NCBI GenBank assembly: GCA_013298775.1
Contig: JAAFIV010000025.1
Location: 1 to 64,000 of the forward strand
Direction: 5' to 3'
DNA: 64,000 bases
DNA from: Ignavibacteria bacterium
GTDB taxonomy: Bacteria > Bacteroidota > Ignavibacteria > Kapaibacteriales > UBA4661
Shown here: positions 1 to 64,000 of the stretch, piece after piece
Numbering within the stretch: the stretch's first letter is position 1
How the letters are laid out: each line of letters begins with the position of its first letter
The notes under the pieces: generated by a model
Seen by the model: only the letters and a program-made list of their open reading frames with translations
What the model was told of the DNA's origin: nothing
Databases searched by the model: none
Program-made: the position numbers and the translations under genes

Positions 1-108
1 TCGACCTTATTCTTTGCAGGGAGTGTCAATACGTATTTTCGAGAGAATAACATTTCTCCCGAACAGCAAAAACAAATGTTTGAGTTCGCAAATGCCTATA
101 AACCGTGA
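1..108 (+). CDS. C-terminal end of an unidentified protein (partial, runs off left edge)
   Basis: Frame 1 is open from the first base to a TGA at 106-108. It gives 35 residues ending in ...QQKQMFEFANAYKP, which look like ordinary soluble protein (an acidic and Gln-rich helix, then a short tail). The start lies outside the window and no family can be named. It may be the end of an upstream plus-strand gene. The alternative is a chance open frame, because 35 codons is short. Confidence 0.45.
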   Translation, partial: STLFFAGSVNTYFRENNISPEQQKQMFEFANAYKP

Positions 109-230
109 TTTCCGTAGTTTTCAGATTCTTTGGCGAATATCATCGTATGACGCAATAATCCGAGAAGTCTGGCAATAAAATTTTAGCTAAAAATCAAACG
201 CAGTATTGGGTTGAAAAGGCAAAAAAATAT

Positions 231-310
231 TAGTGGCACAGACATTCTTGTCTGTGTTTTTTGTCTGCCCCCCGCACTAATACTCACAGACAAGAATGTC
301 TGTGCCACTA
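231..310 (+). repeat. Family A twin-hairpin palindrome, copy 1
   Basis: Two 26-bp arms (231-256 and 285-310) are perfect reverse complements around a 28-bp spacer. Each arm is also a hairpin: CACAGACA, loop TTCT, TGTCTGTG. Flanks on both sides (about 180-230 and 311-352) resemble those of the copies at 5789 and 31027, so the core sits in a longer element of about 170 bp whose imperfect ends read TTTAGCTA(A/G)AAA. Confidence 0.9.
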
Positions 311-1068
311 ATGGGTTGAGGATTCTTTCTAGCTAAAGTCATTGAGTACGAGAAGTCCGATGCAATCGGACGTTGATGTGTTCAAAGACATTTCATTGTC
401 TAACGCTTACAAGCACGTATTTATGCGCTTATCAAGGAAATTTTCAAAAGAAAAGGAATGTGTATCGCGCAAAGAACGATACCAAAAAATATGACAAAGC
501 AGCGAGAGAGTGTATATCTCAAGTGTCTATCTCAAAGAATCAGTCGCAAAAAGTCTAAAGAAAGAAATTCAATGAAAACAGAGGAAACACGCGAACACAA
601 CGGGAAACACAAAATGTATTTCACAGTGACGAAGAACGAGCAATGAAGCTCCATTCAGCGTTGAAAGGGATTCTGCATGAGAAAAAAGCGAGAATACAAC
701 GAAGGGAGTGTAAAAACGTTTTCACGGTGTGGGGCGTGTCTGCGAGCGCAATGCTACAAGCGGAGTGCTACAAGCAGAATGCTTGGCGGTGCCGACAAAA
801 TGCGCTTCAAAAACCAAGGGCGAGAATAAGCCGCTTGAAGGAAAGTTGGTATGTCAATCCGAAGAAGAACTCACGGCGCAAATATAGTGTTTTTTTTGTG
901 ATGTGCAAAGATTACACATAATTTTTTTACTCATCAAGGTTTTCGCAGAAGAGCGTTTTTGGGAGCAGATAAGAGTGCTACTCTACCAAAGCATGATGAT
1001 AACTGGGCTGCATGGGTAGTGCAGACACTCATACCTGCGCCAACATCTACAATCTAACGTGCGCGAAA
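311..1068. other. Gene-poor intergenic stretch
   Basis: After the family A flank (to about 352) I see no convincing gene up to the M24 peptidase stop. The short open frames here are rich in Lys, Arg and Cys, lack ribosome sites and resemble no family. The A-rich 450-700 stretch could be decayed coding sequence. No tRNA-like fold or terminator stands out. Confidence 0.5.
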
Positions 1069-2535
1069 TTACTTTCTCGCACGAGATTTCATCAGCTTTT
1101 CCAGCGCATCGCGTTTGCGTGGTAAAGCGGCGGAGAGATTCACAGGGTCGCCGTTGGTAACCAAAATATCATCTTCAATGCGAATACCGATATTCCACCA
1201 CTTTTTATCGCACGGGCTATTTTCGGGAATGTACACGCCTGGCTCGCACGTCAGCACCATATTCGGCTGAAACTGCCCGTACACGCCCGCGTCGTGAACA
1301 TCCAGCCCGATGTAATGCACCGAACCATGCGGGAAATACAATTTGTAATCGTCGGGCTGAGTAATGATGCCGAGTTTGAGGAGTCCGGCGCGAATAATTT
1401 CTACGGCGCGACTGTGCGGTTTGCGCCAATCCACGCCCGCACGATATTCGCTGATAGCGGCTTCCTGTGCGGCATAGACGATATCATATACAGCGGCTTG
1501 TTCGGGTGAAAATGTGCCAGAGATAGGAATGGTGCGGGTTATGTCGGCGGTATAATTGTGGTATTCCGCGCCGCAATCCATGAGCAATACCTCACCAGAA
1601 CGCATCTGACGGCGGCTTGCAGTGTAATGTAGCACACAGGAATTTGGTCCCGCACCGACAATCGAAGCATAGCCAACATCTTCCGCGCCGCGCCGCTTAA
1701 AACCTGCTTCCATTGCCGCTTCTATTTCGTATTCAAACATATCGGGGCGTGTCGCGAGAATTGCCTCTCTATGTGCTGCAATAGTGATATTTACTGACTT
1801 CTTGAGCAATTCTACTTCGTGAGAATCTTTGATTTTTCGCAATTCCCCCAGTAAACGCTGGTGCGAGCGCAATGTTACGTTTGGATGTTGCTTTTTCAAA
1901 TTTCGCACGAGCGATTCCTGCATGTCAAGCGAATCACTTAGAAATGGCTCTACGACAAGAGTTGTGGGCAGCTCAGTAATAAAAGCGGTATCGTGTGCGG
2001 CGGCAAGTTCCGCTAGAATGCCGCGCAAATGCTTGTTCTCAATCGCCATAATGCCGTACAGCTCTTGTGCGCGGCGTGCGCCTGTAATTGCGCCATTCCA
2101 GAGCTGCTCCCGCACGTCGTCGGCTTGCACAAAGAGCAGAGCCATGTGCTTCCGCCGCGAGGAATCAAGCGAGTCGGGCAGGACAATACCGCGTGGAGCA
2201 AGGATTAACGCGCTTCCTGCTTCGGAAAAGCCCGTCGTGTAGAACAAATCACTGTTTTGGCGGTATTCGTAATTCACATCATTTTGCCGATTTCGCTCAT
2301 CTGCTGCAAAAAACACACAAAATGATTTCTCCGACAATGTAGCAAGAATGCGCTCTCGGCGTTCTTTGTAGCGCGAAAGCGGCGCGTCATCGGCATTGCG
2401 ACCAACGAGCCAGTACCGCGCATCGGGCGGCTGCGCAAGTGCGGAATTACTCACCGAAACAAGGATAAGGACAAGCGCAACAACAAAAGCGAAAGAATAT
2501 CCTAGGAAGCGAGATTTTAAGAGAGATAGCAGCAT
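1069..2535 (-). CDS. Secreted M24-family Xaa-Pro aminopeptidase (PepP-like)
   Basis: A metallo-aminopeptidase that removes an N-terminal residue preceding proline. Residues 1-34 form a signal peptide (hydrophobic FAFVVALVLILVSV, cleavage near SALA-Q), so the enzyme is probably periplasmic or exported, unlike cytosolic PepP. An AMP_N-type domain occupies about 40-190 and the pita-bread catalytic domain about 235-470. The five expected metal ligands are visible: D320 (LLMDCGAE), D331 (TADITRT), H403 (FPHGSVH), E431 (CEPGVY) and E454 (IRIEDD). The 488-aa length fits PepP plus a leader. It is followed on the same strand by no close gene. The family is secure; true substrates are unknown. Confidence 0.93.
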   Translation of the reverse strand: MLLSLLKSRFLGYSFAFVVALVLILVSVSNSALAQPPDARYWLVGRNADDAPLSRYKERRERILATLSEKSFCVFFAADERNRQNDVNYEYRQNSDLFYTTGFSEAGSALILAPRGIVLPDSLDSSRRKHMALLFVQADDVREQLWNGAITGARRAQELYGIMAIENKHLRGILAELAAAHDTAFITELPTTLVVEPFLSDSLDMQESLVRNLKKQHPNVTLRSHQRLLGELRKIKDSHEVELLKKSVNITIAAHREAILATRPDMFEYEIEAAMEAGFKRRGAEDVGYASIVGAGPNSCVLHYTASRRQMRSGEVLLMDCGAEYHNYTADITRTIPISGTFSPEQAAVYDIVYAAQEAAISEYRAGVDWRKPHSRAVEIIRAGLLKLGIITQPDDYKLYFPHGSVHYIGLDVHDAGVYGQFQPNMVLTCEPGVYIPENSPCDKKWWNIGIRIEDDILVTNGDPVNLSAALPRKRDALEKLMKSRARK

Positions 2536-2603
2536 ATGTATCGGAAAAATGAAATGGTATGGGGAATGGTATTGAGAGTCGTGCTATACACCAAGCGTGT
2601 GAT

Positions 2604-4916
2604 TTACTTCTGCGCCACACGCTGTTGAAATTGAGCTAACATTTGCCGACCAAGAGCATTTGCTGGATTCAACACCAATGCTTGCTGCGCGGCTTGTATG
2701 GCTTCTTGAAAATTATGTTGCCGTGAGCGCACAAGCGCGATATTTAGCCATGCAATATCCTGTATCGCACCAAAGGAGAGAGCTTCCTTGTACGCCACCA
2801 ATGCAGTATCCAAGCGGTTCTCAGCTAATGCCGTATTGCCGCGCTCAATTGCTTCTTGTGCCGAACACAGCGCAAAACGGCGTGCGAAGGCAGTATCAGC
2901 GGGATTCAGCGAACAGGCTTGTTTGAAATAGGGCAATGCCGCTTGATACCGTCCTTGCTGCGCCAGCACTGCACCCATGTTCGCATTGCTGAGAGCAGCG
3001 TTGATGCCGCTTTGAAGTGTTGCTTGATAGAATGCAAAAGCACGATTGTACAATTCCCGTGCTTCGGGGTTGTTTCCCGTAGCCGCCAAACGCATCGCTG
3101 CTCGTAGGGAAAGATTTCCCTGCAACATCGTGTAATCATGCGCAATCAACGTGTTTTCGTGTGCCGCAGTATTGCTGGGTTTTGAGGCATTTAATCGAAG
3201 CGCACGTTCATAGTATTGGCGGGCAGAATCGGCGTTGGGCGTATCTTTTTCGGGGAAAAATCGCTCAAAACCGAGTGCAAGAGAATACGCGCCGCGAGCG
3301 TACTCTGGTGCTAAAGAAACAAGTGCTGACGCGCTTTGGTACATGTCGTGCGCATGAAGGCTCCGCTCGGCGGAATCTTTCGCTTGGTTGAAGGCGAGCG
3401 ATGCTTCAAGTGAAAATGCTGCATGAGCCTTGATACTACGCGGGGTGTCGCGCACAGCGGCTTTACTCAATGTGTAGGGTGTGTTCCAATCGGGAATGCG
3501 TTGTCGTGTGCGCAGCGTCCAAGCAAGTGCGATGCAGCAGAGTATTACCAGAAAAGCCCGTTCCCATGCGGTTTCTGGGAGATTTGCCCCAAAGCCTGAT
3601 TCTCTCTTGCTTCCAGCACGCGGAGATTTCTGCATCATTTCCCGAAACCGCTCCAAAAACCAGATGCAGCCCACCACCAACGCCAAACACCACGCCGCAG
3701 ACGGCAAAAACATAAAACGGTCTGCCATTGCCGCACCAGAGTACAAAAATATATTCGATGCAATGCTCATCGTTGCTGCCATCCAGAGCAATCCCAGCGC
3801 ACTCACGGCAGCACTTGGCTCTTTGGAGCGAATATACCATACGCCGTGTGCCAACAACGCGAGCAGAAAAACAAGTGCTAGTGCGGGTTTCCAGCCCCAA
3901 TCGGTTGGTTCAATGACGCGAAAGCCATAGTCGAACGACATCGTGCGCGGAAACGTGAGCTTGAGAACATATTCTGCTAGCACAAGGAATTTCGTTGGCA
4001 AAAGCTGATATGGTGCGGCATTCGCGTAGGGATTATTCATAATATCAGCAAAGTTTGCATCGGCAATCTCCCACGAAGCAAGGTGTAAACTCAGCGCGAG
4101 CCACATTACCGCAACACCGCACATTCCCAACGCAGTCGTCCAAACGCTGCGCAATTCCGTGTGATTCTCTTGCCGAGCAAGTAACCACGCGGCAAGTGAA
4201 AAAATGGGCAACATAGTAATTGCATGCTCTTTCGACAACAATCCGAGAAAAAAGCTACCGCATGCAAGAACAAGCATCGTGAAATTTTTTGACGAAATGC
4301 CACGCAATACAAGGAATAATGCGCCCACCGAGAAAAAGAAGGCAAAAAGTTCATCGCGACTTTTAATGTTGCACACGACTTCTGTATGAAGCGGATGCAC
4401 AGCAAAAAGCAATCCCACAAAAAACGGCAACAGTGCGTGAATACTCGCTCCAAGCTGCACAGCAACACCAAACACGACCAGCACACACGCTGCATACACA
4501 AGCGTATTCACGCCATGCCGCACCACTGCGTTGTTTCCAGCACATTGATATTCCACCGCAAAACTGATAAGCGAGAGCGGACGATACGCTGTACGGTGCT
4601 TCCCGTCGTGTGTTTGTGGTGGTTGCCCATTTTCTTGTGCGGTTTGTGCAGTTCCCGTAAAACTACTCGCGTTTGTGCAGAGCGCGGGAATACCCGCAAA
4701 ACCCTGTGTAATTGCGGGATTGCGGACAATGAGTTCCCCATCGTCTAGCACATAATCAAAACGAAGTGTTTGCGCATACAGAAGCACGGAACACAGCGCG
4801 AGGACAAGTGCTTGAAGTCGCGTATTGCTCGTGAATTTCTGAAAGAATGTTGTTGCTGATGTTGGTACAGCAGAATTGCCGAGAGGCAAGATTTTACGCG
4901 CTTTAGAAGAATCCAT
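2604..4916 (-). CDS. GT-C-type membrane glycosyltransferase-like protein with C-terminal TPRs (TMTC/DUF1736-like)
   Basis: 770 residues. The first ~450 hold about 10-12 hydrophobic segments. An early FDYVLDDGELIVRNP loop follows the first membrane segment, the acidic DD-loop layout of GT-C transferases and eukaryotic TMTC O-mannosyltransferases. The C-terminal third carries TPRs (for example NANMGAVLAQQGRYQAALPY, then AWLNIALVRSRQHNFQEAIQ). By family knowledge it would move a sugar from a polyprenyl-phosphate donor to proteins or glycans outside the inner membrane, with TPRs binding the acceptor. That role is inference; bacterial members are mostly uncharacterised. It sits 69 bp upstream of the M24 peptidase stop region on the same strand, with no overlap suggesting coupling. 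Confidence 0.8.
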   Translation of the reverse strand: MDSSKARKILPLGNSAVPTSATTFFQKFTSNTRLQALVLALCSVLLYAQTLRFDYVLDDGELIVRNPAITQGFAGIPALCTNASSFTGTAQTAQENGQPPQTHDGKHRTAYRPLSLISFAVEYQCAGNNAVVRHGVNTLVYAACVLVVFGVAVQLGASIHALLPFFVGLLFAVHPLHTEVVCNIKSRDELFAFFFSVGALFLVLRGISSKNFTMLVLACGSFFLGLLSKEHAITMLPIFSLAAWLLARQENHTELRSVWTTALGMCGVAVMWLALSLHLASWEIADANFADIMNNPYANAAPYQLLPTKFLVLAEYVLKLTFPRTMSFDYGFRVIEPTDWGWKPALALVFLLALLAHGVWYIRSKEPSAAVSALGLLWMAATMSIASNIFLYSGAAMADRFMFLPSAAWCLALVVGCIWFLERFREMMQKSPRAGSKRESGFGANLPETAWERAFLVILCCIALAWTLRTRQRIPDWNTPYTLSKAAVRDTPRSIKAHAAFSLEASLAFNQAKDSAERSLHAHDMYQSASALVSLAPEYARGAYSLALGFERFFPEKDTPNADSARQYYERALRLNASKPSNTAAHENTLIAHDYTMLQGNLSLRAAMRLAATGNNPEARELYNRAFAFYQATLQSGINAALSNANMGAVLAQQGRYQAALPYFKQACSLNPADTAFARRFALCSAQEAIERGNTALAENRLDTALVAYKEALSFGAIQDIAWLNIALVRSRQHNFQEAIQAAQQALVLNPANALGRQMLAQFQQRVAQK

Positions 4917-5044
4917 ACCTTGTGGGGAATGTGCTGTCTTCGCAATGGATGTAGCGGTTGAGAAAAGAATATATGCTAAGGACTGAAGTACATGCGTGGA
5001 GGCGAGATTTGGAGCGGTGTTTGGAGTTCGTACTGTATATTTCT

Positions 5045-5635
5045 TTAGCCTTCAATCGGCGTGAGCGAATGATTTTTCGCCCGTGATTCCGCCGCCATGC
5101 GCTCTTTGTAGGAAAGTACCTTTGATTGAAGTGCTTCATCGCTCGCGCCCAGAATTTGTACTGCCAGCAAACCCGCATTCTTGCCCGCGCCAATGGCAAC
5201 TGTCGCAACAGGAACGCCGCCCGGCATCTGCACAATCGAAAGGAGCGAATCCACACCCGCAAGCGTTTTCGTGAGAATGGGAACGCCAATAACAGGCAAG
5301 GGCGAATACGCCGCCACCATTCCTGGCAAATGCGCTGCGCCGCCCGCGCCCGCAACAATCACCCGAATCCCGCGTGAATGCGCACTTGTGGCGTAGTCTG
5401 CCATGTCCGCAGGAGTGCGGTGTGCTGAAATGACGCGCATTTCGTAGGGAACACCAAAATCGCGGCAAACCTGCGCCGCTTCTTGCATTGTAGGCAAATC
5501 GGAATCGCTTCCCATGATAATTCCAACAAGTGGCGAGGGTAATTCTTCGGAATTGCGCTCTACAAGCGGCTCTGCAACTTGTATTGCCAGCGAAAGCGGA
5601 ACGGGTTTATTCATACGGTCTTCAAAATTTTTCAT
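5045..5635 (-). CDS. purE: N5-carboxyaminoimidazole ribonucleotide mutase (PurE)
   Basis: Converts N5-CAIR to CAIR in purine synthesis, in the cytoplasm. Class I PurE motifs are intact: [13 protein letters not shown] (about 38-50), ISAHRTP with the active-site His (69-75), [14 protein letters not shown] (95-109) and the [29 protein letters not shown] core. There is a ~35-residue N-terminal extension before the conserved start, longer than usual for the ~160-aa family, so a later start is possible. No other pur gene is adjacent; purK would be expected elsewhere. Family C and A repeats abut its 5' end and may leave its promoter within or next to the repeat. Confidence 0.96.
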
Positions 5636-5675
5636 AGAGTAATCTTGAAATCAATCTTTGTCAAGGCAATAAAGT

Positions 5676-6014
5676 TCGTGATTGGTCTGGTCGTGATTGA
5701 GGAACGCGGATTTGAAGATTCAGAGGAAATTGAGGATAAAAAATAAAAAATGCTCAATGATTTCAGTTGGAAAGAATCCTTACCTCATTAGTGGCACAGA
5801 CATTCTTGTCTGTGAGTTTTGGCGCAAGTTTCAGGTGGAAAACACAGACAAGAATGTCTGTGCCACTATTTGTTTTTTTTACCTTTTCAACCCAATACCA
5901 TACCTGATTTCCAGCTGAAATCATTTAGTACCAAACAAAAAGTAAAAAGTCCTCAAAATCCTTTCAGTCTGGGCTTCATCCGCGTTCCTTGACGAATGAC
6001 TGACCAGTTACGAT
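5676..6014. repeat. Family C inverted-repeat element carrying a nested family A element
   Basis: The left side (5676-5720, ...GGAACGCGGATTTGAAGA) pairs with the right side (about 5950-6014, ...CATCCGCGTTCCTTGACG then GACCAGTTACGA). The same two halves occur at 18071-18248 and 45731-45885, where they are 155-178 bp apart. Here they are 339 bp apart because a family A element lies between them, so A inserted into C. Confidence 0.75.
5789..5868 (-). repeat. Family A twin-hairpin palindrome, copy 2
   Basis: 80 bp: arms 5789-5814 and 5843-5868, spacer 28 bp. The spacer matches the other copies in reverse complement, so this copy is inverted. The longer element extends to about 5755-5928, bounded by ATGATTTCAGTTGGAAA and its near reverse complement. 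Confidence 0.9.
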
Positions 6015-6022
6015 AAGTTCAA

Positions 6023-6343
6023 TCATTTTTTCTGCGGTTGCTCTTTTTTCTGCTCTTGTTCGCCAATACGCCGAGCCCGATTTCGTGCGCTATCCAGGAT
6101 TTGACGCAAGCGTTCTGGCTTATTTGCTAATTCCTGAAAACGCTGACGAAAAGAAAGTTCGGTAAATCCGTGCTGCTTCAATACCTCTGCAACCCGCTTA
6201 TTTGCTTGCGTACTATCGGGAAATTGTTCCCGCGCAATAATTACTTCCGTGTAGGTTTGCGTAAAAAGTTCATCGTCATTTGTCCAACGCGAACATGACG
6301 CAAGAGCGCACCACAACACGATTCCAAGCAATATATTTCGCAT
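6023..6343 (-). CDS. Small lipoprotein, DUF4296-like
   Basis: About 106 residues from the ATG at 6343, chosen because AAGGAA precedes it by a few bases. An upstream in-frame ATG at 6370 would take in sequence next to a family D repeat scrap (6367-6403). The N-terminus MRNILLGIVLWCALASCS is a lipoprotein signal with lipobox LASC, so it is likely anchored in the inner or outer membrane. The rest is helical and charged, ending in a Lys/Gln/Glu-rich tail (EQEQKKEQPQKK). The spacing of hydrophobic helices resembles small DUF4296 lipoproteins of Bacteroidota, a tentative match. It lies 68 bp downstream of cmk on the same strand, so co-transcription is possible. Function unknown. Confidence 0.7.
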   Translation of the reverse strand: MRNILLGIVLWCALASCSRWTNDDELFTQTYTEVIIAREQFPDSTQANKRVAEVLKQHGFTELSFRQRFQELANKPERLRQILDSARNRARRIGEQEQKKEQPQKK

Positions 6344-6411
6344 TTTTTCCTTGTTTCGATACTGCCCCATCGGGCGGCTTCTTCGCCGTCTGGTGGGTTC
6401 TTTGGTGAAAA

Positions 6412-7104
6412 TTATCCTTTTGTTCGTTCTTCGGCAAAAGCCAGTATTTGCGATACTTGCTCATCAATCGAAAGCGAAGACGTATCAATTTCAATCGCAT
6501 CGGTAGCTTTGGTAAGCGGACTGATTTCGCGCTCAGAATCTTGGCGGTCGCGCTCACGGAGCTGGGCGCACATTTCATCAAGCGTGATATTTGCTGCGCT
6601 CGCGCCAAGTTCTGCCAAACGCCGCCGCGCCCGCTCCTCTAGCGAAGCAACAAGGAAAATTTTCAGTTCTGCCTGCGGAAAAACGACCGTGCCAATATCG
6701 CGCCCGTCCATGACCACACCGCCCGCATTGCCGAGTTCGCGCTGGCACTCGACCATTGCAGAGCGCACCACGCCAAGTGCGCTGACGCTGCTTACGGTTT
6801 CGGTTACTTCGCGCGAGCGTATTTCCGTACTGACATCTTCACCATTCAGCAAGGTGCGTTGCCCTTCCGCGCTTGGTAAAAGCTCAATCCGCGAGGTTTG
6901 AACAATTGTTTGCAGAGCGTCGTTGTGAATCGCCGCGCCCGCTCGCAAGGCTGCAAGCGTGATGGCGCGGTACATTGCGCCTGTATCAATGTACACGTAG
7001 CCGAGCGTGTGTGCTATTTTGCGGGCAGTGGTGCTTTTTCCCGAACCCGCCGGACCATCCAGCGCAATGATGATGCGCCGTTCAGAAGAGTGTGGCAATG
7101 GCAT
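6412..7104 (-). CDS. cmk: Cytidylate kinase
   Basis: Phosphorylates CMP and dCMP to the diphosphates with ATP, in the cytoplasm. The P-loop is DGPAGSGKST (16-25). It is followed by the CMP-binding YIDTGAMYRA region, the VVMDGRDIGTVVFP motif (about 130-143) and the lid RARRRLAEL. The 230-aa length is standard. It is divergent from the S8 peptidase gene across 166 bp that must hold both promoters, and 68 bp upstream of the small lipoprotein gene on the same strand. Confidence 0.96.
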   Translation of the reverse strand: MPLPHSSERRIIIALDGPAGSGKSTTARKIAHTLGYVYIDTGAMYRAITLAALRAGAAIHNDALQTIVQTSRIELLPSAEGQRTLLNGEDVSTEIRSREVTETVSSVSALGVVRSAMVECQRELGNAGGVVMDGRDIGTVVFPQAELKIFLVASLEERARRRLAELGASAANITLDEMCAQLRERDRQDSEREISPLTKATDAIEIDTSSLSIDEQVSQILAFAEERTKG

Positions 7105-7270
7105 TAGTGTTTACGTTGTTTTCACAGTGTCAGTTTTGGTCAATTATTCCAGCAAACAAGCCGCTAAGTTACAAGAATTTTCAGAATTGCGCCGTAAAAT
7201 TTTGAGCATGGTTTTTGCATTATATGTTCCGTTATTGCAGTAAAACATTATCAAAACTTCCCTTTATCGC

Positions 7271-10200
7271 ATGAAATCTCGCTTTTGCGGCACTCGCACT
7301 TGCATTCATCTTTTCGCGCTTGGCTGTCTCATTTTAGAATGTGCTTTCGGTCTCAGTCTCGGAATGATACGACCAATTTCAGTGAATGCTTTTCCTCGTC
7401 GAAATGTTGCAAATACAAGTAATGATGCTGCATTGAAGCAATCAAATGAGCAAACAATCTATGTGAAAATGCGTCCGCACATTCACTCGGAAAGACTGGC
7501 ACGGAAATGGCTTCAATCCTTTCTGCACAGCGTTTCTGCGCAATCGTTCTTTGAAAATAACAGAATCATGCTTTGTAAACGGCAACATTTCTTCAATAGT
7601 GGCACAGACATTCTTGTCTGTGAGCGTTGGCGCGGACTGCTGGCAAAAACACAGACAAGAATGTCTGTGCCACTGAAGCCTGATTTTACAGGGCTTTCAG
7701 AACCTCTTTCATCTGTCAAATGTACACTTACAGAGAATATCCACACCTTTCAGCTTGGAAACGCCGTCATTGCTCGGCTTCAGCTTCCACAGAATGTTTC
7801 TACACAAAAAGTATGTGATTTGTTGGAAAAACAGTCCGAGCGTGTTGAATACGCTGAAAGCGCACAAACACTTGCTCCACGACAAATACAAACGCCAACG
7901 CACGTAACCGACCCGCTTGCTGCGCAGCAATACCATTTAGACCGAATTCAAATCCGCGAAGCCTGGACAGCCGCATGGAATCAGGCTTCTGGCTCATCTG
8001 CTCGGCAGCCCGATAGCAGCATGGTGATTGCCGTCGTGGATACAGGCGTGGATTGGGAGCATGAAGATTTAGCAGCAAATGTTTGGACAAATCCTGCCGA
8101 AAGCGGCATGGATGCAAGCGGGCGAGACAAGCGTTTCAACGGCATTGACGACGACCGCAATGGTAAAATTGACGACTGGCATGGCTGGGATTTTGTTGGC
8201 AGCATTTCCGAAGATGAGCGCGAAGCGGGCTTATTTCGTGAAGATAATGACCCCAAACCGCGCATAAATACTGCGCTTGACCCAGCAGAGCAGTTACAAC
8301 ACGGCACACACGTCGCGTCCACACTCGCCGCGCTGATGAATAACGGCAAAGGCGGCGTAGGAATTGCGCCACGATGCCGCATTCTGCCGATAAAATGCTC
8401 AACCGACGGCTCGCGTGTCGGCGGGATTTCTCGTCCCTACGAAGCGGTGTTGTATGCGGCGCAAATGGGCGCGAAAATTATTGTGTGCAGCTTCGGCGGC
8501 GGCGTATTTAGTCGCTTCGAGCAGGATGTCATCCGCACTGCCAACAGCATGGGCGCACTTGTCGTTGCCGCCGCAGGAAACGATGCCCAAGTGAGCGACA
8601 ATGCGGACTTTCCCGCTTCCTACGATAAAGTATTATGCGTTGGTGCGAGCTTGCAGAACGACATTGCCGCCTCGTATAGCAATTACGGCTTGAAAGTTCA
8701 TGTGTTTGCACCTGGCGACCGCATCACGAGCGCGATTATCGGCAACAAATACAGCAACGAATGGTCGGGAACATCAATGGCAGTGCCGATTGTAGCGGGT
8801 GTGGCAGCACTGGTGCGCCTTCAAAACCCCGCGTGGTCGCCCGAAGCGGTGATTCAGCAAATTCGCGCAAGCTCGGACAATGTTCTCACAAACCAACGAA
8901 CCACGCGACCTCTCGGCTATTTCGGCAGAATAAACGCGCTCAAAGCACTCACCACGCGCCCTCCAGGACTAACCGTCGCAGAAACAAGCATCAGTGCGGC
9001 GGGTGGCGTGATGAACGATGCCGTGCCAACGCAGGTAAGGATTCGCTGTCGCAATCTCCTCCAAGTCGCACAGAATGTACGCTTGTTACTCGTTTCGCTG
9101 GACAATCGCGCAAGTATTGTTGGTGAAATGCAAACGCTCGGAAACATTGCAAATAATGACGAAAAAACAGCGCAATTCACGATTCAACTTGAACCAAGCG
9201 CGTTTCAAGGTGCAGCGCAAACGACGCAAAACGGCACGGTTGCTCGCACAGCCGAGTTTGCACTTGTGATGTTCGCGGACAATCAAATTGGCAATGAGAA
9301 TTATTCAAATTACGAGCGCATCTCCATTCCGTATTCGCTTCGCCCGCAGAATGGCGCACAAATACTGGCTTCTACGCAAATAAACTTTGGAACAGCCGAT
9401 GTTGTAAACAGCACACTTAGTTCTTTGCCAAGTTCTTTGCCAACATTTACCAAAACAGCAAATCTCACCCTGAGAAATTTCGGCACAGAAAGCTGTACGC
9501 TTCTTTCCATGCAGCTTTCGGGCGTGAATCCGTCAGATTTTTCAGCTCAAATGCCAGCTTCTACGCTCGCTGCGGGGGCTACGGTGCAAGTTCCCGTACA
9601 ATTCCGCTCTCAACAAGCATTGGCGGGACTGCGCACGGCGCGAATCACAACAGAAGTGCAATCAGCGCAGGCAGGAACGCAAGGAAATACGAGCTTTGGC
9701 AACACGAGCTTTGGCAATATTCAAGGCGGCTACGATTTTTCGAGAGAACGCGGACAATACCGCGAAATCACCGATGGAAACTCGCTTCGCGCCACGCCAA
9801 CTGCACCATTGGACGATATTCAAACGGATGTGAATCTCGGTTTCCCGTTCACAATAAATGGCATACGTTACGAGCGCGTAACAGTGAGTTCTAACGGCTT
9901 TTGCGCCTTCGCACCCGCATCAACGCTTGTTTCGCAAAGTACGCCCGTTTTTTCGCCACTAAGCACAAGTCTCCGCGCAAATGCGTATATTGCAGCATTC
10001 GCCCGCGACCTCGTTGCTGCTGCGCCGAATGCGAGTCTTAGCACGAAAACCGAAGGCACGGCACCGAATCGTGTCTGCATTCTGCAATGGCAAAATATGA
10101 ACGCCATGCAAATCCCGAAACGCTCTGCACGCGAGACAGATACTGCTCTTGCGGTTTCAATGCAACTCCGATTCTATGAAAATTCCAACGTGATTGAATG

Positions 10201-10837
10201 CGTTTTTGGCAAATGCCGCGCAAGTAAATTTTTCGACGGCGAATGCGGTATTCGTGGCACGGAAATAAAGCCAAGTATTGCCTTGCAAGGCGCGTCAATA
10301 CACGATGTTCACAGTCGGCGCGTGTCGGAGGATATTTCGGCTTCGTGGGCAAATTCGGTAGAATCGCGCTCGCACGAGGATAAATGTGAAATAACGCCGC
10401 GTCTCGCGCCAGAAGAAGGCACGATTTTTCGCTGGACACCGCGCCTAGCAACGTCGCCACGTGTGCGCACGGCACAAGCGTTTCTCCGCCAAACCGAGCT
10501 TCGCGTAAGCGTTCCCGCGCTGCAAATGACCTCCGTTCTTGAGCAAAAAATACCGCAACGCGAGGTGAATGATGAATATAGAATTTCACCAAACCCCGCC
10601 CGCGATGAAGCAACGGTGAGCTTTGTAGCCGAATCCAGCATGACGCTGACGTGTTCGGTAAAAAACAGTCTTGGCGCGGAAGTCTGGCAAGAGCGCGTTA
10701 CGGCTCATGTAGGCGAGAATTCCTTCGTTTTGCCTGTGCGAAATTTTGCAAGCGGCGTGTATTTTGTAACGATGATAAAACCTTTGAACGCCGCATTGCA
10801 TCAAAGATTGCAGCAACGTTTAGTTGTTGTGCATTAA
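7271..10837 (+). CDS. Secreted subtilisin-like (S8) protease with T9SS sorting domain and an in-frame palindromic insertion
   Basis: 1188 residues. A signal peptide (about 1-27) is followed by a prodomain-like region to about 215. The S8 catalytic domain has Asp257 (VIAVVDTGVDW), His344 (QHGTHVAS) and Ser502 (SGTSMAVPIVAG). A DASGRD...GIDDDRNGKIDD segment after the Asp resembles Ca-binding insertions of large subtilases. Beta-rich repeats fill the middle. The last ~80 residues (RISPNPARDEATVSF ... ASGVYFVTM) are a type A T9SS sorting domain, so it should be exported by T9SS and released or surface-attached. Residues about 102-140 in the prodomain are encoded by a family A palindrome at 7575-7689 that leaves the frame open. 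Its substrate is unknown. Confidence 0.92.
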   Translation: MKSRFCGTRTCIHLFALGCLILECAFGLSLGMIRPISVNAFPRRNVANTSNDAALKQSNEQTIYVKMRPHIHSERLARKWLQSFLHSVSAQSFFENNRIMLCKRQHFFNSGTDILVCERWRGLLAKTQTRMSVPLKPDFTGLSEPLSSVKCTLTENIHTFQLGNAVIARLQLPQNVSTQKVCDLLEKQSERVEYAESAQTLAPRQIQTPTHVTDPLAAQQYHLDRIQIREAWTAAWNQASGSSARQPDSSMVIAVVDTGVDWEHEDLAANVWTNPAESGMDASGRDKRFNGIDDDRNGKIDDWHGWDFVGSISEDEREAGLFREDNDPKPRINTALDPAEQLQHGTHVASTLAALMNNGKGGVGIAPRCRILPIKCSTDGSRVGGISRPYEAVLYAAQMGAKIIVCSFGGGVFSRFEQDVIRTANSMGALVVAAAGNDAQVSDNADFPASYDKVLCVGASLQNDIAASYSNYGLKVHVFAPGDRITSAIIGNKYSNEWSGTSMAVPIVAGVAALVRLQNPAWSPEAVIQQIRASSDNVLTNQRTTRPLGYFGRINALKALTTRPPGLTVAETSISAAGGVMNDAVPTQVRIRCRNLLQVAQNVRLLLVSLDNRASIVGEMQTLGNIANNDEKTAQFTIQLEPSAFQGAAQTTQNGTVARTAEFALVMFADNQIGNENYSNYERISIPYSLRPQNGAQILASTQINFGTADVVNSTLSSLPSSLPTFTKTANLTLRNFGTESCTLLSMQLSGVNPSDFSAQMPASTLAAGATVQVPVQFRSQQALAGLRTARITTEVQSAQAGTQGNTSFGNTSFGNIQGGYDFSRERGQYREITDGNSLRATPTAPLDDIQTDVNLGFPFTINGIRYERVTVSSNGFCAFAPASTLVSQSTPVFSPLSTSLRANAYIAAFARDLVAAAPNASLSTKTEGTAPNRVCILQWQNMNAMQIPKRSARETDTALAVSMQLRFYENSNVIECVFGKCRASKFFDGECGIRGTEIKPSIALQGASIHDVHSRRVSEDISASWANSVESRSHEDKCEITPRLAPEEGTIFRWTPRLATSPRVRTAQAFLRQTELRVSVPALQMTSVLEQKIPQREVNDEYRISPNPARDEATVSFVAESSMTLTCSVKNSLGAEVWQERVTAHVGENSFVLPVRNFASGVYFVTMIKPLNAALHQRLQQRLVVVH
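7575..7689 (-). repeat. Family A element inside the S8 protease gene, copy 3
   Basis: Arms 7597-7622 and 7650-7675 with a 27-bp spacer; all other copies have 28. Homology to the intergenic copy at 12513-12628 (reverse complement) extends beyond the arms to about 7575 and 7689, including AAAATCAGGCTTCAGTGGC on one side and a GTAAACG-N-CAA..T flank on the other. It encodes SGTDILVC ... TRMSVPL in the protease frame. Confidence 0.88.
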
Positions 10838-10852
10838 CGAAAAAACTTTTGA

Positions 10853-10929
10853 GTAGAACAGACAAGAGTGTCTGTTCTACCGAAGCCAGTATTTCCTTGA
10901 GGTAGCGCAGACACTCTTGTCTGCGCCAC
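10853..10929 (+). repeat. Family B twin-hairpin element (core only)
   Basis: The first arm, 10853-10880, is a perfect 12-bp stem (GTAGAACAGACA / TGTCTGTTCTAC) with loop AGAG. The second arm, from about 10902 to 10929, is GTAGCGCAGACA / TGTCTGCGCCAC with one mismatch and loop CTCT. It sits between the S8 protease stop and the next T9SS cargo gene, and could act as a transcript 3' end. Confidence 0.8.
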
Positions 10930-11000
10930 ACGATAACTACATTGCAACCCTCATTGTCTCAACAATTTCTCAAACCTTTTCACTTTTTTGGAGAATGATT

Positions 11001-12347
11001 ATGAATTCCCTCGTACCCTCGTCCCTGCTTGGGCGCACCTTTGGGCTTCTTGCAGGTACAGTCGCTCTTGTTTCCTTGTCGTTTACAGCGAGCTATGCGC
11101 AAAATAGCGCGAAATCACGTGTTTCGATTGAAGTTGTCCGCGAAGGCAAGAATACTTCATCAGCAAATGATTCAACGTTTGCTGGAACATTGTTGCTCCG
11201 CGAGCGCACGGCGAGCCTTTTCCGTCGCGATTCTGCGTTTCAAGCGGGTTCTATCGCTATTCGCCGCAATGGTGGCGATTTAGAACAACTTTTGGTGGTC
11301 GCGTATGCCGCAGAATATCTGGATTCGCTTGGAAATGTTTTGCCAAACACCAGTCTCAATGCAATAAATTTGCCACAACCCTTGCCAACTGGCGCGGTTG
11401 CGTCCCCAGCAATGCCCGCGCCTACGCCCGTTGCCATCAACACCTTTCAAGGCGACCTTTCGCCCACAACCACCGACCCGAACGGCAACCGCATTGCATT
11501 CCCGCTTGGCAGCATAACACTACCAAACACGGCAAACATCCTTCCCGGTCAAACACAAGTATTACTGCGCTTTACAGCCCGTTGGTCTGACCAATCCTTG
11601 CAGCCGCGTACTGCTGGTTTGCAAGGTCGCCGTTTTGTGCGTTTGCGCCTGTTGCAAGCCTTGGGCAATACCTACGAACTCGGCGCGACGCTCGCAACGG
11701 TGGTACTTGACGACCCGCTTCGCGTTGGTCCCGTAATTATGAATGCCATTCAAGACAAAAATTTAGCGCGAAATGTAAGCGATGTGATTGAGTTGGAATC
11801 ACCACAATTCCGCTCCGATGGGCTTCCCGGCACGGTTTTCTACGATGAAAATTACAACGCCATGACCTACACCGCATTTTCGTCGGATGCCTCTAGCGTT
11901 ACCGTGCAAGCACTTCAGTCAGATACTCGCTTTGCTGGTCGTCCATCGCTGTTTTACGTGGTGCAACCAGGCGCGATTATCGGTAGTCGTATAACGCTGA
12001 CGGTGATTGCGAATGACGGTACGGGAATGCTTGCGCGAGATGAATTTGATGTTACGGTTGTTCAAAACACAACATCGGTCAAAAGCGATGAACAAGCACA
12101 GTTTGTTGCATCTCCCAACCCAGCAACAGAGCGGCTTTCAGTCAAATCAACGGCGAAAACAACAGGTATTATTCGCACGAAAGTTTCCTCGCTGTTGGGT
12201 GAAACCTTGCAAGTGGCAGAGCAATCCGTTTCGGCAGGCGCGGAATACCGTCAAGAGCTTGATTTGACGGGCTTCCCAAGCGGCGTGTATATGGTCGAAG
12301 TGCAGGATGGCGCGTCGCGTAGTGTTCGTAAGGTTGTTAAGCAATAA
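11001..12347 (+). CDS. Secreted T9SS cargo protein, function unknown
   Basis: About 448 residues from the ATG at 11001, chosen because GGAG lies 7 bp before it. The frame is open further upstream only through a family B repeat. A signal peptide (LLGRTFGLLAGTVALVSLSF ... SYAQ) is followed by a beta-rich body with Ala/Pro/Thr-rich linkers (LPTGAVASPAMPAPTPVA). The C-terminus is a type A sorting domain (FVASPNPATERLSVKS ... FPSGVYMVEVQDG). It would be exported across the outer membrane by T9SS. No catalytic motif is recognised. It lies 160 bp downstream of the S8 protease on the same strand and ends at a strong terminator shared with the convergent LptF/G gene. Confidence 0.82.
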   Translation: MNSLVPSSLLGRTFGLLAGTVALVSLSFTASYAQNSAKSRVSIEVVREGKNTSSANDSTFAGTLLLRERTASLFRRDSAFQAGSIAIRRNGGDLEQLLVVAYAAEYLDSLGNVLPNTSLNAINLPQPLPTGAVASPAMPAPTPVAINTFQGDLSPTTTDPNGNRIAFPLGSITLPNTANILPGQTQVLLRFTARWSDQSLQPRTAGLQGRRFVRLRLLQALGNTYELGATLATVVLDDPLRVGPVIMNAIQDKNLARNVSDVIELESPQFRSDGLPGTVFYDENYNAMTYTAFSSDASSVTVQALQSDTRFAGRPSLFYVVQPGAIIGSRITLTVIANDGTGMLARDEFDVTVVQNTTSVKSDEQAQFVASPNPATERLSVKSTAKTTGIIRTKVSSLLGETLQVAEQSVSAGAEYRQELDLTGFPSGVYMVEVQDGASRSVRKVVKQ

Positions 12348-12418
12348 TGCTCAGGCAATGATGCTCCAGCAATAATGGTCAAGCAATAATTGCACAGATT
12401 TTTTAGATTAAAAAACGT

Positions 12419-12456
12419 ACAACGCCTGTTAGAATCACACTTCTAACAGGCGTTGT
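12419..12456. terminator. Bidirectional terminator hairpin between convergent genes
   Basis: Perfect 16-bp stem ACAACGCCTGTTAGAA / TTCTAACAGGCGTTGT with a 6-base loop, flanked by AAAAAA on the left and a T-rich right side. It lies between the cargo gene ending at 12347 and the minus-strand permease ending at 12657, so it can serve both. Confidence 0.8.
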
Positions 12457-12512
12457 TGTTTGAAATATTGTCTCCAAAAACCTGTGTACACGGCAAAATA
12501 TCTGAGAAACAA

Positions 12513-12628
12513 CGAAAATCAGGCTTCAGTGGCACAGGCATTCTTGCCTGTGTCCCTCACCTGAATCCAGCACCAATGCTCACAGACAAGAATGTCTGTG
12601 CCACTATTGCAAGATTTTTGTCGTTTAC
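12513..12628 (+). repeat. Family A element, copy 4 (covariant arm)
   Basis: Core arms 12527-12552 and 12581-12606, spacer 28 bp. The left arm reads CACAGGCATTCTTGCCTGTG: the A-to-G and T-to-C changes fall on opposite sides of the arm hairpin and keep it paired, although the two arms no longer match each other perfectly. The outer flanks match those of the copy inside the S8 gene. Confidence 0.88.
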
Positions 12629-12656
12629 TGAAGTATTAAAGCAATCGTCAAATTCA

Positions 12657-13778
12657 TCAGGTTTTTGCGCGAAGCATATTCACGCAGCCCGCTAGAAAGA
12701 AGATTCCATGCGGCATCCAGGCGATAAACATTGGTGCGAAGGATGAAGATTGTCCCAGTGCTTTACCGATTTGAATACATGCCATGTAGAGAAACGCTAT
12801 CACAATCGCGGTCGTGATTTCCAGTGCCAATCCCGCTTTGCGCTGCCCGCCGCCGGAGAGCGGGACGCTAAAAAGCAGCACAATAAAGTTCGCAAAGGGC
12901 AGCGCGTATTCGGAAAAATAATTGATTTGTTGCTTGCGAACATCTTTCCCGCTCCGCTCGGAAACGGTGATAAATTCACGCTGTTCGGGCAAGGTGAGTT
13001 CATCAATATTGCGCTGAAGCTGCATGAGAACACGTGGCGTGGTGATGGTTTTTAATTCGTAATACTCGTAAAAGAGCATCTGTGCGGCATTGGGGCTGCT
13101 TTGCAAAAGGCTGTCGGTCGAAAAGCGGTGTTCGTAGGCTCGCGTAAGTTTCCATGAAGTTTTGAGTGTGTCGAATGAAAAAGAGGCAGCATCTATGCGG
13201 CGTACAAGGCGCGGCGAGGTTTCGGAGGAATATTCTTCGAGTGTCAGATTTGTACCAGTTTTGGAGAGGTCGTCGTAGAAACGGAGAATGAGGTTTTGCT
13301 GCGGCGTATCGCGTACATACAGGTTGTAGAGCGAGGTTTCGGTGCGTCCTTTGCCCAAGTATTGCTGCTCAATGTCCGCTTTTTTGCGGTTTGCTCGTGG
13401 CACGAGCCAGCCATCGAAATAGACTTGAAAGCCGCTTAATATCACGCCAAGAAGCAGCACTGGCAGCATTATTCGGTAAATGCTCAGTCCGCCCGCTTTC
13501 ATCACGGTAATTTCATGCGATGTGGAAAGCCGCCCCATCGCAAAAAGCCCTGAAAGCAAGAGTGCAACTGGTGTGATGAGCTTTACGATTTGTGGTAAAT
13601 AGTTTAGATAAAAAAGGACAATCACGCGCACGGGAGCTTTTCGGTCAATAAATCCATCCAAATTTTCCAGCAAATGCACCACCACAAACAGCACACACAG
13701 CCCCAAAATACTGAAGCTCACCGTTTGTAGAAATTGGCGAATGATGTACCAATCCAAAGTTTTGATGCGGAGAAACAT
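12657..13778 (-). CDS. LptF/LptG-family lipopolysaccharide export permease (YjgP/YjgQ)
   Basis: About 373 residues from MFLRIKTLDWYIIRQFLQ at 13778. The upstream in-frame extension to 13862 overlaps a degraded repeat and is probably not translated. The family layout is clear: membrane segments near residues 12-35, 55-80 and 97-120, a large periplasmic beta-jellyroll region, then three more at the C-terminus (NFIVLLFSVPLSGGG, ALEITTAIVIAFLYMA, FIAWMPHGIFFLAGCV). The motif around HEITVMKAGG is typical. With LptB it extracts LPS from the inner membrane and passes it toward LptA; an LptE-like gene is at 60778. F and G cannot be separated from one sequence. Confidence 0.9.
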   Translation of the reverse strand: MFLRIKTLDWYIIRQFLQTVSFSILGLCVLFVVVHLLENLDGFIDRKAPVRVIVLFYLNYLPQIVKLITPVALLLSGLFAMGRLSTSHEITVMKAGGLSIYRIMLPVLLLGVILSGFQVYFDGWLVPRANRKKADIEQQYLGKGRTETSLYNLYVRDTPQQNLILRFYDDLSKTGTNLTLEEYSSETSPRLVRRIDAASFSFDTLKTSWKLTRAYEHRFSTDSLLQSSPNAAQMLFYEYYELKTITTPRVLMQLQRNIDELTLPEQREFITVSERSGKDVRKQQINYFSEYALPFANFIVLLFSVPLSGGGQRKAGLALEITTAIVIAFLYMACIQIGKALGQSSSFAPMFIAWMPHGIFFLAGCVNMLRAKT

Positions 13779-13807
13779 GGAAACATGGAAAAATATGCAG
13801 AGAAAGA

Positions 13808-13848
13808 GTCGCAGACAAAAGTCGCAGACAAGAGTGTTACGCGCTACC
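13808..13848. repeat. Half of a family B element
   Basis: GTCGCAGACA occurs twice 13 bp apart, followed by AGAGTGTTACGCGCTACC. The last part matches the variant left arm of the family B copy at 26827. The second arm is missing. It overlaps the upstream in-frame extension of the LptF/G gene. Confidence 0.6.
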
Positions 13849-13865
13849 GTGAAGGCAATCAAAAC

Positions 13866-15983
13866 TTAGCGTCCACGCTGGTTGCCACTTGGTTGCGTTC
13901 CTGTGGAACTTTGCGCATTGCGCTCGACAATAAGCATGATACAGCGAGCCATGACGCGCTCTTGCGGGGTTTCGGGTGGCGCAATATCGTTTGTGGGTTC
14001 AATTTGCGGAGCTTGCCCCGAAAGCATGGGCGTAAGGCGTTTTAATTCCTCCGCAATAATCTTTGCATTCCGCTCCAAACCTTGCTGCGCGGACTTTTCT
14101 TCAAAGGAAAACGGTACAATGCGTACACTCAAACCACTGTTCTGACCAGCAGTTTGCGCACTATTTTGAATGCCAATCGCACCAGCAGCAATTTCGCGCA
14201 AAATCTCGGTTTGTTCTGCGCTCAAAGCCGCATCGTTATCGCGTGGAAGGAGAAAACGGTAGCGTTCAATGATTTTATCCTGCACTTTTTGCGCCCGCTT
14301 TTGGTCAAGCGGCAAACGATAGGCAATCATAGTCAATTCTCGCTTGCCCGTGCGCCCCAGCGAATCCGTTCCAACAAGCCGCGCCGTTACTTCCTCCGGC
14401 GCACTTGCCCACGAACTTGCCTCAAGCGGCAAGGACAGCGCATACGGCAAACTCGAACCCGTTGTGCGGAAAATCGTATCACGTCCGTCGCCGATAAGCG
14501 TGAACGTCCAGGAGCGTAATTGCGGGCGCGGGCGGGCATCCAAGCCAACGTCGAGTTTGCGCGGTTTTGCAAGCAGATTTACGCCGCCAATCCGCACCGA
14601 AGCCAGTATTCGTGCGTCATTCGTTTGAAATTCCACACAGCGCACTGCGTCTTCTCCCGCGAATCCTTGTACACGCTTCCGTGCAGAAGCCGCAGTATTA
14701 CTTGTGTTTGGCTCGGTAAGAAGGCGTTTTCCATCAACATCCCAAACATTTTGCAAATAATTTCGCACTGCTTCCACACGTTGCCGCGAAAGCGCACTAT
14801 TGCTGGCTTCTGGCGCGATTATACTGAGCGTAGCATTGGGAAATTCGCGCAAACGTTTTCCCAAAATATTCAAGGTTTCGGCGTAAACGGCAAGCGGGTC
14901 GGGACGAAGATTTTGTGGCGAGAAGCCTGATGTTTCCTCGCTTGTAAGCTGTTTGATGTCGCGGGGAAGCTGGGCAGAGTTTGGCTCAAAAAAGAGGCAG
15001 GGCGTGAGTGGAAGCACATCGGTCATAAGAAACTCTTCCAGCGTGAGAAAACTTGTCTGCGTGGCGATTTTATACTCCACCTGCGAAACAAGCTGCGAAG
15101 CAGGTACGAAGCGGCTTACGTACAAGTCCAGTCCGCCGCGTCCGCCTGTTCTGTTCGAGGCAAAAATGCCGATACTTCCTGGAAGCATGGCGAAGTCAGA
15201 ATCATCAAATTCGCTATTTAGCTCTGGAAGCGGCACGGGTGCTTGCCAGCGACCATCAATGCGCACCGAAAGAAAAATTTCAAAACCGCCCTTGCCACCA
15301 AAACCATTCGAGGCGAAATACAAGGAATCATCGGACTGCAAGTGTGGTGTAATCTCGTCTTGCGGGGAATTGAGTAATTCGCCCACATTCACAGGCGGCT
15401 GCCACGCGCCGCTTTCATCGCGGTTTGCCGCCCAGAGGTCCGTGCCGCCGCGCCCGCCAGAGCGTGTTGATGAAAATACAATGCTTTTTCCCGATGGCGA
15501 CAAGGCGGGATGCGCATTGAAGTCGTCGGTGTTTAACGCCTCTAGTGGTGAGGGTTTTGGGAAAGCATTCTTGCGGTCGGAGGCTTGAAAAATATTCAGG
15601 AAAGGGCGTGTTTTTACCATGCGAAACGCAGAAAGCAAGACCGTTCCATCTTTTGCAAAACTGATGTATGATTGATTGCTTCGTGTCTGCACAAGCGAGG
15701 TGACAAGGCGTTCTGCGGGAGAAAAACGTGGGCGTTGTTCGCCAGAAGTGGCATCACGGCGTGTTTCAAACTTTGCAGTAAAAAATTGCGCCCAGCCCGA
15801 TTGCTGCGAAGAGAAGTACAGAAGCCGCTCATCGGGGGAATAACTTGGTGCGAAGTCGTCGGTGGGGGTATTCAAAATGGCGAGATTTTGCGGCTCTTCC
15901 CACTTTCTGCGCTCGGTTTGCGCAAAAGCGGAGATGTGTGCTACAAGCAAACATACAAAAAGAATGAGGCGGGAAGAGCGCAT
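13866..15983 (-). CDS. PD40 beta-propeller protein with C-terminal OmpA-like region (PorE-like architecture)
   Basis: About 705 residues from the ATG at 15983, preceded by AAGG; the longer frame upstream is low-complexity and unlikely to be coding. The signal peptide is RLILFVCLLVAHISAFAQ. Residues about 25-300 contain several PD40/WD40-like strands (APSYSPDERLLYFSSQQSG, HPALSPSGKSIVFSSTRSGG, FAMLPGSIGIFASNRTGGRG). The C-terminal half has a degenerate OmpA-like segment (LFFEPNSAQLPRDIKQLT ... ALSRQRVEAVRNYLQ). PD40 plus OmpA is the layout of peptidoglycan-linked proteins near T9SS, such as PorE. Whether this copy binds peptidoglycan is uncertain, because the usual diaminopimelate-contacting Asp/Arg pair is not obvious. 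It lies 87 bp upstream of the LptF/G start on the same strand. Confidence 0.75.
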   Translation of the reverse strand: MRSSRLILFVCLLVAHISAFAQTERRKWEEPQNLAILNTPTDDFAPSYSPDERLLYFSSQQSGWAQFFTAKFETRRDATSGEQRPRFSPAERLVTSLVQTRSNQSYISFAKDGTVLLSAFRMVKTRPFLNIFQASDRKNAFPKPSPLEALNTDDFNAHPALSPSGKSIVFSSTRSGGRGGTDLWAANRDESGAWQPPVNVGELLNSPQDEITPHLQSDDSLYFASNGFGGKGGFEIFLSVRIDGRWQAPVPLPELNSEFDDSDFAMLPGSIGIFASNRTGGRGGLDLYVSRFVPASQLVSQVEYKIATQTSFLTLEEFLMTDVLPLTPCLFFEPNSAQLPRDIKQLTSEETSGFSPQNLRPDPLAVYAETLNILGKRLREFPNATLSIIAPEASNSALSRQRVEAVRNYLQNVWDVDGKRLLTEPNTSNTAASARKRVQGFAGEDAVRCVEFQTNDARILASVRIGGVNLLAKPRKLDVGLDARPRPQLRSWTFTLIGDGRDTIFRTTGSSLPYALSLPLEASSWASAPEEVTARLVGTDSLGRTGKRELTMIAYRLPLDQKRAQKVQDKIIERYRFLLPRDNDAALSAEQTEILREIAAGAIGIQNSAQTAGQNSGLSVRIVPFSFEEKSAQQGLERNAKIIAEELKRLTPMLSGQAPQIEPTNDIAPPETPQERVMARCIMLIVERNAQSSTGTQPSGNQRGR

Positions 15984-16062
15984 AAAACCTTGCTCAAAGA
16001 GATGTTGTATCAAGAGAAAATTGAGGAGAATGCTCTTCACAAAAAGTCTATTTCTGTGAATG

Positions 16063-16884
16063 CTATAATTCGCCAAATTGCTGACGATATTGTGCCAGAA
16101 GTGCCTCCAATTCTTGTGCCTTCTGCTCTGCCTGTTCTGCATTCTTTCGTGCTTGAGTTGCCTCGCGTTGTGCTTGTTCTGCCTCGCGTTGCTTCTCTTC
16201 TGCAAGCTCCACGCCTGTTGGCAACAGCACGCCGTTTGTATCCGCCCAGCGCAACCACGTTGTTTCAGCATCAAGAATAGTACCGTACCAAGGCGTGAGG
16301 TATAATCCCATTCTTTCACTGTACAATGCGCCATTTGGTGCGGGTTTGATGGGTAGATACTCGTATTGCCCATTCACGAATGTGCGTCGAAAACCAGCGA
16401 AATCTTCTGCATTGTAAGGGTCGAACCAGAAATACTCTGGAAGGCGCATCCTATCTCGATAAACGAACATTTTTTCACCTTTGTCAATATGTGCAGTGGA
16501 AATGGAGAGCAGTTCCACAACGACATCGGGAACGCGCCCATCATTTTCCCATGCAACCCAGCTTTTACGCTCTCTGCGCGGCACATCCATAACAACGTAC
16601 ACATCTGGTCCGCGAAAATCATTATTCATAATTTGCGAATCGCTGAAATACACGAAATTATTTACTCCTGCAAAGAAATCGCGGTCGTACCACGCCAAAT
16701 GAAGCGGGTCCACAAGCAAGCGGCTTTGAATGCCATGACGTTCTGTTTCCACATTTGCTCCATCGCTGTAAGGTAGTTCATTTTCTCCTGGTAAACGCTC
16801 GGGCATGAACGGGGTAATGCCGTAATAGGCGCGTGTTTCCGCAAACGACGGTGGATACAAGCGTTGGTTCTCTTCGCGTGCCAT
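16063..16884 (-). CDS. Uma2-family (DUF820) PD-(D/E)XK nuclease-like protein with coiled-coil tail
   Basis: 273 residues. The central region has the family acidic pattern: FRGPDVYVVMDVP and then RVPDVVVELLSIST, the D...(E/D)x core of the PD-(D/E)XK fold. The last ~50 residues are a Glu/Ala/Gln heptad coiled coil (EEKQREAEQAQREATQARKN), common in family members of filamentous and multicopy-rich genomes. Biochemical function is unknown; a role as a nuclease linked to mobile DNA is inference. It ends about 80 bp from the PD40/OmpA start. Confidence 0.85.
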   Translation of the reverse strand: MAREENQRLYPPSFAETRAYYGITPFMPERLPGENELPYSDGANVETERHGIQSRLLVDPLHLAWYDRDFFAGVNNFVYFSDSQIMNNDFRGPDVYVVMDVPRRERKSWVAWENDGRVPDVVVELLSISTAHIDKGEKMFVYRDRMRLPEYFWFDPYNAEDFAGFRRTFVNGQYEYLPIKPAPNGALYSERMGLYLTPWYGTILDAETTWLRWADTNGVLLPTGVELAEEKQREAEQAQREATQARKNAEQAEQKAQELEALLAQYRQQFGEL

Positions 16885-16978
16885 AGTTGTTCCTTGATGT
16901 TCAGTTGTACAAAATGGACGTACTGCCAGAATAGCACAGATTTACTTGCTTTATCAATCAATTTGCTTTATCAATCAA

Positions 16979-18031
16979 TCATCCCAAAACATCCCACGAA
17001 ATAGGTGTGCCTTTTTTGAGTGCGTTTTTGACGGTTTTGCCCAACAGCGTTTCGTAAAATTTTGGTGCTAAACCTGTTCCCGGGCGCACAATACGGAGGT
17101 TTTCTGCCGTAAATGCTTCGCCTGCGTGCATATCTTTTGCTACAAACAAAGAACGGCGGAATTGGATGGACTTCTTTTCTTTTTCCGTTGCTCCATAAGA
17201 AATTTTTCCTAAGGATTGATGCGCTCTTTCGGACTCCACTACCAATGCCGCCATTTCCTCTGGCTCCATCGAAAAGGTAGAATCCACGCCACCATCGGCG
17301 CGGCGGAGCGTGAAGTGCTTTTCAATCACTCGCGCACCGAGGGCGACCGAAGCTACCGATACTCCTATACCCATTGTGTGGTCGGAAAGCCCAACATGGC
17401 AACCGAAAATATCGCGCAAGTGCGGGATAGTGAGAATGTTCGTGTTTTCGGGCGTTGCGGGATACGTGCTGGTGCATTTCAGTAAGACTAAATCCTTACA
17501 GCCCGCTTCACGAGCGGCACGCACGGCTTCATCCAGTTCGCCAATTGTTGCCATACCCGTTGAAATAATGAGCGGTTTGCCTGTTGCGGCTGCCTTGCGA
17601 ATGAGCGGCAAATGGATGTTTTCAAAAGAAGCAATTTTGTAGCATGGCGCGTTTAATTCTTCCAAAAAATCCACAGCCGTTTCGTCGAAAGGCGAGCTAA
17701 AAACCTCCAAGCCCAGCTTTCGTGCATGGTCAAAGATAGGCTTGTGCCATTCCCACGGTGTGTAGGCTTGTTGGTACAATTTGTGTAAAGATTCGCCTTT
17801 CCACAGGCTGTTCGGGTCGCTGATAAAAAAATCGCCCTCTTGAATGTCAAGCGTCATTGTATCGGCGGTGTAGGTCTGGAGCTTGATAGCGTGCGCTCCA
17901 GAGCGGGCTGCTGCATCAATAATTGCAAGTGCGCGGTCCAGTGATTGGTTGTGATTTCCACTCATTTCCGCAATAACAAACGGCTTGTGTGCCGCACCAA
18001 TACTATGTTTGCCAATCTGAATATCGTGCAT
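16979..18031 (-). CDS. pseI: Pseudaminic acid synthase (NeuB/PseI family)
   Basis: Condenses phosphoenolpyruvate with a 6-carbon diacetamido sugar to make a nine-carbon nonulosonic acid for surface glycans. The NeuB TIM barrel spans about 1-280: FVIAEMSGNHNQS, AIKLQTYTADT, YKIASFENIHLPLIRKAA, ISTGMATIGELDEAV, HVGLSDHTMGIGVSVASVAL and VIEKHFTLRRADGGVDSTFS. A SAF antifreeze-like domain fills the last ~60 residues (RRSLFVAKDMHAGEAFT ... GKTVKNALKKGTPI). YTADTMT and the GGVDSTFS loop fit PseI better than sialic acid NeuB. The rest of the pathway (pseB, C, F, G, H) is not in this window. Expected in the cytoplasm. Confidence 0.9.
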   Translation of the reverse strand: MHDIQIGKHSIGAAHKPFVIAEMSGNHNQSLDRALAIIDAAARSGAHAIKLQTYTADTMTLDIQEGDFFISDPNSLWKGESLHKLYQQAYTPWEWHKPIFDHARKLGLEVFSSPFDETAVDFLEELNAPCYKIASFENIHLPLIRKAAATGKPLIISTGMATIGELDEAVRAAREAGCKDLVLLKCTSTYPATPENTNILTIPHLRDIFGCHVGLSDHTMGIGVSVASVALGARVIEKHFTLRRADGGVDSTFSMEPEEMAALVVESERAHQSLGKISYGATEKEKKSIQFRRSLFVAKDMHAGEAFTAENLRIVRPGTGLAPKFYETLLGKTVKNALKKGTPISWDVLG

Positions 18032-18070
18032 AGTTATTAAAAAATGTTCAAAATGTTATTTGGTGATTTT

Positions 18071-18248
18071 TGGTAACTGCTCAGGTCTTGATATGGGAAC
18101 GCGGATTTGAGGACTTGAGAGGATGTTGAGGATAGAAAAAACGGATAGAAAAACACGGAGAAAAAAAACACGAAAAAAAGTCCTCAAAATCCTGAGTGTC
18201 TGGGCTTCATCCGCGTTCATTGACGAATGACCTGACCACAGTTACGAT
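18071..18248. repeat. Family C inverted-repeat element
   Basis: Ends GGTAACTGCTCAGGTC and GACCTGACCACAGTTACG are near reverse complements. Inside, GGAACGCGGATTTGAGGAC pairs with the GTCCTCAAAATCC ... CATCCGCGTTC side. It lies upstream of pseI. Confidence 0.75.
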
Positions 18249-18253
18249 TATTG

Positions 18254-18305
18254 TTTACAATCTCAGTTTACAATCTCAGTTTACAATCTCAGTTTACAAT
18301 CTCAC
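18254..18305 (+). repeat. 13-bp tandem repeat, four units
   Basis: TTTACAATCTCAG repeated four times, the last base of the last unit changed. It lies directly after a family C element and just before the stop of the minus-strand gene. Confidence 0.9.
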
Positions 18306-18322
18306 ATAACCTGATTTCAAGC

Positions 18323-19219
18323 CTATCCCAAGCGAATTCGTTTCCGGACAATATTTTGAATTCCGATGCGTACTTCGGCAATATAATCACCATTTGGCAC
18401 ACGCAAACCCTCTTCGTTGGTGAGATTCCACGTGATGCTGTGTCCACCTGCGTTTTGAGATTCTTTCAAAATACGCGCAATCGCAATTGCTTGAATGGAA
18501 TAGATGATAATTTCTACCTCCGTCGGCTGTTCGACGATATAGCGAATAGTAGGCGTTACATCTTCGGTCAAGCCCAACAGCGAGCCAATGAGAGAAAGTG
18601 GGATGCTGATGCCGTCGCCGCCCATGCCCGGCAGCCCGCCATACCGCTTGTATGGGTCGTACACGCCTGGAATAGTGAAGGATTGAGCAATTCCGTACTT
18701 GTACGCTTCGCGGTCGCGTGGAGTTGGCTCCAGCACTCGTGGATCCACCGCCATATTCGCAAGCGCAATATCGCGTGGGGAAAGTTTTTTCATTTCTTGT
18801 GCTGCCATCCACATTGCGGAGAAGCGTTGTGCTTCAAAATGAAACCGCATTGCGGGGTCTATGTTTACTTTCAAGGCTTCGTAAAAGGCGCGGTCTTGTT
18901 CTGGTGTAAAGGGATATTCTCCGGGCGGCGTTGTGCCGAGAATGGTAGAATCCACGCGGTTTCTGAGCGTGTCTGCTGTGATAATTTGCCGTGAAGTATA
19001 GACAGTATCAGGCTTTTGAAGCAAGGGACGCTGCGGCTTTTGCTGCGCAAATACGTCTGGCGCACAGGGGAGACATAGAAGCATCACACACAGCACAGAC
19101 ATGCTGAGAGCAAGATGTGTTGGAGAAAATTTCGAGGAGAATTTCGAGGAGAATTTCAAGGAAAATTTCATTGAAAAGAAAAATAAAGTTGGAGAGAATG
19201 ACGCTTGCGGAGAAGGCAT
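18323..19219 (-). CDS. Secreted protein with FlgD-like Ig C-terminal domain, function unknown
   Basis: About 298 residues from the ATG at 19219, chosen for the GAAGG four bases upstream; the longer frame to 19333 has no ribosome site. The N-terminus holds four imperfect KFSS units encoded by a 12-bp tandem repeat (19125-19172), then a hydrophobic segment (HLALSMSVLCVMLLCLPC) and FAQ, a likely signal cleavage site. The last ~60 residues (SITWNLTNEEGLRVPNGDYIAE) match the FlgD-Ig/CHU-type fold that ends many FCB exported proteins. The middle is rich in Pro and aromatic residues with no family recognised. Probably exported; role unknown. Confidence 0.65.
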   Translation of the reverse strand: MPSPQASFSPTLFFFSMKFSLKFSSKFSSKFSPTHLALSMSVLCVMLLCLPCAPDVFAQQKPQRPLLQKPDTVYTSRQIITADTLRNRVDSTILGTTPPGEYPFTPEQDRAFYEALKVNIDPAMRFHFEAQRFSAMWMAAQEMKKLSPRDIALANMAVDPRVLEPTPRDREAYKYGIAQSFTIPGVYDPYKRYGGLPGMGGDGISIPLSLIGSLLGLTEDVTPTIRYIVEQPTEVEIIIYSIQAIAIARILKESQNAGGHSITWNLTNEEGLRVPNGDYIAEVRIGIQNIVRKRIRLG

Positions 19220-19565
19220 GAAACCTTCACAACATCTTTGAGCAATGCTCCTCCGTGCAATCAAACGCAGCTCGAAAGAACATTTCGCAAGACACATTAC
19301 CAGATGCAAATTAAAACTTCGTAACGAAATCAAACGTTAAAATTTTCTAACGCGCCTCTTTTCTTGCGCCTTTTGCATGGAAAGAATGTGTAATTTTGCA
19401 GCGCGACTTCGATACAGACGACTACACCACGCATGTTCCTTTCTTTCTACAAATCTTTTATCAATTTTTCACCAATCTTTCTACCAATTTTTCTACAAAT
19501 CTTTCATCAATTTTTCACCAATCTTTCTACCAATCTTTCTACCATTCACCACGAAAACATTTCTC
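19220..19565. other. Divergent intergenic region with TAATTTTG box and T-rich repeats
   Basis: Separates the minus-strand secreted protein from the adenosyltransferase. It contains TAATTTTG at 19391-19398, matching the Bacteroidota -7 consensus TAnnTTTG. From about 19440 to 19556 it holds imperfect repeats of (C/A)AATCTTTCTACCAATTTTTC on the plus strand. These keep a long frame open upstream of the real ATG without looking like protein. Confidence 0.5.
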
Positions 19566-20138
19566 ATGGCAACAAAAATCTACACAAAAACTGGCGATGA
19601 CGGGCAAACAGGCTTGTTTGGCGGACAACGCGTTCCCAAAGACCACCTGCGTATTGAAGCATATGGGACGGTGGACGAACTCAACTCTCTTTTGGGTGTT
19701 ATCCTCGCGCTGCAAGGAACGACGGCACTTCCCAGCGATATGAGTGCAACGCTTCGCGATATTTCCGCATTGCTTTTTACCGCCGGAGCTGACCTCGCTA
19801 CGCCACTCGACCCGCCTCCGAGCTATCCAATTCCACGTATTGAAAGCACGCACACACAGTTCCTTGAGCGTATGATTGATGCCTACGATACTGAGTTGGA
19901 GCCGCTTAAAACCTTTATTCTGCCGACTGGTACGACTACTGCTGCGCATCTACACTTGGCGCGAACGGTGTGTCGGCGTGCCGAGCGTCTGGTGGTCGCG
20001 CTTTCGCGTGAGGAATCGTGCGGCGAAGAAATCGTCCGCTTCCTCAATCGCTTATCCGATTTTTGCTTTACCGCAGCCCGTCTCGCCAATAAACGTGCGG
20101 GCTTGGAAGATATTGCGTGGACAAATCCAGCATTGTAA
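19566..20138 (+). CDS. PduO-type corrinoid (cob(I)alamin) adenosyltransferase
   Basis: Transfers the adenosyl group of ATP to cob(I)alamin, making coenzyme B12, in the cytoplasm. It is 190 residues from the ATG at 19566; the upstream frame is T-rich repeat. Family motifs are complete: KIYTKTGDDGQTGLFGG (4-20, ATP loop), RIEAYGTVDELNSLLGV, FILPTGTTTAAHLHLARTVCRRAER with the ATP-binding Arg residues (about 118-142), and VRFLNRLSDFCFTAARLAN near the C-terminus. No other cobalamin gene is nearby, which is usual for this salvage enzyme. Confidence 0.94.
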   Translation: MATKIYTKTGDDGQTGLFGGQRVPKDHLRIEAYGTVDELNSLLGVILALQGTTALPSDMSATLRDISALLFTAGADLATPLDPPPSYPIPRIESTHTQFLERMIDAYDTELEPLKTFILPTGTTTAAHLHLARTVCRRAERLVVALSREESCGEEIVRFLNRLSDFCFTAARLANKRAGLEDIAWTNPAL

Positions 20139-20250
20139 GTCCATAATTTTCGGCGAGGCAAATACTTGTATTCGTTAATTTTTGTTAAGTGGCTATCTAT
20201 GCGGTGTTTGCTGGTGTTCTCTTGACGGGAAAAGTTGTATTTTGTGCTTG

Positions 20251-20372
20251 AGAACTTTCGTACAATGCTCGTTTTGCGGCACAGACAAGAGTGTCTGTGC
20301 TACCGAAGACGCATAAAACTTGAATTTAATGGTAGCGCAGACACTCTTGTCTGCGTCATTTGCGAAAGTCCT
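20251..20372 (+). repeat. Family B full-length element flanked by a 7-bp direct repeat
   Basis: 122 bp bounded by AGAACTTTCG and GCGAAAGTCCT. It contains arms CACAGACAAGAGTGTCTGTG and GCAGACACTCTTGTCTGC. GTGCTTG occurs immediately before it (20244-20250) and immediately after it (20373-20379), as a target duplication would. It lies just upstream of the histidine kinase start. Confidence 0.85.
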
Positions 20373-20441
20373 GTGCTTGAAAATAACACCACCATTTGAC
20401 CTTCGGAAGAAAAATTCGCACACATATACTCTCTCAAACCC

Positions 20442-23096
20442 ATGAAAAAACGTAGTATTTGGATGATTCTTGCTCTGATGAGCATTGCGCTTTTAGGAGT
20501 GATTGCCGTACAGGTGTATTGGCTTGCGCGAGCATCAAATCTGGAGGAACGCTTATTCAAAGAGCGCGTCAATCAAGCAATGGAGCGCGTTGCACGGCAA
20601 CTGGAAGCACGAGAAATGAAGGCACAAGTGTTAAAGAGCCTCAGCGATGTGCGCCGTACCGTAAACGACGCAAAAGCCCAGCAATTCAAGGTTGCCACAA
20701 AAAATACCCCGAAAAGTGTTGTCATTGCTCAGGTTCGCCCCTCGCTCGCGCAGCCTACCTTTGCTAACGCGAGCAAACAAGCGCGTCGCGGCAAGCAATC
20801 ATCCGCAGATTCGTTGAATAATTCCACCAAGCAATCACCCAGCGAAACGAATACAAGCGTTGCCAATTCACCAAACAATGCTCCAAATAATGTTCCAAAC
20901 ACCGCGCCAAATCAGCTTCATAGCGAAAGTGGCAGTTTTGAAATGCGTATTGGAAGCGATGGGACGTTTTCTTTCCAATCTTCGCGCACGCAGTCCGTTC
21001 GTCCAGCACATCCTCCTTCCCCTGAAGCCCCATCAAATCCGCCAACGATGGTCTTTACGGTGCCGTCGGAGTCGAATGGTGTTGGTCAGCCAGTGCGCAT
21101 TCTCATTCCGCAAAAATACCGCTCAAGTTTGCGCAATGACTCCCTTGCAGAGCGCATCCGTTCTCGCTTTGCGAATGTTCGGAAAAATAGAGATTGTGAA
21201 AATTGCGATGCACAAGAGCGTAATGCGAGCCGCAATAGAAGCTACACCACTGGTGCTGTTTCTTCTTCACCGCAGCAGCCCTACATTGGTGGGCGGAAAA
21301 CGCTTGAAGACCGCATGAATAGCGGTTCGGATGAACGCCGTCAGGCAGAGTATTTTGCACGCCAAGCGCAACGCGAAGCCGTTCAGCTCAATGTTCAGCG
21401 TTCTTTGCGTGATTTAGAGCGTTTGCGTCGCCTCAATTTGATGAATCCTCAAGATATGCGCACGCTTGATTCTACCTTCAACCTCTCTATTCGTCAGGCT
21501 ATTCAGGATTTTGGGGGCTTTGGTATCGAATTGCGTTTGCCGCCGAATGCCGTGCTGCCGACTGCGCCCAATCCAGCGAATAGTCCTGCTGCTACTGATG
21601 CGCAACTTGCCACAACACAAGATTCTATCAGCTTTGTAGTGAAAGGTGCGAAGAAGAAAAAGCACATCGGCGAACACAAGCAAGGACGGGCGTTTGCAGC
21701 AAATGTAGGTAATCATGGACTTTCTCAAACTCAAACTCAATCTCAATCCTCTGCAAGTAGCACCAATACGCGCAATTCAATTGAAAAAGATACGATTGAA
21801 AAAATTATTGACCGCGTAGATTTGGTCGAAAATATCATGGAAAATATGCTCTCGGGCAAACGCACGATGAGCGAGCGCATGTCGCTGAACGACGTTGATT
21901 CTTTGCTGCGCAATGAATTACACAATACGAATATTTCCGCGAACTTTGAATATGGCGTGGTGCGAGGCGGGATGCTGCTTGGAAGCAATCACGGGAACAA
22001 TGCGCAGAATACTGGAGAGAATACATACTCCGTTCAGCCCGCTTCCTATCAAGGTTCTGCGCGGGATTCCATGATAATTGTCCAATCCTCGAACCGCAAA
22101 TCAGAAGAGGCTTCCGAACGCACAGACCGCGCACAAGCGCACACAGTAAAAACGGTACATATTGCTCAAACACCGCTTCTTTCCTCAAAGTACCGTGCGC
22201 GTTTATTCCCCAATGATTTGTTCAATAACGATGAATACTATCTTGTTGTGCGATTCCCTGAGTACGCGCCTGGTCTTTCGCTTGCGGGAATTGGCGCGGA
22301 AGTGAGTCTCTCTGCGGTGTTCTTGCTGATGATTGTCGGCTGTTTTGGCTTTACGTTTGTCGCATTGCAAAAGCAGAAAAAACTCTCCGATATGAAGACC
22401 GATTTTATCAATAACATGACGCATGAACTCAAAACGCCGATTGCAACAATTTCCATTGCGAGTGAAGCCTTGAAAGACGACCACGTGCGTAGTGAAGCCG
22501 TTCGCGTGGAGCGTTTTGTGCATATCATTCACGATGAAAATAAACGCTTGGCAGGACACGTTGAAAAAGTGCTGCAAGCTGCGCAAATGGACAGAGGCGA
22601 ATTGAAGCTCAATCTCCAAAACACCGATATTCACACGCTTTTGGAGACAGCGGCGGAATCGCTTTCCTTGCAATTGGAGCAAAAACAAGGTTCGGTAGAA
22701 TTGCATTTAGAAGCAACGCAGCCCAGTGTTTATGCGGATGAAGCACATTTGATGAATATGATTTTTAACCTTTTGGATAATGCGAATAAATACACGCCAG
22801 AGAAGCCGCATCTTGTCGTGCGTACCCGTAACACCGCACAGGGACTTGCGTTTACGATTCAAGATAATGGAATCGGTATGACGCGGGAGGCGCAAAAACA
22901 CATCTTCGAGAAATTTTACCGCGTTCCGACGGGCAACCGCCACGATGTGAAAGGTTTTGGTTTGGGATTGAATTACGTACAAACCATCGTAGAAGCGCAT
23001 GGCGGCTCAATTTCTGTGAAAAGTGAGCTTGGTAAAGGCAGCATGTTTGAAGTGGTTTTGCCTTTGCAACCCGCATCGCGTCAGGTGTTGTCGTAA
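20442..23096 (+). CDS. Membrane sensor histidine kinase with very long low-complexity periplasmic domain
   Basis: 884 residues. The first membrane helix is at about 7-28 and the second at about 610-635 (GIGAEVSLSAVFLLMIVGCFGF). The ~580 residues between are Ser/Asn/Gln/Pro-rich (SPNNAPNNVPNTAPNQ) with no known sensor fold. HisKA follows: NNMTHELKTPIATISIAS with phospho-acceptor His661. The ATPase has N box IFNLLDNANKYTPEKP, G1 IQDNGIGM, F box FEKFYRV and G2 KGFGLGLNYV. Its partner is the response regulator at 23557, now 460 bp away because repeat elements fill the gap. The signal sensed is unknown. Confidence 0.92.
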   Translation: MKKRSIWMILALMSIALLGVIAVQVYWLARASNLEERLFKERVNQAMERVARQLEAREMKAQVLKSLSDVRRTVNDAKAQQFKVATKNTPKSVVIAQVRPSLAQPTFANASKQARRGKQSSADSLNNSTKQSPSETNTSVANSPNNAPNNVPNTAPNQLHSESGSFEMRIGSDGTFSFQSSRTQSVRPAHPPSPEAPSNPPTMVFTVPSESNGVGQPVRILIPQKYRSSLRNDSLAERIRSRFANVRKNRDCENCDAQERNASRNRSYTTGAVSSSPQQPYIGGRKTLEDRMNSGSDERRQAEYFARQAQREAVQLNVQRSLRDLERLRRLNLMNPQDMRTLDSTFNLSIRQAIQDFGGFGIELRLPPNAVLPTAPNPANSPAATDAQLATTQDSISFVVKGAKKKKHIGEHKQGRAFAANVGNHGLSQTQTQSQSSASSTNTRNSIEKDTIEKIIDRVDLVENIMENMLSGKRTMSERMSLNDVDSLLRNELHNTNISANFEYGVVRGGMLLGSNHGNNAQNTGENTYSVQPASYQGSARDSMIIVQSSNRKSEEASERTDRAQAHTVKTVHIAQTPLLSSKYRARLFPNDLFNNDEYYLVVRFPEYAPGLSLAGIGAEVSLSAVFLLMIVGCFGFTFVALQKQKKLSDMKTDFINNMTHELKTPIATISIASEALKDDHVRSEAVRVERFVHIIHDENKRLAGHVEKVLQAAQMDRGELKLNLQNTDIHTLLETAAESLSLQLEQKQGSVELHLEATQPSVYADEAHLMNMIFNLLDNANKYTPEKPHLVVRTRNTAQGLAFTIQDNGIGMTREAQKHIFEKFYRVPTGNRHDVKGFGLGLNYVQTIVEAHGGSISVKSELGKGSMFEVVLPLQPASRQVLS

Positions 23097-23103
23097 TTTC
23101 ACT

Positions 23104-23519
23104 CATTCGCCCCCTGATAAAGTAGGGCTGTTAAGTTCTCGTGTTTGCCCTCATCCCAACCCTTCTCCCAGAAGGAGAAGGGCAAGACACAGAGCCGTTT
23201 CTGAAGCCCTCTCCCTCTGGGAGAGGGTTGGGTGAGGGCTTCACGGGAACAGAACTTAACAGCCCTGCTTTGATAAAGGGGGAACGGAGAATTTGCCTTG
23301 CCATTTGGAATGATGATTTCATGAGGTTTTGAGGCGTTTAATCCCCCGTTCCGCCTTTATCAAAGCAGGGCTGTTAAGTTCTAAAAGACAGTCTCGTAAC
23401 GGTGCGGCTTACGACAAATCCCCCGTTCCCCCTTTATCAAGGGGGCGAAGGATTGGTGCGGCTTTCACGTCATCGTATAAAAAGAACTGAACAGCCCTGC
23501 TTTATCAAGGGGGCGAATG
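23104..23519. repeat. Nested stack of palindromic elements (families G and F) between kinase and regulator genes
   Basis: The outer ends CATTCGCCCCC-TGATAAAG (23104) and CTTTATCAAGGGGGCGAATG (to 23519) are reverse complements apart from one missing base. Inside are two elements with 21-bp ends containing AGGGCTGTTAAGTTCT: 23124-23266, carrying the inner CCCTC..CCCAACCC / GGGTTGGGTGAGGG pair, and 23367-23498. Between and inside these are further CCCCTTTATCAAGGGGG palindromes (23268-23287, 23340-23366, 23418-23450). No gene is visible here. Confidence 0.8.
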
Positions 23520-23556
23520 CGACATCGTTTTGTACATTATTTTTCCTTAAAAACCC

Positions 23557-24249
23557 ATGGAACAGCACCAAATCTTGCTTGTAGAAGATGATACCAACTT
23601 AGGCGGTGTCTTACAGGAATATATGTCTTTGAAAGGCTACACCGTCGAGCTTTGCCGCGATGGTGATGCAGGATGGACAAGTTTTCAAAAGGGCAATTTT
23701 GATTTATGTATTGTAGATGTCATGATGCCAAAGCAGGATGGATTCTCGCTTGCACGCTCTATTCGTGCGGTGAATGAAACCGTGCCGATTGTGTTTGTAA
23801 CAGCGAAATCTATGCAAGCCGATAAGCTCGAAGGTTTCAATATCGGCGCGGATGATTATATTACCAAGCCGTTTAGCATTGAAGAATTGATGCTGCGCGT
23901 GCAAGCAATACTGCGGCGTTCCAAGCAAACCCCACAAACACAGCGTTTTCCTGATGAATTCAAGCTCGGTGAATATGTTTTTCATTACAACAACCAGATT
24001 TTACGTCATCCCGAAGCCACAACGCAGCTTACCAGCAAAGAAGCGGATTTGCTGAAAATGCTATGCGCCCACGCAAACCAAGTAATGAAGCGCGAAGTAG
24101 CTCTGAAAGCTATTTGGGGCGATGATTCCTACTTCAACGGGCGCAGCATGGACGTGTTTATCACCAAGCTCCGCAAGTATTTGAAGCTCGACCCCAGCGT
24201 GGAGATAGTCAATGTGCATGGTTCGGGGTATAAACTCGTGATGCGGTAA
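23557..24249 (+). CDS. OmpR/PhoB-family response regulator
   Basis: 230 residues. The receiver domain (about 5-120) has the acidic pair EDD (9-11), phospho-acceptor Asp54 (LCIVDVMMPKQDG), the switch Thr in FVTAKS and Lys in YITKPFSIEELMLRV. The winged-helix DNA-binding domain (about 135-230) ends TKLRKYLKLDPSVEIVNVHGSGYKLVM. Cytoplasmic transcription factor, presumably phosphorylated by the kinase upstream. Target genes cannot be read from here. Confidence 0.95.
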   Translation: MEQHQILLVEDDTNLGGVLQEYMSLKGYTVELCRDGDAGWTSFQKGNFDLCIVDVMMPKQDGFSLARSIRAVNETVPIVFVTAKSMQADKLEGFNIGADDYITKPFSIEELMLRVQAILRRSKQTPQTQRFPDEFKLGEYVFHYNNQILRHPEATTQLTSKEADLLKMLCAHANQVMKREVALKAIWGDDSYFNGRSMDVFITKLRKYLKLDPSVEIVNVHGSGYKLVMR

Positions 24250-24542
24250 ATACAGGCTTGAACATCCCTTCAAAGCTGATTTCCTGTACAATTTCTCATT
24301 GCGTTCGTTTCACAATATTGGCAATTGCTGCGTCTCCTGTTTCTGCATCCCCACACAATCATACAAAAAAGGTATTTGGAGTGAATACTTTTTACGATAT
24401 TTTGCGGTCTTCAATTCAAGACAACGACCTCATCCATCTTTCCACCTTCATTGCTGAATTGTTCATTCAATTTGTTCATTCAATTTGTTCGTGGACATTG
24501 TTCATTCAGTGTTGAGGCAATACAACCAATAACGAAAAACCA
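24250..24542. other. Intergenic region with a 13-bp tandem repeat
   Basis: 293 bp without a credible gene. TTGTTCATTCAAT repeats 2.5 times at 24459-24490, with a partial further copy near 24500. A promoter for the epimerase gene is expected here, but I cannot place it. Confidence 0.5.
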
Positions 24543-25535
24543 ATGATAGCATTTGTAACCGGAGCAACAGGCTTTGTCGGAAGCCATGTTGCCGATGAAC
24601 TTGTCCGACGTGGCTATACCGTGCGCTGTTTGACGCGCCCCACGAGTAGTTTGCAATGGCTCGAGGGTACGCCCGTGGAGCGGGCTGTGGGGTCGCTCAC
24701 CGACCCAGCTTCTTTGACAAACGCCGTTAAAGATGCCGACATTATCGTTCATGTGGCAGGTTTGACGGCAGCGCGAAACCGAGAAGAATTTTTTCTGGGA
24801 AATCATATTGCAACAAAAAATCTGCTGGAAGCTGCACAAAAAGGCGCACCGAATCTGAAACGGTTCCTCCACGTGAGTAGTCAAGCGGCTGTTGGACCTT
24901 CGCCTAGTTTAGAACGTCCTGTAAATGAAGATACCGTGCCGCATCCCATTACGGCGTATGGTGAGAGCAAAAAAGCGGCTGAAGACGAGGTGTTTGCTTA
25001 TAGTAAGAACTTTCCTATCACAATCGTGCGTCCGCCAGCAGTGTTTGGCGAGCGCGATACGGCAATTTTTTCCTTCTTCAAAACCGTTGGTCGCATGGGC
25101 ATTTTGCCGCTTATGGGATTCAACACCAAGTATTTAAGCCTTATTCATAGCTCCGACCTCGCGCGTGGAATAGTGGATGCGGCAGAATCGCCCAATACTG
25201 TCGGGAAGGCGTACTTTGTGGCTTCGGAGGAATTGTACACGTGGGAGCAAATTGCAGAATGTACACGAAAAGCCTTTGGTTCGTCGCGCTCGGCGTTCAA
25301 GATTCGCCTACCAGAGCCAGTAGTGATGGGCGTTGCGGGCGTGTCGGAATTTTTTGGCAAATTTTCCTCGAAGCCACCCGTGTTTAATTACGAAAAGGGA
25401 AAAGATTTTATTCAAGATTACTGGACGTGTTCGGTGAACCGCGCTATGCAGGATTTTGGCTATCGGCAGCAGGTATCCTTGCAGGACGGCATTTCACAAA
25501 CAGTACAATGGTACATTGCAAATAAGTGGTTGTAA
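24543..25535 (+). CDS. NAD-dependent epimerase/dehydratase (extended SDR)
   Basis: 330 residues. The Rossmann motif GATGFVGSHVADELVRRGY (7-25) binds NAD(P). DIIVHVAGLT follows, then FLHVSSQAAVG, and the catalytic YxxxK is AYGESKKAAEDE (about 137-148), followed by PITIVRPPAVFGERD. This is typical of extended SDRs acting on nucleotide sugars or on 3-beta-hydroxysteroid/dihydroflavonol-like substrates. The next gene is mannose-1-phosphate guanylyltransferase, which favours a sugar-nucleotide role, but the two are separated by a repeat element and the substrate is unproven. Confidence 0.88.
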   Translation: MIAFVTGATGFVGSHVADELVRRGYTVRCLTRPTSSLQWLEGTPVERAVGSLTDPASLTNAVKDADIIVHVAGLTAARNREEFFLGNHIATKNLLEAAQKGAPNLKRFLHVSSQAAVGPSPSLERPVNEDTVPHPITAYGESKKAAEDEVFAYSKNFPITIVRPPAVFGERDTAIFSFFKTVGRMGILPLMGFNTKYLSLIHSSDLARGIVDAAESPNTVGKAYFVASEELYTWEQIAECTRKAFGSSRSAFKIRLPEPVVMGVAGVSEFFGKFSSKPPVFNYEKGKDFIQDYWTCSVNRAMQDFGYRQQVSLQDGISQTVQWYIANKWL

Positions 25536-25561
25536 GAATGTTGTAAGAATGTTGTAAGAAT
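25529..25561 (+). repeat. 11-bp tandem repeat overlapping the epimerase stop codon
   Basis: GTTGTAAGAAT repeated three times, perfectly. The first unit contains the stop codon TAA (25533-25535), so each duplication also copies a stop. Confidence 0.9.
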
Positions 25562-25562
25562 T

Positions 25563-25684
25563 AGGACTTTCGCAAAATACTTGTTTTGTAGCACAGACAA
25601 GAGTGTCTGTGCTACCGAAGACATGTACAACCTGCATCACGTGGTAGCGCAGACACTCCTGTCTGCGCCATTTACGAAAGTCCT
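25563..25684 (+). repeat. Family B full-length element
   Basis: 122 bp with ends AGGACTTTCGCAAA and TTTACGAAAGTCCT. Arms are GTAGCACAGACA / TGTCTGTGCTAC (loop AGAG) and a GCGCAGACA / TGTCTGCGC arm with loop CTCC. It fills most of the gap between the epimerase and the guanylyltransferase genes. Confidence 0.88.
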
Positions 25685-25721
25685 GAAGAAGTAATTTCTT
25701 TTCGTAATGGTCAGGATTTCC

Positions 25722-26819
25722 ATGAAAACATTTGCCGTGATTCTCGCGGGCGGTGGTGGTGTGCGGCTCTGGCCCCACAGCCGCGAACACAAACCCAAGC
25801 AGTTTCTTACTTTGTTTGGCAATAAATCGCTATTGCAGCATACCTACGAGCGTTTGCGGGAAACGTATGCGCGTGAGGAGATAATGGTTGTAACAAGCCA
25901 GCAACTACGCGCTTTAGCGGGCGAACAGTTGCGAGAGCTACGCGAGGAAAATTTTATTATCGAACCCTTCGGGCGCAATACGGCTGCTGCTATTGGCTTG
26001 GCATTGATTACACTCCAACACCGCATGGAAGAAGAATTTACAATGGCGGTTTTTCCCGCAGACCACATCATTAGCAATGTGCGCGATTTTATCTACGCAA
26101 GTTCGCTTTGCGCTGAAACGGCTGCTATTACTGATGGCATTATTTCGCTCGGGGTGCCGCCAACCCGCCCCGATACAGGCTTGGGCTACATTCAAGCCTT
26201 CGATGAAACACCACGCGTGGTAGATGCCTTCACAAGCCCGCTTCAAGCCATGCGCAAAGTGCTGACTTTCGCCGAAAAACCCGACATTGAAACGGCGATT
26301 CGCTTCGTCAATTCGGGTGATTTTTTGTGGAATACGGGCATGTTCTTTGCGCGTGGAAGCGTGTTGTGGCACAGCTTTGAAGAGTTTATGCCCGACCACG
26401 CCCACGTTCTGCGCTTGCTCCAAAAGCATTTTGGCAAGGACAGCTACGACAGCACGCTTGCTATGCTGTACAGGCAAATGAAATCTATTTCGATTGATTA
26501 TGGCATCATGGAAAAAGCGCGTAGTTCCTACGTTGTAGAGGGCGCATTTGATTGGAGCGACCTCGCAAGCTGGGATTCCATGTACCAACTCGCCGCAAAA
26601 GACGCTGCCGATAATGTATTGGAAGGCGAGGTGATTGCGGTAAATGTGTCCAATTCCTACGTGAAGGCAGGAAAACGCCTTGTAACGCTCGTAGATATTG
26701 ATGATGTGCTTGTTGTGGATTCCGATGATGCCGTCATTATTTGCCGTCTTGGTCATGGGCAAAGCGTAAAAGATGTCGTTGATTTTCTCCGCCGCAAGCA
26801 GATGAAAGATTTTTTGTGA
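25722..26819 (+). CDS. Mannose-1-phosphate guanylyltransferase
   Basis: Makes GDP-mannose from GTP and mannose-1-phosphate, in the cytoplasm. It is 365 residues from MKTFAVILAGG at 25722; the earlier frame runs only a few codons. The nucleotidyl-transferase signature is VILAGGGGVRLWPHSREHKPKQF (6-28), with Val where Thr is usual. Also visible are EPFGRNTAAAIGLAL, VFPADHII, GYIQAF, FAEKPD, FLWNTGMFF and SIDYGIMEKA...GAFDWSDLASW. There is no C-terminal phosphomannose isomerase domain, so this is the short monofunctional form. It could feed GDP-sugars to the surface glycan genes of the window (pseI, GT2). Confidence 0.93.
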   Translation: MKTFAVILAGGGGVRLWPHSREHKPKQFLTLFGNKSLLQHTYERLRETYAREEIMVVTSQQLRALAGEQLRELREENFIIEPFGRNTAAAIGLALITLQHRMEEEFTMAVFPADHIISNVRDFIYASSLCAETAAITDGIISLGVPPTRPDTGLGYIQAFDETPRVVDAFTSPLQAMRKVLTFAEKPDIETAIRFVNSGDFLWNTGMFFARGSVLWHSFEEFMPDHAHVLRLLQKHFGKDSYDSTLAMLYRQMKSISIDYGIMEKARSSYVVEGAFDWSDLASWDSMYQLAAKDAADNVLEGEVIAVNVSNSYVKAGKRLVTLVDIDDVLVVDSDDAVIICRLGHGQSVKDVVDFLRRKQMKDFL

Positions 26820-26826
26820 TTGTTCT

Positions 26827-26949
26827 AGGACTTTCGCAAATGTCGCAGACAGGAGTGTTACGCGCTACCAACACACTCAGATTTCATGGGGCTTCGGTAG
26901 CACAGACACTCTTGTCTGTGCCGTAAGATTGCCATTTTGCGAAAGTCTT
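26827..26949 (+). repeat. Family B full-length element (variant arm)
   Basis: 123 bp with ends AGGACTTTCGCAAA and TTTTGCGAAAGTCTT. The left arm ends TGTTACGCGCTACC instead of TGTCTGCGCTACC, the same change as in the half element at 13808. It follows the guanylyltransferase stop by 7 bp and may form its transcript end. Confidence 0.85.
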
Positions 26950-27014
26950 ATGTTCGTTTTTTCAAGCGAGAGATTTCCGGAACTCGAATTCAAGAACCAT
27001 AAAACGCTATTCTT

Positions 27015-28217
27015 GTGAACATTTTTAGTATTGTGAGCTTGATTGGAGCAGCGCAGGGGCTGTTCTTGTGCGTTACGCTGATTGCTTGGCGGCATGGTAA
27101 TCGCCGAGCCAATGCGTTGATTGCCGTTCTTTTCTTCATCATGTCTATTGCGTTGTGGAATGCGTATTTGCTTTCGAGCGGCTTCTACAAAGAATTCCCC
27201 TACACACTACGCGTGTACGATGTACTACGATTGCTCACCGGACCGCTTATTTACTTGTATGTACGGGAAATGATTGTCCGACCGATGCGCTGGAGAGATG
27301 TTCTCCATTTCCTGCCAACATTTGCCTACGGTCTTTTGTTGATACCATTTTTTATGAGCGACGAAGCGGTAAAACAAGCATTTGTCGAGAAAACTTTACA
27401 AGGGCAGCACTATGATTATGTCGTGCTTGCCGCGCTTCGCCCGTGGTACAATCTCGCATATATGCTGGTCGCGTTGCAATTATTGCGGGAGTATTCCAAA
27501 CGAATTCGCCAGCATTTTGCCGATATTGAAGTGGTCAGTTTGCAATGGTTGTGGAATATTGTTATTGGCGTTACGATATTAACGGTATTGATTGGAATCT
27601 CAAGTGTGGTAGGGCTGTTCGGAGTGGTGCGCCCAAGCGAGGTCAATTCTGGAATGGCACTGCTTGCCGCATTATGGATGTACGGCATTGCCTATTTCGC
27701 GCTCCAAAAAACAATGGTGTATTCCGATGAACTTCGGCAATTACTCGCCGCCGAACCGATTCTTGCCTTGCCCAGCGCAACTACTTTTCCCGCGCTCGCA
27801 ATACTGCATCCGAAAGAGCTAAACCCCAGCAATGATAAGCCTTCTCAAGCACTCCCGCCCATTAGCTCATCCGAGCAACTGCAATACCTTCTGCGCTTTA
27901 TGGATGAACGAAAGCCGTATTTGAATCATCAACTCACGCTTTCACGCCTTGCCGACGCAACGGGGCTGCCCGGGTATCGTATTTCCGAGCTTCTGAATAA
28001 AGAATTGGGAGAGAGCTTTTTTGACTTTGTCAATAAATATCGGGTGGAGGAATGGAAAGAGCGCGTGCGCAAAGAAGAAATGCAGCAAACCATCCAAGAA
28101 CTGGCGTATATTGTTGGCTTTAATTCAAAATCCTCATTCAATGCCGCATTCAAAAAGCATACAGGTCAGACACCATCCGCGTTTAGGGCAACACAAGAAC
28201 AACAGGGCGCGGGATAA
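27015..28217 (+). CDS. AraC-type transcription regulator with N-terminal membrane domain
   Basis: 400 residues starting at a GTG. Residues 1-230 hold about seven hydrophobic helices (FSIVSLIGAAQGLFLCVTL, NALIAVLFFIMSIALWNAY, ... LAALWMYGIAYFAL). The last ~100 form a two-helix-turn-helix AraC domain (LSRLADATGLPGYRISELLN, ELAYIVGFNSKSSFNAAFKK). 7TM-AraC proteins are frequent in Bacteroidota, where a membrane sensor is thought to control the attached DNA-binding domain directly. Ligand and targets are unknown. Confidence 0.9.
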   Translation: MNIFSIVSLIGAAQGLFLCVTLIAWRHGNRRANALIAVLFFIMSIALWNAYLLSSGFYKEFPYTLRVYDVLRLLTGPLIYLYVREMIVRPMRWRDVLHFLPTFAYGLLLIPFFMSDEAVKQAFVEKTLQGQHYDYVVLAALRPWYNLAYMLVALQLLREYSKRIRQHFADIEVVSLQWLWNIVIGVTILTVLIGISSVVGLFGVVRPSEVNSGMALLAALWMYGIAYFALQKTMVYSDELRQLLAAEPILALPSATTFPALAILHPKELNPSNDKPSQALPPISSSEQLQYLLRFMDERKPYLNHQLTLSRLADATGLPGYRISELLNKELGESFFDFVNKYRVEEWKERVRKEEMQQTIQELAYIVGFNSKSSFNAAFKKHTGQTPSAFRATQEQQGAG

Positions 28218-28485
28218 TTGCTATAAAATATTTGCCGTATTTTCGTAAAAATTGTATTTTCACGGTGTGAATTTATTCAGGTTATCATCGTTCTACATCA
28301 GGTACATTCGGCTATACCGAATACGTTCGTATGCAAAAGTGCGGTCTGCGTGGAGCATGCCGCGTTGGGGATTGGACGAGCATCAAGCTCCTTTGCGGGA
28401 AAGCAAGTGTTAATGCGGTGTTGTGTGAAAATCTCTCCTTTTGTCATGTCGTATCTCCTTTTGCCATTTCCTTTCTAAGAATTGT

Positions 28486-30612
28486 ATGTCATTTCTCCAA
28501 AACCTTTCCACACGCCTAAAACTGGGCTTCGTTATTCTTGCGTTTCTTGTTCCTCTTTTTTTGCTATTGTATTTATTCATCCAAGAAACGCAGGTAAAAA
28601 TAGAATTTTCCGAGCTGGAGCAAGCTGGGACGGCGTATTTGCGCCCTGCAAAATACCTTCTGGATGCCGCTCATAATCACGCTGTCGCAATTGCGACGAA
28701 TCCAAGCAATACAAGCCTCAGCAGCAATGCCGTTCGCCAAGCATTGGCGCAGGTTCGCGTGGTAGAAAAAAAGTATGGAGCCGCACTGAAAACAGGAGAA
28801 AAACTCGCAGCATTAGAACAGGTATGGAATACGCTCGAAGCCAGTTCGCAAGGGGTCAGTAGCTCAGAAGTAAGCAATAATGCTCGTTCCAACGCGCTTG
28901 CTTTCGTTGGTGAAGTGCGAGGATTTATCGGCACAGTAGCGGATAACTCTAATCTCACCCTCGACCCCGATGTTGATTCCTATTACATGATGGATATTGT
29001 TACCGTAAAACTCCCCGATGCCGCGAAGATGCTTGCTGAAGCACGTGTGCAAAGTACAACAATGCTCCAAAGTGGCGTTTTATCGAATCAGGCACGCAAT
29101 CTCCTTTTTGCTCAAACAACGTTGCTCAATGCTTCGTCGGCGGGCGCGGAATCCGATGCGCAAACCGCAATCAAGGGAAATACCAGCAATACGCTCCAAC
29201 CCGCACTGCAAGGCGTTCTCATGGGAACGCTACAATCCATTCGCGCTTTTAGCGAGCTTGCTTCGGTAAATCTTGCGCAATCAACCCTCGCAACGGTCAG
29301 TCAAGTAGAGCTTTCTGCGAAATACGATATTGCTCAAAGCGCACAGCAACGGCTCTGGGAAACAAGTATTAACCAATTAGATATATTGCTTGCAGCCCGC
29401 ATCGCAGGCTTTCGCTCGCGTTTGTGGAATAGCTTGGGGTTTGTTGCAATTGCTATTGCCATAGCGTTTATTCTTACATTTCTCATCGTGCGTTTGATTA
29501 TCACTTCTCTTGGACAACTCTCGGCAGGAACAATGCGTATTGCGGCGAGCGATTTTAGTAAAGCGGTAGAAATATCTGGGCGCGATGAGTTTGCCATGCT
29601 TGGAAAGGGCTTCAATGCTATGCAAATGCAGCTTCAAGAGGGGATATTGGCGTTAAATCAAGAAAAAGCAAGTGTCCAGCGCAAAGTAGATGAAGCAGTG
29701 CGCGAGGCGGATGCGAATGCGAAATATCTTGCCGAAAGCGTCCAAACAATGCTGCTGGCAATGGACGCATTTGCAAATGGCGATACCACAGTTCGTCTGG
29801 ATATTCAGCGCAATGACGATATTGGACGTTTGTTTCATGGCTTCAATAGTGCCTTGGAGCGCATTCAGTACACGTTAGAGCAAATTCAACAAACCGTTAA
29901 TGCAACCGTGCGCTCCTCCACCGAGATTTCCCGCGCGACGCAGCAAATAGCCGCCACAACGGAAGAGCAATCCTCGCAAATCACGATTATTTCTCATTCC
30001 TTGCAAAATATGACTTCGGCAATTGCGCAAACCAAGCACACCGCCGCCGCCACAACGGCGATTGCCGATACAAACAGCGCAACCGTGCAGGAAGTGATTC
30101 CGATTGTACGCGAAGTATTAAAGAAAATTTCTGTCATCAATGAAATTGCATTTCAAACGAATCTTCTTGCCCTGAACGCGGCTGTGGAAGCGGCTCGTGC
30201 CGGACGCTACGGAAAAGGCTTTGCCGTCGTTGCCGATGAAGTGCGGCAGTTGGCGCATAGAACGCAGCGTTCTACGAAAGATATTGAGCAGCTCGTCAGC
30301 CGTCTGGAAGGAACAGGCGTGCATCAAAGCTCGTCGCTTGAGGGCTTAATGGGTGGCGTGAGAGAGGTAAAAACAATGATTGAGCGTGTACATACGATTG
30401 CCGAAGAACAAGCCGATATGAGCAATAATATCGCGCATTCAATGGTGGGAATGTCGGCGGCATCAACCGAAACAGCAGCAACAGTCTCGCAAATTGCGCA
30501 GACAGTTGATAGCCTATTGAACCTCACCGAGACCGTAGCTGGCTTGATGGGACAATTCACTATTCATCAGTTGCCAGCTCAGGCATCGTCGTATAAGGGA
30601 GAATTACGCTAG
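28486..30612 (+). CDS. Methyl-accepting chemotaxis protein
   Basis: About 708 residues from the ATG at 28486; an upstream TTG at 28441 is the less likely start. The first membrane helix is [20 protein letters not shown] and the second lies near 320-345 ([19 protein letters not shown]), with a helical ligand-binding domain between. HAMP ([20 protein letters not shown]) is followed by a second HAMP-like stretch ([20 protein letters not shown]). The signalling hairpin has the conserved tip [20 protein letters not shown]. It would signal through CheW/CheA; no che gene is in the window. The attractant is unknown. Confidence 0.93.
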
Positions 30613-30615
30613 GAA

Positions 30616-30652
30616 GAAGTATGAAGTCTGAAGTATGAAGTCTGAAGTATGA
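30616..30652 (+). repeat. 14-bp tandem repeat
   Basis: GAAGTATGAAGTCT repeated 2.6 times just after the chemoreceptor stop, followed by a run of A. Confidence 0.85.
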
Positions 30653-30666
30653 AAAAAAAAAATGCT

Positions 30667-30823
30667 ATTCCTTTTCGGGCGAAAGATTGTAATGCCTCGC
30701 CCAAGCGGTTTCTTGACCGTCCGGCGAGTGATTACCACAGGAATCCGCCGGACGGCAGCGTATCTGCACTCCCCAGCCGCTTGGGCGGAAATAACGATTT
30801 TATCACCCGAAAGGGAATAAATG
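30667..30823. repeat. Family D palindrome inside an outer inverted repeat
   Basis: The outer ends ATTCCTTTTCGGGCGA and TCACCCGAAAGGGAAT are near reverse complements. Inside, CGCCCAAGCGG (30698) pairs with CCGCTTGGGCG (to 30787) and GACCGTCCGGCG pairs with CGCCGGACGG. Related D sequences are at 35384-35502 and 63371-63483. Confidence 0.7.
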
Positions 30824-30861
30824 ATTGCAGTTAGAAATCAAGCGCAGTATTGGGTTAAAAA

Positions 30862-31003
30862 TTCACCTTACGCATACCACCCTCACCCAACCCTCTCCCA
30901 GAGGGAGAGGGCTTCAGACCTAGTTCTCATCAACCCTCGCCCTCTGGGAGAGGGTCTCGCGCAGCGAGGGGTGAGGGCAAATGTGAGGTTATGCGTAAGG
31001 TGA
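30862..31003 (+). repeat. Family F element inserted in a family A element, with 8-bp target duplication
   Basis: 142 bp with perfect 14-bp inverted ends TCACCTTACGCATA / TATGCGTAAGGTGA, enclosing CCCTCACCCAACCCTCTCCC and its reverse complement. GTTAAAAA is present on both sides (30854-30861, 31004-31011). The host sequence on either side is the family A upstream flank (CAGTATTGGGTT ... AAAAAACAACAATAGTGGC). Confidence 0.88.
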
Positions 31004-31026
31004 GTTAAAAAGATAAAAAACAACAA

Positions 31027-31106
31027 TAGTGGCACAGACATTCTTGTCTGTGTTATTCGCCTGAACCTCTCACCAACACGCACAGACAAGAATGTCTGTG
31101 CCACTA
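31027..31106 (+). repeat. Family A twin-hairpin palindrome, copy 5
   Basis: Arms 31027-31052 and 31081-31106 are perfect reverse complements; spacer 28 bp. The right flank (ATGGGTCAAGGATTCTTTCC) matches copies 1 and 2. The left flank is interrupted by the family F insertion. Confidence 0.92.
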
Positions 31107-31266
31107 ATGGGTCAAGGATTCTTTCCAACTAAAATCATTTCGTACCAAAAAACATACGAACGCAAGTATTGATGCGTGCTTTGGAGATGCCTTTCTGTTC
31201 TTCACTTTCAACTTCTTGTTTTCTTCAGTCGCCTGAAACCCGCACCATTCTTGACGTTTCACAATC

Positions 31267-31647
31267 ATGAAACCTGTTCTTACCGATATTGAACACCGTC
31301 GCCCCGTCTGGAACGCCCTTTCGAGCTTATTTCTTGATACCGAAGTGGATGATTCTCTGCTGAAGCACATTGCAGAAACGTGCCGCACATCGCCGTATTC
31401 ATGGGATGAGTGCGAGGAAATTTTGTGGAGTGAGGTGTATCCCGTGTGCATCCCCAATATGCTTGTTGTTGCAGGAGAATGGGTCTGCTTTGATGAAGAA
31501 TGGCTTGAACACTCGATTCTTCACCGTGCAGAGCTGTTTCAACGTTTCCCTTGGAAACTCTTTCGGTGGACACATCGGAGGAAATATCGGCTTTGCAGAG
31601 GAATGATTTCAGAGGAATGGGAACGCGTGCGATTACTGTATGAGTGA
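31267..31647 (+). CDS. DUF7079-like conserved hypothetical protein
   Basis: 126 residues, soluble, acidic and Trp-rich. The segments ALSSLFLDTEVDD, SPYSWDECEEILWSEVYPV and NMLVVAGEWVCFDEEWLEHSI match my memory of the DUF7079 pattern, a small bacterial family without known function that often sits near accessory genes. There is no signal peptide or catalytic motif. It stands alone between repeat-filled intergenic regions, so its promoter is its own. The family name should be treated as likely, not proven. Confidence 0.7.
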   Translation: MKPVLTDIEHRRPVWNALSSLFLDTEVDDSLLKHIAETCRTSPYSWDECEEILWSEVYPVCIPNMLVVAGEWVCFDEEWLEHSILHRAELFQRFPWKLFRWTHRRKYRLCRGMISEEWERVRLLYE

Positions 31648-31697
31648 TGCGCATGTCGCTTGACCAGAACAGCAGCCAGCAATCAGCAACAATAGTA

Positions 31698-31888
31698 ATG
31701 CGAATTAAAAGATAGTTTTTGACACTGATTAAAATGATTGAACCGATAAAACTGATAACTGATTGAAGAATAATGATTTGAAAAGATTTCTTTTATATCA
31801 TTTCATATCATGTATCTGTGAAAATCATTTTTATCAGTTAAATCAGTGTCATAAAAATCAACGATTTAGCCTAACTTTTAATTGGCAT
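31698..31888 (+). repeat. Family E inverted-repeat element, copy 1
   Basis: 191 bp from ATGCGAATTAAAAGATAG to a CTTTTAATTGGCAT end. TTTTTGACACTGATT near the left pairs with AATCAGTGTCAT near the right. The copy at 54095-54277 has the same ends in the opposite orientation. The rest of 31648-32169 shows no gene. Confidence 0.75.
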
Positions 31889-32169
31889 GAGTAATGAGGT
31901 AATGGCAATGGCGACCACGTACTAAAAAAAGCGAAAACGAAACAGAAAATTAGTACATTCGGGACGTAGGAAAAAGTATGGCACACAACGAGATACACGA
32001 AGCTCATTGTTGTCCATTTTTCATACGTCCTTCTTTTTTGCCTTTTTTTATTGCCTAGATTTTATCAGGTATTGCAACGATTGGCATAGCATTTGAATCA
32101 TTCAAATTGCATCATTTCTACACGCAATCAACTACACATACTTTTTCACAGTTTTCGGAGATGCACATT

Positions 32170-33474
32170 ATGAAAATGCTGCACACAGTATCAACGCTTT
32201 GCACGGGAGCCGCACTTGCCGCTTCAGTGCTTGCTTTCCAGCCAATGTCGCTTTGGGGGCAAGGTGCGCCGCAGGGTGCATCACCACAAGGTTTGCCACA
32301 AAACGAAGCTCCGTCCGCATACCGTCGCACAACAGGTGGCGTAAGCGCGGAAAATCTTGGTGTTCGCTATTTGAAATTGGGCAATAGTTACCGCGAAGCG
32401 CGTAATTACGACCTTGCGCAATACTACATCAAGCGCGGCATAGATATGGTGCGAGGCGGACGCGTTGGCACATACTGGGAAGCTGTTGGATATGAGTATT
32501 TGGGATTGCTCTACCGCGACATGGGCGACCGCCAGCTCGCGCTTGAATACTTGCGTACAGCAGCTTCACTCTACGACCGCGTTGTAACAATGCGCAATGG
32601 GCAAGGCAGCGATGAAGCTCTCCGCGCCGTGATTGCCGATGTCGAGCAAGGAGCATCTGCGCCACTCCCAACGCCACCGCCCGTAAGCAGCACCGATACA
32701 CGCTTGCAGGATGAAAATACACGTTTGCAAAGCGAAAATCGGGCGTTGCAAGGAAAAATTGCGGAATTGGAAGGACGTATCAAACAACTTGAATCCAGCA
32801 GTGTGATGTCGCTCAAAAGCTCGTCGTCGCTGGATATGAGCGATTGTAAACGCGATTTGGAAGCAACGGCAAAATACCGCGAAAGTACGCTCTGGATGAA
32901 CGGGTTCGCACCATTGGATTTCGCCGCAAACGACCGCGCTGTGCGCTTGCAAGGCGGGAATGCACGCGTGGATGGAACAGTGATTGTGGGCTATCTGAAA
33001 CGTGGCGAATCAACGAAAATTGAAATAAACGTACCAATTGGACAATACCTCATTTTGGGCGATGCGTGTACGCAGAAAGCCCGTGATTTGGACGTGCGTA
33101 TCATCAATTCGCAAGGCGTGGTACTTGAGCGCAAAGATATTCGCTTCAATCCAAACGAAGCAAGTGCTGGACAGCGCACCGATTCTAGCTCTACGGCAAA
33201 TCAGTCAAACAATTCTCAGCAAAACAATCAGCAAAATCCACAGAACACTCAGCAAAATTCTTCGCAGACAAGCACACAGAATCAAACAACGCAAACCACC
33301 GATACCACTTCCACGCAAGCAGCCGACGGACTTCCACGCAAGCCCAATACCCGTGAAGCATTGGCAAAAATTGGCTGGAGCAATGAATACGGTGGTACGC
33401 ATACATTCTTGGTAACGATGTACGATTGCGATAACGAAGGCGCGTATTTCTGCTTCTTGATTGGGAAGAAATAG
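32170..33474 (+). CDS. Secreted TPR protein with coiled coil, paralogue of the next gene
   Basis: 434 residues from the ATG at 32170 (GGAG nine bases upstream). The signal peptide is CTGAALAASVLAFQ. TPRs occupy about 45-140 (YLKLGNSYREARNYDLAQYY, YEYLGLLYRDMGDRQLALEY). A coiled coil (RLQDENTRLQSENRALQGKI) covers about 175-215. A Gln/Asn/Thr-rich linker near 340-400 precedes the last domain, which reads THTFLVTMYDCDNEGAYFCF. Probably exported to the periplasm or outer membrane. The TPR block is closely similar to that of the downstream gene, so the two arose by duplication. Role unknown. Confidence 0.82.
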   Translation: MKMLHTVSTLCTGAALAASVLAFQPMSLWGQGAPQGASPQGLPQNEAPSAYRRTTGGVSAENLGVRYLKLGNSYREARNYDLAQYYIKRGIDMVRGGRVGTYWEAVGYEYLGLLYRDMGDRQLALEYLRTAASLYDRVVTMRNGQGSDEALRAVIADVEQGASAPLPTPPPVSSTDTRLQDENTRLQSENRALQGKIAELEGRIKQLESSSVMSLKSSSSLDMSDCKRDLEATAKYRESTLWMNGFAPLDFAANDRAVRLQGGNARVDGTVIVGYLKRGESTKIEINVPIGQYLILGDACTQKARDLDVRIINSQGVVLERKDIRFNPNEASAGQRTDSSSTANQSNNSQQNNQQNPQNTQQNSSQTSTQNQTTQTTDTTSTQAADGLPRKPNTREALAKIGWSNEYGGTHTFLVTMYDCDNEGAYFCFLIGKK

Positions 33475-33563
33475 TGTCGCCGCTCTATCGAAGGAAAAAT
33501 ATCCCCAATTGTTGTCTGTTTTTCGTCGTTCAACTCGACCAAACATCTTGAATTCAAGCCTCT

Positions 33564-35225
33564 ATGAATTTCATGTCTCTTCCCTCGCCGCGCTCTTTTG
33601 CGCATAATTACTCGTGTTCGCGGGTGCGCTTTGTTTCGAGCTACCGTAGTATTCTCGTGCTACTGCTGCTGTGCTGTTTTGCTCATGCAGAGGTATGGGC
33701 GCAACGTCGTCCTGCTGCACGCTCAGTAACGGCGCGGTCTGCCGCCGCACGTCCGCTTCCTCGAACAAGCGAGCGTGTAACCGACCGTGTAACCGACCGC
33801 GTAAGCGACCGAGCGAGTGATGAGGAAGCAATGCGTTTGCTCAAAATGGGCAATACCTACCGCGAGGCGCGTAATTACGACCTTGCGCAGAAAAATATCA
33901 ACGAAGGAATTGAGCGAGCAACGCGCTCTGGCAACCGCTATTGGCAAGCAACAGGCTATGAATACTTGGGCTTAGTCTATCGCGATATGGGCGACCGCCA
34001 AGCCGCGCTCTCGGCATTGCAGCGTGCTTCGGACATTTTTAATGAGATTATCAAATCACGCTCGCCACGCTCTAGTCGTAATTCAACCCAAATGCTGCTG
34101 AATAATATGATGAGCGACGATGCTTCTCGTCTCCAGCCCATGCCCACGCCACGTGGTGCCGCGCTGAATGCCGATACACGCCGTCCTCCCGCGCCAATGC
34201 CATCATCCATGCCATCTCAAAGCATGCGTCCGCGTGATTTACAGCCGCGTCCGCTTCCGCCGAGTAGCACTGGTGCGCCTTCGCGGGCAACTACTCCTCT
34301 GGAGCAAGAACGCGCTTTGAATGCACAACTTACCGCACGTTTAGCGGCATTAGAAGACCGTATTAAAGCATTGGATAATGTACAGCCCAGTCCGGGAGCG
34401 GGTTTGAGCCGTTCTCCCGTAGGAACAAGTACAGCACCACCCACGAGCAGCAATCCTCCGGGCGCAATTGCCCGCACGATGCCGCCACGCCCCGTTGGAG
34501 ACAAGCCGCAAGGCGAATTTGCGCCCTTTCAAACTGATAAAAAACCTGTTCCGCCACCGCCAGCGAAGCGCGATACTGTGCGTGCTGTTGTGAAAGATAG
34601 TGCGTTGCCAGTGTTTACGCTGCGTGTGGGGCTTGGTGCGGGCTACGCGCTTAATCGTCCGCTTATGGCAATTCCTTCAACTATTGTTGCACCAAGCGTG
34701 ATTCCAACAGGATTTACAGGTGCTTCTAATGATATTTCTTTCCCAATGCTCAGTGTTTCTGCTGATTTCTATTTGTCGCCGCAGTTTTCTTTGGGATTGA
34801 TGTATGCGTATCATCCCGGACCGAATGTGGCTCTAACACTGGAGCGCACCGTCGTAAACGGCACACAAACAACGACATCGAGCTTCACAACAACAGCATT
34901 TACGGATTACCATTTCCTCACCTTGCGTCCAGCATACCATTTTGTGCGCAATCAAACACTGGATGCTTACGTGGGGCTTCCGCTTGGTGGTATGTTGAGT
35001 AATTTTACTCCGTTGCGCCTGTATGCTGGCTTACTAGCGGGCTTTCAGTATAATTTCACTCGTCAAGTTGGGGTGTTTTTAGAAGTGAGCGCAGGTGGGC
35101 ATTATACGGGACGGAATGGCACAGAAGTGCCAAAAGATGCAGGCGCAATCAATGGTTTGACGATAGATGGTGGAATTGTCAATATCGGTGCATTTGGCAG
35201 ATTGGGACTGGCAGTGAATTTTTAG
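33564..35225 (+). CDS. TPR protein with C-terminal outer-membrane beta-barrel-like domain
   Basis: 553 residues. The signal peptide is SILVLLLLCCFAHAEVWAQ. Four RVTD-like units (33771-33818, a 12-bp tandem repeat) precede TPRs (LLKMGNTYREARNYDLAQKN, YEYLGLVYRDMGDRQAALSA) paralogous to the upstream gene. A Pro/Ser/Arg-rich linker with a short coiled coil follows. The last ~200 residues are alternating aromatic strands (FTLRVGLGAGYALNR, FYLSPQFSLGLMYAYH, VGVFLEVSAGGHYTG), as in 8-stranded outer-membrane barrels. It sits 89 bp after the paralogue, so they are probably one transcript. Envelope role inferred. Confidence 0.82.
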   Translation: MNFMSLPSPRSFAHNYSCSRVRFVSSYRSILVLLLLCCFAHAEVWAQRRPAARSVTARSAAARPLPRTSERVTDRVTDRVSDRASDEEAMRLLKMGNTYREARNYDLAQKNINEGIERATRSGNRYWQATGYEYLGLVYRDMGDRQAALSALQRASDIFNEIIKSRSPRSSRNSTQMLLNNMMSDDASRLQPMPTPRGAALNADTRRPPAPMPSSMPSQSMRPRDLQPRPLPPSSTGAPSRATTPLEQERALNAQLTARLAALEDRIKALDNVQPSPGAGLSRSPVGTSTAPPTSSNPPGAIARTMPPRPVGDKPQGEFAPFQTDKKPVPPPPAKRDTVRAVVKDSALPVFTLRVGLGAGYALNRPLMAIPSTIVAPSVIPTGFTGASNDISFPMLSVSADFYLSPQFSLGLMYAYHPGPNVALTLERTVVNGTQTTTSSFTTTAFTDYHFLTLRPAYHFVRNQTLDAYVGLPLGGMLSNFTPLRLYAGLLAGFQYNFTRQVGVFLEVSAGGHYTGRNGTEVPKDAGAINGLTIDGGIVNIGAFGRLGLAVNF

Positions 35226-35372
35226 CAGCACGGTAAAGATGCACTCGACCGAAGATGTTTCGACCCTTCGAGAGACTTGGAGAGAAAGAAGATGTTCGCA
35301 TAGTATCTATGCGGTCTTCAGCCTCAGGTCTTTCGAGGGGTTTTGTTTCAGGACAGGATTCTAAAATTATGC

Positions 35373-35620
35373 GTAACTAGTCAGGTATCTTTCCATCGGG
35401 CGGCTGAAGAGTGCGTAAACGCTGCCTTACGGCGGGTGCGTCGCTTGCACACCACTCGCCGTAAGGCTACTGCACTTGTGATAACAGCCGCTTGGGCGAG
35501 AAGACCTGACCAGTTACAATTATGCAGTGATAATGAACAATGCGAGCAAGGAACGCGGATGGTGAAAATGCAAAAACATCCTCACAATCCTGATATTCTG
35601 GGCTTCATCGTCCGCGTTCC
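35373..35620. repeat. Composite of family C ends and a family D palindrome
   Basis: GTAACTAGTCAGGT (35373) pairs with ACCTGACCAGTTAC (to 35518), the C-type ends. Between them is a D palindrome (CCATCGGGCGGCTG ... CAGCCGCTTGGGCG, with GCCTTACGGCG / CGCCGTAAGGC inside). A C-type core (GGAACGCGGAT ... CCGCGTTCC) lies outside, at 35550-35620. The 35226-35372 stretch holds no gene. Confidence 0.65.
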
Positions 35621-35653
35621 AAATACTTGTTCCTTCATTCTCGCCTCACGTAA

Positions 35654-35962
35654 TTACCAGCGCATAAGATTTACTTCATCCACATAAATCGTCTGTTTAT
35701 TGCGGAAGAGCGCGAGGATAATTGCCAAGCCAATGGCAGCTTCTGCCGCCGCGACGGTCATCACGAAAAAGACAAAAATTTGTCCTGCCGTATTGCCGAG
35801 AAAGCTGGAAAATGCGACAAGGGTGAGATTGACCGAATTCAGCATGAGTTCAATGCACATGAAAATAATAATGGCATTGCGGCGCGTCAGAACGCCGATT
35901 GCGCCTATCGAAAACAGTACGCCCGAAAGCGCGAGATAGTATTCAAGGGGAATAGATTGCAT
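35654..35962 (-). CDS. nuoK: NADH-quinone oxidoreductase subunit K
   Basis: 102 residues with three membrane helices, the NuoK/MrpC-like antiporter-type subunit of complex I, inner membrane. The signature [30 protein letters not shown] contains the buried Glu of helix 2 (IELMLN), and [14 protein letters not shown] has the second conserved Glu. It takes part in the proton path next to NuoJ. It lies 61 bp downstream of nuoJ; the neighbouring nuo genes normally found on either side are not here. Confidence 0.95.
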
Positions 35963-36023
35963 GAGAATGTAAAGTAATAACGAGAAATTTTTTTATTCAA
36001 ATTATTTCAGAGCCAAGATTTTA

Positions 36024-36536
36024 TCAGGCTTCCAAATTACGCTTCGCCAAAACCACTGCGCCCACCACCGCCGCCAAAAGCAAGAGCGAAACAGCTTCAA
36101 AGGGGAATAGATAATCCGTAAAAAGAACGCGCCCAAGTTCATTCACCGAACCGATAACTTCTGCATTAGGCGAAAGCTGCGTGAGTTCGCTGCGCTGCAT
36201 CATCAAGAAGGCGATAATTTGTACGCCGAGCAAACCTGCAATGACAATACCCACGATATTGCGCACATTCAGCTTTTGTGCGAGTTTTTCTTCTTCGCCA
36301 AGATTCAGCAACATTATCACAAATGTTACCAAAACCATGATAGCACCTGCATAGACGAGAATCTGCAAGGCTGCTAAAAGCTGTGCTTGCAACGTGAGAT
36401 ACAATCCCGATAAGCAGAAAAAGTGAGTAATTAAGCCAACTGCAGCGGCAACTGGGCTTTTGCGTGTAACCATCACAATTGCAGAAGCGACGGCACAGAG
36501 CGCGAAAACAAAAAATGCACCAGAAACGAGGCTCAT
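36024..36536 (-). CDS. nuoJ: NADH-quinone oxidoreductase subunit J
   Basis: 170 residues, five predicted membrane helices (FFVFALCAVASAIVMVT, AVGLITHFFCLSGLYL, AALQILVYAGAIMVLVTFVIML, IVGIVIAGLLGVQIIAF, VSLLLLAAVVGAVVLA). The YAGAIMVLVTFVIMLLN stretch of helix 3, with its pi-bulge region, is the family signature. Membrane-arm subunit of complex I. It precedes nuoK on the same strand. Neither nuoI upstream nor nuoL downstream is present in the window. Confidence 0.95.
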   Translation of the reverse strand: MSLVSGAFFVFALCAVASAIVMVTRKSPVAAAVGLITHFFCLSGLYLTLQAQLLAALQILVYAGAIMVLVTFVIMLLNLGEEEKLAQKLNVRNIVGIVIAGLLGVQIIAFLMMQRSELTQLSPNAEVIGSVNELGRVLFTDYLFPFEAVSLLLLAAVVGAVVLAKRNLEA

Positions 36537-36938
36537 AGTTTGTGCGTTGAAAAAGGTGAATAAAGAGTGGTATCGTTGTAAACTTGGTTGTAAACCTGAT
36601 GAACATCTGAAAAATACTGAATGCCATGCAAAGATACTACAAAAAAAGCTGCGTTCTGTGGAAATTTCATGCCGCGCTTCTAAGAAAAAGTTTGCTCCGC
36701 AAGAGCATTTTCCCTAGAAAGTTTGGGGCTATTTGCTATATTCAAAATTGCTCTGAAGTTACCTATGGCTGCCGTGATTCGGAAATCTACGGTTCCAATC
36801 ATTCGTACAATCGTAGTACAATCGTAGTACAATCGCTGATAAAAATAGCTAAAATTGTTTGTGCCGTTGTGTGTGCGCCACTTCTTGTGTGCTGCTTCAT
36901 TGCTTCGTTTTCGCTTTGTTCTTCCTCTTTTACACTCC
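36537..36938. other. Divergent intergenic region with 11-bp tandem repeat
   Basis: Separates nuoJ and the propeller kinase. GTACAATCGTA repeats 2.8 times at 36805-36835. The frame of the kinase stays open back to 36855, but that part has no ATG and no ribosome site. Promoters for both directions must lie here. Confidence 0.5.
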
Positions 36939-39900
36939 ATGCTTTTTCCTTCCCTCATGACTGTTTTCTCACGATGTCGGAGCTTTGCTTTGATGTGCGT
37001 ATTGCTTGCTGCGCCAGTTCTCATGCGCCCTCTGTGTTCATTTTCCCAAGCTGCCTTTCCTCTTCCGCTAACGCAGAAACACATTGCCATCAATAGCCAG
37101 TCGCCGCTTCGTTACACGGCTTTGGACTCATGGACAACGGAAAATGGCTTGCCGCACAATGCTATTTTGGATATGCGCCAAACACGCGATGGTTACTTGT
37201 GGTTTGGCTCGTTCAATGGCGTAGCACGATTCGATGGAAAAAACTTCCAGCTCATGCGCCGCTCCAATACACCTCTTTTTGGTAGTAATACTATTTCCAC
37301 GCTGTGGGAAGATATGCGCGGAAATCTCTGGTTTGGCGTGCAAGAAGGTGGCGTGGTTGTGCAAGCACCGGACGGCACAATGACGCGTCTTGATTCTCTC
37401 TATCATTTCAACGATAAAATGATTCGCGCATGGACGGAAAACCGCGTGAAATCTAGTCCTGAATACGGAACGGTGTATTTCTCCGCCAACAAAGGCGTGT
37501 ACGCAATCTCCCGCGACGAACTCCGTAAAACCTTTACCGTGCGCCGCGACAGCGTTTACAACCTCGATACTCCTGAAGTTTCACAAGATATGCTCTGCGA
37601 TAGTCGTGGCGGGATGTGGCTCGGTACGCGCATTGGCTTGTATTATCGTCCTTTGCGGCAGAACCCGAAGGATTTGCGCCGCTTCGACACAACAAACGGT
37701 TTACCGAATATCAGCGTAGAATGTTTGCACGAAGACCGCTCCGGCACGGTGTGGATTGGCACGCGGCGCGGGGTGTGCCGTTTTACCAATGGTCGCATCG
37801 TGCAAGATTCCGCGCTGCGCATCACCACGCCGATTCACGATATTGTAGAAGACCGCGCTGGCAATCTCTGGATTGGTGCGGATAACGGCGTACTCCTTTG
37901 GACAAAATCTGAGGCGCAGCCTAAACTCTACCGACTTTCAGCAGAAGACGGACTGACCGATAATTCCATTCGCACGCTTGCCGAAGACCGCGAAGGGAAT
38001 ATCTGGATTGGCACCTACTATGGCGGGCTGAACCGTTTGAAACGTGGACTTTTTAGCAATATCACCACCCGCGAAGGGCTGATAAATCCTATTGTGTATG
38101 CCAGTTTGCAAGCCCGTGATGGCGCAATGTGGGTGGCAACCTTCAATGGCGTTCAGCGTATTTTGCCCAACAAAACAGTACAATTCACCACGCAAAATGG
38201 CTTAGTTACGCCGCTTGCACGGGCATTAGCGCAAGACAGCGCGGGAAATGTGTGGGTTGGCACCTATGGCGCACTGCACTGTATCTCGGCGGACGGGCGC
38301 GTAAAAGCCTACACCATGCGCGACGGCTTGCTTGATGACCAAATTCGCTCCATTTGCGCCTTGCGCGATGGCAGTTTGTGGGTCGGCACGGTAAATGGTA
38401 TTAGTATTCTCAAGAATGGCGTATTTACAAGCTTGACGGCACAAAAAGGCGACATCGCTTCCAATAGTATTTTGGGAATTGTGCAAGACCGCGTTGGGAA
38501 CATCTGGGTAAGCTCAAGCGGCGGCGGCGTGGTGATGTTCCATGCAAACGGCACAACATCATTCCTGAAGGCGGGAAAAGATTTGCCCAGTGCTGATGCT
38601 TTCTGCGTGTCGGAATCGCCGAATGCGGATGAAATCTGGATTCCCTGCAATGGCGGACTCGCGCTCTGGAAGCAAGGAAAAACGACCATGTTCACGATTC
38701 ACGACGGTTTGCCCGATGAGAACGTTTTTCATATTCTCGAAGATAATGCGGGAACGCTCTGGATGACGTGTAATATCGGGATTTTTAGCGTCTCCAAGCA
38801 AGCACTCATGCGTATTGCGGCTGACCGCACGCAAAAGTGCCAATGCACGCTCTACACCCGCTCCGATGGCTTGCAGACCAATAGCTGCACCGTTCCCAGC
38901 TTTGCCACACGCACCCGCGAAGGCGAATTATGGATTCCCATGCTGAAAGGTATTGCTATCATCAATCCTTCAAAACGGCTTCAAAACGAGGTTGTACCGC
39001 CTGTCTATTGCCAAACGGTGATGACTGACACACTTGCACACACAATACACTCCACAGAACGCACCATTACTATTCCCACTGGTACAGAGCGGGTTGAGAT
39101 TCGCTACACTGCGCTCAGTTACACCGCGCCAGAGCTAATAGAATTTCGTTATATGCTGGAGGGCATTGATAAAAACTGGGTTTCTTCAGGAACGCGCCGC
39201 ACGGCGTATTACACCAATCTCTCGCCCGGACGCTATACGTTTCGGGTGATTGCGGCAAATAATAGCGGTGTTTGGAATACGACAGGCGACGCGCTTACGC
39301 TGGATGTGGAAGCATTTTTCTATCAAACATGGTGGTTTTACGGGCTTTTGGCGGCGGCATTTCTCGCGCTTGGTGTTGTGATTTTGCGCGTGCGGACGTG
39401 GCGTTTGAAAGCACGGGCGGAAATTCTCGAAAAAATGGTGCATGAGCGTACGCAACAGCTTGAGGCGCATTCGGAAGAAATTGAGCATCAGAATCACGAA
39501 ATCAAGCGGCAACTGGACATTCTCGACCATCAAGCGCGAGAAATTGAACTCGTGAATTCTTCCTTGAATGAGAAAAACCTGCATTTGCAAGAAGCAAACA
39601 CCACGCTGGAACACGCCAACACGGAAATCTCTCGGCAACAGCATATTTTGGAGGAGCAAGCGGCGGATATTGAGTTGGCAAATTCGGAATTGCAAGAGCG
39701 CAACGTGCAACTTCAGGATCTCAACCAAGAAAAAAATGAGTTTTTAGGAATTGCCACACACGACCTCAAAAACCCTATCGCAGCTATTCGCATGACGGTT
39801 TCGCTGGTACAACGCTATTACGACCGTATGTCGAAAGAAGACGTACTGGATAGATTGGAAGCCGTAGAAACCTCTGCCGAGCGTATGACAAGTATCATCA

Positions 39901-40469
39901 CGAATCTTTTGGACATTAACGCAATCGAATCTGGCAAACTGAATGTGAGCTTAGAGCAAGTAAACACGCTGGATTTGGCGAAACAAATTGTGGAAGAATA
40001 CCGCGAAAGGGCGAAAGCGAAAAACCTCACGCTCTATTTTTCATCCACCACAGAGCGCGTCGTTGCTCATGCGGACAGGAATATCGTGATAGAAGTTTTG
40101 GATAATCTTGTTTCCAATGCCGTTAAATACTCGCCGCATGACCGCAATATTTTTGTAAGCATTCGAGATTCCGTGCGTGAAGGACTACACGCCGAGAATG
40201 CTGCAACGCCCGATGTTTCCTATCTCCGCATTGATGTAAAAGACGAAGGTCCTGGTCTGAGCGACGACGATAAATCCAAACTCTTCGGCAAATTTATGCG
40301 CCTTTCCGCACGTCCGACGGGCGGCGAGCATTCAACGGGTCTTGGTTTGTCTATCGTCAAGCGCATGGTAGAAGCCATGAACGGGCGGGTGTGGTGCGAG
40401 TCGGAGCTTGGTAAGGGGGCGATGTTTTCGGTGGAATTGCCGTGTGGAGAGGGGTTGGGGAAGATGTAG
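36939..40469 (+). CDS. Sensor histidine kinase with two-component-regulator-propeller ectodomain
   Basis: About 1176 residues from the ATG at 36939 (36957 also possible). A signal peptide or first helix (FALMCVLLAAPVLMRPL) is followed by about 14 Reg_prop blades with the pattern DGYLWFGSFNGVARFDG / DRSGTVWIGTRRGVCRF (to about 690). Then come a Y_Y_Y domain, one membrane helix (WWFYGLLAAAFLALGVVIL), a long coiled coil (EIEHQNHEIKRQLDILDHQA) and the kinase: HisKA with His near residue 941 (ATHDLKNPIAAI), N box VLDNLVSNAVKYSP, G1 VKDEGPGL, G2 GLGLSIVKRM. In Bacteroidota such propellers often sense sugars. Unlike many hybrid relatives it has no receiver or AraC domain, so a separate regulator is needed. 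Confidence 0.92.
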   Translation: MLFPSLMTVFSRCRSFALMCVLLAAPVLMRPLCSFSQAAFPLPLTQKHIAINSQSPLRYTALDSWTTENGLPHNAILDMRQTRDGYLWFGSFNGVARFDGKNFQLMRRSNTPLFGSNTISTLWEDMRGNLWFGVQEGGVVVQAPDGTMTRLDSLYHFNDKMIRAWTENRVKSSPEYGTVYFSANKGVYAISRDELRKTFTVRRDSVYNLDTPEVSQDMLCDSRGGMWLGTRIGLYYRPLRQNPKDLRRFDTTNGLPNISVECLHEDRSGTVWIGTRRGVCRFTNGRIVQDSALRITTPIHDIVEDRAGNLWIGADNGVLLWTKSEAQPKLYRLSAEDGLTDNSIRTLAEDREGNIWIGTYYGGLNRLKRGLFSNITTREGLINPIVYASLQARDGAMWVATFNGVQRILPNKTVQFTTQNGLVTPLARALAQDSAGNVWVGTYGALHCISADGRVKAYTMRDGLLDDQIRSICALRDGSLWVGTVNGISILKNGVFTSLTAQKGDIASNSILGIVQDRVGNIWVSSSGGGVVMFHANGTTSFLKAGKDLPSADAFCVSESPNADEIWIPCNGGLALWKQGKTTMFTIHDGLPDENVFHILEDNAGTLWMTCNIGIFSVSKQALMRIAADRTQKCQCTLYTRSDGLQTNSCTVPSFATRTREGELWIPMLKGIAIINPSKRLQNEVVPPVYCQTVMTDTLAHTIHSTERTITIPTGTERVEIRYTALSYTAPELIEFRYMLEGIDKNWVSSGTRRTAYYTNLSPGRYTFRVIAANNSGVWNTTGDALTLDVEAFFYQTWWFYGLLAAAFLALGVVILRVRTWRLKARAEILEKMVHERTQQLEAHSEEIEHQNHEIKRQLDILDHQAREIELVNSSLNEKNLHLQEANTTLEHANTEISRQQHILEEQAADIELANSELQERNVQLQDLNQEKNEFLGIATHDLKNPIAAIRMTVSLVQRYYDRMSKEDVLDRLEAVETSAERMTSIITNLLDINAIESGKLNVSLEQVNTLDLAKQIVEEYRERAKAKNLTLYFSSTTERVVAHADRNIVIEVLDNLVSNAVKYSPHDRNIFVSIRDSVREGLHAENAATPDVSYLRIDVKDEGPGLSDDDKSKLFGKFMRLSARPTGGEHSTGLGLSIVKRMVEAMNGRVWCESELGKGAMFSVELPCGEGLGKM

Positions 40470-40510
40470 AAAAAACAATTCGCACACTCCCCAGAAGTAT
40501 TGTAATTTTG
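40470..40510 (+). promoter_or_regulatory. Putative promoter of the restriction-modification operon
   Basis: A 24-bp block starting AAAAAACAATTCGCACAC is followed 10 bp later by TAATTTTG (40503-40510), matching the TAnnTTTG -7 element. The same block with the same spacing precedes the methyltransferase gene at 45969. The -33 element would be the TTCG 20 bp before the -7 box (consensus TTTG/TTG). Confidence 0.6.
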
Positions 40511-40557
40511 ACCCTTACACTATTTCAACACACCGAAAAACAAGCAAACAAGCCACT

Positions 40558-41562
40558 ATGAGCATGAATATTCTTGACCGTTTAACGCGATTTGTCCGCG
40601 ATGTTTTCAAAACGAATCTGGAAATATTCTTGGAAGCATTGCGTTTAAGCCCCAATGCGCAAGGATATGTTAGCGGCTCAATTACGGAATTGCTCCTGAA
40701 ACAAACGATGGAAAACGAGTACGGGTGCGAGGTCCAGCGTATTCGTGAAAAATGGGAAGGGCGTAAGCATCCGAATCATCACGGGGATTTTTATATTCGT
40801 TTGCCAGAATCGCCTGCTTGGTATGTTCTTGAGTCGAAGGGCGTAAAATCAAACTCCGAGAAGTGGCATAAACTCTACAACCGTGATAAACTGCGTCAAT
40901 TTCTCGTGAATCATGCCGATAAAATACACTTCCTGACCAAAAATAACTCCCTTGAAACACAGATAGATACATGGATGCAGCAGAATTTACCACGTTTGTA
41001 TCAAGACCTTGCTGCTGATGTGTACGATTACGAAGAAGTTCAAAAATATCTGAAAAAACCACCAAAGCGTGAAACCGAGAAATCACGCGCTATTCAAGCA
41101 CTTGCGGCGTTTGACCGCGACACCCTGAACGCCATGATTGAAGAGCGTTTGCGCTATGTTCGCTCAAAAGTACAGGTGCTGGAAACGCACTTTGTTTCTG
41201 GTACGTCAGGCGCGAGCGAGCGCACACAAGCAACGCCGCGCAAAGACGAATTTAACGCCATTTCGATTGACATTTTCTTGCGCTATCCCGAACACAAATT
41301 TCTTTTTGCCAACCCGAAACATCTTGAATCTTCTGGCGAGGATGCCCAGCATTTGCAGCAAAACTACATTATGGGTTTTATTTTTTATATGCCAGAAGGC
41401 TCACCAATCCTGAATATTTCCGAAGAATGGTACGAAAATTTCCGTGATGTTGCCGACACGTTTTCGCCCGATGATGCCGTGAACGACGACGATATGCAAA
41501 TAGATAAACGGAGATTTATTGCCACCAACACCACAGAGGAGGCAAGCAATGATGCTCTTTGA
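40558..41562 (+). CDS. Putative restriction endonuclease, PD-(D/E)XK type
   Basis: 334 residues from the ATG at 40558. The N-terminal domain has a nuclease core: Glu44 in helix 1 (SITELLLKQTMENEYG), Asp77 (HHGDFYIRLP) and Glu92-Ser-Lys94 (WYVLESKGVK), an E...D...ExK arrangement. There is no helicase motif. The C-terminal ~120 residues contain IDIFLRYPEHKFLFANPKHL and a helical end. It overlaps the methylase-specificity gene by 14 bp, so the two are co-translated and most likely form one restriction-modification system. The recognition sequence and exact type are unknown. Without methylation data, enzyme activity is inference. Confidence 0.75.
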   Translation: MSMNILDRLTRFVRDVFKTNLEIFLEALRLSPNAQGYVSGSITELLLKQTMENEYGCEVQRIREKWEGRKHPNHHGDFYIRLPESPAWYVLESKGVKSNSEKWHKLYNRDKLRQFLVNHADKIHFLTKNNSLETQIDTWMQQNLPRLYQDLAADVYDYEEVQKYLKKPPKRETEKSRAIQALAAFDRDTLNAMIEERLRYVRSKVQVLETHFVSGTSGASERTQATPRKDEFNAISIDIFLRYPEHKFLFANPKHLESSGEDAQHLQQNYIMGFIFYMPEGSPILNISEEWYENFRDVADTFSPDDAVNDDDMQIDKRRFIATNTTEEASNDAL

Positions 41563-43588
41563 CGCACTGCCCAACGGATTTTCCGACGGGCTTTCTTCTC
41601 CACGCGAATTGCAAAAAAGCGACACGCTACTGCGCCGCTTTGAGGAAATTCATAACCATTTGTACGCAAATGACGGTTTGTCGCCAGAGCAAGCCTTGGA
41701 GGAAATGACAAAACTTCTTTTTTTGAAAATAGATGATGAACGCCGCAAAGCCCACCAATTCTATTGCGATGACGACGAATGGAGCAGAATAGCAAGCACT
41801 AATACCGCTCCCGCGCTCACCGAGCGTCTTACAACGCTTTTTGATGCGGTCAAGCAACATTTCCCCGACGTTTTTGACAGCAACGACCGCTTGAAATTGA
41901 GCGTGAATGCGCTTGCGTGGGCGGTTCGAGCCTTGCAGCATATTTCCCTTACCGATTCGGCAAATGATGCAAAAGGCTTGGCATTCCAGAAATTTCTTGC
42001 AAACCGTGATAAAGCTGGACGCGGACAGTTTTTTACGCCGCAGCCTGTGATTGATTTTTGTATTCGCATGATACGCCCCGAAGCGCATGAAATCGTGATA
42101 GACCCTGCTTGCGGAAGCGGCGGTTTTCTGCTTTCTGCGCTTGGTTTTCTTCGGAAAAATGCTCCAAGCACAGACACAGTGCGGTATGTCGCCGATAATT
42201 TAGTTGGCTATGATATTAGCGCGGGCATTGCGCGGTTGGCACAAATGCAGTTGTTATTGGAAACCGATACCAGTGTACATTTGCATTGCCAAAACACGCT
42301 TGAATGCTCGGCGGAAAGCATTATTGCGGCGCATCCAATAGCACAGGAACGCGGTGGATTCGACATTGTTGTCGCTAATCCGCCCTTTGGAACGATGGGC
42401 AAAATCACGAATCGCCGCATTCTCGCCACCTTTGAACTTGGGCATAAATGGACAGCGCACGGAAACGCCTTTCATCGTACAAGCGAGATTCTAAGCGGTC
42501 AGGTAACAGAAGTGCTGTTTGTTGAGCGGTGTTTGTCGCTTTTGTGCGAAGGCGGGCGCATGGCGATTGTGCTGCCGAATGGTCATTTTGAAAATTCTTC
42601 GCTTGCCTACGTGCGTGAATTTATCAAGCAAAAGGCGCAGATTCTGGCTATTGTTCACTTGCCGCAAGATACCTTTATTCCTTTTGGAACAGGCGTAAAA
42701 ACGTCATTGTTATTTTTAGAAAAATCAAGGAATGATGCGACTTCTAGGCGTGATATTTTCTTTGGCACTATCACGCAAATCGGGTACATGGGCAATAAAA
42801 ACGCCACACCAACGTACAAAAAAGACGCACACGGAAAACCGCTTCAAAGCGAGGACGGTGAGCCGATTCTTGAGGAAGATTACACCGCGCTTGCCGAAGC
42901 GTATCACGCAGTGCAGCGCGGCGAAAACATTGACCTCAACAACGCATATACACTCGCTTCGGAGCAATTAAACGGACGATTCGATTACGATTTTTACGCA
43001 CCGCACAACCGCGCACTTATCACGCATCTGCAGTCGAAAAATGCTGTGCGGCTGGGTGATATTGTTGATATTATCCGCGAGAAAAGTCCGCTCTTGCAGA
43101 ATGCGCAAGCACAGGTGGAATACCTTGAATTATCCGACATTAACACGAATTTTTTTGAGATTATCGCAACGACACCGTACACTGTCCATGAGCTTCCAAG
43201 CCGCGCCAGCTACGAACTCCGCGAAGGAGATATTTTGACGGCTGTGGCGGGAAATTCTTTGGGAACAAGCAACCATGCGACCGCGCTTGCTATGAGCGAA
43301 CACGCGGGCTGCATTTGCACAAATGGATTTCGTGTTCTGCGCAATCCTCGTATTGACCGTAATTATCTTTTGTGGTATCTCAAAACGGAGTTCTTCCTCA
43401 AGCAAGTATTCATGCTGCGTACAGGCGCGGCAATTCCCTCGCTTTCCGACGTAGATTTAGCGAATATTCTGGTCTATTTACCACCCGAAAAAGAAATGAA
43501 GAGCGTGGCAAGCAGTGTGCAGAAAGCCTTGCGCTTACGGGAAGCAGCGCGGGAAGAACTGCGGGCAATTCGGCTGGTGCTTGTGTAA
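41549..43588 (+). CDS. Fused N6-adenine DNA methylase and specificity (HsdM-HsdS-like) protein
   Basis: 679 residues from ATGATG at 41549, with GGAGG seven bases before. The HsdM N-terminal helical domain (1-140) and GRGQFFTPQPVIDF lead to SAM motif I DPACGSGGFL (185-194) and catalytic motif IV NPPF (277-280, VVANPPFGTMG). The last ~180 residues resemble an HsdS target-recognition unit: VRLGDIVDIIREKSP, YLELSDINTNFFE, LREGDILTAVAGNSLGTSNH, then a coiled conserved helix (EKEMKSVASSVQKALRLREA). It methylates adenine at a site chosen by its own specificity domain. Only one TRD is present, so it may act as a dimer. No hsdR is nearby. Confidence 0.88.
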   Translation: MMLFDALPNGFSDGLSSPRELQKSDTLLRRFEEIHNHLYANDGLSPEQALEEMTKLLFLKIDDERRKAHQFYCDDDEWSRIASTNTAPALTERLTTLFDAVKQHFPDVFDSNDRLKLSVNALAWAVRALQHISLTDSANDAKGLAFQKFLANRDKAGRGQFFTPQPVIDFCIRMIRPEAHEIVIDPACGSGGFLLSALGFLRKNAPSTDTVRYVADNLVGYDISAGIARLAQMQLLLETDTSVHLHCQNTLECSAESIIAAHPIAQERGGFDIVVANPPFGTMGKITNRRILATFELGHKWTAHGNAFHRTSEILSGQVTEVLFVERCLSLLCEGGRMAIVLPNGHFENSSLAYVREFIKQKAQILAIVHLPQDTFIPFGTGVKTSLLFLEKSRNDATSRRDIFFGTITQIGYMGNKNATPTYKKDAHGKPLQSEDGEPILEEDYTALAEAYHAVQRGENIDLNNAYTLASEQLNGRFDYDFYAPHNRALITHLQSKNAVRLGDIVDIIREKSPLLQNAQAQVEYLELSDINTNFFEIIATTPYTVHELPSRASYELREGDILTAVAGNSLGTSNHATALAMSEHAGCICTNGFRVLRNPRIDRNYLLWYLKTEFFLKQVFMLRTGAAIPSLSDVDLANILVYLPPEKEMKSVASSVQKALRLREAAREELRAIRLVLV

Positions 43589-43659
43589 ATACTTGTGTGC
43601 AAAAACATTCCTCCATCATCAAAAAAATATTCTCCAATCATTCTCAAAGGAGTTCTGCC

Positions 43660-45690
43660 ATGAAACGCTTTCTACCCTGTTTATTGCTTTTCTGCGTCCT
43701 TCTGCCGCGCTGCATATTTTCTCAAATGTCTCCGCCAGCGTGGAAATATCTCGGTCCGACAGGAGCAAACGTCTATCACATTGCAGCCTCAAATGATACA
43801 TTGTACGCAACGGTTGATAATGGGCGTTTTTTTCGCTGTGTCAATGCTGTGCAATGGGAAGAAATTACGGCGCTTGGCACGATTGTTCCCGCTTCTGGTT
43901 TGACGGTCACATCCAGTGGCAGTGTGCGAGCAGCGTTTCTTACTCCCGCCTTTCGGGGCGATGATTTTGGCGGTGCGGCATATTTCGCGACCTCGACCAC
44001 TGCTGGGCTTTCGTGGTCAAGGGTTCTCTTGCGGTGGAGTTACAATTTTTCGAGCAGAGAGCGAGCAATGGTCGGCATCGCAAGTGTTGGCAGCACTCTC
44101 CTCGCTCTTTCGCAACAAGGTGTGGTGAGCATCACGACGAACACCTTCTCATTTACACAGCCCATAATACTCTCTTCAACAACGCTTACCTGCATTGCTG
44201 CAAGAAATAATACCATTATTGTTGGCTCACAAGATTCGTCGCTGCATCGCTCGTTTGATGGCGGAAAAACATGGCAAAATATTCGCCTTCCATTCACGCC
44301 TCGCAGCCTTACTTTTTCCAGCAACGCAAGTGTCATTGCGGCTTCTGGGACGCATCTTTTTCGCTCTGACGATACCGCCGCAACGTGGCAACAACGCAGC
44401 GCACTTCCGACCAACGCTTCTGTGCAAGGATTGACAATCGTTTCTACGCCAGCAACCGTCTATCTTGCAACGCAGCAGGGCGTATTTCGCTCACAAAATT
44501 TTGGTCAAACATGGGAAGCCTTCAACAACGGTCTTTCAACGCGCCTTGTTGGGAGGCTCGTCGCCAACGATAGCGCGGCATTTGCATTTGTGCCGCATAC
44601 AGGGGAATTCCATCGCATTGATAATGAGCAATTTACTCCCTTTCGGCTCTCGAATGGTCGCACGGCGGCGTTTCTCGGAGCGACGGAATCACATCTCTGG
44701 GCAAGCAATGACAGCGTTTTATGGCGGTCTCGCAATGGGAAAGATTGGATAAATACAGGGGTTTTGCCGTGTAACACCAACAGTATTTCTGCAATAACTT
44801 CGCAGTATCAAGAACGTGAACTATACATTTCCACAGGAGCGGGATTGTTTCGGTCGAACAATATCGGGCAAACATGGGAACGCCTTGATTCCGCAACGCT
44901 CATAAATGCGCCATCGCTGGCTGTTACGGGTGATACTATGTGGCTAGGAAATTGCGAACAGGCACAATTCTCGTTAAACAAGGGGAGAACATGGTCAAAT
45001 GTGCGCTTAGGAAATCATCCAGGAAGCTGCTTATATCAGCTTTTAAGCCACGAGGGAGTTATCTTTGCAAGCGGTCTCTACTATGGATTGGATGTTTTTG
45101 ATGAGCCAATGCAATGGATGGCTCGCATCTTTCGCCTTAATTTTACCAGTCTCGCAAGCGGCTACCCACCTGAAGCAGTCGAATCTTCTGCGCTGTTTCT
45201 GGCTTCTCGAAAACGAGAATTACTACGAGCTTTCCGATTTGCTCAAGCCCCGATTGAGTATTTACCAAGCAACGGCAGTACATGGCGGCAATTCCCTGTC
45301 TTGCCGAGCAAGTCTGCGGTGGTTGTTGGTTTTGCTGCAAACAATAACAACATCTTTGTCGGCACAAATTCAGGGTTATTTGTCCTCAACGCTGTCTCAA
45401 CTTCTGTCCGCGAAACGGCTTCAACACTAGGCGCAATAATGCACACAGCGTATCCCAGCCCATTCTCCGATGACGTTACGATTGAATGCTTGTTCCCTCT
45501 GCAAACCCGATTGCGCCTCAGTATTCACAACGCTTTAGGGCAAGAAATAGCAATCCTCCACGACGGCGTTATCTCTTCTGGTAAATCCACCTTTCGCTGG
45601 AATGCACACGGGTTCCCGCAAGGCGTGTATTGGTATCGCCTTGCAAACGGGGCAGCAATGCAAACAGGGAAAATTATTCTGATGCGCTGA
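43660..45690 (+). CDS. Secreted beta-propeller (BNR/sortilin-like) protein with T9SS sorting domain
   Basis: 676 residues from the ATG at 43660 (AAAGGAG eight bases upstream; the frame upstream overlaps the methylase gene). The signal peptide is FLPCLLLFCVLLPRCIFSQ. The body is repeated BNR/Asp-box blades (SSLHRSFDGGKTWQNIRLP, HLFRSDDTAATWQQRS, GVFRSQNFGQTWEAFNNG, GLFRSNNIGQTWERLDS). The last ~80 residues (AYPSPFSDDVTIECLFPLQT ... FPQGVYWYRLANG) are a type A sorting domain for T9SS. Such propellers bind or process surface polymers, but no catalytic site is evident. It starts 71 bp after the methylase stop. Confidence 0.88.
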   Translation: MKRFLPCLLLFCVLLPRCIFSQMSPPAWKYLGPTGANVYHIAASNDTLYATVDNGRFFRCVNAVQWEEITALGTIVPASGLTVTSSGSVRAAFLTPAFRGDDFGGAAYFATSTTAGLSWSRVLLRWSYNFSSRERAMVGIASVGSTLLALSQQGVVSITTNTFSFTQPIILSSTTLTCIAARNNTIIVGSQDSSLHRSFDGGKTWQNIRLPFTPRSLTFSSNASVIAASGTHLFRSDDTAATWQQRSALPTNASVQGLTIVSTPATVYLATQQGVFRSQNFGQTWEAFNNGLSTRLVGRLVANDSAAFAFVPHTGEFHRIDNEQFTPFRLSNGRTAAFLGATESHLWASNDSVLWRSRNGKDWINTGVLPCNTNSISAITSQYQERELYISTGAGLFRSNNIGQTWERLDSATLINAPSLAVTGDTMWLGNCEQAQFSLNKGRTWSNVRLGNHPGSCLYQLLSHEGVIFASGLYYGLDVFDEPMQWMARIFRLNFTSLASGYPPEAVESSALFLASRKRELLRAFRFAQAPIEYLPSNGSTWRQFPVLPSKSAVVVGFAANNNNIFVGTNSGLFVLNAVSTSVRETASTLGAIMHTAYPSPFSDDVTIECLFPLQTRLRLSIHNALGQEIAILHDGVISSGKSTFRWNAHGFPQGVYWYRLANGAAMQTGKIILMR

Positions 45691-45730
45691 TAGCAAGAGG
45701 ATTGGCGGGAGTTCTGAGCCATTCAAAAAA

Positions 45731-45885
45731 CGTAACCGGTCAGGTCATTCGTCAAGGAACGCGGATTTAGAGGACTTTTGAGGACTGGTCAGGACTCCTG
45801 CACATTTTAAAATGCTCATTGCGTCCTCAAAAGTCTTCTTCAGTCCTCAAAATCCGCGTTCCCAAATCAAGACCTGACCAGTTAC
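45731..45885. repeat. Family C inverted-repeat element
   Basis: Ends CGTAACCGGTCAGGTC and GACCTGACCAGTTAC. Inner halves GGAACGCGGATTTAGAGGAC and GTCCTCAAAATCCGCGTTCC pair almost fully. The clearest C copy in the window. Confidence 0.85.
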
Positions 45886-45886
45886 C

Positions 45887-45927
45887 AAAAAACAATTCGC
45901 ACACTCCCCAAAAACATCGTAAATTTG
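45887..45927 (+). promoter_or_regulatory. Putative promoter of the methyltransferase gene
   Basis: The same 24-bp block as at 40470 (AAAAAACAATTCGCACAC...), followed by 9 bp and then TAAATTTG (45920-45927), a TAnnTTTG match. It begins directly at the end of a family C element. Confidence 0.6.
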
Positions 45928-45968
45928 CCGTTCTCTTTCATATATTTTTTCAGCAATTCTCTCCCCGA

Positions 45969-46922
45969 ATGGCTCTGCAACGACAACTAGAGCGTTTACG
46001 CGCTCTTGGCTTCAAAAAAGCACTTCAAATGAAGTGGGAAAATTTCCTTTGGACAAAACTCTTTTCCTTCGGAGAACTCTTTGGACTCAGCATTCTTCCC
46101 GCCCATTTTTACAGTCCCGTCCCCGATACCCGCATTTTGCGCCAAACCTTCAAACGCTGGTACACGCCGTCGTCGCTCGGTGGTGTAAAAATTGACGTGC
46201 CAATGCAAGAAGCATTTTTGCAAAGCCTCACACCCTACAAGCAAGAATGCGCCTCGCTTCCCGACTACAACGGCGTAACGCAGCGCGGCTTGGGCGAAGG
46301 CTACAACATCGTGGATGCGCACACGCTTTACCTCATGCTGCGCCACTTCAAACCCCGCACCATGATTGAAGTTGGCTCAGGCGTTTCCACCTTTTTTGCC
46401 TTGGAAGCATTGGCGAAAAATAATGTTGAAAATGGTGCGAATACTGGCATTACGTGTATTGAGCCGTTCCCGCGTCGTGGATTGGAAAAACTTGCCAGCG
46501 AAGGAAAGGTGCGCCTTACGGTGGAATTTGTGCAGAATGTGGATATCGAAACCTTCCAACAACTGGGCGAAAACGACGTGCTGTTTATTGATTCCAGCCA
46601 CGTTTTGAAAACCGATAGCGACGTGCAATATCTGTACTTAGAGATTCTCCCGCGCTTGAACAAAGGCGTGGTCATCCACATTCACGATATTTTCTTTCCC
46701 TACCCAACGCCCGAACCCGAAACCTGGATTTTCCGCCAACACCAGTTCTGGAACGAATCGCCGCTCGTACAGGCGTTTCTGGCGTTTAATCCCGCATTTG
46801 AGATTCTGCTCTGCGGAAGCTATATGCACCACAACGCCCCGAAGCCGCTTCAGAGCGTCGTTTCGGTCTATGACCCTGAGAAGAATTTTACGGGTTCGTT
46901 GTGGATTAAGAAAGTGTTGTAA
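45969..46922 (+). CDS. Class I SAM-dependent methyltransferase (Methyltransf_24-like)
   Basis: 317 residues from the ATG at 45969; the frame upstream crosses a family C repeat. SAM motif I is TMIEVGSGVSTFFALEAL (about 120-137), followed by GITCIEPFPR, the acidic NDVLFIDSSHVLKTDSDVQY, and GVVIHIHDIFFPYPTPEP. This pattern is shared with methyltransferases acting on glycans or small acceptors, often in surface polysaccharide loci. The N-terminal ~60 residues are basic and aromatic (KWENFLWTKLFSFGELFG) and may touch the membrane. Acceptor unknown. Its promoter-like block is shared with the R-M operon. Confidence 0.85.
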   Translation: MALQRQLERLRALGFKKALQMKWENFLWTKLFSFGELFGLSILPAHFYSPVPDTRILRQTFKRWYTPSSLGGVKIDVPMQEAFLQSLTPYKQECASLPDYNGVTQRGLGEGYNIVDAHTLYLMLRHFKPRTMIEVGSGVSTFFALEALAKNNVENGANTGITCIEPFPRRGLEKLASEGKVRLTVEFVQNVDIETFQQLGENDVLFIDSSHVLKTDSDVQYLYLEILPRLNKGVVIHIHDIFFPYPTPEPETWIFRQHQFWNESPLVQAFLAFNPAFEILLCGSYMHHNAPKPLQSVVSVYDPEKNFTGSLWIKKVL

Positions 46923-46953
46923 GCTAAATTCGGATGCAATAATTGAGCGTCCT

Positions 46954-47020
46954 GTGGCGCAGACAAGAGTGTCTGCGCTACCTCCAGTGGCTTTGGTAGG
47001 GCGGACACTCTTGTCTGCCC
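46954..47020 (+). repeat. Family B twin-hairpin element (core only)
   Basis: Arm 1 has stem GCGCAGACA / TGTCTGCGC with loop AGAG. Arm 2 has GGGCGGACA / TGTCTGCCC with loop CTCT and one G:T. It lies between the methyltransferase and pheT genes. Confidence 0.8.
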
Positions 47021-47060
47021 AATCTCAAATAACCCAGTCTCTAACTTTATTCCTTCAATC

Positions 47061-49505
47061 ATGCTTATTTCCCAAAACTGGCTCAAAGAATTTGTTGATT
47101 TTTCCGCGTCGCCCGAAGAATTGGAGCGCATTCTGACCATGCTCGGCTTGGAAGTTGAGAAAATAGAACGCCCGGGCGAAAAGCTCCGCAACTTCGTTGT
47201 TGGCGAGGTTCTCACCAAAGAAAAGCATCCCAACGCTGATAAACTCTCGGTGTGTACGGTGGATGTCGGCGGAGGCGTGGTCAATACTATCGTTTGTGGC
47301 GCACCGAATGTAGCGGCGGGACAGAAAGTGCCAATCGCCCTGAACGGCGCAGTAGTGCCGAATGGCGGCTTTACGATTGAAAAACGCAAGCTGCGCGGCG
47401 TGGAATCAAATGGCATGATTTGCAGCAAGGCGGAGCTTGGTTTAGCAGAAGCAAGCGATGGCATCTGGCCCCTTGAAGAAAACGCCCCCGTTGGCGAAGA
47501 ACTGGCGAAATATCTCGCATTGGACGATGTGTTGTACGAAATTTCCATCACGCCAAATCGCGCCGATTGTCTCAGTCATTTGGGCATTGCGCGGGAAATT
47601 GCAGCGTATTTTAGCGTTCCCTTGCGCAAGCCTGAAGTCCGCATCAATGCTGGTGTGAACGAAGATACATCACGCACAAACGAGCATATTCAAATCGTGA
47701 TTGACGACAAAGAAACGTGCTGGCGGTTTTCGGCACGTGTGGTGCGTGGCGTGAAAATTGCACCTTCCCCAAAATGGCTGCAAGACCGCTTGAATGCTTG
47801 TGGTCAGCGTCCTATCAATAACGTGGTGGATGTTACAAACTACGTGATGTTGGAATGCGGCAAGCCGATTCACGCTTTCGATTTGGACAAAGTTGCGGGC
47901 AAAAAGCTCGTGGTGAAGCGGGCGAGCGAGGGCGAAAAATTCCGCACACTCGACGGCAAAGACCGCGTACTGGACGCTGAAATGACGATGGTTGCTGATG
48001 CCGAGCGCAGTTCCGCCGTTGGTGGCATTATGGGCGGAGAAGTGAGCGAAATTTCCGATGCAACGGTGAATGTGTGTATCGAATCTGCCGTGTGGAAGCC
48101 CGCGTCTATTCGCCGAACCGCGAAAAAGCTCGGCATTTCGAGCGATGCAAGCTACCGCTTCGAGCGCGGCGTAGATTATGAAACTTCGCTCTATGCCGCA
48201 GAACGCGCAGCACAGCTTATCCAGGAAGTTGCGGGCGGGATGATTGCTGGGGAAGCAACAGATATTATCGCCGTGCCACAGCCACCAAAGCAAGCAACGA
48301 TGCGCTTTGCACGGGCAACGATGCTTATTGGCAAGGACATTGCGCCCGACGAGCAAAAAACACTCTTGGAACGTCTTGGATGCGTGATTCTAAGCTACTC
48401 CACAACAGAAATGCTCGTGCAGATTCCCACCTACCGCGTGGACGTTGAAACCGAAACAGATTTGATTGAAGAAATTGCGCGGTTGCATGGCTACGACAAC
48501 ATCGCACCTGCCCTCGTTTCGCGGGTGAATTTGAGCGGCGAACAAACCCCGAAGCAGTATCAAGCCTTGCCCTTTGGGGTAGAGCTTCTCGCGTTTTTCC
48601 GCTCGAATGGTTTTTACGATGTGATTACGCAAAATATGATTGACCCAAAAGCCGCATCGTTCTTCACTTCCGAGCCGATTCGCATTGCTAATCCGCTCGG
48701 TGAAGAGCTTTCGTGTATGCGCCCCTCGCTCTTGCCATCCATGCTGCGCGTCATTGAGCGCAACCACCGCTACGGGCAGAAAAACTTGCGTTTGGTAGAA
48801 CTTGGCGCGACGTTTTCCGCAACAAAAGAGCCATCCTTTATTCACGGTATTCGGGAAGAGCAGTATGTATGCGCTGCGCTGACCGGCAACGTAACCCCGC
48901 ATAAAAACTGGGACGCACCAGAACGTCCCTTTGATTTCTACGACGCAAAAGGGTTGTTGGAAAGTATGATGCAAGTATGCGGTTTTGCGGATGCGACTTT
49001 GCGCACTGCCGACAGTAATGTTCATCCGCTTTTCTCGGCGAATTGTATTGAATTGGTTATTGGTGGCGTAGCGGTGGGCGTTGCAGGGGAAATCGCGCCT
49101 GCGGCATTGAAAGCCTTCGATGTTGGGATGCCCGTCTTTGCTGCGCTTCTGAACATTTCTCGCGTTGCCAGTGTGCAAAGCAAGCAGCGCAAATACACGT
49201 CTGTTTCGCCCTATCCGACAGTGCAGCGTGATTTAGCATTTGTGCTGGAGACCAGTGTTGATGCGGGTAAAGTGCAAGACTTGATTTGGAAAAGCGCGAG
49301 CGAGATTCTCCGCGAAGTCCGCGTTTTCGATGTGTTTCAAGGCAAACACGCCGTGCAAACGATTGGCGAAGGCAAAAAAAGCGTCGCTTTTGGTTTGGAG
49401 TTTAATTCCACCGAAAAAACGCTAGAAGATGCTGACGTAGAAACGCAGATAAATACGATTGTTGAGCGGGTGAAGAAAGAATTTGGGGCGAGTTTGCGCG
49501 GGTAA
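47061..49505 (+). CDS. pheT: Phenylalanine--tRNA ligase beta subunit
   Basis: 814 residues, the beta subunit of the (alpha-beta)2 enzyme that charges tRNA-Phe, cytoplasmic. Start MLISQNWLKEFVDF is the family N-terminus. A tRNA-binding EMAP-like domain is at about 40-150 (VVGEVLTKEKHPNADKLSVC, GAPNVAAGQKVPIA). The B3/B4 core contains CGQRPINNVVDVTNYVMLECGKP. B5 and the catalytic-like domain (VDVETETDLIEEIARLHGYDNI) follow. The C-terminal FDX-ACB anticodon domain (about 715-814) begins YTSVSPYPTVQRDLAFV. pheS is not adjacent, so the subunits are unlinked or pheS lies elsewhere. Confidence 0.97.
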   Translation: MLISQNWLKEFVDFSASPEELERILTMLGLEVEKIERPGEKLRNFVVGEVLTKEKHPNADKLSVCTVDVGGGVVNTIVCGAPNVAAGQKVPIALNGAVVPNGGFTIEKRKLRGVESNGMICSKAELGLAEASDGIWPLEENAPVGEELAKYLALDDVLYEISITPNRADCLSHLGIAREIAAYFSVPLRKPEVRINAGVNEDTSRTNEHIQIVIDDKETCWRFSARVVRGVKIAPSPKWLQDRLNACGQRPINNVVDVTNYVMLECGKPIHAFDLDKVAGKKLVVKRASEGEKFRTLDGKDRVLDAEMTMVADAERSSAVGGIMGGEVSEISDATVNVCIESAVWKPASIRRTAKKLGISSDASYRFERGVDYETSLYAAERAAQLIQEVAGGMIAGEATDIIAVPQPPKQATMRFARATMLIGKDIAPDEQKTLLERLGCVILSYSTTEMLVQIPTYRVDVETETDLIEEIARLHGYDNIAPALVSRVNLSGEQTPKQYQALPFGVELLAFFRSNGFYDVITQNMIDPKAASFFTSEPIRIANPLGEELSCMRPSLLPSMLRVIERNHRYGQKNLRLVELGATFSATKEPSFIHGIREEQYVCAALTGNVTPHKNWDAPERPFDFYDAKGLLESMMQVCGFADATLRTADSNVHPLFSANCIELVIGGVAVGVAGEIAPAALKAFDVGMPVFAALLNISRVASVQSKQRKYTSVSPYPTVQRDLAFVLETSVDAGKVQDLIWKSASEILREVRVFDVFQGKHAVQTIGEGKKSVAFGLEFNSTEKTLEDADVETQINTIVERVKKEFGASLRG

Positions 49506-49571
49506 GAACTTCAAGAAATTCTTGGTTTCAAGGTCGTTTCATTTCGCAAAACATTCCCAAAACAACGTCCC

Positions 49572-50405
49572 ATGCGCACCGATACTATTCTCCATCAAAT
49601 GCTTGTGCAAATGCCTTCTATGGTCTTTGTGCTTATCGGGCGCGATGCTGAGGAAAGCAAGCACTATACTTTTGCGTCGGTGGAAGTGAAAGAAACCACC
49701 TTCCGCCTTGATGGTGTCTTGATTCCTGACAGCGACGACGGGACGCTATTTTTTGTGGAAATACAATTCCAACACGACCCGCGTTTCTACTCCCGCTTAT
49801 TTGCGGAACTCTTCGTATATTTACGACGCAACGAGAGCGACCATGATTGGCAAGCCGTTGTGGTCTATGCTGAAGAGAGCTTGGATAGAGGCATTCCGAA
49901 GCAATACCGCGAACTGGACGGGCGGGTGCATCGGATATATCTGGACAAATTGTCGGAAGAACAAACGCAACAGCACCCGATTGATGTGTTGGAATTGTTG
50001 ATATTGCCGAGAGATACCGAGCTTGTTGCAAGGAAAGCGCGAGCGGTCTTGGAGCGAGCAGCACAGGTGCAGGGAACAATTCAGCAGCAAGAGACCGTCA
50101 AACTTATCATTCAAATACTGACGCAAAAATTTTCTACACTCAGTTATGCGGAGGCACAAATGCTCTTAGAACGTAACTTACCAAGTTTTGAAGAAACGCA
50201 GTTCTATAAAGATATTTTGCAACGTGGCGAACAACGTGGTGAGCAACGTGGTGAGCAACGTGGTGAGCAGCGCGGTGAAAAGAAAAAACTTCTTTTTACC
50301 GTAGAGCGAATGCTGCGTGAAGGTTTAACGGATGAGTTAATATGCCGCATTGCGGACATTTCCGTCGAAGAGCTTGCGCAAATAAAACAGAATGTCGTTT
50401 TGTAG
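49572..50405 (+). CDS. Rpn/DUF2887-family PD-(D/E)XK nuclease-like protein
   Basis: 277 residues. The N-terminal nuclease fold has Asp in FRLDGVLIP and Glu-x-Gln in LFFVEIQFQHDPRFYSRL, the E-x-Q variant usual in Rpn (recombination-promoting nuclease, PF12784/DUF2887-like) proteins. Residues about 218-237 are five RGEQ-type units encoded by a 12-bp tandem repeat (50223-50282), a common tail in this family that varies in number. A helical domain ends it (LTDELICRIADISVEELAQI). It lies 66 bp after pheT and is closed by a strong terminator. Its role in recombination or defence is inferred from the family. Confidence 0.88.
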   Translation: MRTDTILHQMLVQMPSMVFVLIGRDAEESKHYTFASVEVKETTFRLDGVLIPDSDDGTLFFVEIQFQHDPRFYSRLFAELFVYLRRNESDHDWQAVVVYAEESLDRGIPKQYRELDGRVHRIYLDKLSEEQTQQHPIDVLELLILPRDTELVARKARAVLERAAQVQGTIQQQETVKLIIQILTQKFSTLSYAEAQMLLERNLPSFEETQFYKDILQRGEQRGEQRGEQRGEQRGEKKKLLFTVERMLREGLTDELICRIADISVEELAQIKQNVVL

Positions 50406-50441
50406 GCAGATAATTTCAGTATCAAGACTGAGACAGCAACG

Positions 50442-50477
50442 GCGAGCGTGTTTACGGACACGCTCGCTATTTTTTTG
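50442..50477 (+). terminator. Rho-independent terminator after the Rpn-like gene
   Basis: Perfect 10-bp stem GCGAGCGTGT / ACACGCTCGC with loop TTACGG, followed by TATTTTTTT. Located 37 bp after the stop. Confidence 0.93.
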
Positions 50478-50622
50478 ACTATTTTTCTCTTTCGCCCCAA
50501 ATTTTCACCCTTTCGCCCCAAAAATCTTGTCCTTTTTCTCAAAAAGAAGAATCTTCCACCTGCGACATTGTTTCATGCAATTCTCCTTTGTGATTTTTTC
50601 TTGAGGTGTTCTATGAACAAAT

Positions 50623-53600
50623 TTGTACTCTGCTTGCTGGTGCGCAAGCTGCTCGGCTATCCGTTTCGGTCAATGTTCTTTTGCTCGTGCGTTTCCTTTG
50701 CTCAAGCTCTGCGCCGTTCAATGTGTTGCATTGATGCTTTTGCCCACAAGTCAGGCGGTATTTGCACAGACAATGCCAACGACAAGTTCTATTTTTCCTC
50801 CCCAAACAGTGCTAATGCCAGAATTGCTTTCCAATCGTAAGTTAGATTATCTCTCGGATGCAAGTGCGGTCGGCTGGAACCCCGCACTGCTCGGGATGCG
50901 CAGCAATTTCGACCTCACGCTCGGCAGCGTATTGTCGGCAACGTCTCTATCTCTCACAAGTAGTTTCGGCTTCTTTGCAAAATTTTTTGGTATCGGGCTT
51001 GGCTATACCGTCAATCCCGCTATTTCAGGCTCTTCTGGCGAACTATACGCAGGATATGGGCGGCAAATTCTTGACGATTTCCTCTGGGGCGGCATCAGCG
51101 CACGGTGGAGTTTAACGCGAGCTTCTTTTTTCGACTACAACGCATATCTGCTCGCAAAGCCGCTTCCAGGCTTGCTTGTCAGTGCTGGCGCGACGACAAT
51201 GACGATGAATTCGTTTGATACCCGCGAGCGAAGATTTAATCGCATTGCCGAAAACCTTGTTCAATACTCGCTTTCTGCATCCTACGCATTCTCGGAAAGC
51301 CTGACATTCCTCGCAACAGCGCGTACGCACTCGCTTACTGATATTCAACGCCCAAGCCTTGAACTTGGCGCGAGTATGAGTTTTTTGAATGCGGCTCTTA
51401 TCGTATCGGGCAATGTTCATATCCTCCAACCCGTAGTGCGCCTCGGTGTAGATATTAACAGCGATATTCTTGATTTGGGATATGCTGCCAATATCTTTGC
51501 TCAAGCACCCACGCAGCACATCATTGCGGCTCGTTTTTCAAGCGACAATCTTCATTCCGTACGCCAAATCCGCGACAAGCGTATTGATACGGAGCTGTGT
51601 ACAAGCGTGTTATTTCCTGACCTGCACGAATCCGCCTCGTTTGTGCGCTCGTTCTCTCGGCTCAATCCATTGCTCGCAGAATCCTTTGACGAGCGAGGTT
51701 TGACACGGGATTCGAGCAGATTTTTTGCAAATATTCGTCAGCAATTTTACACCAATACCATTCCCAAGCCTAATACGACAACAGCATCCGCAAAGCCTGA
51801 TGGCAACTCGCTTTTCGCCGAATTTACGACCGACAGCAACTATCGTTTCGAGCTGAGGCATCTTGATTATTCGCGCTATCCACGCATTTCTGCGATTGTG
51901 CGCATTTCTGATTCTTTGGGGCGCACCGTGCAGAATATTCGTCCCGAAGAAATTCGCCTCAGCACAGGTACAATGCGCATTGCGGGCACTCAGCAGCTTG
52001 ATACCAGCCTGTCTGTGCCGGTGGATATCGTGATGTTGATTGACTGTTCGGGCAGTATGAGCGATAAAATTGCAGAGGTGCGCGAGAAGATTGATGCGTG
52101 TTTGCAGAAATTGCGTCTGTCGGGCGCAGATGCACGTATTGGCGGCATTCTCTACGGTACGGAAATTTTGGATGTTCTGCAACCAACCGAGCAGTTTGGG
52201 CGATTTGAAGAGCTTCTCGCACGAGCAAATGCCACACAGCCCGACGAATACACACCTGCGGCACTGGATGAACTCGTCGGCATGAAATTCCGCCCTGATG
52301 CCGAGCGCGTTGGCATTGTCGTCTCGGATGAACTCACCTATCCCAATCGCCGCCCCTTTGTGCGTGAAGCAATTATGCTGAAAGACCTGTGGCGGCAACG
52401 CATTTCCATTTCAAAACTCATGAAGCCGTGCAACAGCAACGGTAGCGCGACAGCGTACCTCACACTTGGGCGCGAGTACGATATTTCCTCACCCTTCACC
52501 GATGTTTTTGCGGGAATCGGCAAGGCAGCCACAATGCTGACGGCAATTACGCTCGAACCCGCTCCCAATCAAGCCTACACCTGCATTGCGGGAGACGTGC
52601 AAAACCAATTTGGCACTCCGCAACAAGCACAGATTACGCTCACCGATGTCGAAAACGACCGTTTCACTATCGGACCTTTTCCGACACTTGCAGATGGTAC
52701 ATTTCGCCAAGCCGTGCCAGAAGGCAGAAAATACCGCGCACTCATCCAACCAATGCAAGCCGACACCAACGGCGTTCTTGTCAAAACTCTTGATGCGACG
52801 CGTCTTCTCGCTGGAGACACGCTGCGGCAAACCTTTGTTGTCCAGCCGCGAACAGTGGTGCGAGGAATGGTGCGCGACCAATTCGGTACGCCTGTGCAAG
52901 CAGATATGCTGCTCCGCGACAATACGGACTTTGCCTATCCGCCCAGTCATACGCTGAAAAACGAGAAAGGTGAGCAATCGGGACGATACGAATTGCCGCT
53001 CATGCCTGGTCGGAAGTACACCGTTATCGCCGTTCCCAGCCTTTCTGCAATGTATCAGCCATTGGAATATGAACTCGATACGCGTGGTTTTCAGGCGGGA
53101 ACACCATTTGAGCAGAATTTTACGGTGCAACGCATATCGCGGAGCATTCGCATTGAAGGACGTATTGAGCAGGAAAAAACTTCTGACAACAACGCAGCTA
53201 TTCGCCCAGAAAACGGCTCGGTGCAAGGCGTACAGGTTGTTGCGGTCAATCAAGCGAATCAGGCAGTTTTGACCAAAGCAACAAGCGACAGCGCGGGTGC
53301 ATACGTTCTTTTCCTTCCCAAAGGCATGAGCGCGGAATTGCGCGTAGAAGCGGCAGGTTATCCAACGGCTCGGTATCGCATTTTCATTCGCAAAACCGAT
53401 ACCGCAACAGTTCTTTCGCTAAAAACCGTGCTACAACGCCAGGCTGCCGACGAAGAGGAAATGCAGGCAAAACGACTGATGGACACAATTCTTTCGCCAA
53501 CAACATCCACAGCAAGCGCGAAAACACAGATGGCATCGGCACGTGCCATTGAAAACATATCACCGCCGACGGAAATAAAGCCGAAAAAAGAAGCACGAAT

Positions 53601-53997
53601 GCCCGAAACACGTGTTGTGAACTTGAGTTTCGCCGACGCACGGATAATTCTGCCGACTGTTATTGATGTGAATGGAAAAGAGGAAAAACGCACGTGGCAA
53701 GAAGAATTGGACTCGCTTGCAGCAGGATTGAAACGAGAGCTTGCAGAACTAACAAAAATCGTGATTGTCGGACATACCGACGACCGCGCTTCTCTGGAAG
53801 CAAACCGCGCCGAAGGCTGGCAACGGGCAAATTTTGTTGTCGAAGAGTTGGTGCGGCGGGGCATTCCGCAAGCCTTGCTCATGGCTACGTCGCAGGGAAA
53901 TGCAGAACTTTTGCCACGAAACAAAAAGGAATCCGACAAAACCTATCGTTTGCGATGCCGACGAGTGGAAGTGATGAAAATTTGGTCGGTGAAATAG
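50623..53997 (+). CDS. Outer-membrane protein: barrel-like N-terminus, VWA domain, OmpA C-terminus
   Basis: About 1120 residues; the start is uncertain. The signal peptide in this frame is LLKLCAVQCVALMLLPTSQAVFAQ, but the best ribosome site serves an ATG at 50612 in another frame. TTG codons at 50623 or 50698 would serve in frame. Residues about 60-330 are beta-strand rich like PorV-type or barrel proteins (DASAVGWNPALLGM, FGIGLGYTVNPAISG). The VWA domain has MIDAS DCSGSMSDK (near 475) and VGIVVSDELTYP. Carboxypeptidase-like beta domains follow. The OmpA domain (about 1005-1124) has IVIVGHTDDRASLEANRAEG, which holds the peptidoglycan-contacting Asp/Arg. It would link outer membrane and peptidoglycan and bind a partner through VWA. 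Confidence 0.82.
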   Translation: MYSACWCASCSAIRFGQCSFARAFPLLKLCAVQCVALMLLPTSQAVFAQTMPTTSSIFPPQTVLMPELLSNRKLDYLSDASAVGWNPALLGMRSNFDLTLGSVLSATSLSLTSSFGFFAKFFGIGLGYTVNPAISGSSGELYAGYGRQILDDFLWGGISARWSLTRASFFDYNAYLLAKPLPGLLVSAGATTMTMNSFDTRERRFNRIAENLVQYSLSASYAFSESLTFLATARTHSLTDIQRPSLELGASMSFLNAALIVSGNVHILQPVVRLGVDINSDILDLGYAANIFAQAPTQHIIAARFSSDNLHSVRQIRDKRIDTELCTSVLFPDLHESASFVRSFSRLNPLLAESFDERGLTRDSSRFFANIRQQFYTNTIPKPNTTTASAKPDGNSLFAEFTTDSNYRFELRHLDYSRYPRISAIVRISDSLGRTVQNIRPEEIRLSTGTMRIAGTQQLDTSLSVPVDIVMLIDCSGSMSDKIAEVREKIDACLQKLRLSGADARIGGILYGTEILDVLQPTEQFGRFEELLARANATQPDEYTPAALDELVGMKFRPDAERVGIVVSDELTYPNRRPFVREAIMLKDLWRQRISISKLMKPCNSNGSATAYLTLGREYDISSPFTDVFAGIGKAATMLTAITLEPAPNQAYTCIAGDVQNQFGTPQQAQITLTDVENDRFTIGPFPTLADGTFRQAVPEGRKYRALIQPMQADTNGVLVKTLDATRLLAGDTLRQTFVVQPRTVVRGMVRDQFGTPVQADMLLRDNTDFAYPPSHTLKNEKGEQSGRYELPLMPGRKYTVIAVPSLSAMYQPLEYELDTRGFQAGTPFEQNFTVQRISRSIRIEGRIEQEKTSDNNAAIRPENGSVQGVQVVAVNQANQAVLTKATSDSAGAYVLFLPKGMSAELRVEAAGYPTARYRIFIRKTDTATVLSLKTVLQRQAADEEEMQAKRLMDTILSPTTSTASAKTQMASARAIENISPPTEIKPKKEARMPETRVVNLSFADARIILPTVIDVNGKEEKRTWQEELDSLAAGLKRELAELTKIVIVGHTDDRASLEANRAEGWQRANFVVEELVRRGIPQALLMATSQGNAELLPRNKKESDKTYRLRCRRVEVMKIWSVK

Positions 53998-54094
53998 GTT
54001 TTATGCGTTTTCGTTTTTGTCTTCAAGAGTGGCTTGAGACTTCTTATCTATGAGTGTTTGTGCGGATTTTCTGCGATAAACATTTGTAAAATGT

Positions 54095-54277
54095 ATGCGA
54101 ATTAGAAATTAAGCTAAGTTATTGATTTTTTTTGACACTGATTGGACTGATTTCACTGAAGAACACAGATTTTTTGAGAATACAGGACTGTTTTGATGTT
54201 GCCTACCATATTTGTACATCAGCGTTTATCAGCGAAATCAGTCCAATCAGCGTCAAAAACTATCTTTGAATCCGCAT
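54095..54277 (-). repeat. Family E inverted-repeat element, copy 2
   Basis: 183 bp with ends ATGCGAATTA and TTTGAATCCGCAT. TTTTTTTTGACACTGATTGG pairs with CCAATCAGCGTCAAAAA. Opposite in orientation to the copy at 31698. It sits between the VWA/OmpA stop and the hicB stop. Confidence 0.8.
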
Positions 54278-54287
54278 AATGGATGTT

Positions 54288-54587
54288 CTATGCCACTTCC
54301 AATCGGGGAATAATTTCAGATTCGCTAAAAAATGCGACCATAAAGTGCGGACTGTCAAGGGGAATACCTCGTTCGGCATAGCGGCGTATATGCTCTTGGA
54401 AGGGCAGAGGGGTGGGAAGTTCTTCTCCATCTTCAAGAAGACCTTCACAATGGAATTGCAGCCCTTCTTTGATTTGGTACAGCGCTTCGTCAAGCGATGC
54501 GGCAAGAACAATACAGCCTGGTACATCAGGAGAGAATGCACCATAGCCTGTGGCGGATTGTTCGAGAATAATGGTAAACGATTTCAT
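54288..54587 (-). CDS. hicB: HicB-family antitoxin
   Basis: 99 residues. The partial RNase H fold of HicB is seen in FTIILEQSATGYGAFSPDVPGCIVLAASLDEALYQIKEGL. There is no obvious C-terminal ribbon-helix-helix or HTH, so operator binding by this copy is uncertain. It neutralises HicA by direct binding. Its ATG overlaps the hicA stop (ATGA, 54584-54587), so the pair is translationally coupled, toxin first. Confidence 0.92.
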   Translation of the reverse strand: MKSFTIILEQSATGYGAFSPDVPGCIVLAASLDEALYQIKEGLQFHCEGLLEDGEELPTPLPFQEHIRRYAERGIPLDSPHFMVAFFSESEIIPRLEVA

Positions 54588-54778
54588 CGGCGGAGTCCTG
54601 CTTGCTGAAGTATGGAAGATTCAGTTTCTTTGGGAACATCATCATTAGGCTTGCCAGCAATGGTAACACGACCTTTTTTCACTGGATGTTTGTACTGCCG
54701 ATGACTGCCTTTTTGATGAACAAAATACCATCCGTCTTTTTCAATTAACCGAAGAATTTCTTTGTATTTGAGCGGCAT
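54584..54778 (-). CDS. hicA: HicA-family toxin (mRNA interferase)
   Basis: 64 residues from the ATG at 54778; the longer frame upstream is not protein-like. HicA has a dsRBD-like fold that cleaves mRNA during translation. The catalytic His is in HQKGSHRQYKHP (His26). The beginning PLKYKEILRLIEKDGWYFV and the VTIAGKPNDDVPKETESSIL end are typical. Upstream of hicB and overlapping it by four bases. Intact by length and motif, so likely active. Confidence 0.93.
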   Translation of the reverse strand: MPLKYKEILRLIEKDGWYFVHQKGSHRQYKHPVKKGRVTIAGKPNDDVPKETESSILQQAGLRR

Positions 54779-54957
54779 AGAAGCAAGTGATACGCGGGAA
54801 GACAATACGCAAGAACGCCATTTTGAAGATACACTTTGAATATACAACAAACACGGAAATTCACCGAAGTATTTCAAACTCATTTCAAGGAGAACTTGAG
54901 TAAAAACACTGGCGAACCAAAGATATGAAAAAGTCCTGTTGGCACCTTTCCTTAACC

Positions 54958-57444
54958 TCACTTCTGAAGCGGCGTAGCAATCACCACCTGCACAATACGG
55001 CAATACGAGCGACCTTCAGGCGTAGAATTATCGTGCAGCAAAAAGTCATTGCCAATCGGAATAACTTTAACGCGGTTTTCAGGGACTTGTAGGAAATTCT
55101 TTACCTCCACGCACCGCCGAAAGGCAAGGTCGCGGTTGTATTCCTTCGAGCCAACGCGGTCGCCGTAGCCAAGCACCGTGACGGTGGAATTTGCCTGAAT
55201 GCGCTGCTTGATGAGCGCGAGCAACCCCAGATTTTCCGAGTTTAATTCTGCACGGTCGAAATCAAAAAGCATCAGCGAAAAACGCTCCAAACGCTTGTCG
55301 TCAAGCTGTTCGGCGCGTTTTTTCTTGACCGTTACTTGCTTGACCGTCACGCGCTCTTCTACGCTTGCCGAGCGTTCTTCAAGGTCGGTCGCGGTGAGAG
55401 TTGCCACAAGCGGGATTTCTGATTCGCCCAGAACTTTTTCCTCCATTCGCCAAACTTCCTTTTCGGAAACTTCGTTTGTGCCTGTCCATTGCGCAAGTGC
55501 AGAGCCGTTGCGGAGGAGGCGCATTGTCCAGGAACGTGTTCCGGCGGGCGCATCAATACTTGGACGCAATTCCAGCGACGGCGGCGTGAGCGAACGCGTA
55601 ATGAGGCGGTTCACAACAGGCGCGAGAATGTCGGGCGTGGTTGCGGACAGCTCTACGCGGCGGTTTTCAGCGACACCATCGGCAATATCATTGCTGGAAG
55701 GCTTTTCGGGCAAGGTACGGGCTTGAAGGCGAATGCGGTCAGCTTTGATGCGCCAGACCGTTGTAAGGTAGTTCTGGACAGCCTTTGCGCGTTTCATGGA
55801 AAGTTCTACGTCGTCTCTTTCCGCGCCGATATTGCTCGTGCAACCCGTGATAAGAAGCCGTGCGGCGGGGTTTTTCGCCATGCGTTGCCCAACGATATTA
55901 AGGAGATGACTATGCACAGAAAGCGCGTCATTGCTAATGTTGTCGCTCGTCCATGCGTCGGCGGCTTTGGGCGTGAGGAGCTGGATTTGGCGTGTTTGCT
56001 TGAGGTCGGAGGCATCATCAGCAAAGAAAATATGCGGCAAAAGCGGATGGTAGGTTTCGCTCTCAAATTCTTCGATAACAACGGTCGGATTTGCTTGACG
56101 TGTGCCGTCGAGGTCAATTCCTGTAATCGTGAGAGCCGCTTTCACGGCGGCAGCTTGCGGCACCTCGCGCACGTAGGATTCGTGAATAACCGTGCGTTCC
56201 AGCACCAAGCCGTTTTGTTCGCCCACGACCAGTCCTTTCTCGGTCGAAACCCTGCGAATACGCTCTGTTTGAATGCCCTGTGCAATCGTGGTCGTGGTGT
56301 CGCGCTCGTACACGGTCTCGCGCACGATAGGATTTATCGAGCCTTCGCCCCACTGATACGCCACGCCCGCTTGTACCGAAGCCATGCGCCACGAACCATT
56401 GGTAAGAGGAATGGCGGTAAAATCGCGCCCATTGCCAGTAACTACGCCACCTATGGAAGTCGGAACAACATCGGTCAAGGGATGCTGATAGCGCACAAAC
56501 GGCGTGAGGAAGGTGCTGCGTGTGAGCGGAATATACCATTGCAGCCCACCAAGCGCGTAAACACTGAGGTTTTGAAGGCTCACACTCACCGAGCCACGCT
56601 GCGCTGCGAGTGTCCCTTCGCCATTTTTATAGCGATGATTGCCAAGCTCCGAGCGCAAGGAATCCGAATACACATAGTCCATCGCCACTGGCAGAGCCAT
56701 GTTCACGCCAATATCAAGGAAAAGCTGGTCCGCAAGGCGAATACCGAGCGTTGGTTGAAACTGCACGTTGATTGCATTGATGCCAAGTTTGTGTTCCGCG
56801 AGAATTGGTACAACCCGCATACGCGCTTGGTCTTCGCCGAAACCAACGGTGTCGTGCGTGCCTTTCAAAAACGTTGTGCTAAGAAGCGACGCATTGAAGC
56901 GGGTTTGAATCTGGAATCGGTTAGAAAGGCGCAAATCAATCACACCGCCCAAGCCGCCGCCAAACGAGGTAAAATTGCCCGTCGCATTGGGGCAGCAAAT
57001 CGGCTGCATATCGCGCAAATACGCGAAGTTCGCGTTGTGCATTTCATACGAACCAAACCCGTAAAAACCGAATAGCCACTGATACCCCGGAAGCTCGCGC
57101 CGGAGCTTCTCGGTGGAATCGGTTGCGCGTTTATTGGGGATGAGAATATTGGGCGAGTACGTGTTGATGGTAACTGTATCAGTGCGGTCTTGAGCGAACA
57201 GCGCGGGCGCGAAAAGAAGGAAGAGGCAAGCAAGGAAAATGCTGCTCGCGCCAATTCTGTGAAGCCTTTGCACACAAGAGAGGGTCGCATTTGCCCCCTT
57301 GATAAAGGGGGAACGGGGGATTTGAGGTTTGAAGCGTCCTGCGACAAATCCCCCACTCGCTACGCTCGTCGCCTCCTTTATCAAGGGGGCTGTGTACTGG
57401 AATAATGGTAAGAAAGGAGTCTTCAAACTCAAACACAATTTCAT
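54958..57444 (-). CDS. OmpA-family outer-membrane protein with a palindromic insertion near its signal peptide
   Basis: 828 residues from the ATG at 57444, which has AAAGG six bases upstream and overlaps the hisB stop by ATGA. The sequence [17 protein letters not shown] (about 70-86) is the signal core. It sits after ~65 residues partly encoded by a family G repeat (57293-57390). A GTG at 57273 would give a normal-length signal peptide but lacks a ribosome site. A barrel-like region (about 100-360) follows, then OmpA-like segments: a middle one ([20 protein letters not shown]) and a C-terminal one (about 720-828) with [43 protein letters not shown]. Expected to tie the outer membrane to peptidoglycan. 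Confidence 0.8.
57293..57390. repeat. Family G palindrome within the OmpA-family reading frame
   Basis: 98 bp from GCCCCCTTGATAAAG to CTTTATCAAGGGGGC, with GGGGGATTTG / CAAATCCCCC inside. Related to the stack at 23104-23519. It lies between the ATG and the hydrophobic signal core of the OmpA-family gene and keeps the frame open. Confidence 0.8.
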
Positions 57445-58682
57445 AACACACCTTTTGTGCTGGGAATAGCGTTATTTCTTGCGTCGCGGCGAATTGCTAC
57501 TTTCACGGCACGGGCAAATGCTTTGAACAAGGCTTCAATTTTATGATGCTCATTATCGGCGACCGAATGCAGATTGAGCGTACACTTGGCGGTATCGGTG
57601 AAAGATTTGAAAAAATGATGGAACATTTCCGTTGGCACGTCGCCAATTTTCTCGCGCTTAAACTCTGCCTTCCAGACGAGCCAATTTCTACCAGAGAAAT
57701 CAATCGCAGCGTGGGTGCGGGTTTCAGAGAATTGTTCCGCAGAATGTTCGGAAGAATGTTTGGAAGAATGTTTGGAAGAATGTTCAGAAATTTGTTCAAT
57801 AAATTCCACCGAAGCCTCCGCCAGAGCCTCATCCATTGGCAGCAAATAGTAGCCGTAGCGCGTGATTCCACGCTTGTCGCCGAGTGCTTTGGTGAAGGTT
57901 TCGCCGAGCGCGAGCGCGGTATCTTCGATGGTGTGATGCTCGTCTATGTGCAAGTCGCCGTGCGCGGTTACTTCCAAATCAATGCCCGAATGTCGCACTA
58001 ACTGGTCAAGTAAATGGTCGAAAAAGCCCAAACCCGTGTGAATACGCGCCTTTCCTGTGCCGTCGAGATTGAGTTTTATCAAAATATCGGTTTCATTGGT
58101 TTTGCGCTGAACTTCTGCAAGGCGCATGGATGCTTGTCGCGTGAGTAGAAAAGCGTACACCTCGCGCCAATCCTGCGTCTCCAGCGCAATGGGCAAGGTG
58201 CGGCGGTCGTCGTCGGTAAGGGAATTGGTGTGTTTGGAATGCAGGATAATTGCTTGCGAACCAAGATTTTGTGCTAGTTTCGCGTCCGTGATGCGGTCGC
58301 CAATGACAAACGATTCCGCAAGATTATACGCGCCCTTTTCCAGATATTTCCCAAACATTCCTGTTCCGGGCTTGCGCGTGGTCGTGTTTTCGTGCGAGAA
58401 AGAGCGGTCAATGAGAATATCATCGAAAACAACGCCTTCGCCCTGCAAGACGCTTATCATCTTGTTCTGCGCGGGATGGAAGGTGTCTTCGGGAAAGGAC
58501 GACGTTCCCAAACCGTCTTGATTCGTCGCCATGACAAGTTCGTAGTCAAATTCCTCTGCAATCCGCGCCAGCACAGTAATTGCGCGAGGAACAAACTCCA
58601 ATTTTTCGAGGGAATCAATCTGCTCGTCGGGCGGTTCGAGAATAATGGTGCCGTCACGGTCGATAAAAAGGGCTTTTTTCAT
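57441..58682 (-). CDS. hisB: Bifunctional histidinol-phosphatase / imidazoleglycerol-phosphate dehydratase
   Basis: 413 residues catalysing two steps of histidine synthesis in the cytoplasm. The HAD phosphatase (1-165) has DRDGT (8-12), MATNQDG and [10 protein letters not shown]; the Zn-binding Cys of E. coli HisB are absent (FSHENTTT instead). The dehydratase (about 190-400) has [33 protein letters not shown] (metal His/Glu) and [13 protein letters not shown]. Between EASVEF and AAIDFSGR, residues about 295-324 are an extra His/Ser/Glu-rich stretch, [20 protein letters not shown], encoded in part by a 12-bp tandem repeat (57742-57789). The stop overlaps the OmpA-family ATG. No other his gene is adjacent. 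Confidence 0.95.
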
Positions 58683-58794
58683 ACAAAGGAAAGTGTTGAA
58701 AGGCTTGTGGTTGCTGGTTTTAGGTCAATAATCTGTCTTTTATTACACGACAATTACACGACAACATCTTTGAAGTATTGGAAAAATTTTATCT

Positions 58795-58874
58795 TAGTGG
58801 CACAGACATTCCTGTCTGTGTTTCTTGTCTGAATCCTGCACCAACACGCACAGACAAGAATGTCTGTGCCACTA
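58795..58874 (+). repeat. Family A twin-hairpin palindrome, copy 6
   Basis: Arms 58795-58820 and 58849-58874, spacer 28 bp. The left arm hairpin loop is TTCC instead of TTCT, the only arm difference. It lies between the hisB start and the amidase stop. Confidence 0.9.
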
Positions 58875-58896
58875 GTGAAGAACTTCTGTCGTGTGT

Positions 58897-59718
58897 TTAC
58901 TGATACATTTCTGGTCGGCGGTCGCGGAAAATATCATTGAGCGGATTGAAGGATTTATCGCGTGTTGCGGCGGGGTCAATCTCGACCGATAAGATTTCAT
59001 CGTCGGTGTCGCCCGCTTTTGCTAATTCTTGTCCTTGAAAACCATAAATCACCGAGCGTCCCGTGAATTTCACCGTTTCGCCTTCCAAGCCTCGTGTTTC
59101 CTCGCCGGCGCGGTTTGGCACCGCCACATAGACCTTGTTTTCCAGCGCACGGGCAGGCATGGCGATATGCCAGACATTGGTAATCAAATTCGACGGACAA
59201 ACAATAAGGTCGGCACCCTTCAAGCCCAGTGTTCGTGCGGATTCTGGGAAACGCCAATCGTAGCAAATCATCACGCCAATCTTTGCATCCAAGCGGTGAT
59301 GCGGCACAACAAAAAAGCCCGTATTGCCGTCGCTAAAGCAATGACGCTCTTTGTAGAACAGGTGCGTTTTGCGGTAAATGCGCACTTCTTGTCCTGGAGC
59401 CACTATCAGCGCGGAGTTGTAGGCGTGTTCTTCGCCATTTTCGATGGCGCGTTCTACAAAGCCCGCCACGACGAGAGCGTCCATTGTATGAGCCATTGCG
59501 CGGAAAAAGGCAACAGTTTCGCCGTCGGTGGTTTCGGCGTAATTGAGAGCTTCGTCGTTGGATTGAAAAAAATATCCTGTCGTACACAGTTCGGGAAAAA
59601 CCAGCACATCTGCGCCGTCAAACTCAGTTGCAATGCGGTCTGCGTGTGCTTGGAGGCGTTTAAAGTTTTCCTGCTTATTCCCAAAAACGGGTGTAAATTG
59701 GACGATACGAAGTTTCAT
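58897..59718 (-). CDS. Carbon-nitrogen hydrolase (nitrilase superfamily amidase)
   Basis: 273 residues from MKLRIVQFTPVFGNK at 59718; a start at 59766 is also open but lies before the family N-terminus. The catalytic triad is complete: Glu43 (VFPELCTTGY), Lys117 (YRKTHLFYKE) and Cys152 (VMICYDWRFPE). It hydrolyses a carbon-nitrogen bond of an amide or ureide, cytoplasmic. The FPELCTTGYFF and CYDWRFPESAR context resembles the aliphatic amidase and N-carbamoylputrescine-like branch, but the substrate cannot be assigned from sequence alone. Confidence 0.92.
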   Translation of the reverse strand: MKLRIVQFTPVFGNKQENFKRLQAHADRIATEFDGADVLVFPELCTTGYFFQSNDEALNYAETTDGETVAFFRAMAHTMDALVVAGFVERAIENGEEHAYNSALIVAPGQEVRIYRKTHLFYKERHCFSDGNTGFFVVPHHRLDAKIGVMICYDWRFPESARTLGLKGADLIVCPSNLITNVWHIAMPARALENKVYVAVPNRAGEETRGLEGETVKFTGRSVIYGFQGQELAKAGDTDDEILSVEIDPAATRDKSFNPLNDIFRDRRPEMYQ

Positions 59719-59916
59719 GTGCAAAGTTCTTTCACAAAGAGTGCGATAAAAGAAAGAGTGAAACAAAAGCGCAAAAAATCAGTATTTTTGCTCATGCTCG
59801 TTCATTTTGCTGGAGCATTGTGCGTGGGTCAGATATGAATCCATACGATATTTTCCACCGAAAATAGAACGAGATAAGCAAATTACAGTTTTTTTACGAA
59901 TTTTTTCTGATTTTCT

Positions 59917-60483
59917 ATGATGAAGATTTCCATCACCACCCCACCTAAAGCTGCTTGGTTGCGTGTTTTTGCCGCCCTTTTTATTCTTGGAGTAAGCATG
60001 GACGCGCTCTCTGAACGCGCTTTTGCCCAACAAAAACCCGCCAGCCCGCCAGCAACCGCCACCACAACGTTTGACGGCATCACCGTAACGGTGAATTATG
60101 CCCAGCCCTCCAAAAAAGGACGCGAAATTTTCGGTAAACTTGTTCCTTTCGGCGAAGTATGGCGCACGGGCGCAAATGCCGCAACGACATTCACACTTTC
60201 AGGCGATGCGATGCTGGGCGGAAAAGCTGTAAAAGCAGGAACCTACGGTCTTTTCAGCATTCCAACCAAAGACAAATGGACAATTATTCTCAACACGGAT
60301 TCCAAGCAATGGGGCGCGTACGATTACAAAAAAGACAAAGATGTGCTACGCGTTGAAGTGCCGTCTTCGGCTACAAAGGAAGTAGTTGAGAGCTTTACGA
60401 TTTCGTTTGATAAAGCTGAGAAAGGCGCAACAATGAACCTTGCGTGGGATATGACGAAGGTTTCCGTGTCGCTTGCGAAATAA
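59917..60483 (+). CDS. DUF2911-family secreted protein
   Basis: 188 residues, with a second Met codon directly after the first. The signal peptide is VFAALFILGVSMDALSERAFAQ. The rest matches DUF2911, common in Bacteroidota: ITVTVNYAQPSKKGREIFGKLVPFGEVWRTGANAATTFTLSGD, then VKAGTYGLFSIPTKDKWTII and WGAYDYKKDKDVLRVEV. Exported, probably periplasmic; the biological role of the family is unknown. A strong terminator follows, so it is a single-gene transcript. Confidence 0.93.
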   Translation: MMKISITTPPKAAWLRVFAALFILGVSMDALSERAFAQQKPASPPATATTTFDGITVTVNYAQPSKKGREIFGKLVPFGEVWRTGANAATTFTLSGDAMLGGKAVKAGTYGLFSIPTKDKWTIILNTDSKQWGAYDYKKDKDVLRVEVPSSATKEVVESFTISFDKAEKGATMNLAWDMTKVSVSLAK

Positions 60484-60507
60484 GAGAACATATGTTCGGA
60501 ATACTTC

Positions 60508-60548
60508 AAAGCCCCGTCAAATCAAGGTTTGACGGGGCTTTCTTTTGT
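60508..60548 (+). terminator. Rho-independent terminator after the DUF2911 gene
   Basis: Perfect 14-bp stem AAAGCCCCGTCAAA / TTTGACGGGGCTTT with loop TCAAGG, followed by CTTTTG. The 12-bp palindrome GAACATATGTTC lies just before, at 60486-60497. Confidence 0.92.
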
Positions 60549-60777
60549 TTACGGAGTATTTATGGAGTGTTTATGGAGTGAAAAGGCTAGGGTAAATATG
60601 ACAAACTTTACATAAGGAGACAGATTTTACGCGCCTTCCACGCATAGAAAAATGAACTTTTTATCATTTTCTCGTAATTGGAAAGTCATCAATGTCCTCG
60701 TAGCTTTGTACTGAAGCGTAACAAGTACCGTAACAAGTACGTGGTGTGCATATAGACTATGCGAAACAATAGGAATA
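60549..60777. other. Intergenic region before the LptE-like gene
   Basis: No gene. Short direct duplications are visible: ATTTATGGAGTG-like units at about 60557-60580 and CGTAACAAGTAC twice at about 60717-60740. The LptE promoter should be here; no clear TAnnTTTG box. Confidence 0.4.
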
Positions 60778-61365
60778 GTGAACAGCCAAACACCTCACAG
60801 ATACACGCTTCTACGGTTTTTATACTGGTTTTTATACCTTCCGCTCTTTTTCATCTATCAGCGAAGTTTCTTGAGAATATCTTGTTTCATTATTTTGATT
60901 GCACTGCTCTTGGTGGCGCATGGTTGCTACTCTTTCACGGGGAGTTCCGTGCCGCCGCACTTGAAGACCTTGCAGATTCCGCTTGTGGAAGATAATAGCC
61001 CCATCACGCAGGGGCAGTTCCGCGACCTTCTTACGCAGCAGCTCATCCAAAATTTTCGCCGCGAAAATGCGTTCAAACTCGTAGAAGACCAAGCAGATGC
61101 TGTCTTGCTGGCAACTATCACCAACATTGGCGAGGAAACAGCAAACGTGCAAGCCGGCGAGCTTGAGCGCGATAAAAAAGTCGTGGTAACGGTAAACGTC
61201 GTCTGCGAAGACCGCGTAAAACAAAAAAACTTCGTTCAAAAGAGCTTTTCTGCAACCATCACCTACGAGGTCAGTGGTGGTGTACAAGCCCGAAACACCG
61301 CGCTGCAACGCGCTTTTCAGCAAGTTGCGAATGATATTGTCTTGGGTGTGGTTTCGGGGTGGTAG
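60778..61365 (+). CDS. LptE-like LPS-assembly lipoprotein
   Basis: 195 residues from a GTG at 60778 with AGGA five bases upstream. An unusually long N-terminal region (about 50 residues, two hydrophobic stretches) ends in the lipobox VAHGC, so the mature protein is an outer-membrane lipoprotein of about 145 residues. PPHLKTLQIPLVEDNSP, LRxLLTQQLIQNFRRENAFKLV-like and VSGGVQARNTALQRAFQQVANDIVLGVV are the LptE pattern of the FCB group. It would sit as a plug in the LptD barrel that inserts LPS, the last step after the LptF/G permease encoded at 12657. Confidence 0.85.
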   Translation: MNSQTPHRYTLLRFLYWFLYLPLFFIYQRSFLRISCFIILIALLLVAHGCYSFTGSSVPPHLKTLQIPLVEDNSPITQGQFRDLLTQQLIQNFRRENAFKLVEDQADAVLLATITNIGEETANVQAGELERDKKVVVTVNVVCEDRVKQKNFVQKSFSATITYEVSGGVQARNTALQRAFQQVANDIVLGVVSGW

Positions 61366-61390
61366 GGAAAAGCAACAGGCAAATACCTCG

Positions 61391-61470
61391 CAGTGGCACA
61401 GACATTCTTGTCTGTGGTTTCCGCTTGAAACCCGCGCTAACACCCACAGACAAGAATGTCTGTGCCACTA
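61391..61470 (+). repeat. Family A twin-hairpin palindrome, copy 7
   Basis: Arms 61391-61416 and 61445-61470, spacer 28 bp; only the outermost base differs between arms. It lies 25 bp after the LptE-like stop and ahead of the glycosyltransferase. Confidence 0.9.
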
Positions 61471-61597
61471 GAAGAGCAAAAAATCATTCATCAATATAAT
61501 ATCGAAAACCGCGCAGACACGTTGAGGGAAGCCCTCACATCCGCGCTACTCAAATGAACTTACAAATTTTTCATCGTTTCAACCGACAAACTCCTTT

Positions 61598-63079
61598 ATG
61601 GAAACACTGATTCGCCTTCTTCCCATGCACGACGCGCTTCTCGCGCTGTATTTTTTCTCGTTGTGTGTTTTGTTCCTTTTCGGCATCCAAGGTTTGGTAA
61701 TGATTTACTATTACCATAAAACCGCGCATATTCATCGCCCCACGCCCGCAATGCCAGAGGACGTGCCGATGGTAACGGTGCAGTTGCCGCTTTTCAACGA
61801 AGTGTATGTGATTGAGCGTCTCATTGAATCGGTCTGCGCAATGGAATACCCCAAAGACCGCATGGAAATTCAGGTGTTGGACGATTCGACCGATGAAACC
61901 GTCGAAGTAGCTCGCCAGATTGTTGCTCGCTATGCCGCACAGGGCTTCGATATTAAGCACATTCATCGCACGAACCGCGCTGGCTACAAAGCGGGCGCAC
62001 TCAAAGAAGGCTTGGCGATTGCAAAAGGTGAATATGTTGCTATTTTCGATGCAGATTTTGTGCCGAAACCAGAGTTTTTGCAAGCAACCATCCCGCACTT
62101 CTTTGGTGGCGAAAAAATTGGCATGGTGCAAACACGTTGGGAACACTTAAACGAAGATTATTCCTACCTCACCCGCGCACAAGCTCTCGCGCTCGACGGT
62201 CATTTTGCGATTGAACAACAAGTGCGCAACAAAGCGGGCTTCTTCATCAATTTCAACGGTACGGCGGGCGTTTGGCGCAAAGAAACCATTTTCGATGCTG
62301 GTAACTGGCACTACGACACTATTACCGAAGACACCGACCTTAGCTACCGTGCGCAGTTGCGCGGCTGGCAGTTTATCTACTTGGCGGACGTTACCTCGCC
62401 AGCAGAGCTTCCTGCGGAAATCAACGCGTTCAAATCGCAGCAATTCCGTTGGACAAAAGGTACGATTGAAGTAGCAAAGAAAATCCTCCCAACCGTGTGG
62501 AAATCAGACTTGCCGCTTATTGTGAAAATGCAATCCACCTATCACTTGGGCGCGAACATTGTGTTTCCGTTTATCATCATCACCGCGCTCTTGAATGTGC
62601 CGCTTGTGCTTATCAAACATATGATGCCCGAATATGGCTGGTACTTCAATTTAACGTTCTTGTTCACGATTGCATCGGTCAGCACTTTCGCCTTCTACAC
62701 CTACGCGCAGCGCGAAATCCACACCGATTGGCGCAAGCGTATTCTTCGCTTCCCGCTCTTTATGGCTGGCAGCATGGGCTTGTCCATCAACAACACTCGC
62801 GCTGTGATGGAAGCAATTTTCAACAAGAAAAGTGAATTTGTGCGCACACCGAAATTCAAAGTCGAAAAAACAGGCGACAACTGGAAACAGAACAAATACA
62901 AATCCAAGAAAATTGACACGACCGCGTTTATTGAGCTTGCTTTTGCGGCGTATTTCTTTGTTGGTATGTGCATTTCAGCATACTGCCTTGAACTTGCGGC
63001 TATTCCGTTCCAAGCACTGTTTTTCTTGGGTTTCGGCACCGTAGGTTTCTTGTCCGTCCGTCACGCTTTGACGCGCTAA
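61598..63079 (+). CDS. Processive family 2 membrane glycosyltransferase (cellulose-synthase/BcsA-like)
   Basis: 493 residues. One membrane helix at about 12-38 precedes a GT2 catalytic domain, then three to five helices at the C-terminus. All processive-GT motifs are present: Asp95/Asp96 (VLDDSTD), DAD 151-153 (IFDADF), TED 243-245 (TITEDTDLSY) and QxxRW as QQFRW (281-285). It would polymerise a beta-linked sugar from a UDP- or GDP-sugar and move the chain across the inner membrane. There is no PilZ domain, so no direct c-di-GMP control. The ~490-aa length and motifs resemble glucomannan- or cellulose-synthase-like enzymes; the product is unknown. Confidence 0.93.
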   Translation: METLIRLLPMHDALLALYFFSLCVLFLFGIQGLVMIYYYHKTAHIHRPTPAMPEDVPMVTVQLPLFNEVYVIERLIESVCAMEYPKDRMEIQVLDDSTDETVEVARQIVARYAAQGFDIKHIHRTNRAGYKAGALKEGLAIAKGEYVAIFDADFVPKPEFLQATIPHFFGGEKIGMVQTRWEHLNEDYSYLTRAQALALDGHFAIEQQVRNKAGFFINFNGTAGVWRKETIFDAGNWHYDTITEDTDLSYRAQLRGWQFIYLADVTSPAELPAEINAFKSQQFRWTKGTIEVAKKILPTVWKSDLPLIVKMQSTYHLGANIVFPFIIITALLNVPLVLIKHMMPEYGWYFNLTFLFTIASVSTFAFYTYAQREIHTDWRKRILRFPLFMAGSMGLSINNTRAVMEAIFNKKSEFVRTPKFKVEKTGDNWKQNKYKSKKIDTTAFIELAFAAYFFVGMCISAYCLELAAIPFQALFFLGFGTVGFLSVRHALTR

Positions 63080-63114
63080 TTTTTTGACGTGATTTTGTAG
63101 GTTCAGCATCACGT

Positions 63115-63176
63115 TCAAGCCTTGATTGTTCATGAAGGAAGTTCTTTCCATAGTGTTCAGTCAAGGCTTTTTGTTA
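63115..63176 (+). terminator. Probable terminator after the glycosyltransferase
   Basis: AAGCCTTGA (about 63118) pairs with TCAAGGCTT (about 63164) around a partly paired stem, followed by TTTTTGTTATTTT. The long stem is imperfect, but the T tract and position fit. Confidence 0.6.
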
Positions 63177-63212
63177 TTTTAGCTGGTATGCAATTGCCAT
63201 CCGATGCTTCCT

Positions 63213-63313
63213 GTGAGACTCTGACTTCTTCGTCAGGGTCTCACTTTCGGCAAAGCTCCTCGTGGCAAAGGTTAGTGGCAAAGTGAGAGCCTCACTCGGA
63301 AGTGAGACCCTCA
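63213..63313. repeat. Family H twin-hairpin element
   Basis: The left hairpin GTGAGACTCTGAC / GTCAGGGTCTCAC (63213-63244) and the right hairpin (63282-63313, GTGAG...CTCAC type) are inverted copies of each other with changes, 37 bp apart. Same overall design as families A and B, different sequence. Confidence 0.6.
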
Positions 63314-63370
63314 CACGCAGAAACAAGCATAAAACCTTTGTTCTTGTTTTGATGTCTGACAATCATGCAG

Positions 63371-63483
63371 GTATTTCCCGTCGGACGGCTGTTAGTGCGA
63401 GCGCAGTAGCCGTCCGGCGGGTGCCGCACAAGTGACCTACCCACCGGACGGCTACTGTTCTTGTGATAACAGCCGCCCGATGG
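63371..63483. repeat. Family D palindromic element
   Basis: CCCGTCGGACGGCTGTTA at the left pairs with the GATAACAGCCGCCCGATGGG side at the right, with GTAGCCGTCCGGCGGGT and ACCCACCGGACGGCTAC-type halves inside. It lies just before the last gene of the window. Confidence 0.7.
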
Positions 63484-63526
63484 GAACAGCAACCATCACC
63501 AATTTCCTCGTTTATTCCCGTTCTCC

Positions 63527-64000
63527 ATGCGTGTTTTTCATTCCCTTGTTTGCGTTTTCCTGACCTGTGTGGCGATAACGATAGTATGCGCCGCGCAGCC
63601 AATCTTTTCACAAACTTCTGCACAAACGATTGAATCACTCCGAACAGAATCATTGCAAACAGAATCTCCCGTAAGCACCGCCACGATAAGCACTCCAGCT
63701 TCTTCCACGAACAATACCTTTTCGCCATCGCTGAAAGCAGGACTATTCGGCGCGGCAAATTACAACATCCATAACGCCCGATTTTCCGAGCTTCGCGGCA
63801 CAGGACTGAACTTCAACGACCGCGCTCAACAAGGTAGTTTCGACACATCGGGGACACGCCTTAATCCAGTTTTTAGCGGCACACAATCACTTTTGCCCGC
63901 ACTGGGACTAGCGTTTGAATCTTCTTTCTCGCCATATTTTGGTGCGGCGGCACGATTGTCTTTTGCGCAGCACAACGGACTTTTTCGTGTGAAAGAGCCG
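63527..64000 (+). CDS. N-terminal part of an outer-membrane or secreted protein (runs off right edge)
   Basis: Open from the ATG at 63527 to the window end, 158 codons. The N-terminus MRVFHSLVCVFLTCVAITIV and CAAQPIFSQ form a signal peptide. A Ser/Thr-rich linker (about 30-70) follows, then a beta-strand-rich region (LKAGLFGAANYNIHNARFSE, LPALGLAFESSFSPYFGAAA) like the barrel-type N-termini of the OmpA-family proteins elsewhere in the window. These also place an aromatic barrel region before an OmpA domain, so a similar end may follow outside the window. That extension is a guess. Confidence 0.75.
   Translation, partial: MRVFHSLVCVFLTCVAITIVCAAQPIFSQTSAQTIESLRTESLQTESPVSTATISTPASSTNNTFSPSLKAGLFGAANYNIHNARFSELRGTGLNFNDRAQQGSFDTSGTRLNPVFSGTQSLLPALGLAFESSFSPYFGAAARLSFAQHNGLFRVKEP

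Follow-up and report, generated by a model that had tools for sequence, protein, structure and literature searches.

The window, a stretch of 64,000 nucleotides on contig C18 of the genome under study (G000, 5.19 Mb in 95 contigs), carries a gene for a secreted subtilisin-like (S8) protease, into whose prodomain-coding region a palindromic repeat is built in frame. Peptidase_S8 (E 1.9e-44) and Por_Secre_tail were both matched in the open reading frame (Pfam), and the catalytic Asp, His and Ser residues were invariant in an alignment of 14 orthologues. The intact triad and T9SS tail reported in the first-pass annotation were thereby recovered, and the gene appears intact despite the palindromic element. 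The features of the protease gene and the nearest related intergenic copy are as follows.

7271-10837, forward strand: gene that hosts the insert; its 1188-aa product is a secreted protease of the S8 (subtilisin-like) type and ends in a T9SS C-terminal sorting domain (ORF and domain matches)
7571-7720, forward strand: in-frame copy of the miniature transposon of about 151 bp, 150 nt long, covering residues 101-150 and decayed at the right end (profile; missing in six same-genus orthologues)
7571-7598, forward strand: terminal inverted repeat of the left end with the adjoining subterminal stretch, 24/28 matching the consensus CTTAGTACACGACAAAATTTCTTCAATA (profile)
7599-7622, forward strand: REP arm 1, translated (S)GTDILVC (exact arm match)
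7623-7649, forward strand: linker, 27 nt (28 nt in most copies; copy comparison)
7650-7673, reverse strand: REP arm 2, reverse complement of arm 1, translated QTRMSVP(L) (exact arm match)
7674-7720, forward strand: subterminal stretch of the right end (TGAAGCCTGATTTTA...) with the right inverted repeat, which is decayed (profile)
12482-12633, reverse strand: nearest full-length intergenic copy of the miniature transposon of about 151 bp, about 152 nt, in opposite orientation to the S8 copy (profile/homology)

The two 24-nt REP arms in the protease gene (GTGGCACAGACATTCTTGTCTGTG) are both exact and stand head-to-head, in opposite orientation and in frame. An arm consists of a GTGG head, a perfect 8-bp stem and a 4-nt loop (GTGG-CACAGACA-TTCT-TGTCTGTG), in agreement with the definition of REPs as a GT(A/G)G head directly before a perfect palindrome broken by 2-4 bases (PMC2817692). 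REPs are also expected in many copies, often as inverted pairs. At three or fewer mismatches, 318 + 292 arms (610) were counted genome-wide in G000 versus 0 for a reversed-pattern control, which excludes a chance origin of the arms in the S8 gene. Copy statistics were taken from 1.58 Mb (30%) of G000 and from stretches of G005 (Candidatus Kapaibacterium sp. PH2015_12D_48_15, the closest relative of G000 in the collections); 67 head-to-head GTGG (family A) pairs lie within the 1.58 Mb. A second REP family, with a GTAG head, coexists with the GTGG family in G000. Arms of the GTGG family pair head-to-head and those of the GTAG family mostly tail-to-tail, with a spacing usually of 28 nt in both. 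The following pairs in the window were located by repeat search.

233-308, no strand assigned: GTGG-type REP pair, intergenic, other outer flanks
5791-5866, no strand assigned: GTGG-type REP pair, intergenic, other outer flanks
10857-10925, no strand assigned: GTAG-type (family B) REP pair, tail-to-tail, directly past the protease gene
31029-31104, no strand assigned: GTGG-type REP pair, intergenic
58797-58872, no strand assigned: GTGG-type REP pair, intergenic
61393-61468, no strand assigned: GTGG-type REP pair, intergenic

Further GTAG-headed tail-to-tail pairs, in the mirror layout of the GTGG family, were noted at 20280-20355 and 25592-25667 of the window. One REP pair type was observed within outer flanks of several types, among them GTGCTAAATGATTTCAGTTGG and AAGGAATGGTAAAAAA (window positions 233, 5791 and 31029, and many copies in G005); the occurrence of the same pair within different flanks suggests that several longer elements have one REP core in common. 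A literature search returned no match for the peptide of the S8 insert or for the arm sequence.

The longer element was described with a profile built from 67 other copies, the S8 copies being excluded. Its consensus is 151 nt long, with terminal inverted repeats of about 20 bp, the ends CTTAGTACACGACAAAAT / ATTTTGTCGTGTACTAAG and the REP pair at the centre. Among 46 copies with both end repeats, 9-bp target duplications were exact in 10 and carried one mismatch in 11, against 0.29 and 0.24 expected from shuffled partners, and exact duplications of 5-8, 10 or 11 bp were found in none of them. The end repeats and the family-wide 9-bp duplications identify the element as a miniature transposon built around a central REP pair; it is short, contains no transposase gene and has terminal inverted repeats, as MITEs do, and the duplication is of fixed length at the level of the family. 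No end pair enclosing a transposase, and hence no autonomous parent, was found in the 1.58 Mb or among the end sites listed genome-wide. A candidate for such a parent, an end pair 2.7 kb apart on contig C67, resolved into two distinct small copies. The intergenic comparison of G000 with G005 yielded no clean unoccupied site with a single 9-bp target, because the intergenic flanks of the two genomes are too different. Some orthologous intergenic sites hold different palindromic repeats in the two genomes (e.g. L139:7590 in G005 and C1:111577-111724 in G000), as if the same spots had been reused by unrelated palindrome families.

The S8 copy was matched by the profile at about 7557-7720 (E 5.8e-47), and its counterpart in G005 with E 2.5e-45. 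Homology with the intergenic copy near 12.5 kb, noted at first pass to extend beyond the arms, was seen to do so in the comparison, and of the edges then placed near 7575 and 7689 the left one lies close to that of the profile-defined element (about 7571-7720), whereas 7689 is too far in. Since the last 23 nt are decayed (12/23 matching the consensus), the right edge falls somewhere in about 7697-7720. No 9-bp target duplication is recognisable at the S8 copy (AGAATCATG / TGTACACTT), which is an old, decayed copy whose presumed duplication is no longer visible. Its linker measures 27 nt in place of the usual 28 nt, and when the consensus is taken in its 150-nt form one frame is fully open, the frame used in the protease. 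If a 9-bp duplication accompanied the insertion, 150 nt and 9 bp would add up to 159 nt, which is exactly 53 codons and would have kept the reading frame.

The history of the insert was followed in the orthologues by measuring the prodomain from its first strand (IYVK) to VEYA. This interval spans 129 residues in G000 and 134 in G005, compared with 71, 72, 74, 75, 78 and 78 in six other orthologues of the same genus. The excess of 51-58 residues is consistent with 53 codons and exceeds the gain of about 39 residues first proposed, while the in-frame position of the repeat in the prodomain stands. The sister species G005 (91% identical) has the same copy, and the block is missing in the six same-genus orthologues and in more distant ones of the family and order, which was the outcome foreseen for an alignment of orthologues. 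Arms of the REP family occur at other places in G001 (230), G006 (105) and G007 (263), but none of these three has a copy in the S8 gene. These comparisons support a true in-frame insertion of a palindromic mobile element into the protease gene. As both G000 and G005 have the S8 copy and the other sampled members of the genus lack it, the insertion predates the split of these two species. The prodomain around the insert is so divergent that the exact pre-insertion sequence is not readable, and a structure predicted for the prodomain and protease from 14 sequences gave a mean pLDDT of 53, too low for siting the insert.

An ancient segment of the protease that came to resemble the repeat by coincidence would also be present in both G000 and G005. 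Such a segment is contradicted by its lack in the six same-genus orthologues and others of the family and order, by the 48 exact nucleotides held in common with hundreds of intergenic copies and by the match to a profile from which the S8 copies had been excluded, and we regard it as extremely improbable. Equally little credence is given to a chimeric assembly that placed the repeat into the gene: G000 and G005 are indeed drafts of many contigs, but the repeat occupies the identical position in two separate genomes, with substitutions in linker and flanks between them, and the frame of 1188 aa is open.

The constraint on the insert was estimated from G000 and G005. The protease domain (dN 0.015, dS 0.403; dN/dS about 0.04) is under strong purifying selection and the insert (dN 0.138, dS 0.216; about 0.6, an imprecise ratio given its shortness) under almost none; for the rest of the prodomain (residues 154-205) dN was 0.117 and dS 0.613. 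The arms of the S8 copy differed at 0/48 positions between the two genomes, and those of two other shared pairs, both intergenic, at 1/48 and 2/48, with linkers that had changed much; over the three pairs pooled, 3/144 arm, 22/80 linker and 265/2690 far-flank positions had changed. Because intergenic arms are nearly as conserved, arm conservation calls for no selection on the protein and is most simply a property of the repeat rather than of the protease. The first-pass annotation had called the element domesticated. On that account the inserted peptide gained a prodomain function (folding, targeting or inhibition) and was retained by protein-level selection, for which one may cite the preserved frame, the 48/48 identity of the arms in two species and the persistence of the insert since before the split. 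The near-neutral rates of the insert set beside those of the protease domain, and the small changes in intergenic arms whose linkers changed much, speak against it, and we judge domestication unlikely. A role in the mRNA, through a long hairpin that would slow translation or protect against decay and thereby modulate the protease, appears somewhat less likely still: the folding energy of the 150 nt is -61.1 kcal/mol (z -5.98 vs shuffles), but any such inverted repeat would fold likewise, and selection specific to the protease gene was not seen. With substitution rates so far from the constraint of the enzyme, we infer that the insert is tolerated rather than used.

The explanation that we hold to be highly probable is thus an old in-frame insertion of the REP-cored transposon of about 151 bp into the prodomain, tolerated thereafter; its starting points, namely the REP identity, the insertion and the frame, are observations. 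Before the split of G000 and G005, a non-autonomous copy with inverted repeats of about 20 bp, a central REP pair and a 9-bp target duplication would have entered the part of the gene that codes for a prodomain loop. It would have done so in a stop-free frame and, the presumed duplication included, lengthened the protein by about 50 residues while leaving it intact. Subtilase prodomains are cleaved away at maturation. The extra peptide would for that reason have been cheap, and may have drifted since under weak constraint as the protease domain stayed constrained. The REP core is the type of sequence on which RAYT transposases act, and three sister species possess a RAYT with these arms on either side. 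The same protease with and without a coding insert of about 50 residues from a mobile palindrome in close relatives amounts to a natural experiment, and it shows a route by which mobile palindromes can add protein sequence with the gene unbroken.

Copies within genes are few in G000. Among about 156 copies of both families in the 1.58 Mb, four genes with long frames contain an internal copy (about 3%), namely the S8 protease and those at C1:95630-95752, C5:19996 and C11:16909, and several further copies lie upstream of the likely start codon. In G005, two proteins of outer-membrane type (L122:1466-1538 and L149:1643-1666), for which the start codon is uncertain, also have an in-frame REP copy close to the signal peptide. 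In-frame insertion had been described at first pass as rare outside Rickettsia, a view that does not hold against the literature: REPs within genes are recorded for a wide range of species, Opitutus terrae ranking highest among GTAG-type REPs (PMC3733652), and in-frame MITE fusions are termed "not unusual" (PMC10969869). The protease insertion is thus a further case of a known phenomenon, such insertions into bacterial genes being already known.

In having a head, a perfect stem, a short loop and hundreds of copies, the repeats are like REPs/REPINs with RAYTs as presented in PMC2817692, PMC3116915 and PMC3733652, and like them they are mostly in inverted pairs, mostly intergenic and, in sister species, bound a Y1 HUH transposase gene. 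They differ from known REPs/REPINs in that many pairs form the middle of a longer transposon, which has inverted repeats of its own and makes 9-bp duplications, and from known REP/RAYT systems in that G000 has no detectable RAYT and the RAYT of the sister species lies in frame inside recG. GTAG-15 of Anabaena variabilis is likewise a REP pair nested in a longer palindromic element, but of other sequence and from another phylum, and, as far as the consulted text of PMC3733652 goes, it is not reported to have a target duplication. GTAG-20 of Opitutus terrae (mostly GTGG; PMC3733652) also has a GTGG head without the TAG stop and copies in coding genes; it belongs to another species, and the likeness is one of description. 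With RPEs (PMC10969869) the insert has in common a length of about 150 bp, a palindromic structure and a tolerated in-frame place in a coding gene. RPEs are marked by a large share of copies in genes, nearly half in Rickettsia conorii (PMC10969869, citing Ogata et al.), whereas here, in another phylum, the share was about 3% of sampled copies.

The transposase bounded by the same arms is an unusual companion finding and more striking than the protease insertion. In G005, G006 and G007 a Y1 HUH transposase with REP arms of the GTGG family on both sides is embedded in the recG reading frame, between VIDEQHRFGVLQRAELK and VMSATPIPRTL, at the following loci.

G005:C139 (L188:382-3231), reverse strand: RAYT in recG
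G006:C10 (L236:1501-4257), forward strand: RAYT in recG
G007:C58 (L238): RAYT in recG, the gene being divided between two contigs

The ORFs of G005 and G006 show Y1_Tnp between DEAD, Helicase_C and RecG C-terminal domains (Pfam). The RAYT parts of the three genomes are 47-53% identical, compared with 83-92% for the RecG C-terminal parts, and despite this low identity the HUH and tyrosine motifs are retained. No such insert was found in recG of G001-G004, G009 and G018, and none of the papers searched describes a RAYT inside RecG. No RAYT was found in the G000 assembly, where two weak Y1_Tnp matches lie near no REP arm. REP arms are more numerous in G000 (796 with a relaxed pattern) than in any other member of the genus, and G001 has 230, with a RAYT found in neither assembly; the transposase may have been lost or may fall in an assembly gap. 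In a broader survey of the phylum, the best-scoring Y1_Tnp matches all occupied short frames of their own, so that embedding is not a general rule.

It is tentatively proposed, with considerable doubt, that this REP/RAYT system is able to live inside reading frames, through GTGG arms that are stop-free in any frame and a RAYT within RecG as a helicase-transposase fusion (in methylase-type genes in related genera), and that the protease insert may be a product of the same habit. If functional, a RecG-embedded REP transposase would suggest a new way in which REP transposases present as a single copy escape loss. Related Y1 transposases were also observed in frame in a DUF1156 gene (G012:C1, L273:1-2682, reverse strand) and in an Eco57I-type methylase gene (G111:C290, L269:1-1998, reverse strand); both genomes belong to other genera of the same order, and both host genes are methylase-type. 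At the RAYT site in recG of G000 (C78, L237) a palindrome of another kind (LIPTLLPEGEGQ...PSPSGRGLGEGL) is inserted in frame; it resembles the repeat at window positions 23200-23238 and 30880-30918.
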